From Parvibaculaceae bacterium Mf 1.05b.01 (lineage in GTDB: Bacteria > Pseudomonadota > Alphaproteobacteria > Parvibaculales > Parvibaculaceae), in assembly GCA_000509225.1 (NCBI GenBank), contig BAOK01000001.1:1240001-1304000 (forward strand): DNA of 64,000 nucleotides, written 5' to 3'. Positions 1 to 64,000 of the stretch are shown here, one piece after another. Within the stretch, counting starts at the first letter, position 1. The number at the start of each line of letters is the position of its first letter. The position numbers and the translations under genes were made by a program. Below the pieces are notes generated by a model. That model was not told the origin of the DNA and did no database searches. It worked only from the letters and a program-made list of their open reading frames with translations.

Positions 1-374
1 CTTTCGCATGGGTGATCCTAAGTTTCTTTCCAGGCCCCTATTTCCTTCTTGCTGCAAGTGCCGTCTTGCTGCTCGTTGGTGTGTGGGCGTCAGCGCTGCA
101 CAGCAAAACTCTGGGGACCCATGACGCTGGTGAGATCGTCGTCGACGAAGTGGTCGGCCAGTGGATCGTTCTCGCCGTTGCGCCCTTTTCTCTTTTGGGC
201 TGGCTTGTTGCCTTTGTCCTTTTTCGCCTTTTTGATGTGCTCAAGCCCTGGCCGATCAGCTGGATCGACAAGCGCGTATCAGGTGGTTGGGGTATCATGT
301 TGGATGACGTTGTAGCCGGGCTCTTCGGCGCGCTGGCTATTTCATTGATCGTTTTCCTCGTTGGAGATTTTTGA
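1..374 (+). CDS. pgpA: Phosphatidylglycerophosphatase A, 5' end cut by window
   Basis: Membrane phosphatase that removes the phosphate from phosphatidylglycerophosphate to give phosphatidylglycerol. The frame is open from base 3, so the GTG at 12 is probably internal. About 123 residues are visible against roughly 160-170 for the family, and the N-terminal part is outside the window. The visible part holds the conserved acidic motif DEVVG after HDAGEIVV and three hydrophobic segments (about residues 10-26, 52-74 and 96-116 counted from the GTG). The stop codon abuts the ATG of the cinA-type gene, so the two are almost certainly co-transcribed, a pairing common in Alphaproteobacteria. Identification rests on the DExxG motif, the topology and the neighbour. 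Confidence 0.9.
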   Translation, partial: FAWVILSFFPGPYFLLAASAVLLLVGVWASALHSKTLGTHDAGEIVVDEVVGQWIVLAVAPFSLLGWLVAFVLFRLFDVLKPWPISWIDKRVSGGWGIMLDDVVAGLFGALAISLIVFLVGDF

Positions 375-875
375 ATGTCTTTGTTTCCTCGCCCGATTCT
401 CCAACTCGCGGAACTCGTACTGGCTGATGCCAGCGAAAAGTCCTTGAAGATTGTCACGGCTGAAAGCTGCACAGGTGGTCTGGTCGCAAGCTGCCTTACC
501 GAGGTTGCGGGCTCGTCCGCGGTCGTGGAACGAGGCTTTGTGACCTATTCCAATGAAGCTAAACGGGACATGCTGGGTGTGCCAGGTGACATGATCGCGG
601 ACCATGGTGCGGTCAGCGAACCGGTCGCACGGGCCATGGCTGAGGGCGCGCTGGAAGACTCGCGCGGGCATGTCAGCGTCTCCATCACAGGCATTGCCGG
701 CCCTGGCGGCGGCACCGCCTTAAAGCCGGTGGGTCTTGTTCATATGGCCGCCGCGCGCCTGCGCCATAGCATCATTCACGAGGTTTATCGGTTCGGAAAT
801 GTGGGACGGGATGAAGTGCGGATACAGGCAGTGCAGGCTGCTCTGGAGCTGCTTCGTCGACAGATTGACCGCTGA
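375..875 (+). CDS. pncC: CinA C-terminal domain protein, nicotinamide-nucleotide amidase
   Basis: Stand-alone CinA C-terminal domain (166 aa). The family deamidates nicotinamide mononucleotide to nicotinate mononucleotide in pyridine nucleotide salvage. Visible signatures are ESCTGG at residues 30-35, the segment VERGFVTYSNEAK, and the glycine-rich GIAGPGGG at 106-113. The N-terminal molybdopterin-binding-like domain of full-length CinA is absent, which is normal for this short form. The ATG directly follows the pgpA stop with no spacer, which implies translational coupling. The next gene runs on the opposite strand and ends 3 bp away. Confidence 0.92.
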   Translation: MSLFPRPILQLAELVLADASEKSLKIVTAESCTGGLVASCLTEVAGSSAVVERGFVTYSNEAKRDMLGVPGDMIADHGAVSEPVARAMAEGALEDSRGHVSVSITGIAGPGGGTALKPVGLVHMAAARLRHSIIHEVYRFGNVGRDEVRIQAVQAALELLRRQIDR

Positions 876-878
876 GAC

Positions 879-1334
879 CTATCCCTCTGGATCTGCGTAG
901 AGCTCATCTGCTCGATCAAAAAATGCGGTGACAATTTTGTGCACGGCTTTATCGAACATGCCGGTAATCATCTTTTCCATCATTCGGCTTCGAAACTCAA
1001 AGTCGACCGCGAAATCGACCTCAGTTCCCTCTGCGGTCGGTTCAAAGCGCCAGTGATTGTCGAGATGTTTGAAGGGGCCGTTGACATACTCCACGTCAAT
1101 TGTTCGGTGTTCCGGATTTAGTGTTACGCTGCTTCGAAACGTCTCGCGGAACATTTTGTAGGAGATCAGGACATCCGCGATGATGACCTGATTTTCGCCG
1201 GCATTGCCCCGGCTGCGGACGCGCACGCCGGTTACCCACGGCAAAAACTGCGGATAGCTTTCAATATCCGAGACAAGTTCATAGAGCTTCTGCGGTGGAT
1301 GCGCGACGAGACGACGTTCTTTATGTGCGGGCAA
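879..1334 (-). CDS. RatA/COQ10-type START-domain protein
   Basis: Small SRPBCC (START/Bet v1 fold) protein of 151 aa in the RatA/COQ10 family. Members bind hydrophobic ligands and are linked to ubiquinone function; E. coli RatA has also been described as an inhibitor of 70S ribosome assembly. The family opening (PAHKERRLVAHPP, then YELVSDIESYPQFLPW) and the segment NGPFKHLDNHWRF are present. The frame stays open to an ATG at 1400, but that would overlap the end of lipA by 62 bases and add residues the family lacks. I therefore chose the TTG at 1334, 4 bases after the lipA stop. The ribosome binding site there is weak. It is the last gene of the lipA transcript. Confidence 0.85.
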   Translation of the reverse strand: MPAHKERRLVAHPPQKLYELVSDIESYPQFLPWVTGVRVRSRGNAGENQVIIADVLISYKMFRETFRSSVTLNPEHRTIDVEYVNGPFKHLDNHWRFEPTAEGTEVDFAVDFEFRSRMMEKMITGMFDKAVHKIVTAFFDRADELYADPEG

Positions 1335-1338
1335 GGAG

Positions 1339-2316
1339 TCAGCTTTTGGAAAGTTGCGCTTCTCGCGCGGCACGCAATGCCGCGAAATCTGCATCTGCAT
1401 GATAAGACGAGCGCGTCAACGGTGTCGCAGACACCATCAAAAAGCCTTTGGACCGCGCGGTTGTTTCATAACCTTGAAACTCCTCAGGCGTTACGAAGCG
1501 ATCAACCGCCGCGTGTTTGCGTGTTGGCTGTAAATACTGCCCAACAGTCAGGAAATCGATGTCGGCGGAACGCATATCGTCCATTACCTGCATCAGTTCT
1601 TCGCGGGCTTCTCCGAGCCCAACCATGATGCCAGACTTTGTGAAAATGGTGGGGTCTAGTTCCTTCACCCGTTGCAGCAGCCGGATGGAATGGAAATATC
1701 GTGCGCCTGGACGGATCGACAGATAGAGCCGTGGCACGGTTTCCAGATTGTGATTGAACACATCAGGCCGCGCTTCGACGACGACCTCAAGTGCCCCTTC
1801 TTTCCGCAGGAAATCAGGCGTCAGAATTTCAATGGTTGTCTCTGGCGTGCGCTTGCGAATAGCGCGTATGGTCTGCGCGAAATGCTCAGCACCGCCATCG
1901 TCCAGGTCATCGCGATCAACAGACGTGATCACTACATGACGCAGGCCAAGTTTCTCAACGGCATTTGCGACATTTTCTGGCTCTTGGCTGTCTAGGGCGT
2001 CCGGCAGGCCGGTGCTCACATTGCAGAAGGCACAGGCACGGGTACAGGTGCCGCCCATGATCATCATGGTTGCGTGCTTCTCAGTCCAGCACTCACCAAT
2101 GTTGGGGCATCCGGCTTCTTCACACACGGTGACGAGCCCATTTTCACGCACGATTTTTTTGGTCTCTGAGTAGACGGGAGACCCTGGCGCTTTCACGCGA
2201 ATCCAATCCGGCTTGCGCAGCACAGGCGTATCCGCCCGGTGCGCTTTCTCCGGGTGTCTCACTCTCTCTTTGGGCCGCTTCTGATCGCCGCCAACTGTTT
2301 TAAGGACCGTTACCAT
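1339..2316 (-). CDS. lipA: Lipoyl synthase
   Basis: Radical SAM enzyme that inserts two sulfurs into protein-bound octanoyl groups to make lipoyl cofactors. At 325 aa it has the usual length. Both cluster motifs are visible: the auxiliary cluster [12 protein letters not shown] (Cys65, 70, 76) and the radical SAM CxxxCxxC (CTRACAFC, Cys91, 95, 98). The C-terminal RSSYHA motif carrying the conserved serine is present. It lies downstream of the pyruvate dehydrogenase genes, two of whose products (E1-beta and E2) carry lipoyl domains here, so the cluster makes both the enzyme and its cofactor. No lipB is in the window. Confidence 0.97.
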
Positions 2317-2347
2317 GAATTTCTATCTGCTGAGTCTCGAAGTCTCT

Positions 2348-2376
2348 AATATGGGAGTATAGACCGAAAAAGTTAA
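2348..2376 (-). promoter_or_regulatory. Possible promoter of lipA
   Basis: On the minus strand TTAACT (2371-2376) and CATATT (2348-2353) are 17 bp apart, each matching the sigma-70 consensus at 4 of 6 bases, about 30 bp before the lipA ATG. A TATACT overlaps the spacer (2356-2361) but has no good -35. The gap between sulfatase and lipA is 75 bp, enough for a promoter. Weak support. Confidence 0.25.
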
Positions 2377-2391
2377 GATCGATCGGCGAAA

Positions 2392-3930
2392 TCATCCATA
2401 TCCCAGCCGCACAAATTGGTCATCAGGAGCTTCGACTTCCTTCAACACAGCGTGAAGCTTATCTGCATATTCCCCGGATAGAGGCGTATCTGACAGATCA
2501 GTCTCCTCGCCTGGGTCACTCTTCAGGTCGAAGAGCAGGTTGGGTCCGAGTTTTGGGGGCGCCCAATAGGGCAGCCGGTCGTTTTCGCCCCAGGGCTGGC
2601 GGATCACGGGAACATTACTGCCGGGCATTCGGTCTAAGGCGGCCCTGTCGTCTGGCAGAGGCAATTCGTCCTCCCTGCGAAGGAAGTGGGTCGGCATGGT
2701 CGACCAGCGGTTTGAAAACATTGAGATGGGCCGATTGATCCCGCCAGCACCGCGGGCATATTTATGGGTGCCATCAATCAGATGTACTTCCCTGCCCCAC
2801 ACGCCGGCAAGCAGCCAGTCGCGAACAGAACCTGTGGTGCCCTCAAGCAGCGGCAAGAGAGAGTGACCGTGGGTGCGCTGTCGGATTTTGTCTTCAATGC
2901 CGAATAGATCTGCCAGGGTGGCAAACAAGTCTACGCTGGTTGTCAGCGCATCGCAGGTTCCCGGTTGCACATCAGGTGCTGCGATCATGAGCGGAATATG
3001 GCCAAGCGTCTGGTATATCGGCACGCCGGGTTTGCCCCATAAATCTTTCTCGCCAAGATAATGACCGTGGTCGGTGCAAAGGATAAAGACCGTGTCATCC
3101 CAAAGGCCCTTTGCGTCCATCACATCAAGCACTTTGCCGAGCCAGTGATCGATCATGGTGAGCTTCGCGCCATAGCAGGCTCTGATCTGTTGTGCCTGTC
3201 GCTCAGTGAGCACTCCTTTCTCTAGCGCACCTTTCATGTAGGGCGGCCAGATCATATGGGCGCCTTCCCAGTCCGGATCATACATGGAGGCATAAGGCTC
3301 CGGCGTATCGAAGGGTTCGTGCGGATCAAACTCATCTACAAACAGGAAGAAGCGATCATGCTGGTCGGCATTGTCTTCGAGCCACGAGGCGGCCGCCTGC
3401 ATGGTGCGTGGTCCCGGAAAGTCTGCTTCGCCCCTGAAGTAGCCTCGACTGTCATCATAGGGCATATGCTCGCGGCCAAAGTTCGGGGCCCCCGCCCAGC
3501 TGGGGTCAGGCTTTGTCTTCCAGAGGTCGCCTTCGTGGCCGCGCTGATAGTCCCAGGCAGAGAAGTCTACGTGATAGTTCTCACCACCGGTCTCAAAGAG
3601 ATGGGGGTGATCAGAAATCAGCTGAGATGTCACACCCGCCTTTGAGAGTTCATAAGTGATGGCATCTTCCCAAAGCTCGATAGAGCCCCAGGGTCGCCAA
3701 AGAAAATCCAACGCACCACACAAGATGTCATGCCGTGCGGGCATGCAGGGAAGCGATCCCACATAGTGGTTCATGAACTTTGTCGATCGCGCACCAATGC
3801 GATCCAGATTGGGGGTGCGGAACTCCTCGCCCCCATAGGCGCCCAACATATGGCGGTTCAGGCTGTCGAGAAGGATGACGACAGCATTCTTCGGTCCTGT
3901 TGAAACAGGCTGTTCCTGGTCTTCCGACAT
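2392..3930 (-). CDS. Sulfatase-family hydrolase (formylglycine type)
   Basis: Alkaline-phosphatase-superfamily sulfatase, 512 aa, substrate unknown. The activation motif CxPxR is intact (Cys62-Met-Pro-Ala-Arg66), so the cysteine should be converted to formylglycine by an FGE-type or anaerobic maturase; none is in the window. Metal-site elements are visible: Asp22 in LLDSLNRH, and Asp287-His288-Gly289 followed by LGEKDLWGK. No signal peptide is seen, so it is probably cytoplasmic. The frame extends to 4107, which would overlap terC by more than 150 bases. The ATG at 3930 has AGAGGA at a good distance and leaves a 19-bp gap after terC. Phosphonate monoester or choline-sulfate-type activity cannot be excluded. 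Its place between terC and lipA is not functionally obvious. Confidence 0.88.
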   Translation of the reverse strand: MSEDQEQPVSTGPKNAVVILLDSLNRHMLGAYGGEEFRTPNLDRIGARSTKFMNHYVGSLPCMPARHDILCGALDFLWRPWGSIELWEDAITYELSKAGVTSQLISDHPHLFETGGENYHVDFSAWDYQRGHEGDLWKTKPDPSWAGAPNFGREHMPYDDSRGYFRGEADFPGPRTMQAAASWLEDNADQHDRFFLFVDEFDPHEPFDTPEPYASMYDPDWEGAHMIWPPYMKGALEKGVLTERQAQQIRACYGAKLTMIDHWLGKVLDVMDAKGLWDDTVFILCTDHGHYLGEKDLWGKPGVPIYQTLGHIPLMIAAPDVQPGTCDALTTSVDLFATLADLFGIEDKIRQRTHGHSLLPLLEGTTGSVRDWLLAGVWGREVHLIDGTHKYARGAGGINRPISMFSNRWSTMPTHFLRREDELPLPDDRAALDRMPGSNVPVIRQPWGENDRLPYWAPPKLGPNLLFDLKSDPGEETDLSDTPLSGEYADKLHAVLKEVEAPDDQFVRLGYG

Positions 3931-3949
3931 CAACCATCCTCTGATTTGA

Positions 3950-4690
3950 CTAGTGGTTCGCCGCTGCCTCGGCCTCACGTTTTCGTCTTCTCCGTGCGGC
4001 CGCCCAAAGATTGAGGCCCTCAACAGAAATGGAGAACGCGATGGCGAAATAGATGTAGCCACGGGGAATATGGAAATGGAGCCCGTCCGCAATGAGCGAC
4101 GCACCAACCAAAATCAGGAAGGCCAGCGCCAGCATTTTGACCGTTGGGTGGCGCTCCACGAAACCACCGACTGGTCCGGCAGCAAACAACATCACAGCCA
4201 TGGCGATAACAATGGCGACCACCATTACCTCTACATGCTCCGCAATGCCGACAGCCGTGATGACACTGTCTAATGAAAACACGATGTCCAGCACTGCAAT
4301 TTGGGCGATTGCCATGGCAAAGCCCATCGACCGGGCACTTGGTTCATGCTCCTCCCCCTCCACAGTGTGGTGGATTTCTGTTGTGCCTTTCGCCAGCAGA
4401 AACAACCCGCCGAAAAAGAGCACCATGTCCCGCCAGGAAAACTCCATGTCGAAGGCGCTGAAGACCGGCTGCACCAGGCTTGCCACCCAGGCAATGGAGA
4501 ACAGCAAGACAAGCCGCGTAAGCAGTGCTCCCGCCAGTCCCCATTTGCGAACCGCATCTCTTTGATGCTCTGGTGCGCGGGACGCAAGGATTGTCAGAAA
4601 GATGAGATTGTCGATGCCGAGCACGACTTCGAGCAAGGTCAGCGTGAGCAAGCTTGCCCAGACTTGAGGGTCGGTCAGAAGTGCAGTCAT
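3950..4690 (-). CDS. TerC-family integral membrane protein
   Basis: Polytopic membrane protein of 246 aa with about seven hydrophobic segments. The family is linked to metal handling: TerC to tellurite resistance, Alx/MeeF-type members to manganese export. Conserved intramembrane acidic residues are visible in LEVVLGIDN (Glu21, Asp27) and in LDIVFSLDS (Asp135, Asp141). The C-terminus is a short Arg/Lys-rich tail. It starts 22 bp after the lpdA stop and is followed 19 bp later by the sulfatase, so it is probably in the same transcript. The specific ion cannot be told from the sequence. Confidence 0.92.
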   Translation of the reverse strand: MTALLTDPQVWASLLTLTLLEVVLGIDNLIFLTILASRAPEHQRDAVRKWGLAGALLTRLVLLFSIAWVASLVQPVFSAFDMEFSWRDMVLFFGGLFLLAKGTTEIHHTVEGEEHEPSARSMGFAMAIAQIAVLDIVFSLDSVITAVGIAEHVEVMVVAIVIAMAVMLFAAGPVGGFVERHPTVKMLALAFLILVGASLIADGLHFHIPRGYIYFAIAFSISVEGLNLWAAARRRRKREAEAAANH

Positions 4691-4712
4691 GACTCTCTGG
4701 TACTGTTACGGT

Positions 4713-6110
4713 TCAGATGTGCAAAGCCCGCCCAAAAGCGTCTAGCACAGATTCATGCATCATCTCACTCAATGTCGGATGAGGGAACACCGTTGCCATC
4801 AAATCTGCTTCGGTCGTCTCCAATTGACGGGCGATTGTGTAGCCCTGGATCAACTCGGTTACCTCAGCACCGACCATATGAGCGCCCAGCAATTCGCCGG
4901 TTTTGGCATCAAAAACCGTTTTAATCAGGCCCTCCGCCTCGCCCAGCGCAATGGCTTTACCGTTTCCGATGAAGGGAAAACGTCCGACTTTAACGTCGTG
5001 CCCAGCGTCTTTCGCCGCTGCCTCAGTCATGCCGACGCTCGCCACTTGAGGATGACAATAAGTACATCCTGGGATTTTACTCGCATCCATCGGATGCACA
5101 GTTTTGACGCCCGCGATTCGCTCGGCAACCATGACCCCTTCATGGCTCGCCTTATGTGCCAACCAGGGTGGACCCACCAGATCGCCGATCGCATAGACGT
5201 TCGGCACGCTGGTTTCGCACCATTCGTTTACCGTGACATGTCCACGGTCTGTTTTCACGCCCGCTTTCTCCAGGCCAATGTCTTCAATGTTCCCGGTAAT
5301 GCCGACAGCGGAGATCACTTTCTCAGCTTTTAAGGTCTCTGTCTTTCCACCGATATCGATGGTTGCCGTCACACCTGTTTTCGATTTTTTCAGATCTGTG
5401 ACCTTCGCCCCCGTAAGCAGGTTCATGCCCTGCTTCTTAAACGACTTGGCTGCGAAGGCTGAGATTTCTTCGTCTTCTACGGGAAGAACACGGTCGAGCA
5501 GCTCCACAACTGTGACGTCGGCCCCGAAAGTTTTGTAGAAGCTCGCAAACTCAATCCCGATGGCGCCAGAACCAATAACAAGAACCGATTTCGGAATGGA
5601 TTTCGGGACCATGGCTTCGCGGTAGGACCAGATCGTGTCGCCATCCGGCTCAAGGCCGGGCAGGGTCCGCGCCCGCGCGCCCGTCGCCAGGATGATGTTC
5701 TTGGCGGAAATCTCCGTCGCTTTTCCGTCCGCCTCGACCTTGATCTTGCCTTTGCCTGACAAGCTGCCGTTACCGACGATGACATCCACTTTGTTTTTCT
5801 TGAGAAGAAACTGAACACCTTGCGAGAGCTGGCCCGCGACGGCGCGAGACCTTTCAACAATTTTTGTTCCATCAAAGGAGAGACCTTCGACCTTGAGGCC
5901 AAACTCTTCCGCCCGCTCTATGTTGTGATAGATCTCCGCAGATCTGAGCAGTGCCTTTGTCGGAATGCAGCCCCAGTTAAGACAGATGCCGCCGATCTCT
6001 GATCGCTCCACCACCGCTGCCTTCAGCCCCAATTGCGACGCGCGGATCGCCGCGACATAGCCACCAGGACCGGAGCCAACAACGACAACATCATATGATT
6101 TTTCAGCCAT
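4713..6110 (-). CDS. lpdA: Dihydrolipoyl dehydrogenase (E3)
   Basis: FAD flavoprotein (465 aa) that reoxidises dihydrolipoyl groups of the pyruvate dehydrogenase complex with NAD+. The N-terminal FAD Rossmann motif GSGPGG is at about residues 12-17. The redox-active disulfide is GICLNWGC (Cys43, Cys48). The NAD motif GSGAIGIEFASF is in the middle, and the C-terminal active-site His-Glu segment reads HPTLSE. Length is standard and there is no N-terminal lipoyl domain. It lies 9 bp after the pdhC stop, so it is the dedicated E3 of this complex. Confidence 0.97.
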   Translation of the reverse strand: MAEKSYDVVVVGSGPGGYVAAIRASQLGLKAAVVERSEIGGICLNWGCIPTKALLRSAEIYHNIERAEEFGLKVEGLSFDGTKIVERSRAVAGQLSQGVQFLLKKNKVDVIVGNGSLSGKGKIKVEADGKATEISAKNIILATGARARTLPGLEPDGDTIWSYREAMVPKSIPKSVLVIGSGAIGIEFASFYKTFGADVTVVELLDRVLPVEDEEISAFAAKSFKKQGMNLLTGAKVTDLKKSKTGVTATIDIGGKTETLKAEKVISAVGITGNIEDIGLEKAGVKTDRGHVTVNEWCETSVPNVYAIGDLVGPPWLAHKASHEGVMVAERIAGVKTVHPMDASKIPGCTYCHPQVASVGMTEAAAKDAGHDVKVGRFPFIGNGKAIALGEAEGLIKTVFDAKTGELLGAHMVGAEVTELIQGYTIARQLETTEADLMATVFPHPTLSEMMHESVLDAFGRALHI

Positions 6111-6119
6111 TGTCGTTCC

Positions 6120-7391
6120 TCACAGCAACATAGAGGGGGGATATTCGATGTAGGACTTGAAGGCGGCGAGTAGCTGCGCGCCCAATGCTCCATCAATCGC
6201 CCGGTGATCGCAGGAGAGCGTGACCGTCATCACCGTTGCGGCTTTTACTTCGCCGTCCACAATGATTGGCCGCGGTTCCCCTGCCCCCACAGCCATGATG
6301 GCCGCCTGTGGCGGATTGATCACCGCGGTGAAGTTCTTGATCCCGAACATGCCGAGGTTCGACACAGAGAAACTGCCGCCTTCGAATTCAGCCGGAGAGA
6401 GCTTCTTATCCCTCGCACGTGCTGCAAGCTCTTTCGCCTCAGCAGAAATTTCAGCGAGGCCCTTCTCGTCAGCGCGGCGAATGATCGGCGTGATCAACCC
6501 ACCTTCTAGCGCGACTGCAATACCCACATCTGAATGATGGTGCTGAAGCAGTGCATCGTCAGCAAAACTCACATTGGCCTCAGGCACTTTTTTGAGCGCA
6601 AGGGCTGCTGCCCGAACAATGAAGTCATTAACGGAGAGCTTCACACCTGCATCCGCACCTTCAGCGTTCAGGTGCTTGCGGACCTTGAGCAACTCATCCA
6701 GGACGCAATCAATGGTGAGGTAATAATGCGGAATTTCCTGCTTTGACTGTGTAAGGCGGCGCGCGATGGTTTTGCGCATCGAGTTAAGCGGGATCTCGTC
6801 ATAGGTCTCCGCTTCGTAAAACGCCCGCGCATCAATTGATGACATTGATGCCTGTGCTTTGCCAGCTGCACGCGCAGCTGTTTTGGGTGCTGCTTCAACG
6901 TCAGTCTTCACAATCCGGCCGCGTGGGCCACTTCCTGTGATCGCAGAAAGATCAATGCCTTTGTCTTTGGCAATGCGTTTCGCCAAAGGGCTGGCGAAAA
7001 CCCGCCCACCAGCTGGTTTTGACTTCGCGGCCTTTGGCGGCGCAGCTTCAGCTTTCACAGGCTTTGCTTGGTCGGCTGTCTCTGCTTGTGCAGCAGGCTT
7101 TGGAGCAGGCGTAGATGATCCAACGTTCTCAGCAGCGCTGGCGTCCTCCCCCTCTTCCAGGATCACGGCAATGGTTTCATTGACAGGCACACCTTCTGTG
7201 CCTTCGGCCACGAGGAGCTTGCCCACAGTTCCTTCGTCAACGGCTTCCACTTCCATGGTTGCCTTGTCGGTTTCAATCTCGGCAATAAGGTCGCCGGAGC
7301 GCACCTCATCGCCTTCTTTCACCAGCCATTTGGCCAAAGTGCCCTCTTCCATCGTAGGGGAGAGAGCAGGCATAAGAATTGGTATTGGCAT
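6120..7391 (-). CDS. pdhC: Pyruvate dehydrogenase E2, dihydrolipoyl acetyltransferase
   Basis: Core subunit of the pyruvate dehydrogenase complex (423 aa), transferring acetyl groups from the lipoyl arm to CoA. Domains in order: one lipoyl domain (residues 1-80, lipoylated Lys43 in TDKATM), an Ala/Pro/Lys-rich linker, the E3-binding domain (about 129-165, [16 protein letters not shown]), a second linker, and the catalytic domain (about 195-423) with HRAIDG near residue 396. The lipoyl domain is almost identical in protein to that of PdhB next door: residues 5-47 are the same in both. It starts 11 bp after the pdhB stop. Confidence 0.97.
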
Positions 7392-7402
7392 GACGTCCCT
7401 CC

Positions 7403-8794
7403 CTAGCGATACATGACTGAGTTTACGGCGGCGACAACTTCCGGCGCGCTTGGCAGCGCCAGTTTTTCCAGGTTTGCGGCATATGGCATCGGAACGTCCT
7501 TGCCGGAGATGCGAAGGATCGGTGCATCGAGATAGTCAAATGCCTTCTCCTGCACCTGCGCCACAATTTCCGAGCCAATGCCGCAAACGGGCCAGGTCTC
7601 TTCCACCACGACAAGCCGGTTAGTCTTCTGTACAGAGGAAACGATCGTGTCCGTGTCCAGGGGACGCAGAGACCTTAGATCGATTACCTCTGCCTTGATG
7701 CCGTCTTCGGCGAGCTTATCGGCCGCCTCAAGCGCATAGGTCAGCCCCATGCTGAAGGAGACGATCGTAACGTCTGTCCCCTCGCGAAGGATCTTGGCTT
7801 TGCCAATCGGCACAACCCAATCATCTGTCTCCGGCACATCAAATGATCGTCCGTAGAGAATTTCGTTTTCCAGAAAGACGACAGGATTCGGATCCCGGAT
7901 TGCAGCTTTTAAAAGGCCTTTCGCGTCAGCAGCTGAGTAAGGCGCGACTACTTTCAGGCCCGGAACATGGGCATACCATGAGGAATAGTCCTGGCTGTGC
8001 TGAGCACCGACACGGGCCGCTGGACCGTTGGGACCGCGGAAGACAATCGGGCAGGTCATCTGCCCGCCGGACATGTAACGTGTCTTCGCCGCAGAGTTGA
8101 TAATGTGGTCAATCGCCTGCATGGCAAAGTTGAAAGTCATGAACTCAACGACAGGCCTAAGGCCGGCCATGGCTGCACCAGACGCCAGACCTGCAAAGCC
8201 ATGCTCAGTGATCGGCGTGTCGACAACACGGCGCGGCCCGAACTCCTCAAGCAGGCCCTGAGTGACTTTATAAGCGCCCTGATATTCGGCAACCTCCTCG
8301 CCCATGACGAAGACTTTCTCGTCCGCACGCATTTCTTCGGCCATCGCATCCCGGAGTGCTTCGCGCACGGTCGTCGATTTCATTGCAGTGCCGTCGGGAA
8401 TTTCTGGATCTGGTGCAACAACAGCTGTTGCCGGTTCTGCGGCTGTCTCAGATGGTCCGGCTTTGGCAGACTGTTCTGCGGCGGGCGCATCTGGCTTTTC
8501 CGGCGCCCCTGATGCTGCCGCAGGAGCATTTTCAATGTCGGTAGCGTCTTCACCGTCTAGCAAAAGGACCGCGATCAAATCATTGACGGGCACGTTTTCC
8601 GTGCCCTCTGCAACAACCAGCTTACCGATGCGGCCTTCATCAACCGCTTCAAGTTCCATTGTCGCTTTGTCAGTCTCGATCTCTGCAATCAGATCACCAG
8701 AGCGTACTTCGTCCCCTTCTTTCACCAACCATTTGGCAAGCGTGCCCTCTTCCATGGTTGGTGAGAGTGCGGGCATTAAAATCTCGATGCTCAT
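7403..8794 (-). CDS. pdhB: Pyruvate dehydrogenase E1 beta subunit with N-terminal lipoyl domain
   Basis: Beta subunit of the thiamine-diphosphate-dependent E1, 463 aa against about 330 for a plain E1-beta. The extra length is an N-terminal lipoyl domain (residues 1-80, Lys43 in TDKATM) plus an Ala/Pro-rich linker. The transketolase-like E1-beta part starts near residue 140 ([14 protein letters not shown]). This fusion is known from Alphaproteobacteria such as Zymomonas and Sinorhizobium. The ATG overlaps the pdhA stop by 4 bases (ATGA), so the two E1 subunits are translationally coupled. Confidence 0.97.
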
Positions 8795-9867
8795 GCCTGC
8801 ACCTCCTCAGTGATATCTGTCCAAAGCTCCGACGCGTCAGGCTCAGGACTTTCCTGCGCGAAATTGGCAGCCTCAGTAACAATGGCTCGAACGTCAGCGT
8901 CGATTTCCTTTAGAGCAGCTTCGTCTATCTTCTTTGATCTCAGCAGCCGGGCTTTCACCTGTTCGATTGGGTCATGCTCTTCGCGCATGCGGTTTACTTC
9001 TTCCCGCGCACGATATTTCGCCGGATCGGACATTGAGTGTCCCCGATAGCGATAGGTGTTCATCTCGAGAATGAAGGGACCATTGCCGGCTCGACAAGAC
9101 GCCGCGGCGCGAGCTGCCGCGTCTTTCACCGCGCGCACATCCATTCCATCTACCTGTTCGCCTGGAATGTTAAAGCTGACGCCGCGCTTGGAGAGGTCCG
9201 TCTGCGCGGACGCCCGGCTGATCGCCGTGCCCATCGCATATTGATTGTTCTCAATCACATAGACGACCGGAAGCTCCCAGAGCTCCGCCATGTTGAAGCT
9301 CTCATAAACCTGGCCCTGGTTTGCGGCGCCATCGCCAAAATAGACAAAGGACACATTGCCATTGTCTTGATATCGATTAGCGAAAGCGAGACCTGTGCCT
9401 AAAGACACCTGCGCACCAACAATGCCGTGACCGCCGTAAAAGTGTTTCTCGGCGGAGAACATGTGCATGGAGCCACCCTTGCCGCGAGACAGGCCGCCTT
9501 CACGGCCCGTCAGCTCTGCCATCACCCCTTTAGGGTCGAGGCCCATTGCCAGCATATGGCCATGATCCCGATATCCGGTGATCATCTGATCGCCTTCAAT
9601 CGACGCCATCTGCACGCCGACGACTACAGCTTCCTGACCAATATAGAGATGACAAAACCCACCGATGAGGCCCATGCCATACATCTGACCCGCTTTTTCT
9701 TCGAAGCGGCGGATGGTGAGCATCATCTTGTAAGATTCCAGATCTTCATCGCTGGTGAAGGCCGGAACTTCAGGCTGTTTTCGGGGAGCGTTCTTTCGAC
9801 TTGCTGACTTCTTCGCCGCCGTCTTTCTTGAAGAGGGCTTTTTGGGGGCTGCCTTCTTGGTCGCCAT
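8791..9867 (-). CDS. pdhA: Pyruvate dehydrogenase E1 alpha subunit
   Basis: Alpha subunit of pyruvate dehydrogenase, 358 aa from the chosen start. The thiamine diphosphate motif is visible as GDG (178-180), closing with ENNQYAMGT (Asn207-Asn208). The first 32 residues are very rich in Lys, Ala, Ser and Arg; an E1-alpha tail of this kind may contact E2. The open frame runs on to 9909, but the ATG at 9867 has GAGG about 11 nt upstream and gives the usual MATKK opening. First gene of the pdhA-pdhB-pdhC-lpdA operon. Two matched palindromes lie about 100-150 bp upstream. Confidence 0.96.
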
Positions 9868-9965
9868 ATATCCGGGCCTCGCGGTTGTCATGGACGGGAA
9901 ATGCGTCAACTCCGTAACAAACGATACGGCCTAAATATTTGATTTGTATGAAAAAATTTGTGATG

Positions 9966-10018
9966 AACTGAATTTCAGTTAAATCGACCGAAATGCAGGC
10001 ATTTTACTGAAAGTCAGT
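9966..10018. promoter_or_regulatory. Two matched palindromes upstream of the pdh operon, possible operators
   Basis: ACTGAATTTCAGT lies within the larger palindrome AACTGAATTTCAGTT at 9966-9980. ACTGAAAGTCAGT is at 10006-10018. The two 13-mers agree at 11 of 13 positions, differing only in the centre, and their centres are 39 bp apart. Both sit in the 170-bp gap between ftsB and pdhA, at about -100 and -140 from the pdhA ATG. Repetition of the same arm sequence suggests a dimeric regulator; the protein is unknown. Confidence 0.5.
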
Positions 10019-10037
10019 TTCGACGTGATCGCCAAAA

Positions 10038-10367
10038 TCACTTCGGATCACGATATATGGTCAATTCGTCCGGTCGGGACACACCCAAATAGGCCCGGGC
10101 GCGCTCATCAAGCAGGTCCGGATCCAGGCTTTCAGGACGCAGCAGAGCCACCTGATGCTCCAGACGGGCGCGGTCAGCGCTTACAACATCTAGGTTCTCG
10201 CGAAGTGTCTCAATCTCGACGGCCAAAGCAGACCAGGCACGAAGTCCCTGATCCCCCTTCACCGCGTTTACGACAAAGTAGGTCAATAACAGCCCACACA
10301 GGACCGGCAATACCAAGAGCCGAAGCCGAAGTGGTTCATGAGTTGAGACGAGACCAAAGCGTTCCAT
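10038..10367 (-). CDS. ftsB: FtsB/DivIC-family septum formation initiator
   Basis: Bitopic inner-membrane division protein, 109 aa. It has a short cytoplasmic N-terminus, one transmembrane segment (about residues 17-35, LLVLPVLCGLLLTYFVVNA), then a periplasmic coiled coil (about 47-85). The family motif is seen in the segment following LRPESLDPDLLDERAR. FtsB joins FtsL and FtsQ in the divisome complex that activates septal wall synthesis. Position near eno and upstream of pdhA matches other Alphaproteobacteria. The ribosome binding site is weak. The region directly upstream is packed with GANTC sites. Confidence 0.9.
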   Translation of the reverse strand: MERFGLVSTHEPLRLRLLVLPVLCGLLLTYFVVNAVKGDQGLRAWSALAVEIETLRENLDVVSADRARLEHQVALLRPESLDPDLLDERARAYLGVSRPDELTIYRDPK

Positions 10368-10376
10368 AGGATTAGA

Positions 10377-10466
10377 GAATCACAGAGTGATTCGTCTGGT
10401 CAAGCGGAAATGATTCGCGATTCTCTCAATGAGTCCAAATGGTTGGAAGTGTGTCTGCCGGGACTC
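10377..10466. promoter_or_regulatory. Cluster of six GANTC (CcrM-type) sites upstream of ftsB
   Basis: GANTC occurs at 10377-10381, 10389-10393, 10412-10416, 10419-10423, 10431-10435 and 10462-10466. The first two form a perfect palindrome, GAATCACAGAGTGATTC (10377-10393), that ends 10 bp from the ftsB ATG. Chance expectation is about one site per 256 bp. In Alphaproteobacteria CcrM methylates the A of GANTC, and methylation state with GcrA controls cell-cycle promoters, including division genes. Cell-cycle control of ftsB is an inference. Confidence 0.55.
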
Positions 10467-11112
10467 ACCCACCCGGGAAAGTCGGCTCTGGATCACCAGC
10501 GCTCCACTGAGGGTATTTTTTCATGACTGCTTTGAACCGGTCTGATGCCAGAAAGCGCTCCAACCAGCGCCTGAGATGAGGCCAGTCCTGCTCGTCAAAC
10601 CAGGCGCGGCCAGTGTTTGCGAACTGTCTTACAAAAGGCAGGATCGCGTAGTCGGCAAAGCTCGCTCGGGGACCACACAACCAATCATTCTCCGCCAGAC
10701 GCGCATCCAGATCTGACAGGATCTTCGACGCCTCAGCCCGATGCTCCTCGGCCACTGCACCGTCGTAGCGATTGGCATATTTGTAGCGATCCAAATGATG
10801 TTTAAAGGGGCCATCATTCTGGGCCACAAGCTTGTCTATCAACGCACGATCAGCATCCAGCCACCCTTCCGGGTCCGCCTCTGACAACGCCCAGTTCATC
10901 ACATCAAGACTTTCTTCGAGCACGCTGCCATCACCAAGCAAAAGAACGGGCACCGTCGCCTTGGGGGAAACCTCAATCATTTCTGGCGGTTTGTCCCTCA
11001 GGACCACTTCGCGCAGGGCAACCGATTGGCCACTAGCCGCCAAGGCTAGACGGGCCCGCATGGCGTAAGGGCAGCGCCTGAAAGAATATAATGTGGGTAG
11101 ATCCTGGGTCAT
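10465..11112 (-). CDS. Glutathione S-transferase family protein
   Basis: Cytosolic GST-fold protein, 215 aa. It has a thioredoxin-like N-terminal half (about residues 6-80, with CPYAM at Cys14 and ATVPVLLL supplying the cis-proline) and an all-helical C-terminal half. [11 protein letters not shown] resembles the Omega-class/glutaredoxin-like type with an active-site cysteine, so thiol transfer rather than classical conjugation is possible. It overlaps trhO by 4 bases (ATGA) and is its downstream partner. Substrate unknown. Confidence 0.85.
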
Positions 11113-12068
11113 TCGGTCAGTTGCACTGGTTTTTCATATTTGGCGCCCAAATGTTGTTCATTGCGCGCCTTGGCTAGATCAATCTGCTTCTGGCGGGAGG
11201 CAAACCTCGCCTTTTGTTCCGGGCTCAACGCATCGTAGCAGTGAGGGCAGCTCACGCCGCGCTGATATTCTGGTGCTTCCTTTTCTTCCTCTGAAATTGG
11301 GCGTCTACAGGCATGGCACATGTCATAGCTGCCGGGTTTCAGTCCATGCTCAACGGACACGCGCTGATCAAAGACAAAACACTCGCCCTCCCAGAGGCTT
11401 TCTTCTTGGGGCACGTTTTCCAGATATTTCAGAATGCCGCCTTCCAGATGATAAACGTCGTCAAAACCTTCAGCCTTCATATAGGAGCTCGCTTTTTCGC
11501 AGCGAATGCCCCCCGTGCAGAACATGGCAACCTTTGGTTTTCCGCCTTCGCTCGCCCGCTTTTTTAGGGCTTCTACCCAGTCTGGGAATTCCCTGAAGCT
11601 TGCTGTCTTCGGATCCTCAGCGCCCTGAAATGTGCCAATCGCCACTTCGTACTCGTTGCGGGTGTCGACCAGAATGACGTCTGGATCTGATATGAGATCG
11701 TTCCAGTCCTCCGGCTTCACATAGGTGCCGACCTGCTTGTTTGGATCCGCAATCGGCTTACCCAGCGTCACAATTTCCCGTTTCAGACGCACTTTCATAC
11801 GGTGGAAAGGCATCTCGTCGGCGTAGGAGTATTTAAGGCTCATCCCGTCAAAACGGGCATCAGATTGAATGTAGGAAATTGCCGCCCGCACGCCCTGTTC
11901 AGGCCCCGCAATGGTTCCGTTCAACCCTTCCTTCGCAAGCAGGATTGTGCCCATCACGCCATTGTCCCGGCAAATGGACTGCAGGGGCGCCTGAAGGGCT
12001 TCAAAATCAGGCAGCGAAGCAAACTTGTACATCGCCGCTACTGTGTATGTTTGTCGGGTACTCATCAT
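11109..12068 (-). CDS. trhO: tRNA uridine(34) hydroxylase, rhodanese-like
   Basis: TrhO (YceA family) hydroxylates U34 in the anticodon of certain tRNAs using oxygen, on the way to 5-methoxyuridine-type modifications. At 319 aa it has family length. An N-terminal acylphosphatase-like domain (about 5-100) precedes the rhodanese domain (about 120-220) with active-site loop CTGGIRC (Cys184, Cys190). The C-terminal region carries CHACRRPI and CPHC pairs. It is divergent from the first PAS-like gene and overlaps the GST by ATGA. Confidence 0.92.
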
Positions 12069-12262
12069 TCTTGTCCTGCTGAGTTTCCAGATTGGTTACC
12101 TCTCCCAACGCATTTCTGCAAGCTGACGCCAAAAATCAAGAGCAGAAATGGGGTTTTCTGGGGTTCTGCACCCAAGACCAACGGTACTTCATGTTTTGTA
12201 AAAGGGATAATGCCACCCTGTTCATAAGCTTTTGGTCTGAAACCAAAGTTTAGGGTGTGGGC

Positions 12263-12853
12263 ATGACGTTTGATGAAGTAGTTGCGCAGTCGCTGGCGCC
12301 AGAGACGTTGCAAAGCGTCTTCAATGCCTATCAGCAGGCACAGAACGGCGGTGATGTTGCCGCTCAAGATCAGCTGCCCATGAGGACAATGGCTCCTCTT
12401 CTTCCCAACGTCACGCTCATGGAACATGTAGACGATGACACCATCATCTACCGTATTGCCGGAGAAGCGATCGTTGCGCGCCTTGGTTTCAACCCCACCG
12501 GCCAGAACTTTCTTGACCTGATCGCGCCCTCCGTGCGCGCAGAAACAGCACTCACCAACAAAACCGGGTTGGATGAGCGGTGTGGACATTATGCTGTTTA
12601 TGAAAATCAATATGAGTCTGGCCGTCGCATGATCAGCGAAAGCCTCATGCTTCCAATGCGCAAAACTGCCGGTGGCAGGGTCGCTTTCATTTTCGGCTAC
12701 CACGTACACCACAAAGCCACCGACATAGGTGTCTTGGGCGCCCGAACCGCTCTCGGTGTCCGATGGATCATCGCAGATTTTGTCGATATCGGATTTGGTG
12801 TTCCACAAGCCCTCTCTGGCGCAGAACAGTCTCAAGGACGGAGGGGAGCCTGA
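12263..12853 (+). CDS. PAS-domain protein (PAS_5-like), first of a tandem pair
   Basis: 196-aa soluble protein resembling the alphaproteobacterial PAS_5-type family, single-domain proteins of unknown role. No output domain is visible. Recognisable blocks are LPMRTMAPLLPNVTLMEHV, IYRIAGEAIVARLGF, ESGRRMISESLMLPM and FVDIGFG. It is clearly paralogous to the next gene over its whole length. The ATG at 12263 was chosen over the in-frame GTG at 12257 because it gives the same MTFDE opening as the paralogue; AGGG lies upstream. A long open frame on the opposite strand covers this gene but lacks family features. Confidence 0.75.
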   Translation: MTFDEVVAQSLAPETLQSVFNAYQQAQNGGDVAAQDQLPMRTMAPLLPNVTLMEHVDDDTIIYRIAGEAIVARLGFNPTGQNFLDLIAPSVRAETALTNKTGLDERCGHYAVYENQYESGRRMISESLMLPMRKTAGGRVAFIFGYHVHHKATDIGVLGARTALGVRWIIADFVDIGFGVPQALSGAEQSQGRRGA

Positions 12854-12935
12854 CCATTTGGTTTGAAGATTTGACGATGTACAGGAATGATCTCCAACCG
12901 CCTGGTGAAAAAAGCACCGGTCAAGGGTCCATGCC

Positions 12936-13529
12936 ATGACCTTCGATGAGCTCATCTCCTTGTCTTCAGCTCCCGACAAGGTTGGCGCATTTGTCTCTGC
13001 CTATCGCGTGTCGCAAACGGATTGCGCCGTCGGCCGCCGAGATCTTCTGCCCATGCGAGCCCTCGCACCTATGCTCGCAAACATCACAATGACGGAGTAT
13101 GTCGACAACGACATCATAATTTTCCGGATTGCAGGTGAGAACATTACGGACCGTCTGGGATTTAATCCCGCTGGTCGCAACACATTGGACCTCATCGCAC
13201 AAGAAAAACGAGATGAAGCCATTGCTCTGCACAACATTATCCTCAACCAGCCATGCGGGTCCTACGTCGTATATGAGAGTGTGTTTCAATCCGGTCGTCG
13301 GGCAAAAAGCGAAAGCATCACCTTTCCCCTCTACAAAGATGCATCTAAGGAGACCGTTTTCTTCTTTTCTTACCATCTGCACCACGAAGTAACCGGCGTC
13401 ACCGAAATCGGAGAGGCCACAGCGCTTGGCCTGTCGGAGATTTTGACAGAGCTTGTCGATATTGGGTTTGGGTCTCCGGATATGCCAAACCCTCAGGACC
13501 TTCTGCGCGTTGACCTAGGCGCCGAATAG
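12936..13529 (+). CDS. PAS-domain protein (PAS_5-like), second of a tandem pair
   Basis: 197-aa paralogue of the preceding gene. It shares the opening MTFDE and the blocks LPMRALAPMLANITMTEYV, FRIAGENITDRLGFNP, SGRRAKSESITFP and LVDIGFGSP. The two have diverged well beyond a recent duplication; I estimate about 45% identity by eye. The 82-bp gap after the first gene allows either co-transcription or a separate promoter. No membrane segment, kinase, GGDEF or other output domain is present, so it may be a small sensor or adaptor. Confidence 0.75.
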   Translation: MTFDELISLSSAPDKVGAFVSAYRVSQTDCAVGRRDLLPMRALAPMLANITMTEYVDNDIIIFRIAGENITDRLGFNPAGRNTLDLIAQEKRDEAIALHNIILNQPCGSYVVYESVFQSGRRAKSESITFPLYKDASKETVFFFSYHLHHEVTGVTEIGEATALGLSEILTELVDIGFGSPDMPNPQDLLRVDLGAE

Positions 13530-13564
13530 CTCACCCCCGCTGGGTCAACACTCACAAGCAAAAA

Positions 13565-13993
13565 TCAATCCAGCGCCGGCTTGCCGCGGAGTTTCTTTTT
13601 GTCACCAAGCTTCGTTTTGGAATTGAGGCGCTTGCGCTTAGATGCCTGTGTTGGTTTGGTTTTTACCCGGTACTTCTCCGGTTTTGATGCCTGTCGCAAA
13701 AGATCAAACAGCCGCGCGCGCGCTGCTTCTCTATTCAACTGCTGCGACCGGTGTTCCCTTGCCGTGATGGTCAGCTTTCCATTGGCAGATAACCGTCGAC
13801 CCGCATGAATTGCCAATCGTCGCTTCGTCGTCGGTGTCAGGGATTTCGTTCTCGCGACATCAAAGCGAAGCTGCACCGCCGTGGCGAGTTTGTTGACGTT
13901 CTGGCCACCAGGCCCACCCGCCTGGATGAATGTTTCTTCCAGTTCAGACTCGTCTATCTCAATCCTGTCATTGATGCGTATCTTGGCCATCAC
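13565..13993 (-). CDS. arfB: Alternative ribosome-rescue factor ArfB (peptidyl-tRNA hydrolase)
   Basis: Release-factor-like protein (142 aa) that frees stalled ribosomes lacking a stop codon. The catalytic GGQ motif (29-31) lies in AGGPGGQNVNK. The C-terminal tail is rich in Lys and Arg (from about residue 112: KTKPTQASKRKRLNSKTK), the part that enters the empty mRNA channel. It begins MMAK, so either ATG could serve. It lies 6 bp after the stop of the upstream flavoprotein gene and is probably co-transcribed with it. Confidence 0.94.
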   Translation of the reverse strand: MMAKIRINDRIEIDESELEETFIQAGGPGGQNVNKLATAVQLRFDVARTKSLTPTTKRRLAIHAGRRLSANGKLTITAREHRSQQLNREAARARLFDLLRQASKPEKYRVKTKPTQASKRKRLNSKTKLGDKKKLRGKPALD

Positions 13994-13999
13994 ACACCT

Positions 14000-15208
14000 T
14001 TATCGGGATTTCAAATAGCTGGCCGCTGCGACTCCAGCTGAACGACCTAGTGCCATGCAGGCATTCAGCAAATAGCCACCGGTTGGCGCTTCCCAGTTCA
14101 GCATCTCACCCGTACAGAATGTTCCTGGTTTGGATGTCAGCATAAAGCCCTCATCCAGCGCCTCGAAAGCGATGCCACCAGATGAGGAAATCGCCTCCTC
14201 TATCGGTCGGGCGCTGGTCAGCTTGATGGGCAAGCTTTTGATCGCCCCTGCAAGGCTCTCCACGTCATCCAGCCTGTCGGGCGCGCATTCTCGGATTAGA
14301 TTGGCTTTGACACCTGATAGGAAGACCGTTTTCTTCAGATGGGTGGAAAAGCTCTTCGATCCTCGCGGCCTGGACAGCCGCGTGATAACTTTATCAAGCG
14401 ACACGTCCGGCATCAGATCAAGACGAAGGATGGCTTCGCCTTTTTCTTCGATCGCTTCACGCAGCGCGCGCGCATGTTGATAGACTCCACTGCCCTCAAG
14501 GCCGTATTCGGTAACAACACATTCGCCATTTAGACGCACATCGTCGGTGGTGAGCGCGACTGCCTTTACAGGCTCACCAGCGAAACGTTCCTTAAAGTGA
14601 TCTGACCAAGCGACGTTAAAGCCACAATTCGCGGGTTCGAATGGCTGAACGTCAATGCCAGCCTGCTTCACGAAAGGAACCCAGCTCGCATCAGACCCAA
14701 GCTGGGGCCAGCTTGCCCCACCGAGCGCCAAAATGGTTGCATCCGCCTTGATGGTCTTTTGACCTTCTGGCGATTCAAATATCAAGGCATCGGCGTCGTC
14801 CCAGCCACGCCATTTGTGCCGGACATGGACGCTCATTCCGCGTGTTTTCAGCTCACGAATCCACGCGCGCAACAGCGGCGCCGCTTTCATGCTTTTCGGG
14901 AAGACATGACCCGACGTCCCAACAAAAGTTTTGGTCCCCAGCTCTGCGGCCCATTCGCGAACGGCTTTCGGCGGGAAATGTTCAATAGCATTTTCGAGAC
15001 CTGGCCGCGCATCTCCAAAATGTGAGAGCAACTTATCAACGGGCTCGGCATGGGTGAGGTTGAGACCACTCTTCCCAGCCATCAAAAACTTGCGCCCAAG
15101 CGAGGGCATCGAGTCATACAGATCCACAGCAATGCCGCGGCGCGTTAGAGCTTCGGCAGCCATCAAACCGGCTGGCCCACCCCCAATGATGGCGACTGTT
15201 ACTGACAC
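14000..15208 (-). CDS. BaiN/HI0933-family NAD(P)/FAD-dependent oxidoreductase
   Basis: Flavoprotein of 402 aa. The N-terminal FAD motif is GGGPAG (9-14), followed by the family hallmark GRKFLMAGKSGLNLTH. The C-terminal motif CTGEMLNWEAPTGGYLLNAC and the small-residue end are typical of the group. The biochemical role is uncertain: BaiN reduces bile-acid intermediates, but most members have no assigned substrate. Its start overlaps the end of the methyltransferase gene by 10 bases, so the two are coupled. Confidence 0.88.
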   Translation of the reverse strand: MSVTVAIIGGGPAGLMAAEALTRRGIAVDLYDSMPSLGRKFLMAGKSGLNLTHAEPVDKLLSHFGDARPGLENAIEHFPPKAVREWAAELGTKTFVGTSGHVFPKSMKAAPLLRAWIRELKTRGMSVHVRHKWRGWDDADALIFESPEGQKTIKADATILALGGASWPQLGSDASWVPFVKQAGIDVQPFEPANCGFNVAWSDHFKERFAGEPVKAVALTTDDVRLNGECVVTEYGLEGSGVYQHARALREAIEEKGEAILRLDLMPDVSLDKVITRLSRPRGSKSFSTHLKKTVFLSGVKANLIRECAPDRLDDVESLAGAIKSLPIKLTSARPIEEAISSSGGIAFEALDEGFMLTSKPGTFCTGEMLNWEAPTGGYLLNACMALGRSAGVAAASYLKSR

Positions 15209-15975
15209 AGAAAAAGCCCCGCTTGCTTGCTGATGGTAAATGCCCCGTCGCGATCAATCACTGCCTGCACTTTTGGCCGGATTCTGTCGCACGCCGCAAG
15301 CACGCTACCAGGCTCCGGAAAAAGGGATGCGGTAGATTTAACGTATTCAATGACGGCGTCAGCGTTTGGCAAGACCAATTGTCCGGCGAGTACTTCGAGC
15401 TCAACCTTGCTGAAATACCTGCCCAATTGTTCGGCGCCATTTTCAAGTGTGAACTCGTCGGTGAAGTTCGAATACCACTCTAAACCTTCCTCTGTGAGGA
15501 GCGCTTGCAATTGCTGCATGTATGACCCGCTGTTCGACGTCGCGCAGAAATAGCCGCCGGGTTTGAGCAAGCTCCGGGACACAGCCAATGCTTTGGGCCT
15601 GTCCGTTACGTGGTACAGCATGTGCTTTGCGAGGATGAGATCGAAGCCTTCTTCGTCTGCCCGAAGGTCTTCGGCTGATACAACCTCGCAGGTGGCAGAC
15701 AGACCTGTATCAGCGAGGCGCGTTTCTGCCGCCTCCACCATTCCGCCTGAATTGTCAGTCAGAACCAGTTTGAGGTCTTTGGGAAGTCGTCCTGCATTCC
15801 TGGCCCAGAACTCCCCATTGCCACAGCCGATCTCAAGCAAACGCTGCCCAGCAGACAGCGGCAGTCTGTCCAAAACCCAATGTGAAAAATCCACATACGG
15901 CGCGGTGTAACTTTCATGAAACGCGATGCGCGTCGCGAGATTATTGTCTCGCTGGTACTGCGCATCGCTGCTCAT
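15199..15975 (-). CDS. Class I SAM-dependent methyltransferase
   Basis: 258-aa soluble methyltransferase. SAM motif I is LLEIGCGNGEF (about 47-57), the acidic post-I residue is in LVLTDNSGGM, and motif LILAKHMLYHV follows. The substrate cannot be inferred. It ends inside the start of the flavoprotein gene and begins 3 bp after the eno stop, so eno, this gene, the flavoprotein and arfB form one co-directional block. Confidence 0.85.
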   Translation of the reverse strand: MSSDAQYQRDNNLATRIAFHESYTAPYVDFSHWVLDRLPLSAGQRLLEIGCGNGEFWARNAGRLPKDLKLVLTDNSGGMVEAAETRLADTGLSATCEVVSAEDLRADEEGFDLILAKHMLYHVTDRPKALAVSRSLLKPGGYFCATSNSGSYMQQLQALLTEEGLEWYSNFTDEFTLENGAEQLGRYFSKVELEVLAGQLVLPNADAVIEYVKSTASLFPEPGSVLAACDRIRPKVQAVIDRDGAFTISKQAGLFLCQ

Positions 15976-15978
15976 GAA

Positions 15979-17349
<1,371 letters not shown>

Positions 17350-17375
17350 CTATTGAATCTGGCGCCTCAAATGAC

Positions 17376-17402
17376 CGAGATGGGCAAAATCCGCCCATCT
17401 CG
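17376..17402 (-). terminator. Strong hairpin after the DoxX-like gene
   Basis: CGAGATGGGC (17376-17385) and GCCCATCTCG (17393-17402) form a perfect 10-bp stem with a 7-nt loop, 15 bp downstream of the DoxX-like stop codon. On the minus strand the stem is followed by GTCATTTG, so the U-tract is poor. It may be a terminator or an RNA-processing structure separating this gene from eno. Confidence 0.5.
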
Positions 17403-17417
17403 ACCGGATTGAACGAT

Positions 17418-17840
17418 CTATCTGCCCAACTTCGCGTCCAGGCTCAGTGTGTCCTCGCTGCGAAATGCGAGCAGCACAAGCGTTGCGGCGAATACCGTGA
17501 GGGAAGGGAAAAAGAGGACTTCCCGGGTTTCTTCCGTCAACAGGTAGAGGCCGAGTGGATCAACGATATATTTCCAGATTGCGAGCAGACCGAGGCCCAA
17601 AACAACGGACTGGATTGGATAGGTAAACTTGCGGAACAATCCCAGCACGATTGAGAGGCCGAGCAGCACCTGTAACACGCCTAGTGGCAATTGAAGGGCA
17701 TTGAGGCTCAACACGCCACCATAATAGGTTTCAGAGACGCCGATAGATGCCTGGGGCGCCGCAATTTTGATGAGTCCCCAGATTGTGAGAAGGAGTCCCG
17801 TTCCGGTTCGGAGCAACAGTAGTGAGAGAGGCTTTAGCAT
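17418..17840 (-). CDS. DoxX-like small integral membrane protein
   Basis: 140-aa protein with four predicted transmembrane segments (about residues 5-25, 47-67, 75-93 and 105-127), resembling the DoxX/DoxD superfamily. No catalytic motif is visible. DoxX relatives act in thiosulfate oxidation or oxidative-stress membrane complexes, but this member cannot be assigned. It is divergent from queC across a 265-bp gap and is followed by a strong hairpin before eno. Confidence 0.65.
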   Translation of the reverse strand: MLKPLSLLLLRTGTGLLLTIWGLIKIAAPQASIGVSETYYGGVLSLNALQLPLGVLQVLLGLSIVLGLFRKFTYPIQSVVLGLGLLAIWKYIVDPLGLYLLTEETREVLFFPSLTVFAATLVLLAFRSEDTLSLDAKLGR

Positions 17841-18024
17841 TGTCTATCTTTCTTCTTGTTGGACTTCGTTCGAGCCAGCGGTTCCAGCAAGCTCGTGTCG
17901 TCATCTGTTTGGCTGAGGGATATCAATGATCCATTCTGGCGTACAAACACGCCCCCAACACTTCTCTGTGAAGACACATGCATCCGGCAATTGAGCTCGG
18001 GAACCGACCGCTGATTGTCCTCGA

Positions 18025-18047
18025 AAAGACGCTGTTTTCAGCGCTTT
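18025..18047. other. Hairpin in the queC upstream gap
   Basis: AAAG-A-CGCTG (18025-18034), loop TTTT and CAGCG-CTTT (18039-18047) form a nine-pair stem with one bulged A. A TTTTTT run follows at 18053-18058 after five bases. On the plus strand this resembles a weak terminator or leader structure 50 bp before queC. I looked for a preQ1 riboswitch in 17841-18105 and found none I could support; nothing else was identified there. Confidence 0.3.
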
Positions 18048-18105
18048 ATGCCTTTTTTGACGTCCACCTATTGACCTTGTGCGCCCGACAGGTTTCAACA
18101 CGCCC

Positions 18106-18825
18106 ATGAAGAGCACAGACACAGCGATGGTCCTTTTTTCGGGCGGGCAAGACTCGACGGTTTGTCTCGCCTGGGCTCTCGACCGATATGCCAAGGTTGA
18201 AACCATCGGCTTCGACTATGGGCAATCGCACAGGATCGAACTCGACTGCCGGGCGACAATCCGCTCTACGCTTGCCGAGACCTTTCCTGAATGGAAAGAC
18301 CGGATTGGTCCGGATCATCTTCTTCATCTCAACGCCCTAGGTGAAATCAGTGAGACGGCCCTCACACGCGATCAGGAAATCGTCATGGGGGAGAACGGCC
18401 TGCCCACAAGCTTTGTGCCGGGACGAAATCTGCTTTTCCTGACCTATGCGGCGGCCGTCGGGTATCGACGCGGCGCGAGCCATTTGGTCGGCGGTATGTG
18501 CGAGACAGACTTTTCCGGATATCCTGATTGTCGCGATGAAACGCTGAAGGCGCTCACTCATGCAATCAGTTTGGGTATGGACCGCCCCTTCACACTGCAG
18601 ACGCCTCTGATGTGGATCGACAAGGAAGAAACCTGGGCAATGGCTGAGAGGCTCGGCGGACAGGCCTTGGTCGACCTGATCATTGAGGAGACGCATACCT
18701 GCTACAAAGGCGATCGCACCCACCGCCATTCTTGGGGCTATGGATGCGATGACTGCCCCGCTTGCGACCTGCGGGCGACGGGCTTCAGCAATTGGGCCCA
18801 GCGCGTTTCTGGAACGGCGGACTAG
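18106..18825 (+). CDS. queC: 7-cyano-7-deazaguanine synthase
   Basis: ATP-dependent enzyme converting 7-carboxy-7-deazaguanine to preQ0, 239 aa. The pyrophosphatase P-loop SGGQDS is at 12-17. The C-terminal zinc site is Cys199, Cys214, Cys217 and Cys220 (GCDDCPAC). An upstream in-frame GTG at 18079 would add nine residues not typical of the family, so the ATG at 18106 is preferred. First of four genes for preQ1 synthesis, all on the plus strand with overlaps or gaps of five bases or fewer. Confidence 0.96.
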
Positions 18826-18830
18826 GCATC

Positions 18831-19478
18831 ATGTACTCGGTCAAAGAGATTTTTTTCACGCTTCAAGGCGAAGGAAAACAGTCCGGACGTCCGGCTGTCT
18901 TTTGCCGCTTTTCCGGCTGCAACTTGTGGTCTGGGCGCGAGCAAGACCGGGCAAGCGCTATCTGTAGGTTTTGCGATACTGATTTTGTTGGCACTGATGG
19001 TCAAGGCGGTGGCAAGTTTCCTACTGCGGTGGAACTCGCTGCAGAAATCGACTCCCATTGGCCAAGAGAAACTGCAACAGCCTATGGGGATGCGGTGAAA
19101 TATGTGGTCTGCACTGGTGGAGAACCATTGTTGCAGCTGGACGCGCCGCTCATCCGAGCTTTCCACGATTATGGCTTCGAGATTGCCGTCGAAACCAATG
19201 GCACACTCGCCGCGCCTGAGGGCATTGATTGGATTTGCGTCAGTCCAAAGGCTGATGCGCCCCTCGTACAGGCAAACGGTTCAGAACTGAAACTGGTTTT
19301 CCCGCAGGATCTTAACCACCCAGCTCAATTTGAGGGCCTCGCCTTTGATAATTTCCTGCTACAACCCCTTGATGGTGATGACTACCAGAAAAACGTGCGC
19401 GCGACAGTAGACTATTGCCTTGCCCACCCTCGCTGGCAGCTGTCGCTACAAACACACAAATATCTCGGGATTGATTGA
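18831..19478 (+). CDS. queE: 7-carboxy-7-deazaguanine synthase
   Basis: Radical SAM enzyme that converts 6-carboxytetrahydropterin to 7-carboxy-7-deazaguanine, 215 aa. The cluster motif is the long-spaced form, Cys30-x14-Cys45-x2-Cys48 (within CNLWSGRE and CRFCDTDF), typical of one QueE subgroup. The opening is YSVKEIFFTLQGEG, and CTGGEPLLQ supplies the glycine-rich SAM motif. The start lies 5 bp after the queC stop. Its stop TGA shares a base with the queD ATG. Confidence 0.96.
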   Translation: MYSVKEIFFTLQGEGKQSGRPAVFCRFSGCNLWSGREQDRASAICRFCDTDFVGTDGQGGGKFPTAVELAAEIDSHWPRETATAYGDAVKYVVCTGGEPLLQLDAPLIRAFHDYGFEIAVETNGTLAAPEGIDWICVSPKADAPLVQANGSELKLVFPQDLNHPAQFEGLAFDNFLLQPLDGDDYQKNVRATVDYCLAHPRWQLSLQTHKYLGID

Positions 19479-19855
19479 TGCGTATCTACAAAGAGTTTGG
19501 TTTTGAGGCTGCGCACTTTCTGCCGTCTGCTCCAGACGGGCACCCGAATAGTCGTTTGCATGGACATTCGTTCCGCGCTGTTGTCTGGCTGGAAGGCGAA
19601 CCGGACCCAGAAACAGGGCTCATTCGTGAGTTCGGCAGTCTGCTGGACGTCCTCAATGACGTAAAAGCCGACCTTGATCACCGTTGCCTCAACGAGATTG
19701 AAGGCCTTTCTGTACCCACGTTAGAAAACATCTGTGTCTGGCTTTGGGGTCGTCTATCACCAAAACTCCGCCGTCTTTCACGAATTGAAATCCACCGCGA
19801 CAGTTGCCGCGAAGGGTGCGTGTATGATGGGCCCGACAACACCTTAAAGGCCTGA
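19478..19855 (+). CDS. queD: 6-carboxytetrahydropterin synthase-like (QueD family), catalytic Cys absent
   Basis: PTPS-fold enzyme, 125 aa, expected to turn dihydroneopterin triphosphate into 6-carboxytetrahydropterin for QueE. Zinc ligands His13, His28 and His30 (RLHGH) and the DH and PTLEN motifs are present. The cysteine that QueD enzymes usually carry four residues before the HxH pair is not there: the sequence is [10 protein letters not shown], with Asn24 at that place. The late acidic residue in the HRDSCREGC segment is Asp where I would expect Glu. Operon context still supports the QueD role. It overlaps queE by one base (TGATG). Confidence 0.88.
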
Positions 19856-20322
19856 TGACGATGGCAGACTACACAGAAAACCTGACACAACTTGGCGCCT
19901 CAACCGACGCGCCCGCCTCCCCAGACCTTGCAATATTGGAGCGTGTCCCCAATCCACAGGCCGGAACGGATTATGTTGCGCGGTTTGTCTGTCCGGAATT
20001 CACGTCCCTTTGCCCTGTTACAGGTCAGCCGGATTTTGCGCACCTTGTGATCGATTATGTCCCCGGCGATTTCCTGGTCGAGTCCAAGTCGCTCAAGCTC
20101 TACCTGCAGTCGTTCCGCAATCACGGCGCGTTTCACGAAGATTGTACCGTTGGCATTGGGCGCAGACTTGCTGAAGAACTGGCGCCAAAATGGCTGCGTA
20201 TCGGCGGTTATTGGTATCCGCGCGGAGGCATCCCGATAGACGTATTTTGGCAGACGGGTCGTCCACCGGAAGATGTCTGGTTGCCCGACCAGGGTGTTCC
20301 GCCCTTTCGGGGACGGGGATGA
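19855..20322 (+). CDS. queF: NADPH-dependent 7-cyano-7-deazaguanine reductase
   Basis: Reduces preQ0 to preQ1, the last free-base step before insertion into tRNA by Tgt, 155 aa. This is the short unimodular type. The catalytic Cys lies in [12 protein letters not shown], the QueF signature ESKSLKLY follows, and the FHEDC block is present. The ATG overlaps the queD stop (TGATG). With queC, queE and queD it completes the route from dihydroneopterin triphosphate to preQ1. Tgt, QueA and QueG are not in the window. Confidence 0.96.
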
Positions 20323-20430
20323 TGTGCCCTTATGAGACAGATAAAGATCTGCCGTTAACGTAGATTGTTGGCATTTTGGCAAACCCTGTCTGACAAAATT
20401 GTCCGTTCCTGGTTGCTATGAAGCAGCCCG

Positions 20431-21885
20431 ATGAAGATCGGACCCGCGGACGTGAATACACCACCTAAACCTGACAACGCAGATGGCTCTCCGCAGGAGA
20501 TAGTTGCGCCAGACGCCGGTGTCAGTGCCTTGCAAGCAGACAGGAACGAAATCACGTGCGACGCTCTCGGGATTAGCACGGCAATTGTCGCTGCGATCTA
20601 TCTATTGTTGGGCGTGTCCCACGTCTTTTTTGTGCCGCCACCTCATAGCGTTCCAATTGCGGCGAGCACCTTGCTGAGTGCGTTTCTTATCGGGACCGTG
20701 TCAGTGTTGAGCTACCGGTCCTTAATTCCTGTGCGTGCTGCTAATCCGTCCATCTTCTTCGCAGCACTTGTCGCGTTGGCAAATGCCGCAATGCATATCT
20801 ATCTGACTGATGATCTGATGCAGACAACGAACCTCGCACTCATTCTTATTGGCTGGGGTCTGTTTGTCTTATCAACTTCATGGTTCATCATGTTCCTTTG
20901 CTGCGCTGCCGTTACCTGGCTGGTGCTCCAACAGCTTGTTACCTACGACGCCCAATTGGTGAACCACTATACTTTTATGCTAATTAGTGCGGCCGGCATC
21001 AGCACCGTCACCTTCATCGCCCGGTTTAAAACCTACAATCGCGTTATTGCCTATCGCAAACATGATCTGCAGGTTCAGGAGTCACTGCGGCAAGCGATGG
21101 CGAGAGGTTTTGAGGCAGACATTGCCGAAGAGCGCAACGACGCAAAAGACACATTCATCGCCCATCTCAGTCACGAATTGCGGACGCCTTTGAATGCAGT
21201 CGTTGGCTTCGCTCAAACGATGAAAATGGAAACCATGGGCCCTATTGGGAATCCCAAATATCTTGAGTATGTCCAGGACATTACCGACGCGGGCAATCAT
21301 CTCACCTCAATACTTGAAGACCTCCATGATCTGGTCCTGGTGGAAAAAGGCCAGCTCAAGGTCACACTCGCGACGTTCGATGTTCCGAAGGTTCTAGAAA
21401 GCTGCATGTCGTTGGTTGAGCATCGCGCCACAGCCAAGAACATTCAAATCCAAACCGAGTGTGACTCAGCGCTCGCGTTTCTGTCCTCAGACAAACAGCG
21501 CTTCCGTCAGATCTTCGTGAACCTGCTGACCAACGCCATCAAATACACACCAGACGGCGGAAACATCTTGTTCAAGGCATCCATCTGTGAAGATGGACGT
21601 CTTCTTTTTGAGGTGATTGATAACGGTGTTGGCATGAGCCGCGACGAGTTAAAGAAAGCAAGCTCTCCTTTTTGGCGTGCAGGTCCAGACATGTCCGTCG
21701 GCGATGTAGAAGGGTCAGGCTTGGGCCTTGCCATAACGACGCAATTGGTCGGACTTCTTGGGGGCACGCTTGAGCTGGCAAGTGAAAAAGGTGCTGGAAC
21801 AACAGCACGTGTCTGGCTCCCTCAGTCCTGTCGTGCTTACGAGCTGCCGAGCGCCACATCTTTTGCGCAGGATTGGCGCGCCTAA
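20431..21885 (+). CDS. Membrane-bound sensor histidine kinase, orphan
   Basis: 484-aa kinase. A soluble N-terminus of about 45 residues precedes roughly six transmembrane segments (about 49-69, 76-95, 106-124, 134-150, 152-170 and 181-197), a short coiled linker, a HisKA domain with phospho-acceptor His248 in LSHELRTPLNAVVGF, and a HATPase_c domain with N-box NLLTNAIKYTPDG and G-boxes DNGVGMS and GSGLGLAI. The HisKA/ATPase part resembles the PleC/DivJ-like kinases of Alphaproteobacteria, though that class is broad. No response regulator gene is next to it, and no periplasmic sensor domain is visible, so the signal may be sensed in the membrane. Confidence 0.9.
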   Translation: MKIGPADVNTPPKPDNADGSPQEIVAPDAGVSALQADRNEITCDALGISTAIVAAIYLLLGVSHVFFVPPPHSVPIAASTLLSAFLIGTVSVLSYRSLIPVRAANPSIFFAALVALANAAMHIYLTDDLMQTTNLALILIGWGLFVLSTSWFIMFLCCAAVTWLVLQQLVTYDAQLVNHYTFMLISAAGISTVTFIARFKTYNRVIAYRKHDLQVQESLRQAMARGFEADIAEERNDAKDTFIAHLSHELRTPLNAVVGFAQTMKMETMGPIGNPKYLEYVQDITDAGNHLTSILEDLHDLVLVEKGQLKVTLATFDVPKVLESCMSLVEHRATAKNIQIQTECDSALAFLSSDKQRFRQIFVNLLTNAIKYTPDGGNILFKASICEDGRLLFEVIDNGVGMSRDELKKASSPFWRAGPDMSVGDVEGSGLGLAITTQLVGLLGGTLELASEKGAGTTARVWLPQSCRAYELPSATSFAQDWRA

Positions 21886-21906
21886 ACCACTCGCGTTCAA
21901 ACGGCG

Positions 21907-23544
<1,638 letters not shown>

Positions 23545-23641
23545 TCAAACTATATGGAACGCACAGCGATTCGAAGCGGATAAATACGCTGGTGACAGTT
23601 TCTTTAAGACAGTGGCTAAGAAGCCCCGGTTTGCGGGTGCA

Positions 23642-24025
23642 TTACTCGGCGCGTGGAACAAGTGGACCCTGCGAGGCTGGCTCCTCAGCCCCCAATGGGG
23701 CTGGTGCAGGTGTCACAGGAGCCGTATCACCATCGGTGTTCGGCACCAATGGCACGGACTCATCGACTGGCACCGTGTCCAGGATCGACGTATTACCGCT
23801 TTCCTGCTTGTAGAGAAGCGTCAGGCTAATGCTGGTCAGAAAGAAAAGACCAGCCAAGATCGCTGAAGCCCTGGTCAGCAGATTGCCTGCGCCGCGGTTG
23901 GATACCAGTCCGCCTCCGCCGCCACCGCCTATGCCCAACGCACCGCCCTCTGAGCGCTGCAGCAAGATCGTGGCAACAAGTGCAATTGCGATCAGCAAAT
24001 GGATCACAAGCAGAATGGTGGCCAT
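23642..24025 (-). CDS. secG: Preprotein translocase subunit SecG
   Basis: Small membrane subunit of the SecYEG translocon, 127 aa. It has two hydrophobic segments (about residues 3-22 and 53-73) joined by a conserved turn containing LLQRSEGGALGIGGG. The Ala/Pro/Thr-rich acidic tail (last 40 residues) is typical of alphaproteobacterial SecG. The order secG-pyrG is a common alphaproteobacterial arrangement, though tpiA here lies 2 kb away rather than directly upstream. Confidence 0.95.
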   Translation of the reverse strand: MATILLVIHLLIAIALVATILLQRSEGGALGIGGGGGGGLVSNRGAGNLLTRASAILAGLFFLTSISLTLLYKQESGNTSILDTVPVDESVPLVPNTDGDTAPVTPAPAPLGAEEPASQGPLVPRAE

Positions 24026-24148
24026 GGGTGGCTCCTCGGTGGCTGGGTTTCTTGCCCAAACGATGAATTCGCGCCCTTATCTCGGGCCGGGCGTTTTCTA
24101 GCCCACAAATGTTCGTTTTGCCAGCCCAGAACCGCTAAATATCTCGGA

Positions 24149-25159
24149 CTATCCCAGACTCGAGGCCCGGTAGACGCTGGGCGGCATCCCTAAGGACTTT
24201 TTGAAGTCCCTGCTGAAATGAGCACTATCTGAAAAACCGCACCAAAACCCTATCTGGGTCAAGGAAAGCTCCCCGGCTTCCAACAGTTGACAGGCTTCTC
24301 GCACACGCACCGCACGGACCAGTTCTGAAAGGCTCGTTTCTTCATTCGAGAGCGATCTTTGCAGGCTTCGAACCGGCTGGCCGAGTTCCTGGGAGATCAC
24401 CGGCCAGGCCCAAACCCGCGCCACGTCAGAGGAAATCAATCGGGTTATGGCACCTGTTACAGGCTGGTTTTCGTCGCCGCCATAGACGATCAGCCTTTCC
24501 GTATCGCATTCGTTTGAGGTTCCCGGCGCAAAACCCTGCCATTCGATCCTACCTGCCGCTGAGCTGACAGGAAGCAGTTCGTCACCTATTTCGATCCGTC
24601 CAGCCTCTATGAGCGTTAGCTGCTCACCGGTTTCTGGGGTCAATTTGACCGATACCCCGATGGCGCCAATCTGTTCCAAAAGCGTTGTGATGACCCCGAA
24701 CATGAGCAAATCTTCGGCAGGATGGGTGTCGCCCCCGGTATTCTTGTAGCGCCGTGTTTCAAAGGCGCCTGGTCCATCAGGGGTTAGATCAAGCCGGTTT
24801 GTTGAATGCGTGTACCGCTCGAAACGCTGCCATTTTTCTGCCAGCACAGCTGGCGTTTGCGAGCGGCGAAGGACATGCAAAATAGGGTCAAAACCCACAC
24901 GCTTCAAATCCTCCCGCAAATCAAGGATCAGTGCTGCGCCGCCTGCCTCATAGGCTTTCACAAGCAAATCGGTCTTAAATCCGGCGGGTGCACGGGCGGT
25001 ATGCGTGCATTCCGGCATAACAAGTGAGGGCGGCAGAAGGTCTGGTCTGCGAGCCTCAAGGCCCCGGATCACCAGCGCGGTCAGGCCGGAACTGGTCCAC
25101 CCGTCTGCGGTTTCTGGTCTGCCCTTGGTGCTGGGCGCCCTATGCATCACAATTCCCAT
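24149..25159 (-). CDS. AraC-family transcriptional regulator
   Basis: 336-aa regulator. The N-terminal 220 residues form an uncharacterised ligand-binding region resembling the arabinose-binding-like domain of OruR-type AraC proteins. The C-terminal about 90 residues hold two helix-turn-helix motifs, with the family signature at LSLTQIGFWCGFSDSAHFSRDFKKSLG. It is divergent from the DUF4386 gene across 96 bp, the classic layout in which an AraC regulator controls its neighbour. An in-frame ATG at 25147 is an alternative start. Confidence 0.88.
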   Translation of the reverse strand: MGIVMHRAPSTKGRPETADGWTSSGLTALVIRGLEARRPDLLPPSLVMPECTHTARAPAGFKTDLLVKAYEAGGAALILDLREDLKRVGFDPILHVLRRSQTPAVLAEKWQRFERYTHSTNRLDLTPDGPGAFETRRYKNTGGDTHPAEDLLMFGVITTLLEQIGAIGVSVKLTPETGEQLTLIEAGRIEIGDELLPVSSAAGRIEWQGFAPGTSNECDTERLIVYGGDENQPVTGAITRLISSDVARVWAWPVISQELGQPVRSLQRSLSNEETSLSELVRAVRVREACQLLEAGELSLTQIGFWCGFSDSAHFSRDFKKSLGMPPSVYRASSLG

Positions 25160-25255
25160 GGGTGAAATCTTTGGTCTGTGGCGGAGATGTTCAAGTCTTT
25201 AATTGCCAGAAGCGCTAACTCGAAGTCAGGATAGACTTTCCAGGAGACTGAGTTC

Positions 25256-26062
25256 ATGTCCACATCACAGCCCCAGCAGGCAACACGTTCCATCTACTTT
25301 GCCGCAGCTGGTTTTCTTGTCCTGCATATCGTCATTTTGTTTGGTGGATTCACCTCACTGGCTGTGGTGTTTCAATTTCCAGACGTGCTGCGGCTCCCAA
25401 CCCAGGAACGCCTGGCACTGTTTCGAGAAGAGCAGCCCGTCATCGTGGCAACCTATTGGGCGCTCACAATGTCTGGTTTTACACAGATATTTGCGGCCGT
25501 TTTCTTGAGCTTGGCATTGAGGCCCTACCGAGGAGGTCTCGTCACCCTGGCCCTCATTTTTGGCACCATCACGGGTCTCGGGCAGGCGATGGGATTTGGC
25601 CGGTGGGCCATTTTGATGCCCTATCTCGCCGAGCAGATGGCTGATCCGACAATCAGCGCCTCCGCCAAAGAGATGATTGGGCTTATTGAGGGGAGCTTCA
25701 ATCGCTACGCCGGCATGTTGGTCGGCGAGCATTTATCCAATATTGCCATGGGCTTCTGGTTGTTTTTTGTCGGCCTGGGTATCCGCAAGTCTGGTGTCCT
25801 CGACCCGCGTCTTGGCACAATGGCGGTAGTCTTAAGCCCGATCCTGTTCATCCTGGCAGCGGAACAAATGGGCTATGCTGAAAGCGCGCTCGCCTTGATC
25901 ACCAATTTCGGGCTGCCGCTCCTTGCGATCCTGCATTTTGGGCTCGCGTGGCAGCTGATCCAGCGCAAAAACCTCCATGCAGCACCAAATCTTGGCATGG
26001 GGTTTGGTGTCGCCGCCCTTGTTTTGTACGGCGCGATGGTCACACCAACGCTGCTAAGTTGA
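25256..26062 (+). CDS. DUF4386-like integral membrane protein
   Basis: 268-aa protein with about seven hydrophobic segments, resembling DUF4386 membrane proteins of unknown function. No catalytic motif can be named. AGGAG lies 9 nt before the ATG. Divergent orientation from the AraC gene suggests it is that regulator's target. DUF4386 proteins are sporadic and often lie beside AraC or TetR regulators, which suggests an inducible membrane function. Confidence 0.75.
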   Translation: MSTSQPQQATRSIYFAAAGFLVLHIVILFGGFTSLAVVFQFPDVLRLPTQERLALFREEQPVIVATYWALTMSGFTQIFAAVFLSLALRPYRGGLVTLALIFGTITGLGQAMGFGRWAILMPYLAEQMADPTISASAKEMIGLIEGSFNRYAGMLVGEHLSNIAMGFWLFFVGLGIRKSGVLDPRLGTMAVVLSPILFILAAEQMGYAESALALITNFGLPLLAILHFGLAWQLIQRKNLHAAPNLGMGFGVAALVLYGAMVTPTLLS

Positions 26063-26089
26063 CCTGATTTCAGGCACTTACAGCGCTTT

Positions 26090-26112
26090 TCGGATTCAAA
26101 ACCTTAATCCGA
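26090..26112. terminator. Hairpin between convergent DUF4386 gene and tpiA
   Basis: TCGGATT (26090-26096) and AATCCGA (26106-26112) form a perfect 7-bp stem with a 9-nt loop. It lies in the 50-bp gap between the two convergent stop codons and directly touches the tpiA stop. Neither strand has a clear U-run after it. The flank AGCGCTTTTCGG resembles the repeat-like arm before trpE, so it may be a fragment of a dispersed element rather than a terminator. Confidence 0.35.
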
Positions 26113-26874
26113 TCAGAGGTAGGCAGAGATGATCCCGAAGAAATCTGTGGCTTTGAGGCTGGCACCGCCAACCAGAGCACCGTTCACATTGGGTACGCTC
26201 ATCAGCTCTTCAGCGTTGGATGGTTTAACCGACCCGCCATAGAGGATACGGAACGCGTCACCGTCGCTGCCAAAACGGGCTGCCAAACGCTTGCGGATAT
26301 GCGCATGAACCTTGGCCACATCCTCCGGTGTCGGGGTCCGGCCGGTGCCGATCGCCCAAACAGGTTCATAGGCAATGACTGTGTTTTTGGCCGTAAAGCC
26401 ATCGTCCAAAGAGCCTTTTAGCTGGCTGGTGATCACCTTGAGGGTGTCGCCAGCGTCCCGCTCTTTTTCTGTTTCGCCAACGCAGACAATGGCTGTGATG
26501 CCCGCCCGGTGAGCCGCCAGTGCTTTTGCCTTCACCTCTGCACTGGTTTCCCCATGATCGGCCCGACGCTCTGAATGGCCAACGATCACGAACTTGGCAC
26601 CGACATCTTTGAGCATCTCAGCGCTGACGTCGCCGGTATGAGCGCCGCTCAGATTGGCATGACAGTCCTGCGCCCCGATGGCCACTTTGGTGCCTTTTGC
26701 CTTTGCTGCGAAAGCCTGAACGGATGGCATAGGTGGGCAAATCAGCACTTCACACGGTACGCGCCCAGCTTTCTTAAGTTTTGCGTTGAGGGCATTTACC
26801 TCTTTCACTGAGGCTTTCAGACCATTCATCTTCCAATTTCCGGCGACCAACGGTTTCGGTTTTCTTGCAGCCAT
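26113..26874 (-). CDS. tpiA: Triosephosphate isomerase
   Basis: Glycolytic isomerase, 253 aa. The opening [12 protein letters not shown] contains the substrate Lys, the catalytic His is in VIGHSERR, and the catalytic Glu is in [11 protein letters not shown]. Closing segment YGGSVKPSN is present. It is divergent from the PpiD-like gene across 213 bp. Confidence 0.98.
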
Positions 26875-27087
26875 TCTCTCGTCTCCCTGAAAGCTCTCAT
26901 GAGCACTTTGTATCAGCGTTTACCAGAACTGGTGGCACGCGCCAAGAAAGAGCCTTTGCCCATGCCAATTTTCTTTTATGCCACTTGCCCTTAACCGGAC
27001 CGCGCCCGTATCATGCGCCCCGTCTGGAGGCGCTGATTTGGCGTCTCTTTTTACACTTACTGCCAGGCGGCGAAAGACAATACGCAC

Positions 27088-28986
27088 ATGCTCCACCAAC
27101 TGAGAAAAACAGCAAGCGGCTGGGTCGCTTACCTCATCATCATTCCACTGGTGGCGGCCTTCGCAGTTTGGGGCATTGGTGACATTCTGACAGGGTTCGG
27201 GAGCGATACAGTCCTCACCGCGGGCGACACGGAAATCAGCGCGCAACGCTTCAACGCGGAATATGCGCAGCGTCTGGACGATTTCAGTGACCAGATTGGG
27301 CAATATGTGTCGCCTCAGGAAGGCCGACGCTATGGCATTGATCGACGCGTGCTGTCTCAGTTGGCTGGCTCTGCGGTTCTCTCCGAAGAGGCTCGTTCTC
27401 TTGGTTTGGCTGCTTCAGATGAGATGGTCGCAACAGACATCCGGACAGATGAGACTTTTTTTGGTGCCTTCGGGCAATTTGACCGTCAGACTTTCGAACT
27501 GGCTCTGCGTCAAAACCAACTTTCCGAACAGGTCTTCATTGCCGACCGTCGTGACTTTCTGACCCGGGATCAGCTGCTCTCAACAGTCACCGCAGGCGCA
27601 ACGCCTGCGGCGGGCCTCGCTGAAGCGCTCTATGAATATCGCTATGAACGCCGCAGTGTTCGTTACATCACCCTGCCGCCGGACCTTGTTGACAACATTG
27701 AAGATCCTACGGAAGACGTACTTGAAGCTTATCACAGCCAAGCTGCTATCCGGTTCACACGTCCTGAAACCCGCTCCTTCAGCGTCGTAACAATTCGGCC
27801 AAGTGACATTGCCCCAACGCTTGCGGTCGATGAGGAGGTGTTGCGTTCGGAATTCGAAGACCGTCGTGGCTCCTATGACCAAAAGGAAACCCGGTCGGTC
27901 GTACAAATTCCAGCGCCCGACGCGGTCAAGGCACTTGAGATTAGTGAGAAACTGCGCGCTGGCGCCGCGATCGAAGAGGTGCTCGCAGAAATCGACCTCA
28001 ACATCGACGATGTCACCATCAGCGATGCGACAATCACAGGGTTTCTCAGCCCGGACATCGGCAACGCCGCGTTTGCCCTTGAAGAGGGAAAAGTCAGCGA
28101 CCCAATCGATGGGCCGCTTGGTCACGTCGTCTTGATCGTCACGGGTGTCAAACCCGCTATACCCGCAGTCTTTGAAGATGTGCGAGATGAGCTGCAACAG
28201 GAGTTGGTAGCTCAACAGGCCTCCGACGCTGTGTTCGACATGTACAACGAGATCGAAGACGAGCGTGCGGGTGGGGCCCTGCTCGCGGAAATTGCCCGCG
28301 GCCAGTCATTGGACATTGTCACAGTCGAAGGCGTTACAGAACAGGGGTTAACCGTTGAAGGTCCACCACCTGCGAACATGCCAAATATTCAGGGCCTGAT
28401 GCCGCTGGTGTTCGCAAATGACATTGGGATTGAGATCCCTGCTGGAGATCTGGACGATGAAGGTTACTTCTGGGTTGAGGTGAGCGATGTGTCTCCCTCT
28501 GAGTTGAATCCACTCGATGAGGTTCGCGAAGACGTCATCGCGCTTTGGAAACGCGAGCAGCGTAAGGTGCTCCTCGAAGAGCTGGCACAATCACTTGTAG
28601 AGCGAGGCAATCTCGGCGAGAGCATGGATAAAATCGCCGAAGAATTTGACCGCGCAGCACTTACCTCTCCTCTCATGGTCCGGCGGTTCAACAATGAGAC
28701 CTTCTCTCGCATAGGCGTCACAAACATATTTGCAACGCCAATCGATAAGTTCACTCATGCTCTTGCCGGTTTTGGGGACAGCATTGTGTTGATGCAGGTC
28801 ACGTCAATAGAAACACCTGAGCCCGGCGATGGAACGGCTGAGCTTTCAGAGATCGAAGACGGATTAAAGACAACCGCCTCTGATGATCTCATCGCGTCGC
28901 TTGTCGTTGCCTTGCAAGACAAGTATGAGGTTGAGGTGAACTACGGGCTTCTCGATCAAATGCTGTCACCGGGCACGGGTGGCTGA
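27088..28986 (+). CDS. PpiD-like periplasmic folding chaperone (SurA_N/parvulin)
   Basis: 632-aa membrane-anchored chaperone. A single N-terminal transmembrane segment (about residues 14-34, VAYLIIIPLVAAFAVWGIGDI) is followed by a large periplasmic part. The SurA_N-like segment spans about 40-200 and the parvulin-like rotamase region about 265-370 (ETRSVVQIPAPD, then LGHVVLIVTGVKPA). PpiD works near the Sec translocon and helps outer-membrane protein folding. The rotamase domain looks degenerate, as in many PpiD proteins, so chaperone rather than isomerase activity is likely. Confidence 0.88.
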   Translation: MLHQLRKTASGWVAYLIIIPLVAAFAVWGIGDILTGFGSDTVLTAGDTEISAQRFNAEYAQRLDDFSDQIGQYVSPQEGRRYGIDRRVLSQLAGSAVLSEEARSLGLAASDEMVATDIRTDETFFGAFGQFDRQTFELALRQNQLSEQVFIADRRDFLTRDQLLSTVTAGATPAAGLAEALYEYRYERRSVRYITLPPDLVDNIEDPTEDVLEAYHSQAAIRFTRPETRSFSVVTIRPSDIAPTLAVDEEVLRSEFEDRRGSYDQKETRSVVQIPAPDAVKALEISEKLRAGAAIEEVLAEIDLNIDDVTISDATITGFLSPDIGNAAFALEEGKVSDPIDGPLGHVVLIVTGVKPAIPAVFEDVRDELQQELVAQQASDAVFDMYNEIEDERAGGALLAEIARGQSLDIVTVEGVTEQGLTVEGPPPANMPNIQGLMPLVFANDIGIEIPAGDLDDEGYFWVEVSDVSPSELNPLDEVREDVIALWKREQRKVLLEELAQSLVERGNLGESMDKIAEEFDRAALTSPLMVRRFNNETFSRIGVTNIFATPIDKFTHALAGFGDSIVLMQVTSIETPEPGDGTAELSEIEDGLKTTASDDLIASLVVALQDKYEVEVNYGLLDQMLSPGTGG

Positions 28987-29011
28987 TCCAGTCGCTTGAA
29001 TCAGACTATTT

Positions 29012-29121
29012 GACTAGAGCGTTTTCCATCTAAACGGAATCACGAGACACGCTCGCATTTATGTATTTGTCGCGTTTTCGAACCATAAAAGTCTGCAACT
29101 TTTATTGAAAACGCTCTTAAA
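29012..29121. repeat. Intergenic palindromic element before trpE, dispersed-repeat-like
   Basis: AGAGCGTTTTC (29016-29026) and GAAAACGCTCT (29107-29117) are an exact 11-bp inverted repeat 80 bp apart. Inside lies a perfect 8-bp stem, ATAAAAGT (29085-29092) and ACTTTTAT (29098-29105), plus GTTTTCGAACC at about 29074-29084. From memory, very similar strings (GTTTTCGAACC, ACTTTT, GAAAACGCTCTA) recur between genes in Rhizobium and Mesorhizobium genomes. This looks like one copy of such a family rather than a trp attenuator; no leader peptide with tandem Trp codons is present. Confidence 0.5.
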
Positions 29122-29160
29122 GGAGACTGACCCTGGCTGCGGCCCGGGTTGGAATGTTTC

Positions 29161-30672
29161 ATGTTTCATCCTGCGTTTGACGAATTTGGGTCTGTCTACT
29201 CCAATGGAGTGGCTCAGGTCGTCTGGACGCGCCTGGTGGCCGATCTTGAAACGCCGGTCTCTGTCTATCTGAAGATTGCGGCGGAACAGCCAAACAGTTT
29301 TCTTCTGGAATCCGTCGAGGGTGGCGATACGCGTGGACGCTATTCCATCATTGGCTTGAGCCCAGATGCGATCTGGAAAGCTCAAGGCGACAAACCTTCG
29401 CTTAACCTGAATGCGGAACATGACCCTTCTGCGTTTGAGGCTTGTGACCAGGGGACGCTGGATGCGCTTCGAGACTTCATAGAAGGCGCTCACATTGACC
29501 TGCCTGAAGACCTGCCGCCCATGTCGGCAGGCGTCTTTGGGTATATGGGCTATGATGCTGTACGGCTGATGGAGCATCTGCCAAACGAGAACCCGGACGC
29601 GTTGGGCCTGCCAGACGGGCTGTTCGTGCGCCCGACAATGATCGCCGTTTTTGATTCAGTTAAAGATGAGGTCATTCTCGTCACACCCGTGCGTCCCCAT
29701 GAGGGCACCACGGCCAAAATGGCCTATGAAAAAGCCCTCGATCGGCTTGAGCGCACAATCACGCGTTTTGATCAGGCGCTGCCTCATGCTGAGCCAGAAG
29801 TGGATGTGGCGGCTTTGCCTGCACCGACATCCAATACGCCGAAAGAAACCTATTTCGACATGGTCGCCCGCGCGAAAGAATATATCGCTGCAGGGGACAT
29901 TTTTCAGGCCGTTCTCAGCCAACGCTTTGAGACGGATTTCGAGCTTCCCCCCTTCTCTCTCTACCGGGCGCTGCGCCGTATCAATCCGTCGCCCTATCTC
30001 TTCTTTTTAAACTTCGAAGGTTTTTCCCTGGTTGGCTCCAGTCCCGAGATTCTCGTGCGTGTGCGGGACGGCAAGGTCACCATTCGCCCAATCGCGGGCA
30101 CGCGTCACAGGGGAGCGAACCGCGCAGAGGATGCCGCCATTGCAGAAGATCTGCTCAGCGATCCAAAAGAGCGTGCCGAACATCTGATGCTTCTGGATCT
30201 GGGTCGGAACGATGTCGGGCGCGTCTCCAAACTCGGTTCCGTCGAGGTAACCGACCAATTCGCGCTCCAATACACATCCCATCTCATTCATATCGTGTCG
30301 AATGTGGAAGGTGACCTTGATCCCCGTTTTGATGCCATCGCAGCACTGATCGCTGGGCATCCAGCAGGGACTGTCTCCGGTGCACCCAAAGTGCGCGCGA
30401 TGGAGATCATTGATGAGTTGGAGCTGGAAAAACGTGGTGCCTATGCTGGCCTTGTCGGCTATTTCTCGGCTGCGGGTGACATGGACACATGCATTGTTCT
30501 GCGAACTGCCGTCGTCAAGGACGGAAAAATGTATGTGCAAGCTGGCGGTGGCGTTGTCGCTGACTCGACGCCTGAATACGAATATGCGGAGTCTGTGAAC
30601 AAGGCGAAAGCGCTTTTCCGGGCTGCTGAAGAGGCTGTCAGGTACGCCTCAGAGGCCGGACGCGGCCAGTAA
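29161..30672 (+). CDS. trpE: Anthranilate synthase component I
   Basis: Chorismate-using subunit of anthranilate synthase, 503 aa, first step of tryptophan synthesis. The N-terminal regulatory part contains the tryptophan-binding LLES element (SFLLESVEGG). The chorismate-binding C-terminal domain has IAGTRHRG and HPAGTVSGAPKVRAMEIIDE. The open frame begins at a TTG at 29149, but the ATG at 29161 fits family starts (MFHPAFDEFGSVY). The glutamine amidotransferase partner trpG is separate, 1.4 kb downstream beyond an opposing gene. The last 24 bases overlap that convergent gene. Confidence 0.96.
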   Translation: MFHPAFDEFGSVYSNGVAQVVWTRLVADLETPVSVYLKIAAEQPNSFLLESVEGGDTRGRYSIIGLSPDAIWKAQGDKPSLNLNAEHDPSAFEACDQGTLDALRDFIEGAHIDLPEDLPPMSAGVFGYMGYDAVRLMEHLPNENPDALGLPDGLFVRPTMIAVFDSVKDEVILVTPVRPHEGTTAKMAYEKALDRLERTITRFDQALPHAEPEVDVAALPAPTSNTPKETYFDMVARAKEYIAAGDIFQAVLSQRFETDFELPPFSLYRALRRINPSPYLFFLNFEGFSLVGSSPEILVRVRDGKVTIRPIAGTRHRGANRAEDAAIAEDLLSDPKERAEHLMLLDLGRNDVGRVSKLGSVEVTDQFALQYTSHLIHIVSNVEGDLDPRFDAIAALIAGHPAGTVSGAPKVRAMEIIDELELEKRGAYAGLVGYFSAAGDMDTCIVLRTAVVKDGKMYVQAGGGVVADSTPEYEYAESVNKAKALFRAAEEAVRYASEAGRGQ

Positions 30673-31812
30673 CCCACCGTCACTTGGAGCGTCCGGGTCC
30701 GCCATTTTGCTGATGGGCGCAAGCTCCAGGCCTTTACTCGCAAGACCTCGGGTCCAGACTTCCAGAACGTCGAGTGTCAGCTCATGGGGATGGGCAATTG
30801 CTATCGCCCTGCCCACCGCATGCGCGGTGTTTTCAAGCTCATCCAGTTGCGCAAGTAAGCCATCAGCGCCCGCAGCGTGGTCCAAGAAGACATCCCGGCT
30901 TACGGTGGATGCTCCCGCTGCCTCGCCGATCTTGGCTGCAAGAGTGTTCGCGGTTGTTCGACTATCGAGAAAAAGCAATCCTCTGGCACGAGCTTCACGC
31001 ATGACCGGTAGCAATGCTCGGACGTCTGCTGTAAATCGGCTTCCCATGTGATTGTTGAAGCCTATGGCGCCGGGAAACTGATCCAGCTGGCGGGCCAGAA
31101 GAGAAGCGATCTGGTCGCTTGATTGATCAATCAGCAACGCGTTGGGGCCTGGATCAGCATCACCCTCCGGCTCCATGGGAATATGCACCATCACCTCATG
31201 CCCCCGCGCTAAGGCTTCCTCTGCAAGGCCTTGAGATGCCCGTCCATATGGCAAGAAAGAAAGCGTCACTTCTGAAGGAAGTGCGATGGCTCTGCGGGTC
31301 GACTTTGGGTCAAGCCCAAGATCATCCATAACGATGGCAATCTGGGGACGCAAGGGTTCCACTAAAGGCAAGCTCGCCGGCTTGATGATGGACTGAGTGG
31401 TCTCCAGAACCACCTGCACGTCTGCCGCATCCAAATCAGCAGGCAGGTCGAGGAAGTCGATTTCGGGCTTCGTCAAAGCCGACACGTCCTTCGCGACCTG
31501 GAGCGACGCGTCACTGTCAGCTGCAACGGTCAGCAATGGGTTGGCAGGCATCGTGATTGGCTGAGCGCTTGCCGGGCCAAGAACCCGGGGCATGGGCCTG
31601 TTGGACGCCAATGGCACTTCCAGCCCAGCCGACTCTGCTGGCTCCACCGTCTCAAGAACGGCAGCCAAGTCGGCATCTTTATCGGGAAGTGCATAGCCTG
31701 CCGCAAGTCCAACCAACGCTCCAAATGCCAACGCTGCGCAAATCGCAAGTGCATAGCCCCCTGACCCGGCTGGGTCAGACGGATTGCCGTCGTTTTGCAC
31801 TTCCTGCTGCAC
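30649..31812 (-). CDS. Divergent polysaccharide deacetylase family protein (YibQ-like)
   Basis: 387-aa protein. One N-terminal membrane anchor (about residues 20-40) is followed by a low-complexity linker and the divergent polysaccharide deacetylase domain (about 155-375). The signature segments are [39 protein letters not shown] and the late AIAIAHPH. It is probably periplasmic and linked to envelope carbohydrate, as part of an EnvC/YibQ-like setting, but the substrate is unknown. It sits on the opposite strand between trpE and trpG, and its 3' end overlaps the trpE 3' end by 24 bp. Confidence 0.87.
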
Positions 31813-31835
31813 GCTGTGTTTCCCTCACCGCATAT

Positions 31836-31936
31836 TTGTCCACAAAGGTGGACGGCCCCAATATGCAGTAGAATTTCACTCCTATTTCACCATATGTAGT
31901 ACATGGTTCGCAATGGAGGGAATAGGCTTATCCACA
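31836..31936. promoter_or_regulatory. Two DnaA-box-like 9-mers upstream of trpG
   Basis: TTGTCCACA lies at 31836-31844 and TTATCCACA at 31928-31936, both on the plus strand in the gap between the deacetylase and trpG. TTATCCACA is an exact match to the high-affinity DnaA box (TTATNCACA); the other differs at one position. DnaA acts as a transcription factor as well as an initiator, so regulation or titration is possible. Binding is untested. Confidence 0.35.
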
Positions 31937-31961
31937 GGTTTTAACCGGAGATTTGACCCTC

Positions 31962-31990
31962 TTGTTGCCGGAGATGGGCGTGCCTATAAG
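31962..31990 (+). promoter_or_regulatory. Possible promoter of trpGDC
   Basis: TTGTTG (31962-31967), a 17-bp spacer and TATAAG (31985-31990) lie about 85 bp before the trpG ATG. Matches to consensus are 4 of 6 and 5 of 6. Because trpE is cut off by an opposing gene, trpGDC needs its own promoter, which favours a site in this 262-bp gap. Nothing else was identified in the gap apart from the DnaA-box-like sites. Confidence 0.35.
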
Positions 31991-32074
31991 AAAGTCCCTA
32001 TATTGCAGGCACTTAAAACATGTGTTGGGAGGCATAAGCCGTGGTCACCCCACACCGGTATGGAGTTCGCAGCG

Positions 32075-32668
32075 ATGCTGCTATTGATCGATAACTATGA
32101 CAGCTTCACCTACAACCTGGTTCACTTCTTGGGTGACGTAGGTGCTGACTGCGTGGTGCACCGCAATGACCAGATCAGTATCAGCGACGCGCTAGCTCTG
32201 AAACCTGATGCCGTTGTCATCTCTCCTGGTCCCTGCGACCCCGACCGTGCAGGCATCTGCCTTGATCTGGTTGCAGCTGCGGCAGAGGCCGAGCTGCCAC
32301 TCTTCGGCGTATGCCTGGGGCATCAATCCATTGGGCAGGCATTTGGCGGCACCGTCGTTCGGGCACCTGAAATGATGCACGGAAAGATGAGCCCGATCTC
32401 TCACGATGGAAAAGGCGTCTTTGCCGGACTTCCGAACCCCTTTGAGGCGACCCGGTATCATTCACTCACGATCGCGCCGGAAAGCCTTCCCGACTGCCTT
32501 GAGATCACGGCGCGCAGCGACGATGGCGTTATTATGGGTGTGCAGCACAAAACACTCCCCATTCACGGCGTTCAGTTTCACCCTGAAAGTATTGCATCAG
32601 AGCATGGACGCGACATTCTTGCCAACTTCCTGGACCTTGCGGGCGTCAAGCGCACGCTGCCAGCTTGA
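32075..32668 (+). CDS. trpG: Anthranilate synthase component II (glutamine amidotransferase)
   Basis: 197-aa class I glutaminase that feeds ammonia to TrpE. The opening [19 protein letters not shown], nucleophile Cys in [18 protein letters not shown], and the His-Glu pair in VQFHPESI are present. The frame is open far upstream, but the ATG at 32075 has GGAG at 32062-32065 and matches the family; the ATG at 32060 is less likely. Two short direct repeats (GAATAGCC...ACCT) lie between its stop and trpD. Members of this family can also serve PabB as PabA. Confidence 0.96.
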
Positions 32669-32676
32669 CCAACTTG

Positions 32677-32704
32677 AATAGCCCACCTGAATAGCCACCT
32701 AAAC
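32677..32704 (+). repeat. Short direct repeat in the trpG-trpD gap
   Basis: GAATAGCCCACCT is followed at once by GAATAGCCACCT, two near-identical units differing by one C. They fill most of the 48-bp gap between trpG and trpD. A recent slippage duplication is the simplest reading. Confidence 0.5.
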
Positions 32705-32716
32705 AGATTGAACAGT

Positions 32717-33733
32717 ATGACCGACTTTAAAAGCCTGATTGCCAAAGTAGCCGATGGGCATGCCCTTTCCAGTGGTGATGCTGAGGCTGCCTTTGACGCC
32801 ATGATGTCCGGAGAGGCAACATCCGGGCAGATCGGCGCCTTCCTGATGGCACTGCGTGTTCGTGGTGAAACCGTGGATGAGATCACAGCAGGTGCCAAGA
32901 TCATGCGGTCAAAGGCAGTCCAGGTTCCCGCTCCTTCAAATGCAATCGACACGTGCGGCACCGGTGGCGATGCGTCTGGCACCTACAACATCTCTACCGC
33001 GGCATCATTCGCCGTGGCTGCTTGCGGTGTTCCAGTCGCAAAACATGGCAATAAGGCATTGTCGTCCAAGTCCGGCTCTGCAGAGGTTCTGGAGAAACTT
33101 GGAGTGAAGCTCGACATCGGCCCCGATCAGATCCGTCGCTGTATCGATGAGGCTGGCATCGGTTTCATGTTTGCACCAGCCCATCACTCAGCCATGAAGC
33201 ATGTGGGTCCTACACGAGCTGAACTTGGTACACGGACGATCTTCAATCTACTGGGGCCACTCTCCAATCCAGCGGGAGCAAAATTTCAGGTTGTTGGGGT
33301 GTTTGATGACAAATGGGTTGAGCCTCTCGCCCATGTTCTGAAAAACCTGGGCTCCACGAGAGTTTGGATTATGCATGGAAGTGACGGGCTGGACGAGCTC
33401 ACCACCACGGGACTAAGTCGTGTGGCAGAACTAAAAGACGGAAATGTTTCGACCTTTGAAGTGACCCCGGAAAAGGTTGGATTGCCACGGGCTGCAGCCG
33501 CTGACCTTAAAGGCGGCGATCCGGACGAAAACACGGCGGCACTTCTGCGGCTCCTTGACGGGGAGACCGGCGCCTATCGCGATATCGTTGCGCTGAATGC
33601 TGCTGCCTCCCTTGTCGTTGCGGGCAAGGCACCTACACTCAAAGACGGCGTACAGATGGCTGGCGATGCAATTGCATCCGGCGCGGCAAAAGCAGCGCTA
33701 GACAAGCTTGTCGCTGTCTCGAACGAGGCCTAA
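32717..33733 (+). CDS. trpD: Anthranilate phosphoribosyltransferase
   Basis: Second enzyme of tryptophan synthesis, joining anthranilate and PRPP; 338 aa from the ATG at 32717. An in-frame TTG at 32708 would add three residues. The PRPP-binding motif [15 protein letters not shown], the segment [18 protein letters not shown], and the second-metal acidic region near DELTTTG are visible. It is followed 3 bp later by trpC. Confidence 0.97.
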
Positions 33734-33736
33734 TCC

Positions 33737-34537
33737 ATGGCAGACATCTTAGAAAAGATCGGCGCCTATAAGCTGGAAGAGATTGCTGCCGCAAAGGCAG
33801 AACTTCCCCTGAGCGTACTTGAGGCCCAGGCAAAAGATGCTTCTGCACCGCGTGGCTTCGTCAAAGCGCTTCAAGCTTCAGTGGATGAGGGCCGGTACGC
33901 GCTCATCGCAGAGATAAAGAAAGCAAGCCCCTCCAAAGGCCTGATCCGGGCTGATTTTGATCCGCCTGAACTTGCAAGAGCCTATGAAGCAGGCGGGGCC
34001 AGCTGTCTTTCGGTGCTGACAGATGGTCCGTCTTTTCAAGGCGCGCCAGAGTTTCTGACCGCCGCAAGGGCCGCTGTTTTTTTGCCAGCGCTTCGGAAAG
34101 ATTTTCTCTATGACCCCTACCAGGTGGTGCAAGCCCGCGCTTGGGAAGCGGACTGTATCCTGATCATCATGGCGAGCGTGGGCGACGCGCAGGCAGCAGA
34201 GCTCGAACAGACAGCCTTTGACTGGGGCATGGACGTGCTCATCGAGGTTCATGACGGGGATGAGCTCGACCGTGCTCTGAACCTCAAGAGCCCTTTGATC
34301 GGCATCAATAACCGAAACCTGCGGACCTTTGAGACCAGCCTTCAGATAACACTGGACCTTGCTCCACGCGTGCCGGGGGATCGGACAATTGTTGGCGAAA
34401 GTGCTTTGTCGACACCAGCAGATCTTGCGACGCTGTCGGGTGCGGGGGTGAATACGTTCCTCATTGGCGAAAGCCTCATGCGACAAAGCGATGTGGCTCA
34501 GGCCACCCGAGACCTGCTTCAGAAGGAAGATGCATGA
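33737..34537 (+). CDS. trpC: Indole-3-glycerol phosphate synthase
   Basis: TIM-barrel enzyme closing the indole ring, 266 aa. Catalytic lysines are in [12 protein letters not shown] and [24 protein letters not shown] and [15 protein letters not shown] complete the family pattern. It is monofunctional, with no fused TrpF domain, as usual in this class. Its stop overlaps the next start by 4 bases (ATGA). Confidence 0.97.
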
Positions 34538-35043
34538 CGGTCCAGATTCGGCCGGTTGAACCTGACGAAATTCCCTTGCTGGGTCCGATAGAAAAATCAG
34601 CAGGCGAATTGTTCCGCGATCATGGCATGGATGACGTCGCCAATGGCGGACATATGCCCGCGAATTTCATTCTATCCTTCACTCGGTTTGGGGGCGCCCT
34701 TGTCGCCGACGTAGAGGGCACGGTTGCAGGTTTCGCCCTTGTCGCTGCGTATGACAAACATGCCCATCTCTATGAAGTATCTGTCGCACGGGAATTTCAG
34801 GGCCAAGGTGTTGGCCGCAAATTGGTTGAGGGCGCTTGCAGCTGGGCGGTGTCGCAAGACTATATGGCGCTCACCCTATCAACGTTTAGCGACGTTCCCT
34901 GGAACGCTCCTTTCTATGCGACACTTGGGTTTGACATTCTTCCGGAGTCGGAATGGAGCCCAGCCTTTCATGTGCTCCGCGGCCGTGAAGAGGATGCAGG
35001 GCTCGACATTACTCGGCGCTGTTTTATGAGGAAGGAACTCTGA
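34534..35043 (+). CDS. GNAT-family N-acetyltransferase
   Basis: 169-aa acetyltransferase. The acetyl-CoA pyrophosphate loop QGQGVGRKL follows the beta-strand segment [10 protein letters not shown], and motif B has [14 protein letters not shown]. Substrate unknown. It overlaps trpC by 4 bases (ATGA) and moaC by one base (TGATG), so it is translated with the tryptophan and molybdopterin genes. That coupling reflects operon layout and does not by itself indicate the substrate. Confidence 0.88.
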
Positions 35044-35525
35044 TGAGCGACAAGAAGCTCAGCCATGTTGATGCCGACGGTCGCATTGCGATGGTCGATG
35101 TCACGGAGAAGGATGTGACGGACCGTGTGGCAACGGCCTGTGGCCGTATCATAATGGAGCCGGCAACGCTTGATCTGATCCTTAAAAACGGCATCGCGAA
35201 AGGCAATGTGATCGAAGCAGCGCGTCTCGCAGGCATTATGGGAGCCAAGCGGACGCACGACCTCATCCCGCTTTGCCATCCACTTCTTATTAACAAGGTC
35301 GCCATCGATATTGCCCCCGACGAAAGCACAAGCTCTCTCAATGTCGAAGCGACCGTGCGGGTGTCTGGAAAAACCGGTGTCGAAATGGAGGCGCTAACAG
35401 CAGTGACCGTTGCGTGCCTTACCATCTATGACATGGCAAAAGCTGTTGATCGCAGCATGACCATCGCCGACGTACGCCTCACCCATAAGTCAGGTGGCAA
35501 ATCCGGGACCTTCAACGCATCATGA
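35043..35525 (+). CDS. moaC: Cyclic pyranopterin monophosphate synthase
   Basis: Molybdenum cofactor enzyme, 160 aa, converting the MoaA product to cyclic pyranopterin monophosphate. Family blocks [44 protein letters not shown] and [20 protein letters not shown] are all present. It starts one base inside the GNAT stop and overlaps moeA by ATGA. MoaA is not in the window. Confidence 0.98.
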
Positions 35526-36751
35526 GCCCTGCCCCTCTTCTTCCTGTTGACGATGCCATCGCGCGTATTGGCTCTGCAATATCTCCGCTCGCAGCAGAAC
35601 ACGTGGCGGTCTCAGATGCGGGCGGACGGATCCTCGCCGAACCGCTCACGGCAAGAAGAACCCATCCGCCCTTTGATGGCTCTGCAATGGACGGCTACGC
35701 GGTGCGTCTTGTGGACACGGTCAATGTTCCCGCACGGCTTACCGTTGTTGGCGAAAGTGCTGCGGGTGGCTCCTACGACCAACAGCTTAGCGACAACGAA
35801 GCCGTTCGCATTTTCACAGGTGCGCCCCTTCCTGCAGGTGCTGACACTGTTGTCATCCAAGAAGATACCGAGCGTGATGGTGATACAGTCATCATCAAAG
35901 AGGCGCCTAAACAGAGCCAACATATTCGCCGTGCGGGCATCGATTTTGCTGAAGGGGACAGGTTTTTTGCGGCAGGCCGGATGCTTTCGGCGAGCGATGT
36001 TGCTCTTGCCGCGGCCATGAACATTCCGGAACTCGCGGTCTTCAAGAAGCCTCGCGTTGCCTTCTTTGCAACCGGTGACGAACTGGTCTTGCCTGGCGAG
36101 ACACCCGGCCCAAATCAGATTGTCAGTTCAAACAGTGCGGGTCTTGCGGCCCTCATCACTGAGCTTGGTGGTGACCCAATCGACCTGGGCATTGCTCGGG
36201 ACAATGAAGCCAGCATTCGCGCATGCGCAGAGCGTGCAGCAGAGGCTGATATTCTGGTCACTGTTGGTGGTGCATCGGTCGGCGATCATGATCTGGTTCA
36301 GCCGGTTTTGACGAGGATGGGGCTCAGCGTTGATTTCTGGCGGATCGCCATGCGTCCAGGTAAGCCGCTCATGTTTGGTGATTTCAATGGAACACCATTT
36401 CTGGGTCTGCCTGGCAATCCGGTTTCTGCGCTTGTCTGCGGGCACCTCTTTTTGCGGGCAGCGATCGCTGTCAGACAGGGTGCCCGAGCCACCCACCCTG
36501 CCCTTGTGCCGGTGACCTTGGGCGCAGACCTTCGTGAAAACGACAAACGCCAGGACTATCTGCGGGCGACGATTCAGGTCGTCGAAGGCGCCTGGGTCGC
36601 GTCTCCTCTTAACCGGCAGGACAGCTCCATGTTGAGCGCCCTGTCCCGAAGTCACTGTCTGCTTGTGCGTCCGCCGCACGCTGTGGCCGCTCAAACTGGC
36701 GATATCTGCCCCGCTGTTTTGCTCCGCGCTCAAGACTTATCCACAGTTTAA
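35522..36751 (+). CDS. moeA: Molybdopterin molybdenumtransferase
   Basis: Inserts molybdenum into adenylated molybdopterin, 409 aa. Visible: [15 protein letters not shown] in domain [16 protein letters not shown], the MPT-binding-like segment [13 protein letters not shown], and [11 protein letters not shown] near the end. The domain order is complete and ends with a short domain IV. It is the last gene of the trpGDC-GNAT-moaCA block. Its final codons contain TTATCCACA. Confidence 0.96.
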
Positions 36752-36830
36752 GGTTGACGGGTCACGAGAACCAAACTAGAACAGAATCAGATGTTTTTGA
36801 TTTGTTCTCAACCCTCACAAGTTGTCCACA
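36737..36830. promoter_or_regulatory. Two DnaA-box-like 9-mers between moeA and lexA
   Basis: TTATCCACA (36737-36745, in the last codons of moeA) matches the high-affinity DnaA box exactly. TTGTCCACA (36822-36830) differs at one position. The same two 9-mers occur upstream of trpG. They flank the SOS box of lexA. Functional binding is untested. Confidence 0.35.
36754..36782 (+). promoter_or_regulatory. lexA promoter with LexA (SOS) box
   Basis: TTGACG (36754-36759), a 17-bp spacer and TAGAAC (36777-36782) form a sigma-70-type promoter. The LexA box GAACCAAACTAGAAC (36768-36782), the reverse complement of GTTC-N7-GTTC, overlaps the spacer and the -10. This is the established alphaproteobacterial SOS operator and implies autoregulation of lexA. 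The start codon is 150 bp downstream, so the leader is long. Confidence 0.8.
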
Positions 36831-36931
36831 GATCTAAGACCGCTCTGTGATTGATAGATGGATGATTTGGTTACTGGACTTTATGGCGCTCCACTAGGGC
36901 TCGTGAAGTACAGGCATCTCGGAGACTGCTG

Positions 36932-37630
36932 ATGCTGACGCGCAAACAACATGAATTGCTTATGTTCATCAATGAACGGATCAAAGAGACCGGCGTGTCT
37001 CCGTCCTTTGATGAAATGAAGGATGCGCTCGATCTCCGGTCCAAATCCGGCATTCACCGGTTGATTACGGCTCTGGAAGAACGCGGGTTTCTAAGACGGT
37101 TGCCCCATCGGGCCCGTGCGCTTGAAATTCTGAAACTGCCTGAATCCGCCTCCCCGAGTTTTGGACGGAACAGCGGCTTCTCTCCCTCGGTCATTGAGGG
37201 CAGTCTTGGGAAGACTCAAATGCCCTCAACACTGCCTGCGAATGAAGATGCAATGCCGATATCGGTCATGGGCCGGATCGCCGCTGGTACCCCCATTGAA
37301 GCGCTTCAGGAAGAAAGTCATCAGGTGTCTGTGCCTGTCGATATGTTGGCGCGGGGTGAGCACTACGCCCTAGAGGTCAAAGGCGACTCGATGATCGATG
37401 CGGGCATACTCGACGGCGATACCGTTGTGATTGAGCGCTGTGACACTGCGAATAATGGTGAGATTGTTGTCGCGCTGGTAGACGATCAGGAAGCAACCTT
37501 GAAGCGCCTTCGTCGCAAAGGGAATTCAGTGGCTCTTGAAGCTGCAAACCCTGCCTATGAGACCCGGATATTTGGCCCTGATCGCGTGAAGGTTCAGGGG
37601 CGACTTGTCGGACTGCTTCGCCGCTATTGA
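36932..37630 (+). CDS. lexA: LexA repressor
   Basis: SOS master repressor, 232 aa. The N-terminal winged helix ([32 protein letters not shown]) is followed by a linker longer than in E. coli and the S24 self-cleavage domain. The scissile bond is Ala118-Gly119 (RIAAGTP), nucleophile Ser153 (GDSMIDAG) and general base Lys191 (ATLKRL). It is preceded by its own SOS box. The 3' end overlaps the convergent comEC gene by 7 bp. Confidence 0.98.
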
Positions 37631-39786
37631 GGGGCATACTCTGACCAGGGCCTGTCACCCCGCCAGTCGCGCACCGTTTCCACGCGCTCGATATTTCCTT
37701 TTTCATCAAGATAGATTGCGTGGGCGCCGTCGCGTGCAACATCAAAACGATCAATGATCAGAATGGCGTTGCAGGACTCACGCGCCCTGCGGCGAATTGG
37801 AACCGACGCAATCACGATATCTGCTTGCCGGCAGTCGTCGCCAAGCGCTGCAGACGATGTTGGCAGGGCGACGATGGCGGTTCCTTCGGCCACGCACCCG
37901 ATTTCATCACACGGCAAACGACGGCTTGAAACATCTGTGTCCGGCGCCTCCCCGTTTCTTCGCAACCAGCTTTCACGTGCATAGCGCGGCGTTCGGCCAG
38001 ACCAAAGATACCGCCCACTTTCTTCTTTTACGGCAGCGAGCTTGGCATCCCTGTTCACAAGAATGTCAGGCGCCGTTGGCTGCGACGCCAGATAAAAGCC
38101 CAGAACCAGCGGAACAATGCCTGCACGGCGAAGACTGGTTTGCCAGAGCGCCATCCACGCGCCGCCAAGCGAAATCAATCCAAGGGCAGCCGCTGAGAAA
38201 GACCCGATTGTGACAACAGCGCCGCCCCAATTGCTCACTTCCTCAGACACCCAGATGACACCGGCAAGCCCCACCTCCATCACCCAAAGCGCCGGCCCCT
38301 CCAGGCCCAGCGGCATGAGGATGTAGGCGACGAGTGCTGAGGGCATGATCAGCGTGCCGACAAGCGGCATGGCTGCCATATTCCCAACAAGCCCGAACGC
38401 TGCCATTCGATTGAAATGGAAAGCAGCAAATGGCGCGGTCGCTGCACCCGCGACCAGGCTCGTGATGCACAAGGTCAACATATAGACAGCGCCCAATCGC
38501 ATCGCGCCTGTGAGACCTGTCGCATTTTCCCGGAGGCGCAACAACTGCATCTCCCGGTTCTGGTAGACGGCAACGAGTGCTGTCACCGCAGCGAACGACA
38601 TTTGGAACCCAGGCTCCAACAGGCTCTCCGGCCTCATCAGCAGAACGATGACAGCAGCCAGGGCGACATTGCGAAGTGAAAATGCGGGACGATCGATCAA
38701 CACTGCGATGAACATCAGAGCTGCCATGATGAAGGCCCTTTGGGTCGCCACCGATCCACCTGACAGCAAGAGGTAGGCAAGTGCGCCCCAAAGCGCGACG
38801 GACGCAGCCCATTTTTTAATGGGATATCGATGGGCGAGCGGCGGAAAGAGTGCGAGCGCCGCACGAACCAGCCAGAACAAAGTGCCCGCAAAGAGGGCCA
38901 TGTGTAGTCCCGAGATCGCCAGAATATGGGCGAGCCCTGCATCGCGAAGGTCCTGTTCAACATCCTCGTCTATGGCATGGCGCAAGCCCGTCATAAGAGC
39001 AGCGGCAACCGGTCCCTCTTCCTCCGCCATGTGCGCTATTACATGGCGCGCCACCACCTCCCGCACCGACGCTATAGCTACCTGCCACCCCCCAAGTTTC
39101 TCGCTTCTCAGTATCTCAGGGGCTGCCAAGGTAACCCCCGTCCCACCCAAGCCCCGGAACCAAGCCTGACGCGCAAAGTCGAACGCTCCTGGTGCCACAG
39201 GTTCTGCCGGTGGCCAAAGCATGGCCCGGGTTTCTATTTCATCGCCTGGCCAGATGGGCGCATGTTCCTGACGCACGCGCAGGCGCACAAGGGCTGGAAC
39301 ATCCATGTCTGGTATCCCCCCAATGTACGTAGGCTTCAAAAGGAGGGTAGTTCCGCCTTCCTGGTTGAGGCTCGCCTGCATCACCCGACCTTGGATCGGA
39401 GCACCACGCATTTCTGCCTGCAGCACAGGTGCGGCCACACTGAGGGAGCGGATCTGCGCAGCGAGGAATCCGAGCGCTCCACATAAAGCAACTGCCGCAG
39501 CGATCGCGATCCAACCTTTGTGGCGCATTAGATAGGCCGCGAGAGCAGCTCCGAGAAAGCAGACAATTGACCAACCGATATAGGGTTCGGTGGGAAGCGA
39601 AAAATAAACAGCGATTCCCGCCGCCATTCCGACCGGCACCCACAGGCTCAGATTGGCCTGTTCACGAGCACAGAGATCTCGCCAGCGCAGCCTTGCCCGT
39701 CGAAAAAGCCTCTCGAGGAGACCTTTTGCATCCTCAAACGACCATTTGGGCGGGCGATGAGGTGGATTTTGAGAGAAAACACCCAT
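37624..39786 (-). CDS. comEC: ComEC/Rec2-family DNA uptake channel protein
   Basis: Polytopic membrane protein of 720 aa. An N-terminal membrane-linked OB-like region (DUF4131-type, about 60-230) precedes the Competence domain with about eight hydrophobic segments (about 255-545; [15 protein letters not shown] is the family signature). The last 140 residues are where many ComEC proteins have a metallo-beta-lactamase-like domain. Here no HxHxDH motif is seen and that region looks degenerate or reduced. ComEC carries single-stranded DNA across the inner membrane in transformation. No other competence gene is in the window. Confidence 0.9.
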
Positions 39787-39982
39787 TTCGCCATTGAGTA
39801 TGGCCGAAAAATCGCAGGGTTGTGCGAAAAAGTCATGCTCAACAGGTCTTTGGTCAGAGCCCGTGATGTGCTAAAGAACCCCAGCCGAAGGGTCGTATTT
39901 CCCTCGCGGCGACGTAGCCTGTGGGTCTCCATTTCCAGCGGTCTTCCGACCCGGCTTGCCCATATTGTGAACAACACCCCAC

Positions 39983-40000
39983 CGCGAGAAGCGTCTCGCG
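39983..40000 (+). other. Hairpin in the gltX leader
   Basis: CGCGAGA (39983-39989), loop AGCG and TCTCGCG (39994-40000) form a perfect 7-bp stem. GGAG follows at 40009-40012. No U-run follows, so it may be a leader structure rather than a terminator. The rest of the 239-bp gap between comEC and gltX (39787-40025) shows no other feature I can support. Confidence 0.3.
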
Positions 40001-40025
40001 ATGTTACTGGAGCTTGATCGAACCT

Positions 40026-41438
40026 TTGAGCGGATCTGACACAGTCGTAACGCGTTTTGCCCCCTCTCCAACCGGCTTTCTGCACATTGGAGGGGCACGG
40101 ACGGCGCTGTTCAATTGGCTGTTTGCGCGCCATCACGGTGGCAAATTCCTGATGCGGATCGAAGATACCGACCGGGAGCGGTCAACTGATGCAGCAATCG
40201 AAGCGATTTTTGCCGGCCTGAGCTGGCTCCGCCTAAAATGGGATGATGAGCCGGTCTATCAGTTTGCGCAGCAAGCACGCCATGTCGAAATTGTTCAGCA
40301 GCTCCTCGCCTCTGGAAATGCTTATCACTGCTACTGTTCTCCTGAAGAACTGACGGCCATGCGGGAGAAAGCCCGCTCTGAAGGCCGCCCAATGCGGTAT
40401 GACGGGACCTGGCGCGACAGGGATGCCGCGGATGCTCCAGATGGGGTCGCCCATGTTGTGCGGTTCAAAGCCCCAAAAGAAGGCAAAACGCTGGTCAAAG
40501 ACCAAGTCATGGGTGACGTCACCTTTGACAATGACCAGCTGGATGACCTGATCCTACTGCGGTCTGACGGGACTCCCACTTATATGCTGTCGGTCGTTGT
40601 CGACGATCATGACATGGGGATTACGCACATTATTCGGGGTGACGATCACCTGACCAATGCGGCACGGCAGGCGCAGATATACGACGCGCTAGGATGGACA
40701 CCCCCGATTTTCGCGCATGTTCCGCTTATCCATGGTCCTGATGGTGCCAAACTGTCCAAACGTCATGGTGCCCTTGGCGCTGAAGCCTATCGGGATATGG
40801 GATACCTGCCTGAGGCGATGCGGAACTACCTTGTTCGTCTTGGCTGGAGCCATGGGGACGACGAGATCTTCTCAACTGACCAGGCCATTGAATGGTTCAA
40901 CCTGGACAGTATTGGCAAATCACCCGCACGGTTTGATTTCGCCAAGCTCGAAAGCCTCAATGCGCACTATATTCGGCTCGCCGATGATGACCGTCTGACT
41001 GAGCTGACGCTGGCGACGATGCAGACCCTCGAGGGGTGGCCAACTGAGGACAGCACCTTCCAGAAGCGCCTCAGAACCGCAATGCCAGGCCTCAAGGAAC
41101 GCGCAAAAACCCTGGTTGAGCTCGCCGAAGGCGCTGATTATCTGCGACAGTCCCGGCCGCTAGAGCTCACCGGAAAAGCCAAAAAGGCTCTCAAAGATGA
41201 TGCCCGGATTGTTTTGGGTCGTCTCGCAGATGCACTACCTGAAGATGCGGGATGGACATCAGAGGGCCTGGAGCACGCCATCACAGAGTTTCTTACTGCC
41301 GAAGACATCAAGCTCGGTAAGGTAGCGCAGCCACTGCGCGCCGCACTAACAGGTGGCAGCGTATCGCCCGGAATTTACGACGTACTCGCATCACTCGGCC
41401 GAGATGAAGCCATCGAGAGGATACGAGATCAAGTTTAA
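40026..41438 (+). CDS. gltX: Glutamyl-tRNA synthetase
   Basis: Class I aminoacyl-tRNA synthetase, 470 aa. The HIGH motif appears as HIGG (20-23, in [16 protein letters not shown]) and KMSKS as KLSKRHG. The Cys pair in YHCYCS lies where some GluRS enzymes bind zinc. The frame is open from 39921, but length and family starts point to the TTG at 40026 (M)[16 protein letters not shown]; a second TTG at 40014 lies too close to the GGAG. Alphaproteobacteria often carry two gltX genes, one involved with tRNA-Gln through GatCAB; which this is cannot be told. Confidence 0.95.
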
Positions 41439-41455
41439 GCCTATGCGTCCGGCGG

Positions 41456-41484
41456 TGGCCGGAACTGCATCAGGTATCTATAAT
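41456..41484 (+). promoter_or_regulatory. Possible gltA promoter
   Basis: A perfect TATAAT (41479-41484) lies about 74 bp before the gltA ATG, in the 119-bp gltX-gltA gap. The -35 position 17 bp upstream reads TGGCCG (41456-41461), only 3 of 6 to consensus, so activation or an unusual -35 would be needed. Confidence 0.4.
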
Positions 41485-41557
41485 GCCGCAACCATTCTCG
41501 CCCAACGGAGCCACATTTTCCGGGGCGGGAGGACAAGTGAAGGAACAGGTCAACGCT

Positions 41558-42871
41558 ATGACGATAGACAGAAGTGCACGACAAACAAATGAAACTGCCA
41601 GGCTCGAAGTTGGCGGTGAATCCTACGACCTGCCTATCTTCCAAGGTGTTGTCGGACCCCGCGCCATCGATGTCAGCAAGCTCTATGGCCAGTCTGGTTA
41701 TTTCACATTCGACCCAGGCTTTACGTCAACTGCCAGCTGTGACAGCGACATCACCTATATTGACGGTGACAAAGGTGAACTGCTGTATCGGGGCTACCCA
41801 ATTGAGGGACTTGCTAATAGCGGTAACTTCCTGGAAACAGCCTATCTGTTGCTGAACGGCGAATTGCCAACCGCTCAGGAATTCTCAGAATTCGAAAAGG
41901 CGATCACCAACCATACGATGGTCCATGAGCAGATGCAGAATTTCGTTCGTGGCTTCCGCCGCGATGCGCACCCAATGGCCATTATGGTGGGCATGGTGGG
42001 CGCACTTTCTGCGTTTTATCACGACTCAACAGATATCAACGATCCACACCAGCGGATGGTTGCGAGCCGACGCATGATCGCGAAGATCCCAACGATCGCT
42101 GCCATGGCCTACAAATATTCAATCGGTCAGCCGGTCGTTTATCCGCGCAATGATCTTGGCTATGCCGAGAACTTCATGCATATGTGCTTCGCGGTGCCTG
42201 CTGAGGAGTATCACGTCAATCCTGTGATCGCGAAGGCGATGGACAAGATCTTCATCCTCCATGCGGATCATGAGCAGAACGCATCCACCTCAACTGTTCG
42301 TCTAGCTGGTTCGTCAGGCGCAAATCCTTTCGCCTGTATCGCAGCGGGTATTGCCTGTCTCTGGGGTCCTGCGCACGGTGGCGCCAACGAAGCTGCACTG
42401 AACATGTTGGAAGAAATTGGGTCCGTTGACCGCATTCCAGAATTTGTGGCGAAAGCAAAAGACAAAGACGATCCCTTCCGCCTCATGGGCTTCGGACACC
42501 GCGTCTATAAGAACTATGATCCCCGGGCAACTGTCATGCAGCAGGCTTGCCATGAAGTGCTGAAAGAGCTGGGCATCAAAGACGATCCGCTTCTGGACGT
42601 TGCGATGGAACTTGAGAAAATCGCACTCAGCGATGAATATTTTATCGAGAAAAAGCTCTACCCGAATATCGACTTCTATTCCGGCATTACGCTGAAAGCC
42701 CTCGGCTTCCCAACCACCATGTTCACCGTCTTGTTCGCGCTTGCGCGGACAACCGGCTGGGTTGCGCAGTGGAATGAAATGGTCCGCGACCCAGAGCAAC
42801 GGATTGGCCGTCCGCGTCAGCTGTACAATGGCGCTCCGAGCCGTGACTATGTCGACGTTGCCAAGCGGTAA
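41558..42871 (+). CDS. gltA: Citrate synthase
   Basis: Condenses acetyl-CoA and oxaloacetate at the entry to the citrate cycle, 437 aa, hexameric type II length. Active-site residues are in [15 protein letters not shown] (His), [12 protein letters not shown] (His) and [14 protein letters not shown] (with the catalytic Asp downstream). The frame is open from 41483, but the ATG at 41558 fits family starts and has AAGGA/AGG upstream. A good terminator follows. Confidence 0.98.
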
Positions 42872-42896
42872 CAGGCACTAAAAGACATCTAGGAGA

Positions 42897-42926
42897 GGCG
42901 CTTCCCAAACGGGCAAGCGCCTTTTC
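42897..42926 (+). terminator. Rho-independent terminator of gltA
   Basis: GGCGCTT (42897-42903) pairs with AAGCGCC (42915-42921), extended inward by CCC/GGG with one bulged base, and is followed by TTTTC. It lies 25 bp after the gltA stop and directly abuts the stop of the convergent lpxB, so it may also slow transcription from that side. Confidence 0.85.
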
Positions 42927-44105
42927 TTATGCAGCAGGCTTTTCACCCAACATTTGCAGCACAACATTTGCCGCCCGTATGCTGGGACTCGGGCCACCGA
43001 CGCCCATTAGCTCGCGCATTTCTGCCAGGTCCACGAGCGCCTGCTGCCTTTCTTTGGTATCGCCAATCAGCGGAATGAGAGCTGTGCTCAAGTCCTCAGA
43101 CTTACAATTGTGCTGAAGAAACTCCTTCACGGCCGGTCGATCTAAAATCAAATTGACCAGCACCACTGTCGGGACCTTGAGGAACCTTGAAACAGTCCAG
43201 GCGGCGATGGGGTCAATTTTGTAGGCCACCACCATTGGAATGCCGGCTAACCCTAACTCCAGAGACACAGTGCCGGATGCAGCAATCGCGGCTGTCGTGG
43301 CTGCAAACGCGCCTCGTTTTTCATCGTCACCAAAAGCCAAAACAGGCTCGATCGGCCAGTCTTTCACAGCTTGGACAACTAGATCCTGGACATGCGGCAC
43401 CACAGGAATAACAACTCGCAAGCCTTTATGATGAGCTGCGACCTGCGCAGCCGTTTCGCCCATCAGACCGATAAGACGCTTCACCTCGTTTGTCCGACTT
43501 CCAGGCAATGCAAGCAGCACCGGAGCGTCGGGCTCGATACCCTTCTGCTCGCGGAAGGTTGCCCCCTCCTCTGGCGAGGCTATTTTCTCAATGGCCGGGT
43601 GTCCCACATACTCGCAATCCAGTCCTGCCTCTGCTCTAAAGAAGGCGGGCTCAAAGGGAAGTAATGCGAGCACTTTTCGCAAATATGTGGCCATGGCCTT
43701 CGCGCGACCGCGCCGCCACGCCCACACACTGGGCGAAACATAATTCGCGATCGGGATCTCTGGCGCCTTCTTGTGGATCCGTTTGGCGACTGTGTGGGTG
43801 AAGTCGGGACTGTCGATGATCACCACCAGGTCTGGTCGTGTCTCAACAGCATGACGCGTCGTTTCAGACATGCGGCGCAAAATCAGAGGCAGGCGCGGAA
43901 TAACTTCCCGCGGTCCCATGACGGCAATATCTGTCATGGGGAAGATCGATGATAACCCTTCCGCTTCCATGCGCGGGCCGCCAACGCCTGAGAAGCGCAC
44001 TTTGTCACCCAGGACCTCCCGGACGGATGTCATCAAGGCGGCGCCTAACGTGTCGCCCGATGTCTCCCCGACCACAAGCATGACGTGATGCTCCGTCATC
44101 GTCAT
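42927..44105 (-). CDS. lpxB: Lipid-A-disaccharide synthase
   Basis: Glycosyltransferase making the beta-1,6 disaccharide of lipid A from UDP-2,3-diacylglucosamine and its monophosphate, 392 aa. The opening VGETSGDTLGAALM, the segment FSGVGGPRMEAEGL and VSPSVWAWRRGRAKAM are diagnostic. It is a peripheral inner-membrane enzyme. The ATG overlaps the lpxI stop by 4 bases (ATGA). Last gene of the lipid A cluster. Confidence 0.97.
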   Translation of the reverse strand: MTMTEHHVMLVVGETSGDTLGAALMTSVREVLGDKVRFSGVGGPRMEAEGLSSIFPMTDIAVMGPREVIPRLPLILRRMSETTRHAVETRPDLVVIIDSPDFTHTVAKRIHKKAPEIPIANYVSPSVWAWRRGRAKAMATYLRKVLALLPFEPAFFRAEAGLDCEYVGHPAIEKIASPEEGATFREQKGIEPDAPVLLALPGSRTNEVKRLIGLMGETAAQVAAHHKGLRVVIPVVPHVQDLVVQAVKDWPIEPVLAFGDDEKRGAFAATTAAIAASGTVSLELGLAGIPMVVAYKIDPIAAWTVSRFLKVPTVVLVNLILDRPAVKEFLQHNCKSEDLSTALIPLIGDTKERQQALVDLAEMRELMGVGGPSPSIRAANVVLQMLGEKPAA

Positions 44106-44962
44106 GTGTCGCCATCTCCCGTTCCAGCAGGAAGACCCAGAACGAACAAGCCCAACTCGTCCGCGCGCCGTCCCACACCCGCAATATTGGCTATCAGCGC
44201 GCCCGAAGCTTCATAGGCTATTCCAGCGAGCCCAGCCGCCGCCGCATTCTCAACTGTTGTGAGCCCCAATGTCGGGAGGTCGATACGCCTCTCCTGACCC
44301 GGTTTGGGCAATTTTACCAGAACACCCGATTTTCCATGCCGGGCAGGCAATCGTGCAACACGACTGAGCATTTCATCCGTACCCATATTGTCTTCGACGT
44401 CAAGGATCTGCCCGCCCGCGATGACGGCCCCTTGCCCAAGGTCTTTCGCGCCACGTTCTCGAACGATTTCGACAGCCAGTTGAATGTCTGTTTCATCAGC
44501 CAGCGATGGCTTGGTTGCCGTCAATGATCCAGCCGGTGCAACGAGTTCAGCTGCTACCTCCTCCGCTGGCCGGATGTGAAATCCGTGAGTCTCCTCAAAA
44601 TACCGAACGGTGCCGCTTAGCAGACCATCGTCCCCCCGTCGCAACAAGCCAAGCACCCTTACCAACGACCGCAAGACTGTCATATCCGGCCGAAAATTAA
44701 AAAGTGTTGGCCGGTCCAAAGGCCCGATCATGACCAGATCGCGACACCCCGCCTGCTTGAGTAATTCAATAGTCTTGCCCAACGCGCCATAGCGGACCCA
44801 AGCGTGGGGGAATTCTGTAATCGCCGTGTCGCTCCAGCCCTTGATCCCGATGACAAAAACGGGGCGTCCCTCGGCGACAGCGGCCTCGGCGACGATGCTC
44901 GGCAATTGGCCTCCTCCCGCTATAATTCCGAGAGCAGATTTATCAGCACGTGAAGCGCTCAT
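44102..44962 (-). CDS. lpxI: UDP-2,3-diacylglucosamine pyrophosphatase LpxI
   Basis: Hydrolyses UDP-2,3-diacylglucosamine to lipid X, the step done by LpxH in gammaproteobacteria; 286 aa. The Gly-rich opening LGIIAGGGQLPSIVAEAA, VMIGPLDRPTLFNFRPD and the C-terminal segment VKLPKPGQERRIDLPTLG fit the LpxI (DUF1009) family. It lies between lpxA and lpxB in the expected order. Its start is 23 bp after the lpxA stop. Confidence 0.95.
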   Translation of the reverse strand: MSASRADKSALGIIAGGGQLPSIVAEAAVAEGRPVFVIGIKGWSDTAITEFPHAWVRYGALGKTIELLKQAGCRDLVMIGPLDRPTLFNFRPDMTVLRSLVRVLGLLRRGDDGLLSGTVRYFEETHGFHIRPAEEVAAELVAPAGSLTATKPSLADETDIQLAVEIVRERGAKDLGQGAVIAGGQILDVEDNMGTDEMLSRVARLPARHGKSGVLVKLPKPGQERRIDLPTLGLTTVENAAAAGLAGIAYEASGALIANIAGVGRRADELGLFVLGLPAGTGDGDT

Positions 44963-44985
44963 TTCTGATCCGCGCTCTCTACGCC

Positions 44986-45786
44986 TTAATCATCTGCCGC
45001 AGCCCGCGGCATGCAAATGGACCTGCTTGTCTCAGCTTTGATGAAGCCAATAATATCCATAACGTCTTGCTGCTCGCTAAACAGAGCCGCCACGTCTTCG
45101 ACGCGCTCACGCAGCGTTCCCTCTTCTGCAAAGAGCATTCGATAGGCCGCTCGAAGCGCGTGTATTTGTTCCCGTTCGAAGCCACGCCGTTTCATACCAA
45201 TCACGTTCAGGCCCGCGAGCCGCGCCCGGTTGCCCAACACCATGCCGTAAGGAATGACATCATTCTCAACACCACTCATGCCACCAATGAATGAATGCTT
45301 CCCGATACGGGTAAATTGATGCACACCGGCACCTCCGCTCACGATGACGAAATCATCTATGATGCAATGACCAGCCAGCATGACATTGTTGGAGAGGACG
45401 ACACCATTCCCTACCTTTGTGTCGTGCCCCACATGCGCGCCGGTCAGAAAGGCGCAATTGTTTCCAACTTCAGTTACCAAGCCACCGCCTTCGGTGCCTG
45501 AGTTCATCGTCACGTGCTCTCGGATCATATTGTCTGACCCTACGATGAGTTCACTCTCCTCGCCCTCGTATTTCAAATCCTGCGGCGGCTGCCCGATTGA
45601 GGCAAAAGGGAATATTTCGGTGCGGGACCCCACACTGGTTTTCCCCTCTACCACAACATGGGAGTGCAGTTTGACACCGTCTGCCAAGCGAACGCGGGGG
45701 CCCACTATTGAATAGGGTCCGACAACAACGTCAGATGCCAGCTCTGCAGATGCATCAACTATTGCTGTTTCGTGAACTTCGGTCAT
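44986..45786 (-). CDS. lpxA: UDP-N-acetylglucosamine acyltransferase
   Basis: First enzyme of lipid A synthesis, 266 aa, a left-handed beta-helix trimer built from hexapeptide repeats (from [18 protein letters not shown] to about residue 190) with a C-terminal helical domain. The catalytic His region is near [15 protein letters not shown]. It starts with an ATGA overlap on the fabZ stop, so lipid A acylation and fatty acid dehydration are coupled. Confidence 0.97.
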
Positions 45787-46280
45787 TCGCCCTCTTCTGC
45801 GTCACGGATCATGGCTGCATAATCCGCTTCGGCAACAACCGCGCCATCCACTTTTGCTATTCCGCGGAATTTCCACACAGGTCCGCGGTTCTGCAACTTG
45901 GATACATGCAGCTCTAACTGATCCCCAGGCACCACGGGCTTGCGGAACTTCGCTTTATCAATCGCCATAAAGTAGACGATCTTCCGAGCAGCGTCGCCTT
46001 CTGTTCCGTGGATTACCAGCGCCCCGGCAGTCTGGGCCATAGCTTCAACGATTAATACGCCTGGGAATACAGGATGCCCTGGAAAGTGTCCTTGAAAATA
46101 GGGATCATTAATCGAGACATTTTTGACTCCGACGGCTGATTCGCAGCCGTCCATGTCGCGAATTTTGTCGATTAAGAGCATTGGATAGCGATGCGGAAGT
46201 AATTCCATCACTCGGTTTATGTCCGCAGACCCCAACTCTCTGACACTCTCTTCTTTTAGCTCACTTGTCGTCTCAGTCAT
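45783..46280 (-). CDS. fabZ: (3R)-hydroxyacyl-ACP dehydratase FabZ
   Basis: Hot-dog-fold dehydratase of fatty acid synthesis, 165 aa, drawing on the same hydroxyacyl-ACP pool as LpxA and LpxD. The catalytic His is in [13 protein letters not shown] and the Glu in [19 protein letters not shown]. The open frame reaches back to 46433, overlapping lpxD; the ATG at 46280 gives a family-like start. It has a somewhat long Glu/Ser/Thr-rich N-terminus of about 18 residues. Confidence 0.97.
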
Positions 46281-46327
46281 CTCTCTGCTTCCAAAACTGA
46301 ACGTTCCGAACAAACACCTGATCCGAC

Positions 46328-47389
46328 TCAGGCGGTCGAACCTTTCTTTTTCCCATAGTCCTTCGCCATCCTTTGCAACGCAATCAGCTCGCGCTGCCAT
46401 TCCCTGACAGGCTTGGCGGGTGTCCCGCCCCAACGCTGCCCCTCTGGAATATCGTGGATAACGCTTGATCTTGCTGCGATCTGGACTCCATCGCCAATCT
46501 TAATGTGGCCGATCGTTCCAACGCGAGCTCCCAGCGCGACATAGTCGCCAAACTCGCCGCTTCCTGACAGACCGCATTGAGCAACAATAATGCACCCTTG
46601 TCCGATGACTACATTGTGCCCAATCTGAACGAGGTTATCGATTTTTGTTCCCGCTCCTATGATCGTATCCGGCCCAGCTCCTCTGTCTATGGTCGTGTTC
46701 GCGCCAATTTCAACATCATCCTGCACAATCACACGCCCAAGTTGCGGGATTTTCTCGTGTGTGGGCAAACCCATCGCAAACCCAAAACCGTCCTGACCGA
46801 TACGCACGCCAGCGTGAATAGTGACACGATCTCCGATATGGGCATGGGATATAGAAGCGCCTGGTCCGATATAGCTGTCTCTTCCAACAGTGGTCCCCTT
46901 GGCCACCACCGCGCAGGATGCGATCACCGCTCCAGACCCAACTTCACACGCTGCGCTCACGACTGCGCCAGGCTCGATCGTCGCGCCTTCATTCACCTTT
47001 GCCGACGGGTGAATATGGGTAGCTGGACTCACTGTTGATGCATCACCAAAAGTATCTGACGGGCGACAACTCGTTGGGTAAAAGCACTGGGCAGCAAGCG
47101 CATAGGATCGGTATGGCTGATCGCTCACCAACAGCGCAATGCCCGCTGGCGCCTTATCTACGAACTTCCGGCCGACGATACACGCACTTGCTTTCGTTGC
47201 TTCAAACGCTGCGACATATTTCGGATTGTCGAGAAATGCGATCTCGTCCGGCCCCGCTGAGTCGAGCGGTGCGACGTCAGTGATTGAGATGGTTTCATCA
47301 GATCCTTCGTGCACATTTGCTTCAATGCGCGACGCTAGTTCTCCAAGTGAAAACGGGCCTTCCTTTTCAAAGAAGCGAAGATCAGCCAT
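46328..47389 (-). CDS. lpxD: UDP-3-O-acylglucosamine N-acyltransferase
   Basis: Third enzyme of lipid A synthesis, 353 aa. An N-terminal uridine-binding domain (about 1-110) precedes a long left-handed beta-helix of hexapeptide repeats (about 110-310) with catalytic His in [10 protein letters not shown], and a C-terminal helix. The end is Lys-rich. It starts 30 bp after the ompH stop. Confidence 0.97.
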
Positions 47390-47419
47390 GGTTGCTATTG
47401 GTCCCTGTCTTCGGAGCGA

Positions 47420-48016
47420 CTATTGGCCACCAGCTTCTGCACTCACCGGCGTCACGGTCAGCTTGGTAATGCGCTGGTTCAACAATGCCATCGCTTCGGC
47501 TGTGATGTTCAAATCCAGACCTCCGGCCAGTACATTCGCCTGGTCAAGCAAAAGCCCTGCATTGTGCTTCTGCAGAAGCTCGCTGAATATCGGCTTGATC
47601 ACTTCAGCGATTTGATTGTTTGCCTGAGCGCGCCCGAGCTGAATGCCCTGCTGGCGCAACGCTATTTTTTGCACATGTGTTTGTTGACGCTGCTGGAGAT
47701 CAGCTGCTTTTGCCTGCAGCTCCGCCGGCGTGAGGCTTGCTCTTTGGTCTCGAATGCTTTCGGCTTCAGCTGCCAGTGCTTGTCGTGTCGTCAAATCTTC
47801 CTGTTGAAGCGCGGCGGCTAGTTCTTGCACTTGTCGCGAAACGTCCTGGCCTACAGCGGAATTCGTGAACAACCCGGCCATGTCCACAATCAGAATGACT
47901 GTTGGTGCCTTTTCTGCCTGCGCAGATGTGGTCATTCCCACCTGCATTACCAGAGCAGCGGACATCACGGTGAATATTGCGGCAAACTTTTTTGCTGCTT
48001 TATAGAAATACATCAT
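47420..48016 (-). CDS. OmpH/Skp-family periplasmic chaperone
   Basis: 198-aa secreted chaperone that carries outer-membrane proteins to BamA. A signal peptide ends at about residue 34 (MQVGMTTSAQA). The mature part has a beta-strand opening (PTVILIVDMAGLF), long Gln/Ala-rich coiled helices (about 60-140) and a closing strand region. Its position between bamA and lpxD is the conserved arrangement. It starts 16 bp after the bamA stop. Confidence 0.92.
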   Translation of the reverse strand: MMYFYKAAKKFAAIFTVMSAALVMQVGMTTSAQAEKAPTVILIVDMAGLFTNSAVGQDVSRQVQELAAALQQEDLTTRQALAAEAESIRDQRASLTPAELQAKAADLQQRQQTHVQKIALRQQGIQLGRAQANNQIAEVIKPIFSELLQKHNAGLLLDQANVLAGGLDLNITAEAMALLNQRITKLTVTPVSAEAGGQ

Positions 48017-48032
48017 ACTTTTTTCCGTTGAT

Positions 48033-50399
48033 TTAGAAACGCGTACCCGCTGAGAACCGGAAGGCTTCAGTTTTATCGTACTCTTCTTTTTTGATTGCCT
48101 GGCTTAGGTCTACCCTGACAGGGCCGAAAGGTGACTGCCAGTAGATGCTAATCCCGGCCGTAACCCTCGGCGCGAGATCATCTTCGGCATCCACTGTCTG
48201 GGCGTTACCAAAAAACCGGTCTGTCTGATCGGCAGTACCCACAACCCCGACATCAGAGAACAGACTTGTTGTGATATCGAGCGCTTCTGGCAGGAAGTTC
48301 GGGAAGGTAACCTCCGCACTGGCTACCGCGAAAGCTTGTGCCCCGAGCGCATTGTCGGACACAAGGTCGCGTGGCCCAACGCCGGACCGCTCAAAGCCCC
48401 GGAAATCAGATCCACCGATAAAGAAACGGTCGGAGATGTTCACATCCTGTCCGATACCTTCAATAGATCCCGCTTTGAGGCGCAAGCTGGCTAAGAACTC
48501 TTCGGTGATTTCATAATATGTGCGCGCGATAATCTCGTTTCGTACATAGCGCACAGAACCGCCAACGCCGGCAAATTCCTGATCGATTTCGAGATCCCAG
48601 CCGCCGGTTGGTTCAACCGGATCATTTCTTCTGTCCAGATAGTAAGTGTACCCAACCGACGATTTAATTTCGTCCCGCGGCAGAATGAACGCCTGAGCAG
48701 CTGTCGTCAGATTGGTGATTTCTTCCCGACGAAGAGCGTAGCGTGTGAGTATTCTTCCATTTTCTGAAAGTGGAAACCCGAAGCGGAAGCCAAAACCAGT
48801 CACGCGCTCGTCAAAGCCCGATTCATCTTGGAAATCGTTTTCAACACCGAAAAGGTCAACCCCGGCGACCAAGTCCCTTCCAAGGAAGTAGGGCTCTGTG
48901 AACCTGAGGTCAATCTGTTGGCTTGTTCCAGAAAGGGCGAGCCTCAACCGTAAGAGTTGCCCCTTACCCATAAAGTTGCGCTCTGTAAGGCTGATGTCTG
49001 CAAGCGCACTGTCGGCAGATGAAAACCCGAAGCCGAGCGACAATTCACCAGTCGACTGTTCCTGCACAGCTACGTTGATAACGGTTTGATCGGGTGCGGA
49101 GCCAGGCTCTTCAGTGACTTCAACTGAAGCGAAGAAGCCAAGCGCACGAATGCTCTTTTCTGATCTCTCAAGTAGGACGCGATTGAAAGCGTCCCCCTCA
49201 GCCATACGCATCTCACGGCGGATAACCCGGTCGAGCGTCCGTAGGTTCCCGTCAATATTGATGCGTTCAACATACGCTCGAGGACCTTCTGTGATCCGGT
49301 ATGTCACGGCTGCAATCAGAGTCTCTTTATCACGGCGCACACGCGGACGAACTTCCGAGAACGCATATCCTTTGGTGCCTGCCTCAAATGTCAGCGCATC
49401 GACCGTCTTGTCGATCAGACCCGCATCATATGTGTCTCCCTCAACGGTCAGGATCAGCGAGTTCAGCTTTTCAATATCCAGCTTGTCCAGCTCGGTCGTC
49501 ACTTCGGATGGTCCGAAGGTATATTGTTCGCCTTCTTCCACGGTGAAAGTGATGAAAAACTCTTCGCCATCACGACTTAGATCTGCAACAGCTGAGACAA
49601 CCTGAAAATCAGCAAACCCCTCAGACAGGTAGTGGCGCCTTAGAAGCTCCCGGTCAAATGCGAGTCTGTCGGGGTCGTAATTGTCTGAACTAGACAAAAA
49701 TTTCCACCAGGCAGATTCAGCAGTAGCAATAATCTCGCGAAGCCGTCCGTCTGAAAATTCCTGGTTTCCGATGAAGTTGATGCCACCGATCTTAGTGACA
49801 GGTCCCTCATCGATTTCGAACACCAAGTCGACCCGGTTCTGAGGAAGCTGAATGACCTTTGGCTCAACTGTCGCGGAGAAGCGACCTGACCGCCGCATAA
49901 CGTCAACGATGCGCTGAACATCACCCTGCACTTTTGCGCGGGTGTAAATCGTGCGCGGCTTAAGCTGCACCTCGGTCTCAAGCGCTTCATCATTCACCGC
50001 ACTGTTGCCCTCAAATGCAACACGGTTGATAACGGGGTTCTCAGCAATCGCAACGATCAATCGATTGCCTTCCCGGCGAATGGTCACATCCGCAAAAAGT
50101 CCGGTTCCGAAGAGCGCTTTGAGTGACTGGTCTACCTTTGCATCATCATACACATCACCCTGCTTGAAGATCATGTAGGAGCGAACGGTCTCTGCTTCGA
50201 TCCGTTGGTTTCCTTCGACAACAATGCTGGAGATGACGTCGTTTGCCGCTAGTTGAAATGAGCCGAATGTCGGTTCCGCTGCATGAACCGCAGGTACCCA
50301 TAGGGTCGCGCTAACCAGCGAAAAGGCGCATGCAAGTGGCAGCATCATTGTCGTCTGGAGACTATTTCTCATATCTGTCATTCGCGTCATACGCCTCAT
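48033..50399 (-). CDS. bamA: Outer membrane protein assembly factor BamA
   Basis: Central component of the BAM machine, 788 aa. A signal peptide ends near residue 40 (VPAVHAA); five POTRA repeats span about 55-450; the C-terminal 16-stranded barrel ends with the required aromatic residue (FSAGTRF). The ATG at 50399 has AGGA 7 nt upstream; ATGs a few codons later are possible. It lies 15 bp after the rseP stop. Confidence 0.97.
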   Translation of the reverse strand: MRRMTRMTDMRNSLQTTMMLPLACAFSLVSATLWVPAVHAAEPTFGSFQLAANDVISSIVVEGNQRIEAETVRSYMIFKQGDVYDDAKVDQSLKALFGTGLFADVTIRREGNRLIVAIAENPVINRVAFEGNSAVNDEALETEVQLKPRTIYTRAKVQGDVQRIVDVMRRSGRFSATVEPKVIQLPQNRVDLVFEIDEGPVTKIGGINFIGNQEFSDGRLREIIATAESAWWKFLSSSDNYDPDRLAFDRELLRRHYLSEGFADFQVVSAVADLSRDGEEFFITFTVEEGEQYTFGPSEVTTELDKLDIEKLNSLILTVEGDTYDAGLIDKTVDALTFEAGTKGYAFSEVRPRVRRDKETLIAAVTYRITEGPRAYVERINIDGNLRTLDRVIRREMRMAEGDAFNRVLLERSEKSIRALGFFASVEVTEEPGSAPDQTVINVAVQEQSTGELSLGFGFSSADSALADISLTERNFMGKGQLLRLRLALSGTSQQIDLRFTEPYFLGRDLVAGVDLFGVENDFQDESGFDERVTGFGFRFGFPLSENGRILTRYALRREEITNLTTAAQAFILPRDEIKSSVGYTYYLDRRNDPVEPTGGWDLEIDQEFAGVGGSVRYVRNEIIARTYYEITEEFLASLRLKAGSIEGIGQDVNISDRFFIGGSDFRGFERSGVGPRDLVSDNALGAQAFAVASAEVTFPNFLPEALDITTSLFSDVGVVGTADQTDRFFGNAQTVDAEDDLAPRVTAGISIYWQSPFGPVRVDLSQAIKKEEYDKTEAFRFSAGTRF

Positions 50400-50414
50400 A
50401 CGCTCGTCCTCACA

Positions 50415-51584
50415 TTAACTCAGGAGGTTCGAAAGAAACTCAAACACCCGAAGGTGAGTTAAATCATTCCATGTTGCAAAGACCATCAGCATCATCACCA
50501 ATGCAAGACCAATGCGAAAACCATATTCCTGCGCATCATCACCCATGGGCTTTCCGCGCACAGCCTCCACGCCATAATAGAGCAAATGCCCACCGTCGAG
50601 CATGGGGATCGGGAATAAGTTGATCAACCCGATACTCACCGACAGGACAGCGGCAAGATTAATCAAAGCTGCCAATCCGAGCGTCGCCACCTGACCAGAT
50701 GTCTGAGCGATCCCGAGCGGACCTCTGAGCTGGCTCGTGTCCTCACGCCCCACAATCATGTCGCCAAGGAACTGGAAAGTGCGCGAAACAATGAACCAGG
50801 TCTGCTCGACGCCCATCCAAATCGCGGTAAAGGGGTCATGGCGCACATGCAGCGAATTCGCAGGGTCTGGATCCGCGCCGATACCGAGCAATCCTATCCG
50901 CTGCACATTGCCGAACCGATCCGTCATCTCATGCACGGTTGGTGTCGCTTCCAGCAGGACATTTTCACCATTTCTCTCAACGATGATTTCAAGGCGTTCA
51001 TCGGCACTGAACGAAACGATCATCTGCATTTCGCGGAAACTGTCGATCCTGGTTCCAGATATTTCCAGAACCCGATCCCCTACTTCGAAGCCAGCTGCTT
51101 CAGCCGCACTGTCGACACGAACTTCTGCGACAAGCGGCGCGACGATCCGTTCACCAAACGCCAGTATCAACCCGGCAAAGATAACAATCGCAAGAATGAA
51201 ATTTGCGACTGGTCCTGCCGCTACGACAGCTGCCCGGCTTGAAAGTGGTTTCGCGTGAAAATTGCCCGCTGCCTGCTCCGCCGTCATGTTTTCAAGTGAA
51301 TCTCTTGACGGTGTGCTTGCTGCGTTTTCATCACCGAGAAATTTCACGTACCCGCCAAGCGGTATCCAGCTGATCTTCCAGCGCGTGCCCTTGCTGTCAT
51401 TCCATCCGTAGATTTCGCGACCAAAGCCTATCGAGAATGTCTCAACAGTGACGCCTGCCCAGCGGGCAACCAGAAAATGGCCTAGCTCGTGAAAAAACAC
51501 GACGATGGTGAGAACGAACAAGAAGGGAATCACATAGCTGATCAGAGATCCGCCTACCCCCCCAATTCCGGTAATGAATTCCAT
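50415..51584 (-). CDS. rseP: RseP-family site-2 intramembrane metalloprotease
   Basis: Zinc protease that cleaves within membrane segments, such as anti-sigma factors, 389 aa. HELGH is at 32-36 in the first transmembrane segment. One PDZ domain lies at about 130-220 (EVGDRVLEISGTRID), and the late LDGGHLL motif supplies the third ligand in the C-terminal membrane part. One PDZ domain is visible, against two in E. coli RseP. Placed between dxr and bamA as in related genomes. Confidence 0.95.
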   Translation of the reverse strand: MEFITGIGGVGGSLISYVIPFLFVLTIVVFFHELGHFLVARWAGVTVETFSIGFGREIYGWNDSKGTRWKISWIPLGGYVKFLGDENAASTPSRDSLENMTAEQAAGNFHAKPLSSRAAVVAAGPVANFILAIVIFAGLILAFGERIVAPLVAEVRVDSAAEAAGFEVGDRVLEISGTRIDSFREMQMIVSFSADERLEIIVERNGENVLLEATPTVHEMTDRFGNVQRIGLLGIGADPDPANSLHVRHDPFTAIWMGVEQTWFIVSRTFQFLGDMIVGREDTSQLRGPLGIAQTSGQVATLGLAALINLAAVLSVSIGLINLFPIPMLDGGHLLYYGVEAVRGKPMGDDAQEYGFRIGLALVMMLMVFATWNDLTHLRVFEFLSNLLS

Positions 51585-51607
51585 ACTGCCGACAGCAACT
51601 CTTGTTT

Positions 51608-51637
51608 AAGGGCGATGCCCTTTGTTTCCCCCGGGGG
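51608..51637. other. Palindromic stretch in the dxr-rseP gap
   Basis: AAGGGC-GAT-GCCCTT (51608-51622) is a perfect 6-bp stem with a 3-nt loop, followed closely by the palindrome CCCCCGGGGG (51628-51637). Both lie in the 113-bp gap between dxr and rseP, which are co-directional on the minus strand. No U-run follows on that strand. They could be an intercistronic attenuator or processing site. Confidence 0.3.
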
Positions 51638-51697
51638 CGCCCTCGCGTCCCGTCGCCTCCTGGAGAAAAATCCCCCGAAGCGAAGGCATACCCTAAT

Positions 51698-52903
51698 TCA
51701 GCTGGCGCGGTTTTGCACCCATTCCTGAGCTTTTTGACGCCCCAAATCGTCTAAATCCAACACATCGTCGAGAGTGGTAAATGAGGCGATGCCCTCTCTA
51801 GCGGCAAATCCCTCCATAACGTCTGCCGCCAGCGCCGAAATGTCCAAAAAACCTATTCTTTCCGCAAGAAATGCTGCTACCGCGATTTCATTCGCCGCGT
51901 TCATAACAGTCGCAAAGCCGTTGTCTAATCTTAGCGCCTCCGCAGCCAGGGCAAGGGCCGGAAACCGCTCTAAATCTGGGTTTTTGAAGGTTAGCTGTCC
52001 GATCTCTGCGAGGTTCAACCGGTCGGCCGGGGTCTCCATTCGCTCCGGCCAGGCCAGCGTATAGCTGATTGGCGTGCGCATATCGGGCGATCCAAGTTGA
52101 GCCAGCACAGATCCGTCATTGTAGGCAACCATTGAATGAATGATCGATTGAGGATGAATCACAACGTCCAGTTTTTCGCGCCCAACCGGAAATAAATAGT
52201 GGGCTTCGATCAATTCCAGGCCTTTATTCATCAAAGTCGCCGAATCGACCGAAATTTTTGCCCCCATCGACCATTGAGGATGAGCCACTGCCTGTGCCGG
52301 CGTCGCCTTCCGCATGTCCTCGATTGAGGTCTCCAGAAACGGACCCCCGGATGCTGTCAGGATGATCTTATCGACACTCTCTAGCCTTGAGGGGTCCAGC
52401 ACCTGGAAGATGGCATTATGCTCAGAATCAGCGGGCAGAAGTGTCGCTCCAGACGCTGCGACTTCCGCCAGAAAGATGTTCCCGGCAGACACAAGGCATT
52501 CCTTGTTGGCCAAGGCGACATAGGCGCCCTGGTGAACTGCCGCAAGCGTTGGGGCAAGCCCGGCTGTTCCCACGATCGCTGCCATAACCCAATCAGCTGG
52601 TCTGGCTCCTGCTTCCTTCAGCGCGTTTCGCCCAGCTGCGCATTCGATCCCTGTTCCAGCAAGCGCATCTCGCAGATCGCTCAGACATGTTTCGTCCCCG
52701 ATCACTGCGAGTTCTGCATCGAATTCTTTGGCCTGATCCGCAAGCGCTTTGACGTTCGATTGTGCCGTCAGCGCGACGACATCATATGCGTCGCGATGGC
52801 GCCCAATAAGATCGAGCGTGTTGCAACCGATCGACCCGGTTGACCCCAGAATGGACACACGTCGCCGAGCGGCCTCTGGTTTCAGTACGGGAGTCACGCT
52901 CAT
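51698..52903 (-). CDS. dxr: 1-deoxy-D-xylulose-5-phosphate reductoisomerase
   Basis: NADPH-dependent enzyme making MEP for isoprenoids, about 401 aa. The nucleotide motif ILGSTGSIGCNTLDLI is at the N-terminus and the catalytic GGPF loop region is in LTASGGPFLETS. Metal site residues lie in LPADSEHNAIFQ. The ATG at 52903 overlaps the cdsA stop as ATGA; an in-frame ATG at 52912 adds three residues. Confidence 0.96.
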   Translation of the reverse strand: MSVTPVLKPEAARRRVSILGSTGSIGCNTLDLIGRHRDAYDVVALTAQSNVKALADQAKEFDAELAVIGDETCLSDLRDALAGTGIECAAGRNALKEAGARPADWVMAAIVGTAGLAPTLAAVHQGAYVALANKECLVSAGNIFLAEVAASGATLLPADSEHNAIFQVLDPSRLESVDKIILTASGGPFLETSIEDMRKATPAQAVAHPQWSMGAKISVDSATLMNKGLELIEAHYLFPVGREKLDVVIHPQSIIHSMVAYNDGSVLAQLGSPDMRTPISYTLAWPERMETPADRLNLAEIGQLTFKNPDLERFPALALAAEALRLDNGFATVMNAANEIAVAAFLAERIGFLDISALAADVMEGFAAREGIASFTTLDDVLDLDDLGRQKAQEWVQNRAS

Positions 52904-53754
52904 GACATCCATCCAACCAAATAGTGCACACTGATGACCACGAGCGCCACGAATGTCGCGGCAAACATGAGACCATCGACGCGATCAAGTATGCCGCCAT
53001 GGCCCGGGATGATCGTTCCGGAATCTTTGACACCGGCGCGGCGCTTCAATGAGGATTCATAAACGTCACCTGCCTGCGACAGTAGCGCCACCAATGCTGC
53101 AAACACGGCAAGACCGACCACTATGCCGGTGGACATTGTGATGCTCTGAACATCTGCCCAGACAAAAACCGCAACGCTTACAATTGCTGCGGAGACCATG
53201 CCGCCAATCAGGCCCGACCATGTTTTGTTAGGGGAAAGCCGGGGCGCCATTTTGGGTCCGCCGAAAGTGCGCCCCACGAAATAGGCGCCAATGTCCGTTG
53301 CCCATACAACCCCGAGAAGCCAGATGATCGTCAAGCGTCCCATGTCGCTCTCACCTCGCAACCAGGCGAAGGAGGCAATAGCGCCGCCGACATAGGCAAA
53401 ACCGATAAGCGCGCGGGATGGAGGTAAGTCTGCCCAAAGGCACCATGCCACTGTCAGACCGAGAATTGTCAACAGAAGCGCGAACGCCAACCCGGAATCG
53501 CCTGCTCCCATAGCCAGCAGATAGACAACAAGCCCAATGGTCAGAGCGATTTGCTCAGTTGTACCTGATCCCTCAGGTGCAGCCAGGCGGGCCCATTCCA
53601 GTGCCATCAAGGGACCCGCAATCAACAGCAGAGCAAGGAAGGCTGTACCACCAACCCAAACAGCTCCCAAGACAATCGGGGCAAGAACAACAGCGGAGGC
53701 GACGCGAAGGCGAAGCGATGATGATTTTGGTTCTGCGGGCGCGGCGGTATTCAA
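52900..53754 (-). CDS. cdsA: Phosphatidate cytidylyltransferase
   Basis: Makes CDP-diacylglycerol for phospholipid synthesis, 284 aa with about seven transmembrane segments. The C-terminal family signature SSLKRRAGVKDSG followed by GHGGILDRVDG is intact. It begins 6 bp after the uppS stop and overlaps dxr. The order uppS-cdsA-dxr is standard. Confidence 0.97.
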   Translation of the reverse strand: MNTAAPAEPKSSSLRLRVASAVVLAPIVLGAVWVGGTAFLALLLIAGPLMALEWARLAAPEGSGTTEQIALTIGLVVYLLAMGAGDSGLAFALLLTILGLTVAWCLWADLPPSRALIGFAYVGGAIASFAWLRGESDMGRLTIIWLLGVVWATDIGAYFVGRTFGGPKMAPRLSPNKTWSGLIGGMVSAAIVSVAVFVWADVQSITMSTGIVVGLAVFAALVALLSQAGDVYESSLKRRAGVKDSGTIIPGHGGILDRVDGLMFAATFVALVVISVHYLVGWMS

Positions 53755-53760
53755 TGTCTC

Positions 53761-54492
53761 TTACCCTTCTCCAAACCGGCGATCACGAGAGCGGAATTCT
53801 GAAACCGCGTCCGCAAGAGTGTCTTTGGTGAAATCGGGCCACAACACATCTGTAAAGATGAATTCAGAATAAGCGCTTTGCCAAAGGAGAAAGTTTGAGA
53901 GCCGCTTTTCCCCACTGGTCCGGATAACAAGGTCCGGATGCGGAATACCGGCGGTGTCCAGATGAGCTTCAATCGTATCCGGTGTGATTTGGTCTGGCTT
54001 AATCTCGCCATTTGCGATTTTGTGCGCAATACGTCGAACTGCCGCCGCAATCTCCAGATGGCCCCCATAGTTGAACGCTATAACAAGATGAAGGTTGGTA
54101 TTGTCTGCAGTCAGAGTTTCAGCTTCTTCAATCAGAGAAATGATATCTGGATCAAGATGCGTTCGTTCGCCAATAATTTTGATCTGCACCCCATTTTGAT
54201 GGAGCTCAGCCAGGTCACCACGAATGAACAATCGCAGCAGACCCATGAGATCTGAAACTTCTTCAGGACCTCTATTCCAATTTTCCGATGAAAACCCAAA
54301 GAGAGTTAGATACTCAACGCCAAGATCACCGGCCGCCCGAACAATCTTTCGGACCGCGTCAACGCCTGCCTTGTGACCCAATTTTTTTGGCAGGTGACGT
54401 TTGGCCGCCCATCGCCGATTGCCGTCCATGACAATCGCAACATGTCGCGGCGCCTTGGCCTCCGCGGTTTGTTCTTTTTCGATCGGCGTCAC
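53761..54492 (-). CDS. uppS: Undecaprenyl pyrophosphate synthase
   Basis: Cis-prenyltransferase making the C55 carrier lipid for peptidoglycan and LPS sugars, 243 aa. The catalytic Asp23 lies in VMDGNRRWA, followed by [12 protein letters not shown]. The segments [11 protein letters not shown] and [16 protein letters not shown] complete the signature. A gap of 54 bp separates it from frr. Confidence 0.97.
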
Positions 54493-54546
54493 AATTCGGT
54501 TCCGTTCCGGTAAGCCAGCAAAGACGGTCGTTCTCCAGACCCGCCG

Positions 54547-55110
54547 CTAGACCTGCATAATCTCTGCTTGTTTCGTCTCAAGCATCTTATCGATTTCAGC
54601 GATGAACTTATCCGTCGCCTGCTGGACTTTGTCTCCAGAAGCCTTTTGCTCATCTTTGCTCATATCACCGTCTTTCTCCAGACGCTTGAGCTCATCCATG
54701 GCATCGCGGCGCACATTGCGCACCGCAATGCGCGCTTCTTCAGTGTATTTGGCGGCAATCTTTGTCAGTTCCTGGCGGCGCTCTTCGTTCAATTCCGGGA
54801 TTGGAATGCGGAGCAACTGCCCGTCAACTGCAGGGTTTAGCCCGAGACCCGCTGTCCGAATGGCCTTTTCCGTTGGTCCCACAAGCCCTTTGTCCCAGAC
54901 CTGAACGGTAATCATCCGGCTCTCAGGAACTGTCACAGTGCCGACCTGATCGATTGGCATCATTGATCCGTAGGCCTCGACCTGCACTGGCTCCAAGAGG
55001 CTCGCCGACGCGCGGCCTGTACGTAAGCCTGAGAACTCGCTTTTCAGCGCCGCAACGGCTCCTGTCATTCGACGATCCAGATCTTCAAAATCCAGTTCCT
55101 GTGCAGCCAT
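54547..55110 (-). CDS. frr: Ribosome recycling factor
   Basis: Splits post-termination ribosomes together with EF-G, 187 aa, standard length. Family segments [31 protein letters not shown] and [11 protein letters not shown]-like [13 protein letters not shown] are visible. It lies 52 bp after the pyrH stop. Confidence 0.98.
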
Positions 55111-55162
55111 GGTTCCGTTCCTTTTGTCTATCGACTTTTTACTTCAACAGGTTCGGTTGGTT

Positions 55163-55888
55163 CTACGCCCCACCGTCCACCTTCGTAAACAACCCATTCC
55201 CGCGCAGCACTTCAACGAAGCCACCGGGATTGTGAATTGAGAAAACCAAAATGGGAATATCATTCTCTCGCGCCAATGACACCGCAGAGGCATCCATCAC
55301 CTTCAGGTCTTTTGCCAGCACATCGGTGTAGGACAACCTGTCATATCTCTCAGCCTTTGGATCGTTCTTAGGATCTGCTGTATAAACCCCGTCGACCTGC
55401 GTGCCTTTGAGCAGCGCGTCGCATCCCATCTCCGATGCACGTAGCGCTGCTGCTGTATCCGTCGTGAAAAATGGGTTGCCGGTACCGGCTGCAAAGATGA
55501 CAACGCGTCCTTTTTCCATATGCCGCTCTGCTTTGCGACGCACATAAGGCTCACAGACACTCATCATTGGAATGGCGGATTGCACGCGCGTTGGAACCCC
55601 CATGCGCTCAAGTGCATTTTGCATAGCGATGGCATTCATGACCGTCGCAAGCATGCCCATGTAGTCGGCGCTCGCGCGCTCCATCCCCTCGGCAGCGCCG
55701 GAGAGGCCGCGGAAGATGTTGCCCCCGCCAATGACCAGACAAACCTGCACACCAATATTGACGGCCTGTTTCACCTCATCGGCAATGCGATCAACAGTCC
55801 CCACATCAATGCCATAGGCCTGATCGCCCATCAGCGCTTCACCTGAAACCTTTAGGAGCACTCTCCGATAGTTTGAGTCACTAGCCAT
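55163..55888 (-). CDS. pyrH: Uridylate kinase
   Basis: Phosphorylates UMP to UDP, 241 aa, bacterial hexameric amino-acid-kinase fold. The opening [23 protein letters not shown], and [17 protein letters not shown] are characteristic. A 203-bp gap with strong secondary structure separates it from tsf, so it may have its own promoter. Confidence 0.98.
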
Positions 55889-56038
55889 TTAACGCCTGCT
55901 TATCCCCGTTGGCAGTCTTTGTGGCTGCTCTTCTGCTTTCCCCCGAAATGCAAAAGACCCACATACAATTAAGGCGTGCGAGGCGGGACTGCGTCAATCG
56001 CGAATCCTTTTCTCACACGCCTCAACAATAGCGCTCCC

Positions 56039-56075
56039 GGTGGGACATGGCGACCTTGTGGTCCCCTTTCCCACC
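56039..56075 (-). other. Hairpin between tsf and pyrH
   Basis: GGTGGGA (56039-56045) and TCCCACC (56069-56075) form a perfect 7-bp stem enclosing a partly self-complementary loop (GGCGACC and GGTCCCC). It begins 17 bp after the tsf stop on the minus strand. No U-run follows, so it may be a processing or attenuation structure. The rest of 55889-56091 holds nothing I can name. Confidence 0.35.
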
Positions 56076-56091
56076 AGAGTTTGGGCTGTTT

Positions 56092-57018
56092 TTAGCCCTT
56101 TGCAGCTGCAGCGACTTCTGCTGCGAAGTCTGCTTCTTCTTTCTCGATGCCTTCACCCAGGGCCAGGCGGATAAAGCCGGCTACCTTGATTGGAGCCCCG
56201 ACGTCACCTTCAGCGTTTTTGACAGCCTTTTCGACTGTATTTTCGCCGTCAATAACGAAGGTCTGGGAGAGAAGAACGACTTCTTCGTAGAATTTCCGGA
56301 TACGGCCCTCAATCATCTTGTCGATGATGTTTTCAGGCTTGCCGGATTCACGTGCTTCTGCTGCAAGAACGTTTCTCTCACGCTCAACAACGGCCTGATC
56401 AAGCTCATCAACGCTTGTTGAGAGTGGGCTGGTGGCCGCAACATGCATGGCGATCTGCTTGCCCAAGGCGGCGAGCTTGTCTGTGTCGCCTTCAGACTCG
56501 AGCGCGACCAGCACACCGATCTTGCCCAGGCCAGGTGCGGCCTGATTGTGGACATAGGAGACCACGACACCGGCATTGACGGACAGAGCTTCTGTCCGAC
56601 GCACGTTCATGTTCTCGCCGATCGTGCCGACTGCCTCAGTGACATAGTCTTCAATCGACTTGTCTGATCCAGGGAATTTCGCTGCAAGCAGTTTCGCCAG
56701 ATCGCCACCGGTTGTGTTGGCGACGCCTGCAATGCCACTGACCATGCTTTGGAAGTTTTCGTTGCGCGCAACGAAATCCGTTTCGGAATTCACTTCGACG
56801 ACTGCGCCGGATGTTCCTTCAGCAACAACACCGACAAGGCCTTCAGCTGCTACACGGCCAGCTTTCTTAGCGGCTTTTGCCAGGCCCTTGGTCCGCAGCC
56901 AATCAATAGCTGCTTCCATGTCGCCGTCTGTTTCTTTCAGGGCTGCCTTGCAGTCCATCATGCCTGCGCCGGATTGCTCGCGCAGTTCTTTCACCAAGCT
57001 TGCTGTGATTTCAGCCAT
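56092..57018 (-). CDS. tsf: Translation elongation factor Ts
   Basis: Nucleotide exchange factor for EF-Tu, 308 aa. The N-terminal UBA-like domain ([24 protein letters not shown]) and the double core domain with ETDFVARN are present; the C-terminal coiled segment contains [14 protein letters not shown]. It follows rpsB across 93 bp containing a strong hairpin. Confidence 0.98.
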
Positions 57019-57041
57019 TGGTAATCCTCATTTGAAATAGG

Positions 57042-57071
57042 GGGTCCGCCTCGCGTTCGCGAACCGGACCC
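57042..57071 (-). other. Nested hairpin between rpsB and tsf
   Basis: GGGTCCG (57042-57048) and CGGACCC (57065-57071) form a 7-bp outer stem. Inside, TCGCG/CGCGA forms a short inner stem. It lies 41 bp after the rpsB stop and 24 bp before the tsf ATG. No U-run follows. An intercistronic attenuator that sets the tsf to rpsB ratio is one reading. Confidence 0.4.
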
Positions 57072-57111
57072 TACTTAACTTAAGTAACGCAGTTAGGTGA
57101 CAGTCGCGTTA

Positions 57112-57927
57112 TTAGGACGCGTCTGCCGGTGTTTCTGCTGGCGCAGCTTCTGCTGCAGGTTCCGCTGCGGCGGTTTCCTCAGGCAGAACTTCTGCGATAG
57201 GCTCAACCTGCTCACCGATATCAACACCAGAATCTGCCTGGCTTGCCGAGATGCCATCAATGGCTGCGCGGGAAATCAGGTCCGTATAGAGCGCGATTGC
57301 CCGTGCTGCATCATCGTTTCCTGGGATCGGGTGTGTGATGTGGTCCGGGTTGCAGTTTGAGTCGAGGATCGCAATAACCGGAATGCCGAGCTTGCGGGCT
57401 TCCTTGATGGCGATCTCTTCTTTGTTCGTGTCGATCACAAACATAATGTCTGGAACACCGCCCATGTCCTTGATGCCGCCAATGGACAGCTCAAGCTTGT
57501 CGCGTTCACGTGTCAGGTTCAGGAGCTCTTTCTTTGTGAGACCTTTGCCTTCACCACCGAGCAGCTCTTCGAGCTGACGCAGACGCCGAATGGAGTTGGA
57601 AATCGTTTTCCAGTTGGTGAGCGTGCCACCAAGCCAACGGTGATTGATGTAATATTGCGCGCACTGCTTGGCTGCCTGAGCGATTGGCTCAGATGCCTGG
57701 CGCTTGGTGCCTACAAACAGAACACGCCCACCTGCAGCAACAACATCGCGAACAGCGACGAGGGCCTGATGCAGGAGCGGTACAGTTTGTGTCAGGTCGA
57801 CAATATGAATGCCGTTTCGGTCGCCGAAGAGATAGCTCTCCATCTTCGGGTTCCAACGGTGAGTCTGGTGACCGAAGTGAACACCGGCCTCCAGCAGTTG
57901 ACGCATAGAATATTCAGGGAGTGCCAT
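57112..57927 (-). CDS. rpsB: 30S ribosomal protein S2
   Basis: Ribosomal protein uS2, 271 aa. The opening [24 protein letters not shown] and the segments [10 protein letters not shown] and [19 protein letters not shown] are diagnostic. The last 35 residues form an Ala/Glu/Pro-rich tail beyond the core, common in Alphaproteobacteria. The frame is open to 58074, but the ATG at 57927 has a strong AAGGAG and the family start MALPEYS. Confidence 0.98.
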
Positions 57928-58088
57928 GACGCCCTTTCTCCTTCTTTTCCGGTTGAACCTCTGCGGGGGAGCCCAGGAGTCCGAAATGGAAACCCCAAGG
58001 ACCGGATCGAGTTTTTCTATGAGGGGGTATTTGGCATATGCCGCACACCCCGTGAAAAGCCCGTATCCCCGCATGTGGAATGGGCGAA

Positions 58089-58117
58089 CGTATAGGGCGG
58101 TGCCTCAAAAAACGCAA
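58089..58117 (-). promoter_or_regulatory. Possible rpsB promoter
   Basis: On the minus strand TTGCGT (58112-58117) and TATACG (58089-58094) are 17 bp apart, in the 236-bp gap between dnaE and rpsB. The predicted transcript would have a leader of about 155 nt, long enough for autogenous control by S2. The rest of the gap holds no coding feature. Confidence 0.35.
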
Positions 58118-58163
58118 GCGCCAATTGGGGTTAGAGCAAAATCGGCCTGATTTCGACGCCTGA

Positions 58164-61100
58164 TCAGATGTCCTGGACGTCCACGACGCCCGGAACGGCC
58201 TGAATGGAGGCTCTCACTGGCGGCGTGATATGGAAACGTTCTTTCAACTCGACCTCCACCTCGCGCCCTTGACCCGCCAAAAGCACCAGCGAGACCACAC
58301 CGCGCCCCTTATCGGGAAGGCGGGATTTGACCGACTCCAGAGGTTCTGGCGTATCAAGGAAGATTTTGAGCCCATCTGCGGCTGTGGCTGCTACCTCATC
58401 CACGGGCCGAACAGATTGAGCGCGCAGGCGCACATCCTCCCCTTCGCGGTCAATTTCCACGCCAATCACGACAGACCGCCCTGGTTCCAAAAGCTCCCGG
58501 AAGGAATTCAGGGCCTCTGAGAAGACCACCACCTCAAATCGGCCGGTCGGGTCGGAAAGCGTCACGAATGCAAAAGGATTGCCCTGCTTTGAGCGTCGGT
58601 CTTGCCGGGCGGCCACAGTGCCCGCGACCCGCTCTGCGCTTGATGTCTTCTGCAGCAATTCCGCATAAGTCACGACACCGGTCTGTTTCATGGCCTTGGC
58701 ATAATCGTCCAGCGGATGGCCTGAAATGTAGAAGCCGACGGCGTTGAATTCCTCATTCAGGCGGTCCATCGGCAGCCAGGGCTCAACCTGCGGCAGGACC
58801 GGATTGTCCATGTCGCTTTCCATGGCATCACCAAAGAGGCTCACCTGATTGCTTTCGCGCTCATTCGCCGCCTGATTGGCAAGGCTCATGATCAGGTCGA
58901 CAGAGGCGAGCAATTGAGCCCGATTGGGGTTCAGGCAATCCAGGGCTCCAGCACGCACCAGATTTTCCAGCTGACGCTTATTGATGCCTTTCGGGTTGAG
59001 CCTGCGGGCAAAATCAAACAGGTCTTTAAAGGGCCCGTTTTCCGCCCGCTCTTCTGCCAGTTGCTCCATCGCCTGGCGGCCAACATTCTTGATGGCCCCC
59101 AGCGCATAGAGGATCTGGCCATCCTTCACATCGAAGATGGCCTGGGAGTCCTGCACGCTTGGTGGGCAAACCTTTATCTTAAGTTGATCGGCCTCCTGCT
59201 TGAAAACATGGAGTTTTTCCGTGTTGTTTAAGTCCAGACTCATGGAAGCTGCGAGGAACTCAACCGGGTAGTTCGCTTTTAGATAGGCCGTCTGATAGGC
59301 GACCAGCGCATAGCAGGCGGAGTGAGATTTGTTGAAGCCGTAGCCCGCGAACTTGTCGACAATGTCGAACACATAGTTCGCCTGTTTCTCTGAAACGCCC
59401 TTCGCGGACGCCCCCTCCACAAATCGGGCCCGCTGGGCGTCCATCTCGGACTTGATCTTCTTGCCCATGGCACGGCGCAACAGATCAGCATCACCTAGCG
59501 AATAGCCCGCGAAAACCTGGGCCACCTGCATCACCTGTTCCTGATAGATGATGACGCCATAGGTGTCGGCCACCACCGGCTCAATGGTCTCGTGGAGCAC
59601 TTCAGGCTCTTCCCGCCCATGCTTACAAGCCAGATATTTGGGAATATTCTCCATCGGGCCCGGGCGGTAGAGCGCCACCAACGCGATAATGTCTTCAATC
59701 GTGGTTGGTATCGCCTGCCGGATCAGGTCCCGCATGCCGCCACTTTCCAGCTGGAAAACCCCGACCGTCTCGCCCCGCTGCAGCATCTGATAGGATTTCT
59801 CATCATCCAGCGGCAGGTTAGTGAGATCGATCTTGATGCCGCGCCGCTCAATGAGCTCAACGGCCTTTTGAAGCACTGTCAGGGTTTTAAGGCCCAGAAA
59901 GTCGAACTTTACGAGCCCTGCCGGCTCCACCCATTTCATATTGAACTGGGTGACAGGCATGTCTGATCGCGGATCACGGTAAAGAGGGACCAGCTGATCC
60001 AGCGGACGATCCCCAATCACCACACCGGCGGCGTGGGTCGACGCGTGCCGATAGAGCCCTTCAAGACGGAGGCCCATTTCCAGGAGCTTGGCGACAGCCT
60101 CCTCGCTGTCGCGCTCCTCACGAAGGCGGGGTTCCCCCTCAATAGCTTCAGCAAGCGTCACCGGGTTCGCAGGATTGTTCGGGATCATCTTGCAAAGACG
60201 GTCGACCTGCCCGAATGGCATTTGGAGCACACGCCCCACATCCCTCAGAACGGCCCTCGCCTGCAGCTTTCCGAAAGTGATGATCTGAGCCACCTGGTCG
60301 TGGCCATAGCGATCCTGCACATAGCGGATCACCTCATCGCGCCGGTCCTGACAGAAGTCGATGTCAAAGTCAGGCATCGACACACGCTCAGGGTTCAAAA
60401 ACCGCTCAAACAGGAGGTTAAATCGCAGCGGGTCCAGATCTGTGATGGTCAGCACCCAGGCGACCACCGACCCGGCGCCTGACCCACGGCCCGGGCCCAC
60501 CGGGATATCGTGGTCCTTGGCCCATTTGATGAAGTCGGCAACGATCAGGAAGTAGCCCGGAAAATCCATATTGATGATGACATCGAGCTCAAAGTCCAGG
60601 CGGTCCCGATATTCCTGCTCATCGGCGACGGTCTCCGTGGTCGCCAGTCGCTGAGTCAGCCCTTCATGGGCTTGGCGCCGCAGCTCATCGGCTTCGCTCA
60701 CCTCAGCATCGCCAGAACCGAAGCTTGGTAGGATCGGATCCCGGGTGTGGGGTCGATAGGCACATCTGCGAGCGATTTCAATAGTATTTTCAATGGCTTC
60801 CGGCAGATCGTTAAACAACTCCACCATCTCCACCTGACTCTTGAAATAATGCTCAGGGGTCAGGCGCCGACGGTCCGTCTCAATGACATAAGCGCCTGCT
60901 GAGATACATATTAGCGCGTCATGGGCTTCGAACTCGTCCTTCTTGGTGAAGAAACACTCATTGGTGGCGACCAGCGGCAGATCCATTTCATAAGCAAAGT
61001 CAATCAACGGGCCTTCTGCCTGTCCCTCTTCGGCCATCCCGTGACGCTGCAACTCCACATAGAGCCGGTCCGGGAACATCTCCTGAAAGCGCCCTAGAAC

Positions 61101-61667
61101 CTCTTTCGCCTTGTCCTGTTGCCCTTCTACCAATAGCCGATTGATGGGTCCGGCGGGTCCACCCGTCAGACAGATAAGCCCCTCACTTAGAGCGCCAAGC
61201 TCATCAAAGGAGATATGGGGATCGTCGGTGCCTTCAGTCTCCAAATAGGCTTTCGAGGTCAGCCGCATCAGATTAGCGTATCCCTGCTCGTTTTGAACCA
61301 GGAGAGCAATGGACCCATCTGGGTCTTTCCGCTCATTGCGCCCAAGGCCAGGACCATCCTCATCTAACCCCAAGTCCAGTGCCAGGGTGCACCCGGTGAT
61401 CGGCTGAACACCGGCTTTTGAGAGAGTCTCAGACGCTTCAAGCGCCCCGAAAAGATTGCCAGTGTCGGTAATGCCCACCGCGGGCATGGCGCCTTCACGA
61501 ACAAGACCTGGCAGCTCTTTCAGGCGGATCGCGCCCTCAAGAAGGGAATAGGCCGAATGGAGCCGAAGATGGATGAATTGCAAGTCGGTCTGTTGGTCGG
61601 CTTGTTGGTTGCCTTGCAAGCTGGCATGCAACTCGCGGGATTTTCTGCCAGATACGTTTTTAGACAT
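58164..61667 (-). CDS. dnaE: DNA polymerase III alpha subunit
   Basis: Replicative polymerase catalytic subunit, about 1167 aa. N-terminal PHP domain (HLRLHSAYSLLEGAI), C-family palm with the two catalytic aspartates in PDFDIDFCQDRR, tandem HhH region, then an OB fold (VAGTVAARQDRRSKQG) and a short C-terminal tail. Length and completeness fit the replicative DnaE1 rather than the error-prone DnaE2 of the imuAB cassette. An in-frame ATG at 61685 is possible, but the ATG at 61667 has GAGAG upstream. The small SOS-type gene lies 138 bp upstream on the same strand with no clear terminator between. Confidence 0.96.
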   Translation of the reverse strand: MSKNVSGRKSRELHASLQGNQQADQQTDLQFIHLRLHSAYSLLEGAIRLKELPGLVREGAMPAVGITDTGNLFGALEASETLSKAGVQPITGCTLALDLGLDEDGPGLGRNERKDPDGSIALLVQNEQGYANLMRLTSKAYLETEGTDDPHISFDELGALSEGLICLTGGPAGPINRLLVEGQQDKAKEVLGRFQEMFPDRLYVELQRHGMAEEGQAEGPLIDFAYEMDLPLVATNECFFTKKDEFEAHDALICISAGAYVIETDRRRLTPEHYFKSQVEMVELFNDLPEAIENTIEIARRCAYRPHTRDPILPSFGSGDAEVSEADELRRQAHEGLTQRLATTETVADEQEYRDRLDFELDVIINMDFPGYFLIVADFIKWAKDHDIPVGPGRGSGAGSVVAWVLTITDLDPLRFNLLFERFLNPERVSMPDFDIDFCQDRRDEVIRYVQDRYGHDQVAQIITFGKLQARAVLRDVGRVLQMPFGQVDRLCKMIPNNPANPVTLAEAIEGEPRLREERDSEEAVAKLLEMGLRLEGLYRHASTHAAGVVIGDRPLDQLVPLYRDPRSDMPVTQFNMKWVEPAGLVKFDFLGLKTLTVLQKAVELIERRGIKIDLTNLPLDDEKSYQMLQRGETVGVFQLESGGMRDLIRQAIPTTIEDIIALVALYRPGPMENIPKYLACKHGREEPEVLHETIEPVVADTYGVIIYQEQVMQVAQVFAGYSLGDADLLRRAMGKKIKSEMDAQRARFVEGASAKGVSEKQANYVFDIVDKFAGYGFNKSHSACYALVAYQTAYLKANYPVEFLAASMSLDLNNTEKLHVFKQEADQLKIKVCPPSVQDSQAIFDVKDGQILYALGAIKNVGRQAMEQLAEERAENGPFKDLFDFARRLNPKGINKRQLENLVRAGALDCLNPNRAQLLASVDLIMSLANQAANERESNQVSLFGDAMESDMDNPVLPQVEPWLPMDRLNEEFNAVGFYISGHPLDDYAKAMKQTGVVTYAELLQKTSSAERVAGTVAARQDRRSKQGNPFAFVTLSDPTGRFEVVVFSEALNSFRELLEPGRSVVIGVEIDREGEDVRLRAQSVRPVDEVAATAADGLKIFLDTPEPLESVKSRLPDKGRGVVSLVLLAGQGREVEVELKERFHITPPVRASIQAVPGVVDVQDI

Positions 61668-61805
61668 GGGGGGGCTCTCATTCACGACAGTTGAAGGGGC
61701 GACCCATCAAATGATGCGCCAGCATATTCCTTCAGATGCCCATTGTCGGACGCGGCCCCCGCCGTGTCACCAGTCCCTGATACGGAAAGTTGTGGAAAAG
61801 ACGAA

Positions 61806-61949
61806 TTATCCTGCGACAGCGGCCTTAGCTATCTCGCTCCAGAGGAGGACGGTCCACCCCATAGCCGCAACACTTGCCAAAGCCGCTATGTCCTGAAACC
61901 AGCGCGAGACGCCACCCTCTTCTTCAACCTTTTTGATCAGCTTGCTCAT
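61806..61949 (-). CDS. 47-aa SOS-controlled single-span membrane protein (SidA-like in type)
   Basis: Previously uncalled small gene: ATG at 61949, TAA at 61806-61808, 47 aa. The product begins MSKLIKKVEEEGGVSRWF, a charged N-terminus, then a hydrophobic stretch of about 20 residues (IAALASVAAMGWTVLLW) and a short tail SEIAKAAVAG. This is one predicted membrane span. Translation is strongly supported: AGGAGGAG at 61957-61964 is 7 nt before the ATG. A TTGACA promoter with an exact LexA box lies directly upstream. The type (small, single span, SOS-driven) matches Caulobacter SidA, a division inhibitor. From memory sidA also lies by dnaE there; unchecked. No sequence homology is claimed, and function is inferred. 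Confidence 0.72.
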   Translation of the reverse strand: MSKLIKKVEEEGGVSRWFQDIAALASVAAMGWTVLLWSEIAKAAVAG

Positions 61950-61975
61950 GGTCTAGCTCCTCCTATTGAGCGGCA

Positions 61976-62004
61976 AGTGTTCTTGTTTTGTTCTTTTTTG
62001 TCAA
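61976..62004 (-). promoter_or_regulatory. SOS promoter with LexA box upstream of the 47-aa gene
   Basis: On the minus strand a perfect TTGACA (61999-62004) is followed after 17 bp by AACACT (61976-61981), a poor -10. The LexA box, read on the minus strand as GAACAAAACAAGAAC (61979-61993), lies in the spacer and touches the -10. It equals GTTC-N7-GTTC on the plus strand and matches the lexA box at 36768-36782 in 13 of 15 bases. The predicted leader is about 20 nt. No other feature was identified in 62005-62162. Confidence 0.8.
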
Positions 62005-62162
62005 CCCCAAATAAAATGGCCCGAAACCTCACTTTTTTGGGACATCATGATGATCGTGGTCTGCGACGCTCTGTCCCTCGACCGTTTTCTTGGAATGGCC
62101 TATCTTCAGGAGAACCATACGGGTGCGTATGTTCTGTGGTCACACTGTAAAGGCGAACAAAG

Positions 62163-62717
62163 ATGTCCCGTTCCGATGCCCTGCCCGCAGAGAGCAAACT
62201 GCACACTTATGCTCGCTCCCAAGATTTCATGGACTGCTTCAGTGTCGCCTTCAGCAATGAATGGGCAAGGACCGGAGCAACCATGACAGAGATCGCTGCT
62301 TTGGCCACGACGGTGGATGTCCCCGGCGCTCAGCCGCTCATGCAGCTGCGCGACCTCATCGTCAAACCAATGGGCCTCAAGACCGCGGACGACTTCCACG
62401 ACGGAGATGGCACCAGCGAAAAGCCAGAGCCGCAGGTCGGGGAGAGGATTGGCTTTTTCAAAATCTACAGCATTGGCGAAAACGAGATCATTCTGGGTGA
62501 GGACGACACGCATCAGGATTTTCGGGTCTCGGTCTTTCGCACTCAGGAAGCACCGTCCAGACTCTATCTCGCCACCTGCTGCCAGCGCCACAACGCATTC
62601 GGATATCTCTATCTCGCCACCATTCTGCCGTTCCACAAATTGATCGTGAAAGGCATGCTGGATGGGGTCGCCAAAAAGCTCGCCGCCGCCGGAGACGGTC
62701 CGGTTGCAGCTGCCTGA
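62163..62717 (+). CDS. DUF2867-like protein
   Basis: 184-aa soluble protein resembling DUF2867, a family of unknown function. It opens SRSDALPAESKLHTYARSQDFMDCF; a central segment VGERIGFFKIYSIGENEIILGEDDTHQDFRV is typical, and it ends in an Ala-rich helix. No catalytic residues can be named. It is convergent with lolD (23-bp gap) and divergent from the SOS-type gene, 213 bp away; no LexA box lies in its own proximal upstream region. Confidence 0.78.
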   Translation: MSRSDALPAESKLHTYARSQDFMDCFSVAFSNEWARTGATMTEIAALATTVDVPGAQPLMQLRDLIVKPMGLKTADDFHDGDGTSEKPEPQVGERIGFFKIYSIGENEIILGEDDTHQDFRVSVFRTQEAPSRLYLATCCQRHNAFGYLYLATILPFHKLIVKGMLDGVAKKLAAAGDGPVAAA

Positions 62718-62740
62718 GCTATCTCCTGACAGAGAACCCG

Positions 62741-63454
62741 TTAGAGGGAGGCGTATTGTTCTGCCAGCGCGGCGCCCTCAAGCAGCTTTCCGTCATGCAG
62801 GAGGACAATCCGGTCCATCTTTCCGGCAAGATCGAGATTGTGGGTCGCGATCAACGCTGCAGCGCCCTCGCCTCTGGTGACATCTACCAGTTCACTGAAA
62901 ACGGCTTTAGACGTCTTAGGGTCCAGATTTCCCGTGGGTTCGTCAGCAAGAAGAAGCTTTGGCTCATTCGCCAAAGATCGTGCAATGGCCACCCGCTGTT
63001 GTTCGCCGCCTGAGAGTTCTGATGGACGGTGGTTCAGACGCCCCCCCAGACCAAAGCTTGAAAGCAACCTGGCTGCTTCTTCTTCAGCGATTTTCTTAGC
63101 TGTGCCCGCAATCATCTGCGGCAGCACTACATTTTCAAGGGCGGTAAATTCGGCGAGCAGATTATGGGCCTGATAGACAAAGCCAATGTCCTCCCGGCGG
63201 ATTGCTGTGCGGTCCGCATCGTCCAAGGCGCTGCCATCCACGCCATTGATAACCACGCGTCCGCTATTGGGTTCTTCCAGAAATCCCGCAATATGGAGCA
63301 GTGAGGATTTCCCTGCGCCAGATGGCCCAACAAGCGCCACGATTTCACCGGGCATCAGGGTCAGCGAGAGCTCATCGAAAATATGAAGCTCGGTCTCACC
63401 TTGAACATAGGTTCGCGTAACCCCATCCAGGATGAGGGCTGGTTCACTACTCAT
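62741..63454 (-). CDS. lolD: Lipoprotein-releasing ABC transporter ATPase
   Basis: ATPase of LolCDE, which releases outer-membrane lipoproteins from the inner membrane; 237 aa. Walker A GPSGAGKS (43-50), signature LSGGEQQRVAIARS, Walker B LLLADEPTGNLD and the following H-loop IATHNLD are present. The frame is open to 63544, but the ATG at 63454 has GGAGG upstream and overlaps the lolC/E stop by 8 bases. Confidence 0.95.
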   Translation of the reverse strand: MSSEPALILDGVTRTYVQGETELHIFDELSLTLMPGEIVALVGPSGAGKSSLLHIAGFLEEPNSGRVVINGVDGSALDDADRTAIRREDIGFVYQAHNLLAEFTALENVVLPQMIAGTAKKIAEEEAARLLSSFGLGGRLNHRPSELSGGEQQRVAIARSLANEPKLLLADEPTGNLDPKTSKAVFSELVDVTRGEGAAALIATHNLDLAGKMDRIVLLHDGKLLEGAALAEQYASL

Positions 63455-64000
63455 AGCGAAGTGCCTCCACAGGATCGAGCGACGCAGCCCGCCAGGCGGG
63501 ATAAAGCGTGGCCCCGAATGACAAGACCAGCGCCATAATGACAACAGAGGCGACCTCAGATGGATCCATTTCAGCCGGCATGCGCGAGAGGAAATAGACC
63601 TCAGGCGAGAAGAGCTCTGTGCCTACCAGAGCAGACAGTCCCTGGCGCAGGGTTTCAATATTGGCGCAGAAGGCTGTGCCAAGAGCAAAGCCCGCCAGAG
63701 TTCCCAACACGCCAATGCTTGCTCCGGCAATAAAGAAGATCCGCATCACAGCCCCGCGAGATGCCCCCATGGTTCGAAGCACAGCAATGTCGCGTCCCTT
63801 GTCCTTCACCAGCATGATGAGGCCTGAAATAATATTGAGGGCAGCCACAAGCAATATCAGTGTCAGGATGAGGAACATGACATTCCGCTCGACCTGCAGT
63901 GCACTGAAAAAACTCTGGTTGGTTTGCTGCCAGGTCCAGATACGCAGCAAAGGTCCGGCAGCTTGCGCCACAGGCACGATATAGTCGTTCACCTGGTCCG
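63447..64000 (-). CDS. LolC/LolE-family permease, 5' end outside window
   Basis: C-terminal part (about 184 residues) of a FtsX/MacB-type permease of the lipoprotein export complex. It shows the end of the periplasmic domain (SFFSALQVERNVM) and three transmembrane segments (about 40-60, 87-110 and 147-167) typical of the FtsX domain. The closing SLDPVEALRYE is characteristic. The frame runs off the window edge. LolC and LolE cannot be told apart from this part; many Alphaproteobacteria have one permease, LolF, instead. Confidence 0.93.
   Translation of the reverse strand, partial: DQVNDYIVPVAQAAGPLLRIWTWQQTNQSFFSALQVERNVMFLILTLILLVAALNIISGLIMLVKDKGRDIAVLRTMGASRGAVMRIFFIAGASIGVLGTLAGFALGTAFCANIETLRQGLSALVGTELFSPEVYFLSRMPAEMDPSEVASVVIMALVLSFGATLYPAWRAASLDPVEALRYE

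Follow-up and report, generated by a model that had tools for sequence, protein, structure and literature searches.

Why is a cell division gene of this alphaproteobacterium preceded by a dense cluster of GANTC sites, and does the cluster place the gene under the influence of DNA methylation by CcrM? A sequence-only reading had counted six GANTC sites in 90 bp before ftsB in the 64,000-nucleotide stretch of DNA analysed here (the window), and had proposed that ftsB may be under cell-cycle control, given that GANTC methylation and GcrA tie promoters to replication passage in Alphaproteobacteria. All six were located at 10377-10466, with starts at 10377, 10389, 10412, 10419, 10431 and 10462, and the cluster proved stronger than claimed. 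The gene behind it does encode a divisome protein of the FtsB/DivIC family by its Pfam match. On the minus strand the order is a glutathione S-transferase (GST)-like gene, 97 bp, the ftsB/divIC gene and then pdhA. The features are as follows.

10038..10367, minus strand: ftsB/divIC-family gene, an ORF of 109 aa with its ATG at 10367 (Pfam DivIC 3.6e-12, residues 27-106)
10374..10379, minus strand: proposed -10 hexamer, TTCTCT, a weak one whose second base is not A, suggested by conservation
10377..10381, minus strand: GANTC site 1, GATTC on the gene strand, bases -14 to -10 (38/38 family genomes; 78/79 CcrM-positive skeleton promoters, see below)
10389..10393, minus strand: GANTC site 2, GAATC on the gene strand, in the -35/-10 spacer (36/38 family genomes)
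10398..10403, minus strand: -35 element TTGACC, with conserved spacing to GATTC over the class
10412..10416, minus strand: GANTC site 3, GAATC on the gene strand, upstream of the -35 (7/7 genus genomes, by eye)
10419..10423, minus strand: GANTC site 4, GAATC on the gene strand, upstream of the -35 (6/7 genus genomes, missing in G006, by eye)
10431..10435, minus strand: GANTC site 5, GACTC on the gene strand, upstream of the -35 (7/7 genus genomes, by eye)
10462..10466, minus strand: GANTC site 6, GAGTC on the gene strand, overlapping the GST stop codon (same offset in 5/7 genus genomes, by eye)
10465..11112, minus strand: glutathione S-transferase-like gene, 215 aa, upstream of ftsB (Pfam GST_N_3 2.1e-16, GST_C_2 2.4e-13)

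The cluster stands in DNA that is otherwise poor in GANTC. The window holds 102 sites, whereas 100 shuffles that preserve dinucleotides averaged 312.7 and never had fewer than 102. In a genome sample of 864 kb (the window and 40 further 20-kb stretches, together about 23% of the 3.82 Mb) we counted 1,207 sites, or 1.40 per kb, which gives an expectation of about 0.13 per 90 bp. The chance value of fewer than 0.4 given by the sequence-only reading is fair by base composition but too generous for a GANTC-poor genome. When GANTC density was ranked over the 864 kb the ftsB cluster was the densest, with no more than four sites in any other 90-bp stretch, and 2,000 uniform placements of the sites over this sample reached a highest count of five per 90 bp and never six. 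Apart from it the sample has eight clusters of three or four sites: six are within ORFs, one directly follows an ORF (L019) and one is located 64 bp before an ORF (L008). This last cluster (L008:11991-12059) has three GANTC in 69 bp, and the ORF behind it seems to include the start of ribosomal protein S4.

A 17-bp palindrome containing two of the sites is present at 10377-10393 as described earlier, but nine bases, not 10, separate it from the ftsB ATG. The arrangement GANTC-N7-GANTC occurs twice in 864 kb, both times within this cluster. While the palindrome and the two GANTC-N7-GANTC pairs might be taken for the operator of an ordinary regulator (LexA, CtrA or another dimer), we consider that most improbable because the palindrome is not kept: in 38 genomes of the family its GANTC ends are conserved and its inner left bases vary, and over the class the spacing of the two sites is mostly 11 or 12. 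The LexA operator is given as GTTC-N7-GTTC (PMC7987155) and the CtrA half-site as TTAA (PMC4287350). By reading, 10368-10466 contains no GTTC or GAAC that would fit a LexA operator and no TTAA that would fit a CtrA box (TTAA-N7-TTAA).

The sequence-only reading depended on the sites being conserved in relatives, and for the two gene-proximal sites they are. We detected ftsB in 38 of 40 family genomes; the promoter with the GATTC nearest the ATG is present in all 38, and the spacer site accompanies it in 36. At least four GANTC sites per 130 bp were found in 15 of the 38, and in two genomes TTGC replaces TTGA. The seven genus genomes with ftsB have five or six sites at unchanged offsets; the sixth lies elsewhere in G002 and is absent from G001. 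Among 67 named loci, mostly from Rhizobiales, only four have the two-site promoter by eye (L031, L032, L034 from Tepidicaulis marinus, and L037). All four are from Parvibaculaceae or unclassified kin, and L032 is apparently the same assembly as G001.

In the direction of the gene, the sequence next to the start codon is TTGACC-N4-GAATC-N7-GATTC-N2-T-N6-ATG, and site 1 together with the T at 10382 supplies the TG of an extended -10. A TTGA[CT] and GATTC pair was identified in 90 class promoters, and in 88 of them TTGA[CT] begins 21 or 22 bases ahead of GATTC. Weighted by family, class promoters have T before GATTC in 99%, G at -16 in 80% and T three bases behind GATTC in 97%, and the T at the position equivalent to 10374 is present in 95-97% of aligned CcrM-positive promoters. 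The gap from this T to the ATG is six nucleotides in 54 of 79 skeleton promoters and seven in 12. From this spacing we infer that the T at 10374 is base -7, which would place GATTC at -14 to -10, give a spacer of 17 or 18 and make the A of the ATG (10367) the +1. The ftsB mRNA is thus probably leaderless, starting at or a few bases from the ATG.

A scan for consensus sigma-70 promoters did not report the proposed ftsB promoter, because its hexamer TTCNNT is a poor one; the sole report was a plus-strand site at 10343-10372 (9 of 12 matches, 0.5 expected). A search for the same promoter in the 864-kb sample, with loose spacing of TTGA, TG and ATG, returned only two other matches, neither with a spacer site. 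An Rfam search of 9000-12500 returned no family at the gathering score. Scored by eye on one strand, sites 1-4 fit the extended GANTC motif YGAKTCK (PMC7987155) and sites 5 and 6 do not.

We then surveyed 290 Alphaproteobacteria genomes, in which FtsB was found in 266, GcrA in 202 and CcrM, as defined by its RAMA domain, in 220. The ftsB upstream region was compared in 142 genomes with the better FtsB scores of the 266 matched (the window's genome, 25 loci, 36 regions over many families and 80 further listed matches), a sample that is not random and in which script-chosen start codons are surely wrong in some cases; four further regions of the window's family were counted in the family set only. 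GATTC was present in the last 45 bp before ftsB in 98 of 118 CcrM-positive and 2 of 24 CcrM-negative genomes (Fisher 2.8e-12), and by family majority in 50 of 63 and 2 of 16 (1.3e-6); these tests ignore kinship, which the family-level counts soften only in part. The core of TTGA, GANTC and GATTC was found in 63 of 118 CcrM-positive genomes and none of the 24 others. The remaining 20 of the 118 CcrM-positive genomes lack GATTC in this region. A second set of 29 genomes with divergent FtsB was hand-picked from families outside the first listing to test the weak end. Here GATTC was found in 7 of 20 CcrM-positive and 0 of 9 CcrM-negative genomes (p 0.066), one of the seven (L381) having it outside any promoter-like place; 13 of the 20 lacked it, and the full skeleton was seen in 5 of 20 as compared to 0 of 9. 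With both sets pooled, GATTC precedes ftsB in 105 of 138 CcrM-positive and 2 of 33 CcrM-negative genomes. The ftsB GANTC promoter is common, far from universal, and rarer with divergent FtsB.

GANTC as a whole, and not only GATTC, is enriched. Before ftsB in CcrM-positive genomes it is the top palindromic pentamer (369 occurrences versus 119 for the next) and exceeds its resampled mean of 79 (maximum 104), while CcrM-negative genomes have 16 versus 10.4. In 24 loci GANTC is restricted to the 120 bp ahead of ftsB and, more faintly, the beginning of the gene: its density is 1.54 per locus in the last 30 bp before the ATG and 0.29 in the opening 30 bp of the coding sequence; outside -120..+30, every other 30-bp bin from -1500 to +1500 has at most 0.21. 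Two loci (L251 and L182) carry up to ten and nine GANTC per 130 bp before ftsB, and many of these are arranged as GATTC repeats in tandem. Comparison across genomes gives good support to assigning the sites to an ftsB promoter linked with CcrM.

Does the promoter keep GATTC as a methylation site or as a sequence motif? The skeleton TTGA[CT]...TG...C..T before ftsB survives in six CcrM-negative genomes, and its definition fixes the G, the C and two T's so that only the middle three letters of GATTC are free to vary. GATTC is nearly invariant at the -10 site in CcrM-positive skeleton promoters (78/79), and TG-N-T-Y-C-N2-T persists in CcrM-negative ones. On these grounds it could be argued that GATTC is merely the -10 region of a conserved promoter, with an accidental match to GANTC and with the other sites as noise. 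We regard this as very unlikely. Among the CcrM-negative skeleton promoters only one of six reads GATTC (p 1.1e-6 against the 78 of 79), and exactly the GANTC letters were lost from the other five in four different ways (GGTTC twice, GATCC, GCTTC and GGTCC). Four of the five belong to one family (f23) within which the letters differ, and there were fewer independent losses than genomes showing them. The exception, G077, has family mates with CcrM (G169 and G238), and its own CcrM may be missing through an assembly gap; the other CcrM-negative genome with GATTC (G175) has the site outside the skeleton. One CcrM-positive genome (G264) reads TATTC in place of GATTC and retains its spacer site.

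The other sites also argue against an accidental match. A spacer GANTC is present in 57 of the 78 CcrM-positive GATTC promoters (33 of 42 families), where about 3% would be expected by chance. Its distance hardly varies, being mostly 11 or 12 bases (28 and 24 of the 57). Its third base is free (A 35, C 16, G 4, T 2). Further upstream sites, with mixed third bases too, occur in 50 of the 78, and CcrM-negative genomes show no upstream GANTC excess. The third base is the letter that CcrM ignores, which argues for a methylation site rather than a plain sequence motif.

Because CcrM status was defined by the RAMA domain, the 24 CcrM-negative genomes were rechecked with the CcrM of the window's genome, which gave matches in nine. 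G120 has a strong match to the catalytic part of CcrM (3.4e-60) in which no RAMA was found, and G061, a member of f23, has two CcrM-like pieces in one 361-aa frame; its spacer retains GACTC, and two additional sites lie farther upstream. A GANTC enzyme could therefore be present in one or two of the 24.

The genome of the window carries full-length ORFs for both proteins that the sequence-only reading called upon. CcrM is encoded by a 366-aa ORF of CcrM layout (RAMA domain 4.8e-20) and GcrA by a 168-aa ORF (PF07750, 5.6e-56). A second GcrA-like match in the genus mate G006 (5.9e-27) is perhaps a GcrB-like paralogue. In a control search, the Pfam GcrA model also scored above its cut-off in Sulfolobus acidocaldarius.

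Judging by the layout of the promoter and its distribution over genomes, we think it likely that ftsB has a leaderless sigma70-type promoter built of CcrM sites whose opening is set by methylation, with GcrA-sigma70 as the likeliest reader here. CcrM would methylate the GANTC sites, passage of the replication fork would leave them hemimethylated, and CcrM would then restore full methylation, with the rate of promoter opening depending on the methylation state. In the window's genome the state would most likely be read by GcrA bound to sigma70 RNA polymerase; in GcrA-less lineages another reader, or a direct effect on RNA polymerase, would be needed. What we observed are the sites, the promoter skeleton, its conservation and the link with CcrM; sigma70 use, the leaderless start, methylation in vivo, the direction of the effect, GcrA as reader, and timing are inferred. 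GcrA is reported to speed open-complex formation at promoters that are methylated (PMC7403470). Either full or half methylation may be the active state: ftsZ is reported to be most active when fully methylated (PMC3708114), and ctrA P1 was at one time believed to need hemimethylation (PMC3667746).

The class survey bears on the reader in a way we did not expect, since conservation of the ftsB promoter tracks CcrM and not GcrA. At E 0.001, 182 of the 290 genomes have both proteins, 38 CcrM only, 20 GcrA only and 50 neither, in contrast to the statement that gcrA and ccrM occur or are absent together (PMC3885167). GATTC lies in the last 45 bp before ftsB in 70 of 87 genomes with both, 28 of 31 with CcrM but without detectable GcrA, 1 of 9 with GcrA alone and 1 of 15 with neither. 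The 31 also keep the whole core in 18 cases, and have more GANTC sites than genomes with both proteins, by the mean per 130 bp (4.16 vs 2.76) and by family means upstream of the -35 (2.89 vs 1.40, Mann-Whitney p 0.019). The promoter is thus not conserved only in company with GcrA, and its persistence in these genomes weakens a simple "GcrA target" reading. The original proposal is partly supported: the class-wide link with CcrM gives good support to a methylation-linked promoter, GcrA is a candidate for its reader, and ftsB may be cell-cycle controlled.

We rechecked GcrA in 31 of the 38 CcrM-only genomes. A lenient Pfam search of 46 genomes including the 31 gave weak matches in 16 genomes, none over the cut-off; within the 31, the strongest match reached 0.001 and was interrupted by two stops. 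A profile built from 16 GcrAs (15 of them short) scored at best 0.045 in the 31 genomes and matched five of five positive controls at 6e-8 or better, two of which are genus mates of a negative. A reader other than GcrA is accordingly possible in our judgement, though we would not favour it: methylation may act straight on promoter opening or through another methyl reader, with GcrA as an add-on in some lineages. The methyl-adenines at -13 (non-template) and opposite -11 (template) would sit where melting starts, the genomes with CcrM and without detectable GcrA hold the promoter in its strongest form, and GATTC is rare in those with GcrA alone. Some of the 31 could, however, have a GcrA that is too divergent to detect or that their draft assembly lacks. 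The reported co-occurrence of gcrA and ccrM also speaks against this reading, as does the report in the same source that PftsN responds to methylation only in the presence of GcrA (PMC3885167). More tentatively still, CcrM control of ftsB may be an old class-wide link between replication and division without need for GcrA, in which adenine methylation in the extended -10 and spacer would be read by RNA polymerase itself or another reader, and loss of CcrM would free the promoter to drift from GANTC.

The position of ftsB on the chromosome affects when its methylation state would change. In C2 of the window's genome GC skew turns from plus to minus at 1.145-1.185 Mb and ftsB lies at 1.250 Mb. 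In two complete genus genomes the turn is at 1.02-1.10 Mb and 1.42-1.60 Mb, with ftsB at 0.944 Mb and 1.496 Mb. If the leading strand is G-rich the turn marks the replication terminus, which would then lie within about 160 kb of ftsB in all three genus genomes looked at. So near the terminus, the methylation state of the promoter would change late and briefly, close to the end of replication when the septal synthase must be switched on. In Caulobacter, terminus-near sites are reported to be hemimethylated in fewer than 10% of cells (PMC3973325).

The same position, and the presence of up to ten sites per 130 bp in some lineages (L251), would suit an explanation in which the dense sites serve DNA bookkeeping, as a CcrM loading place or a mark of the end of replication, and affect ftsB only by chance of place. 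We find this hard to credit, since the sites are tied to a fixed promoter spacing and precede ftsB even where the upstream gene differs. By eye, the ORF preceding ftsB ends like enolase in many family genomes; in the window about 5.6 kb (10465-15978) with GST and other genes separates enolase from ftsB.

The preferred reading, a promoter built of CcrM sites and opened according to their methylation, most resembles the GcrA/CcrM sigma70 promoters of Caulobacter (ftsZ, mipZ, ftsN, ctrA P1, podJ P2). In both cases GANTC lies between the -35 and -10, the gene behind the promoter acts in division or the cell cycle, the genome encodes CcrM and GcrA, the -35 is TTGAC, and there is a TGATTC-type site within YGAKTCK (PMC7987155). 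Caulobacter promoters with GANTC between the -10 and -35 fire at 40-60 min (PMC4287350), and ftsZ, mipZ and ftsN need GANTC there (PMC3708114, PMC3885167). Unlike those promoters, the one described here has ftsB as its target, two sites built into the spacer and extended -10, more sites upstream and apparently no leader, and it is kept over many families even without detectable GcrA. A motif search for ftsZ, mipZ and ftsN promoters of the window's genome found none in the 864-kb sample.

Under-methylated GANTC sites protected by other proteins (PMC3973325, PMC5172544) are similar in that a promoter GANTC is a place where binding and CcrM compete; they differ in that we saw no sign of such a protein at ftsB. 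Under anoxia, Sphingopyxis granuli shows a joint fall of ccrM, ftsB, ftsN and ftsW that other fts genes do not share, a correlation only (PMC6472365). A screen in Caulobacter for conserved GANTC before division genes names ftsZ, mipZ and ftsE (PMC3708114), and the word ftsB is absent from the main texts of PMC7987155, PMC3973325, PMC4287350 and PMC3885167. Our search of the literature on CcrM, GcrA and GANTC with ftsB or Parvibaculum found no report of the ftsB promoter; locus-tag tables, supplements and subscription papers, including the main GcrA papers, were outside its scope, and a GcrA peak at ftsB may already be on record.

Enterobacterial promoters with an internal GATC that are controlled by Dam, such as the IS10 transposase promoter and dnaA, offer a parallel from outside the class. 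There, as proposed here, a methylation site inside the promoter would couple firing to passage of the replication fork, although the enzyme (Dam, GATC) and the genes are others and the systems are not homologous.

These data suggest that DNA methylation ties ftsB to chromosome replication. The division genes known as CcrM targets (ftsZ, mipZ, ftsN) are those of Caulobacter and its near relatives, and a comparative study concluded that conservation of division-gene control stops at the Caulobacterales (PMC7987155). The loss of GANTC in CcrM-negative genomes amounts to a natural mutation experiment, and ftsB offers one short promoter at which to ask if the effect of methyl-adenine depends on GcrA. 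The role of CcrM outside Caulobacter would find a general answer in a division-gene promoter whose CcrM sites persist across dozens of families.
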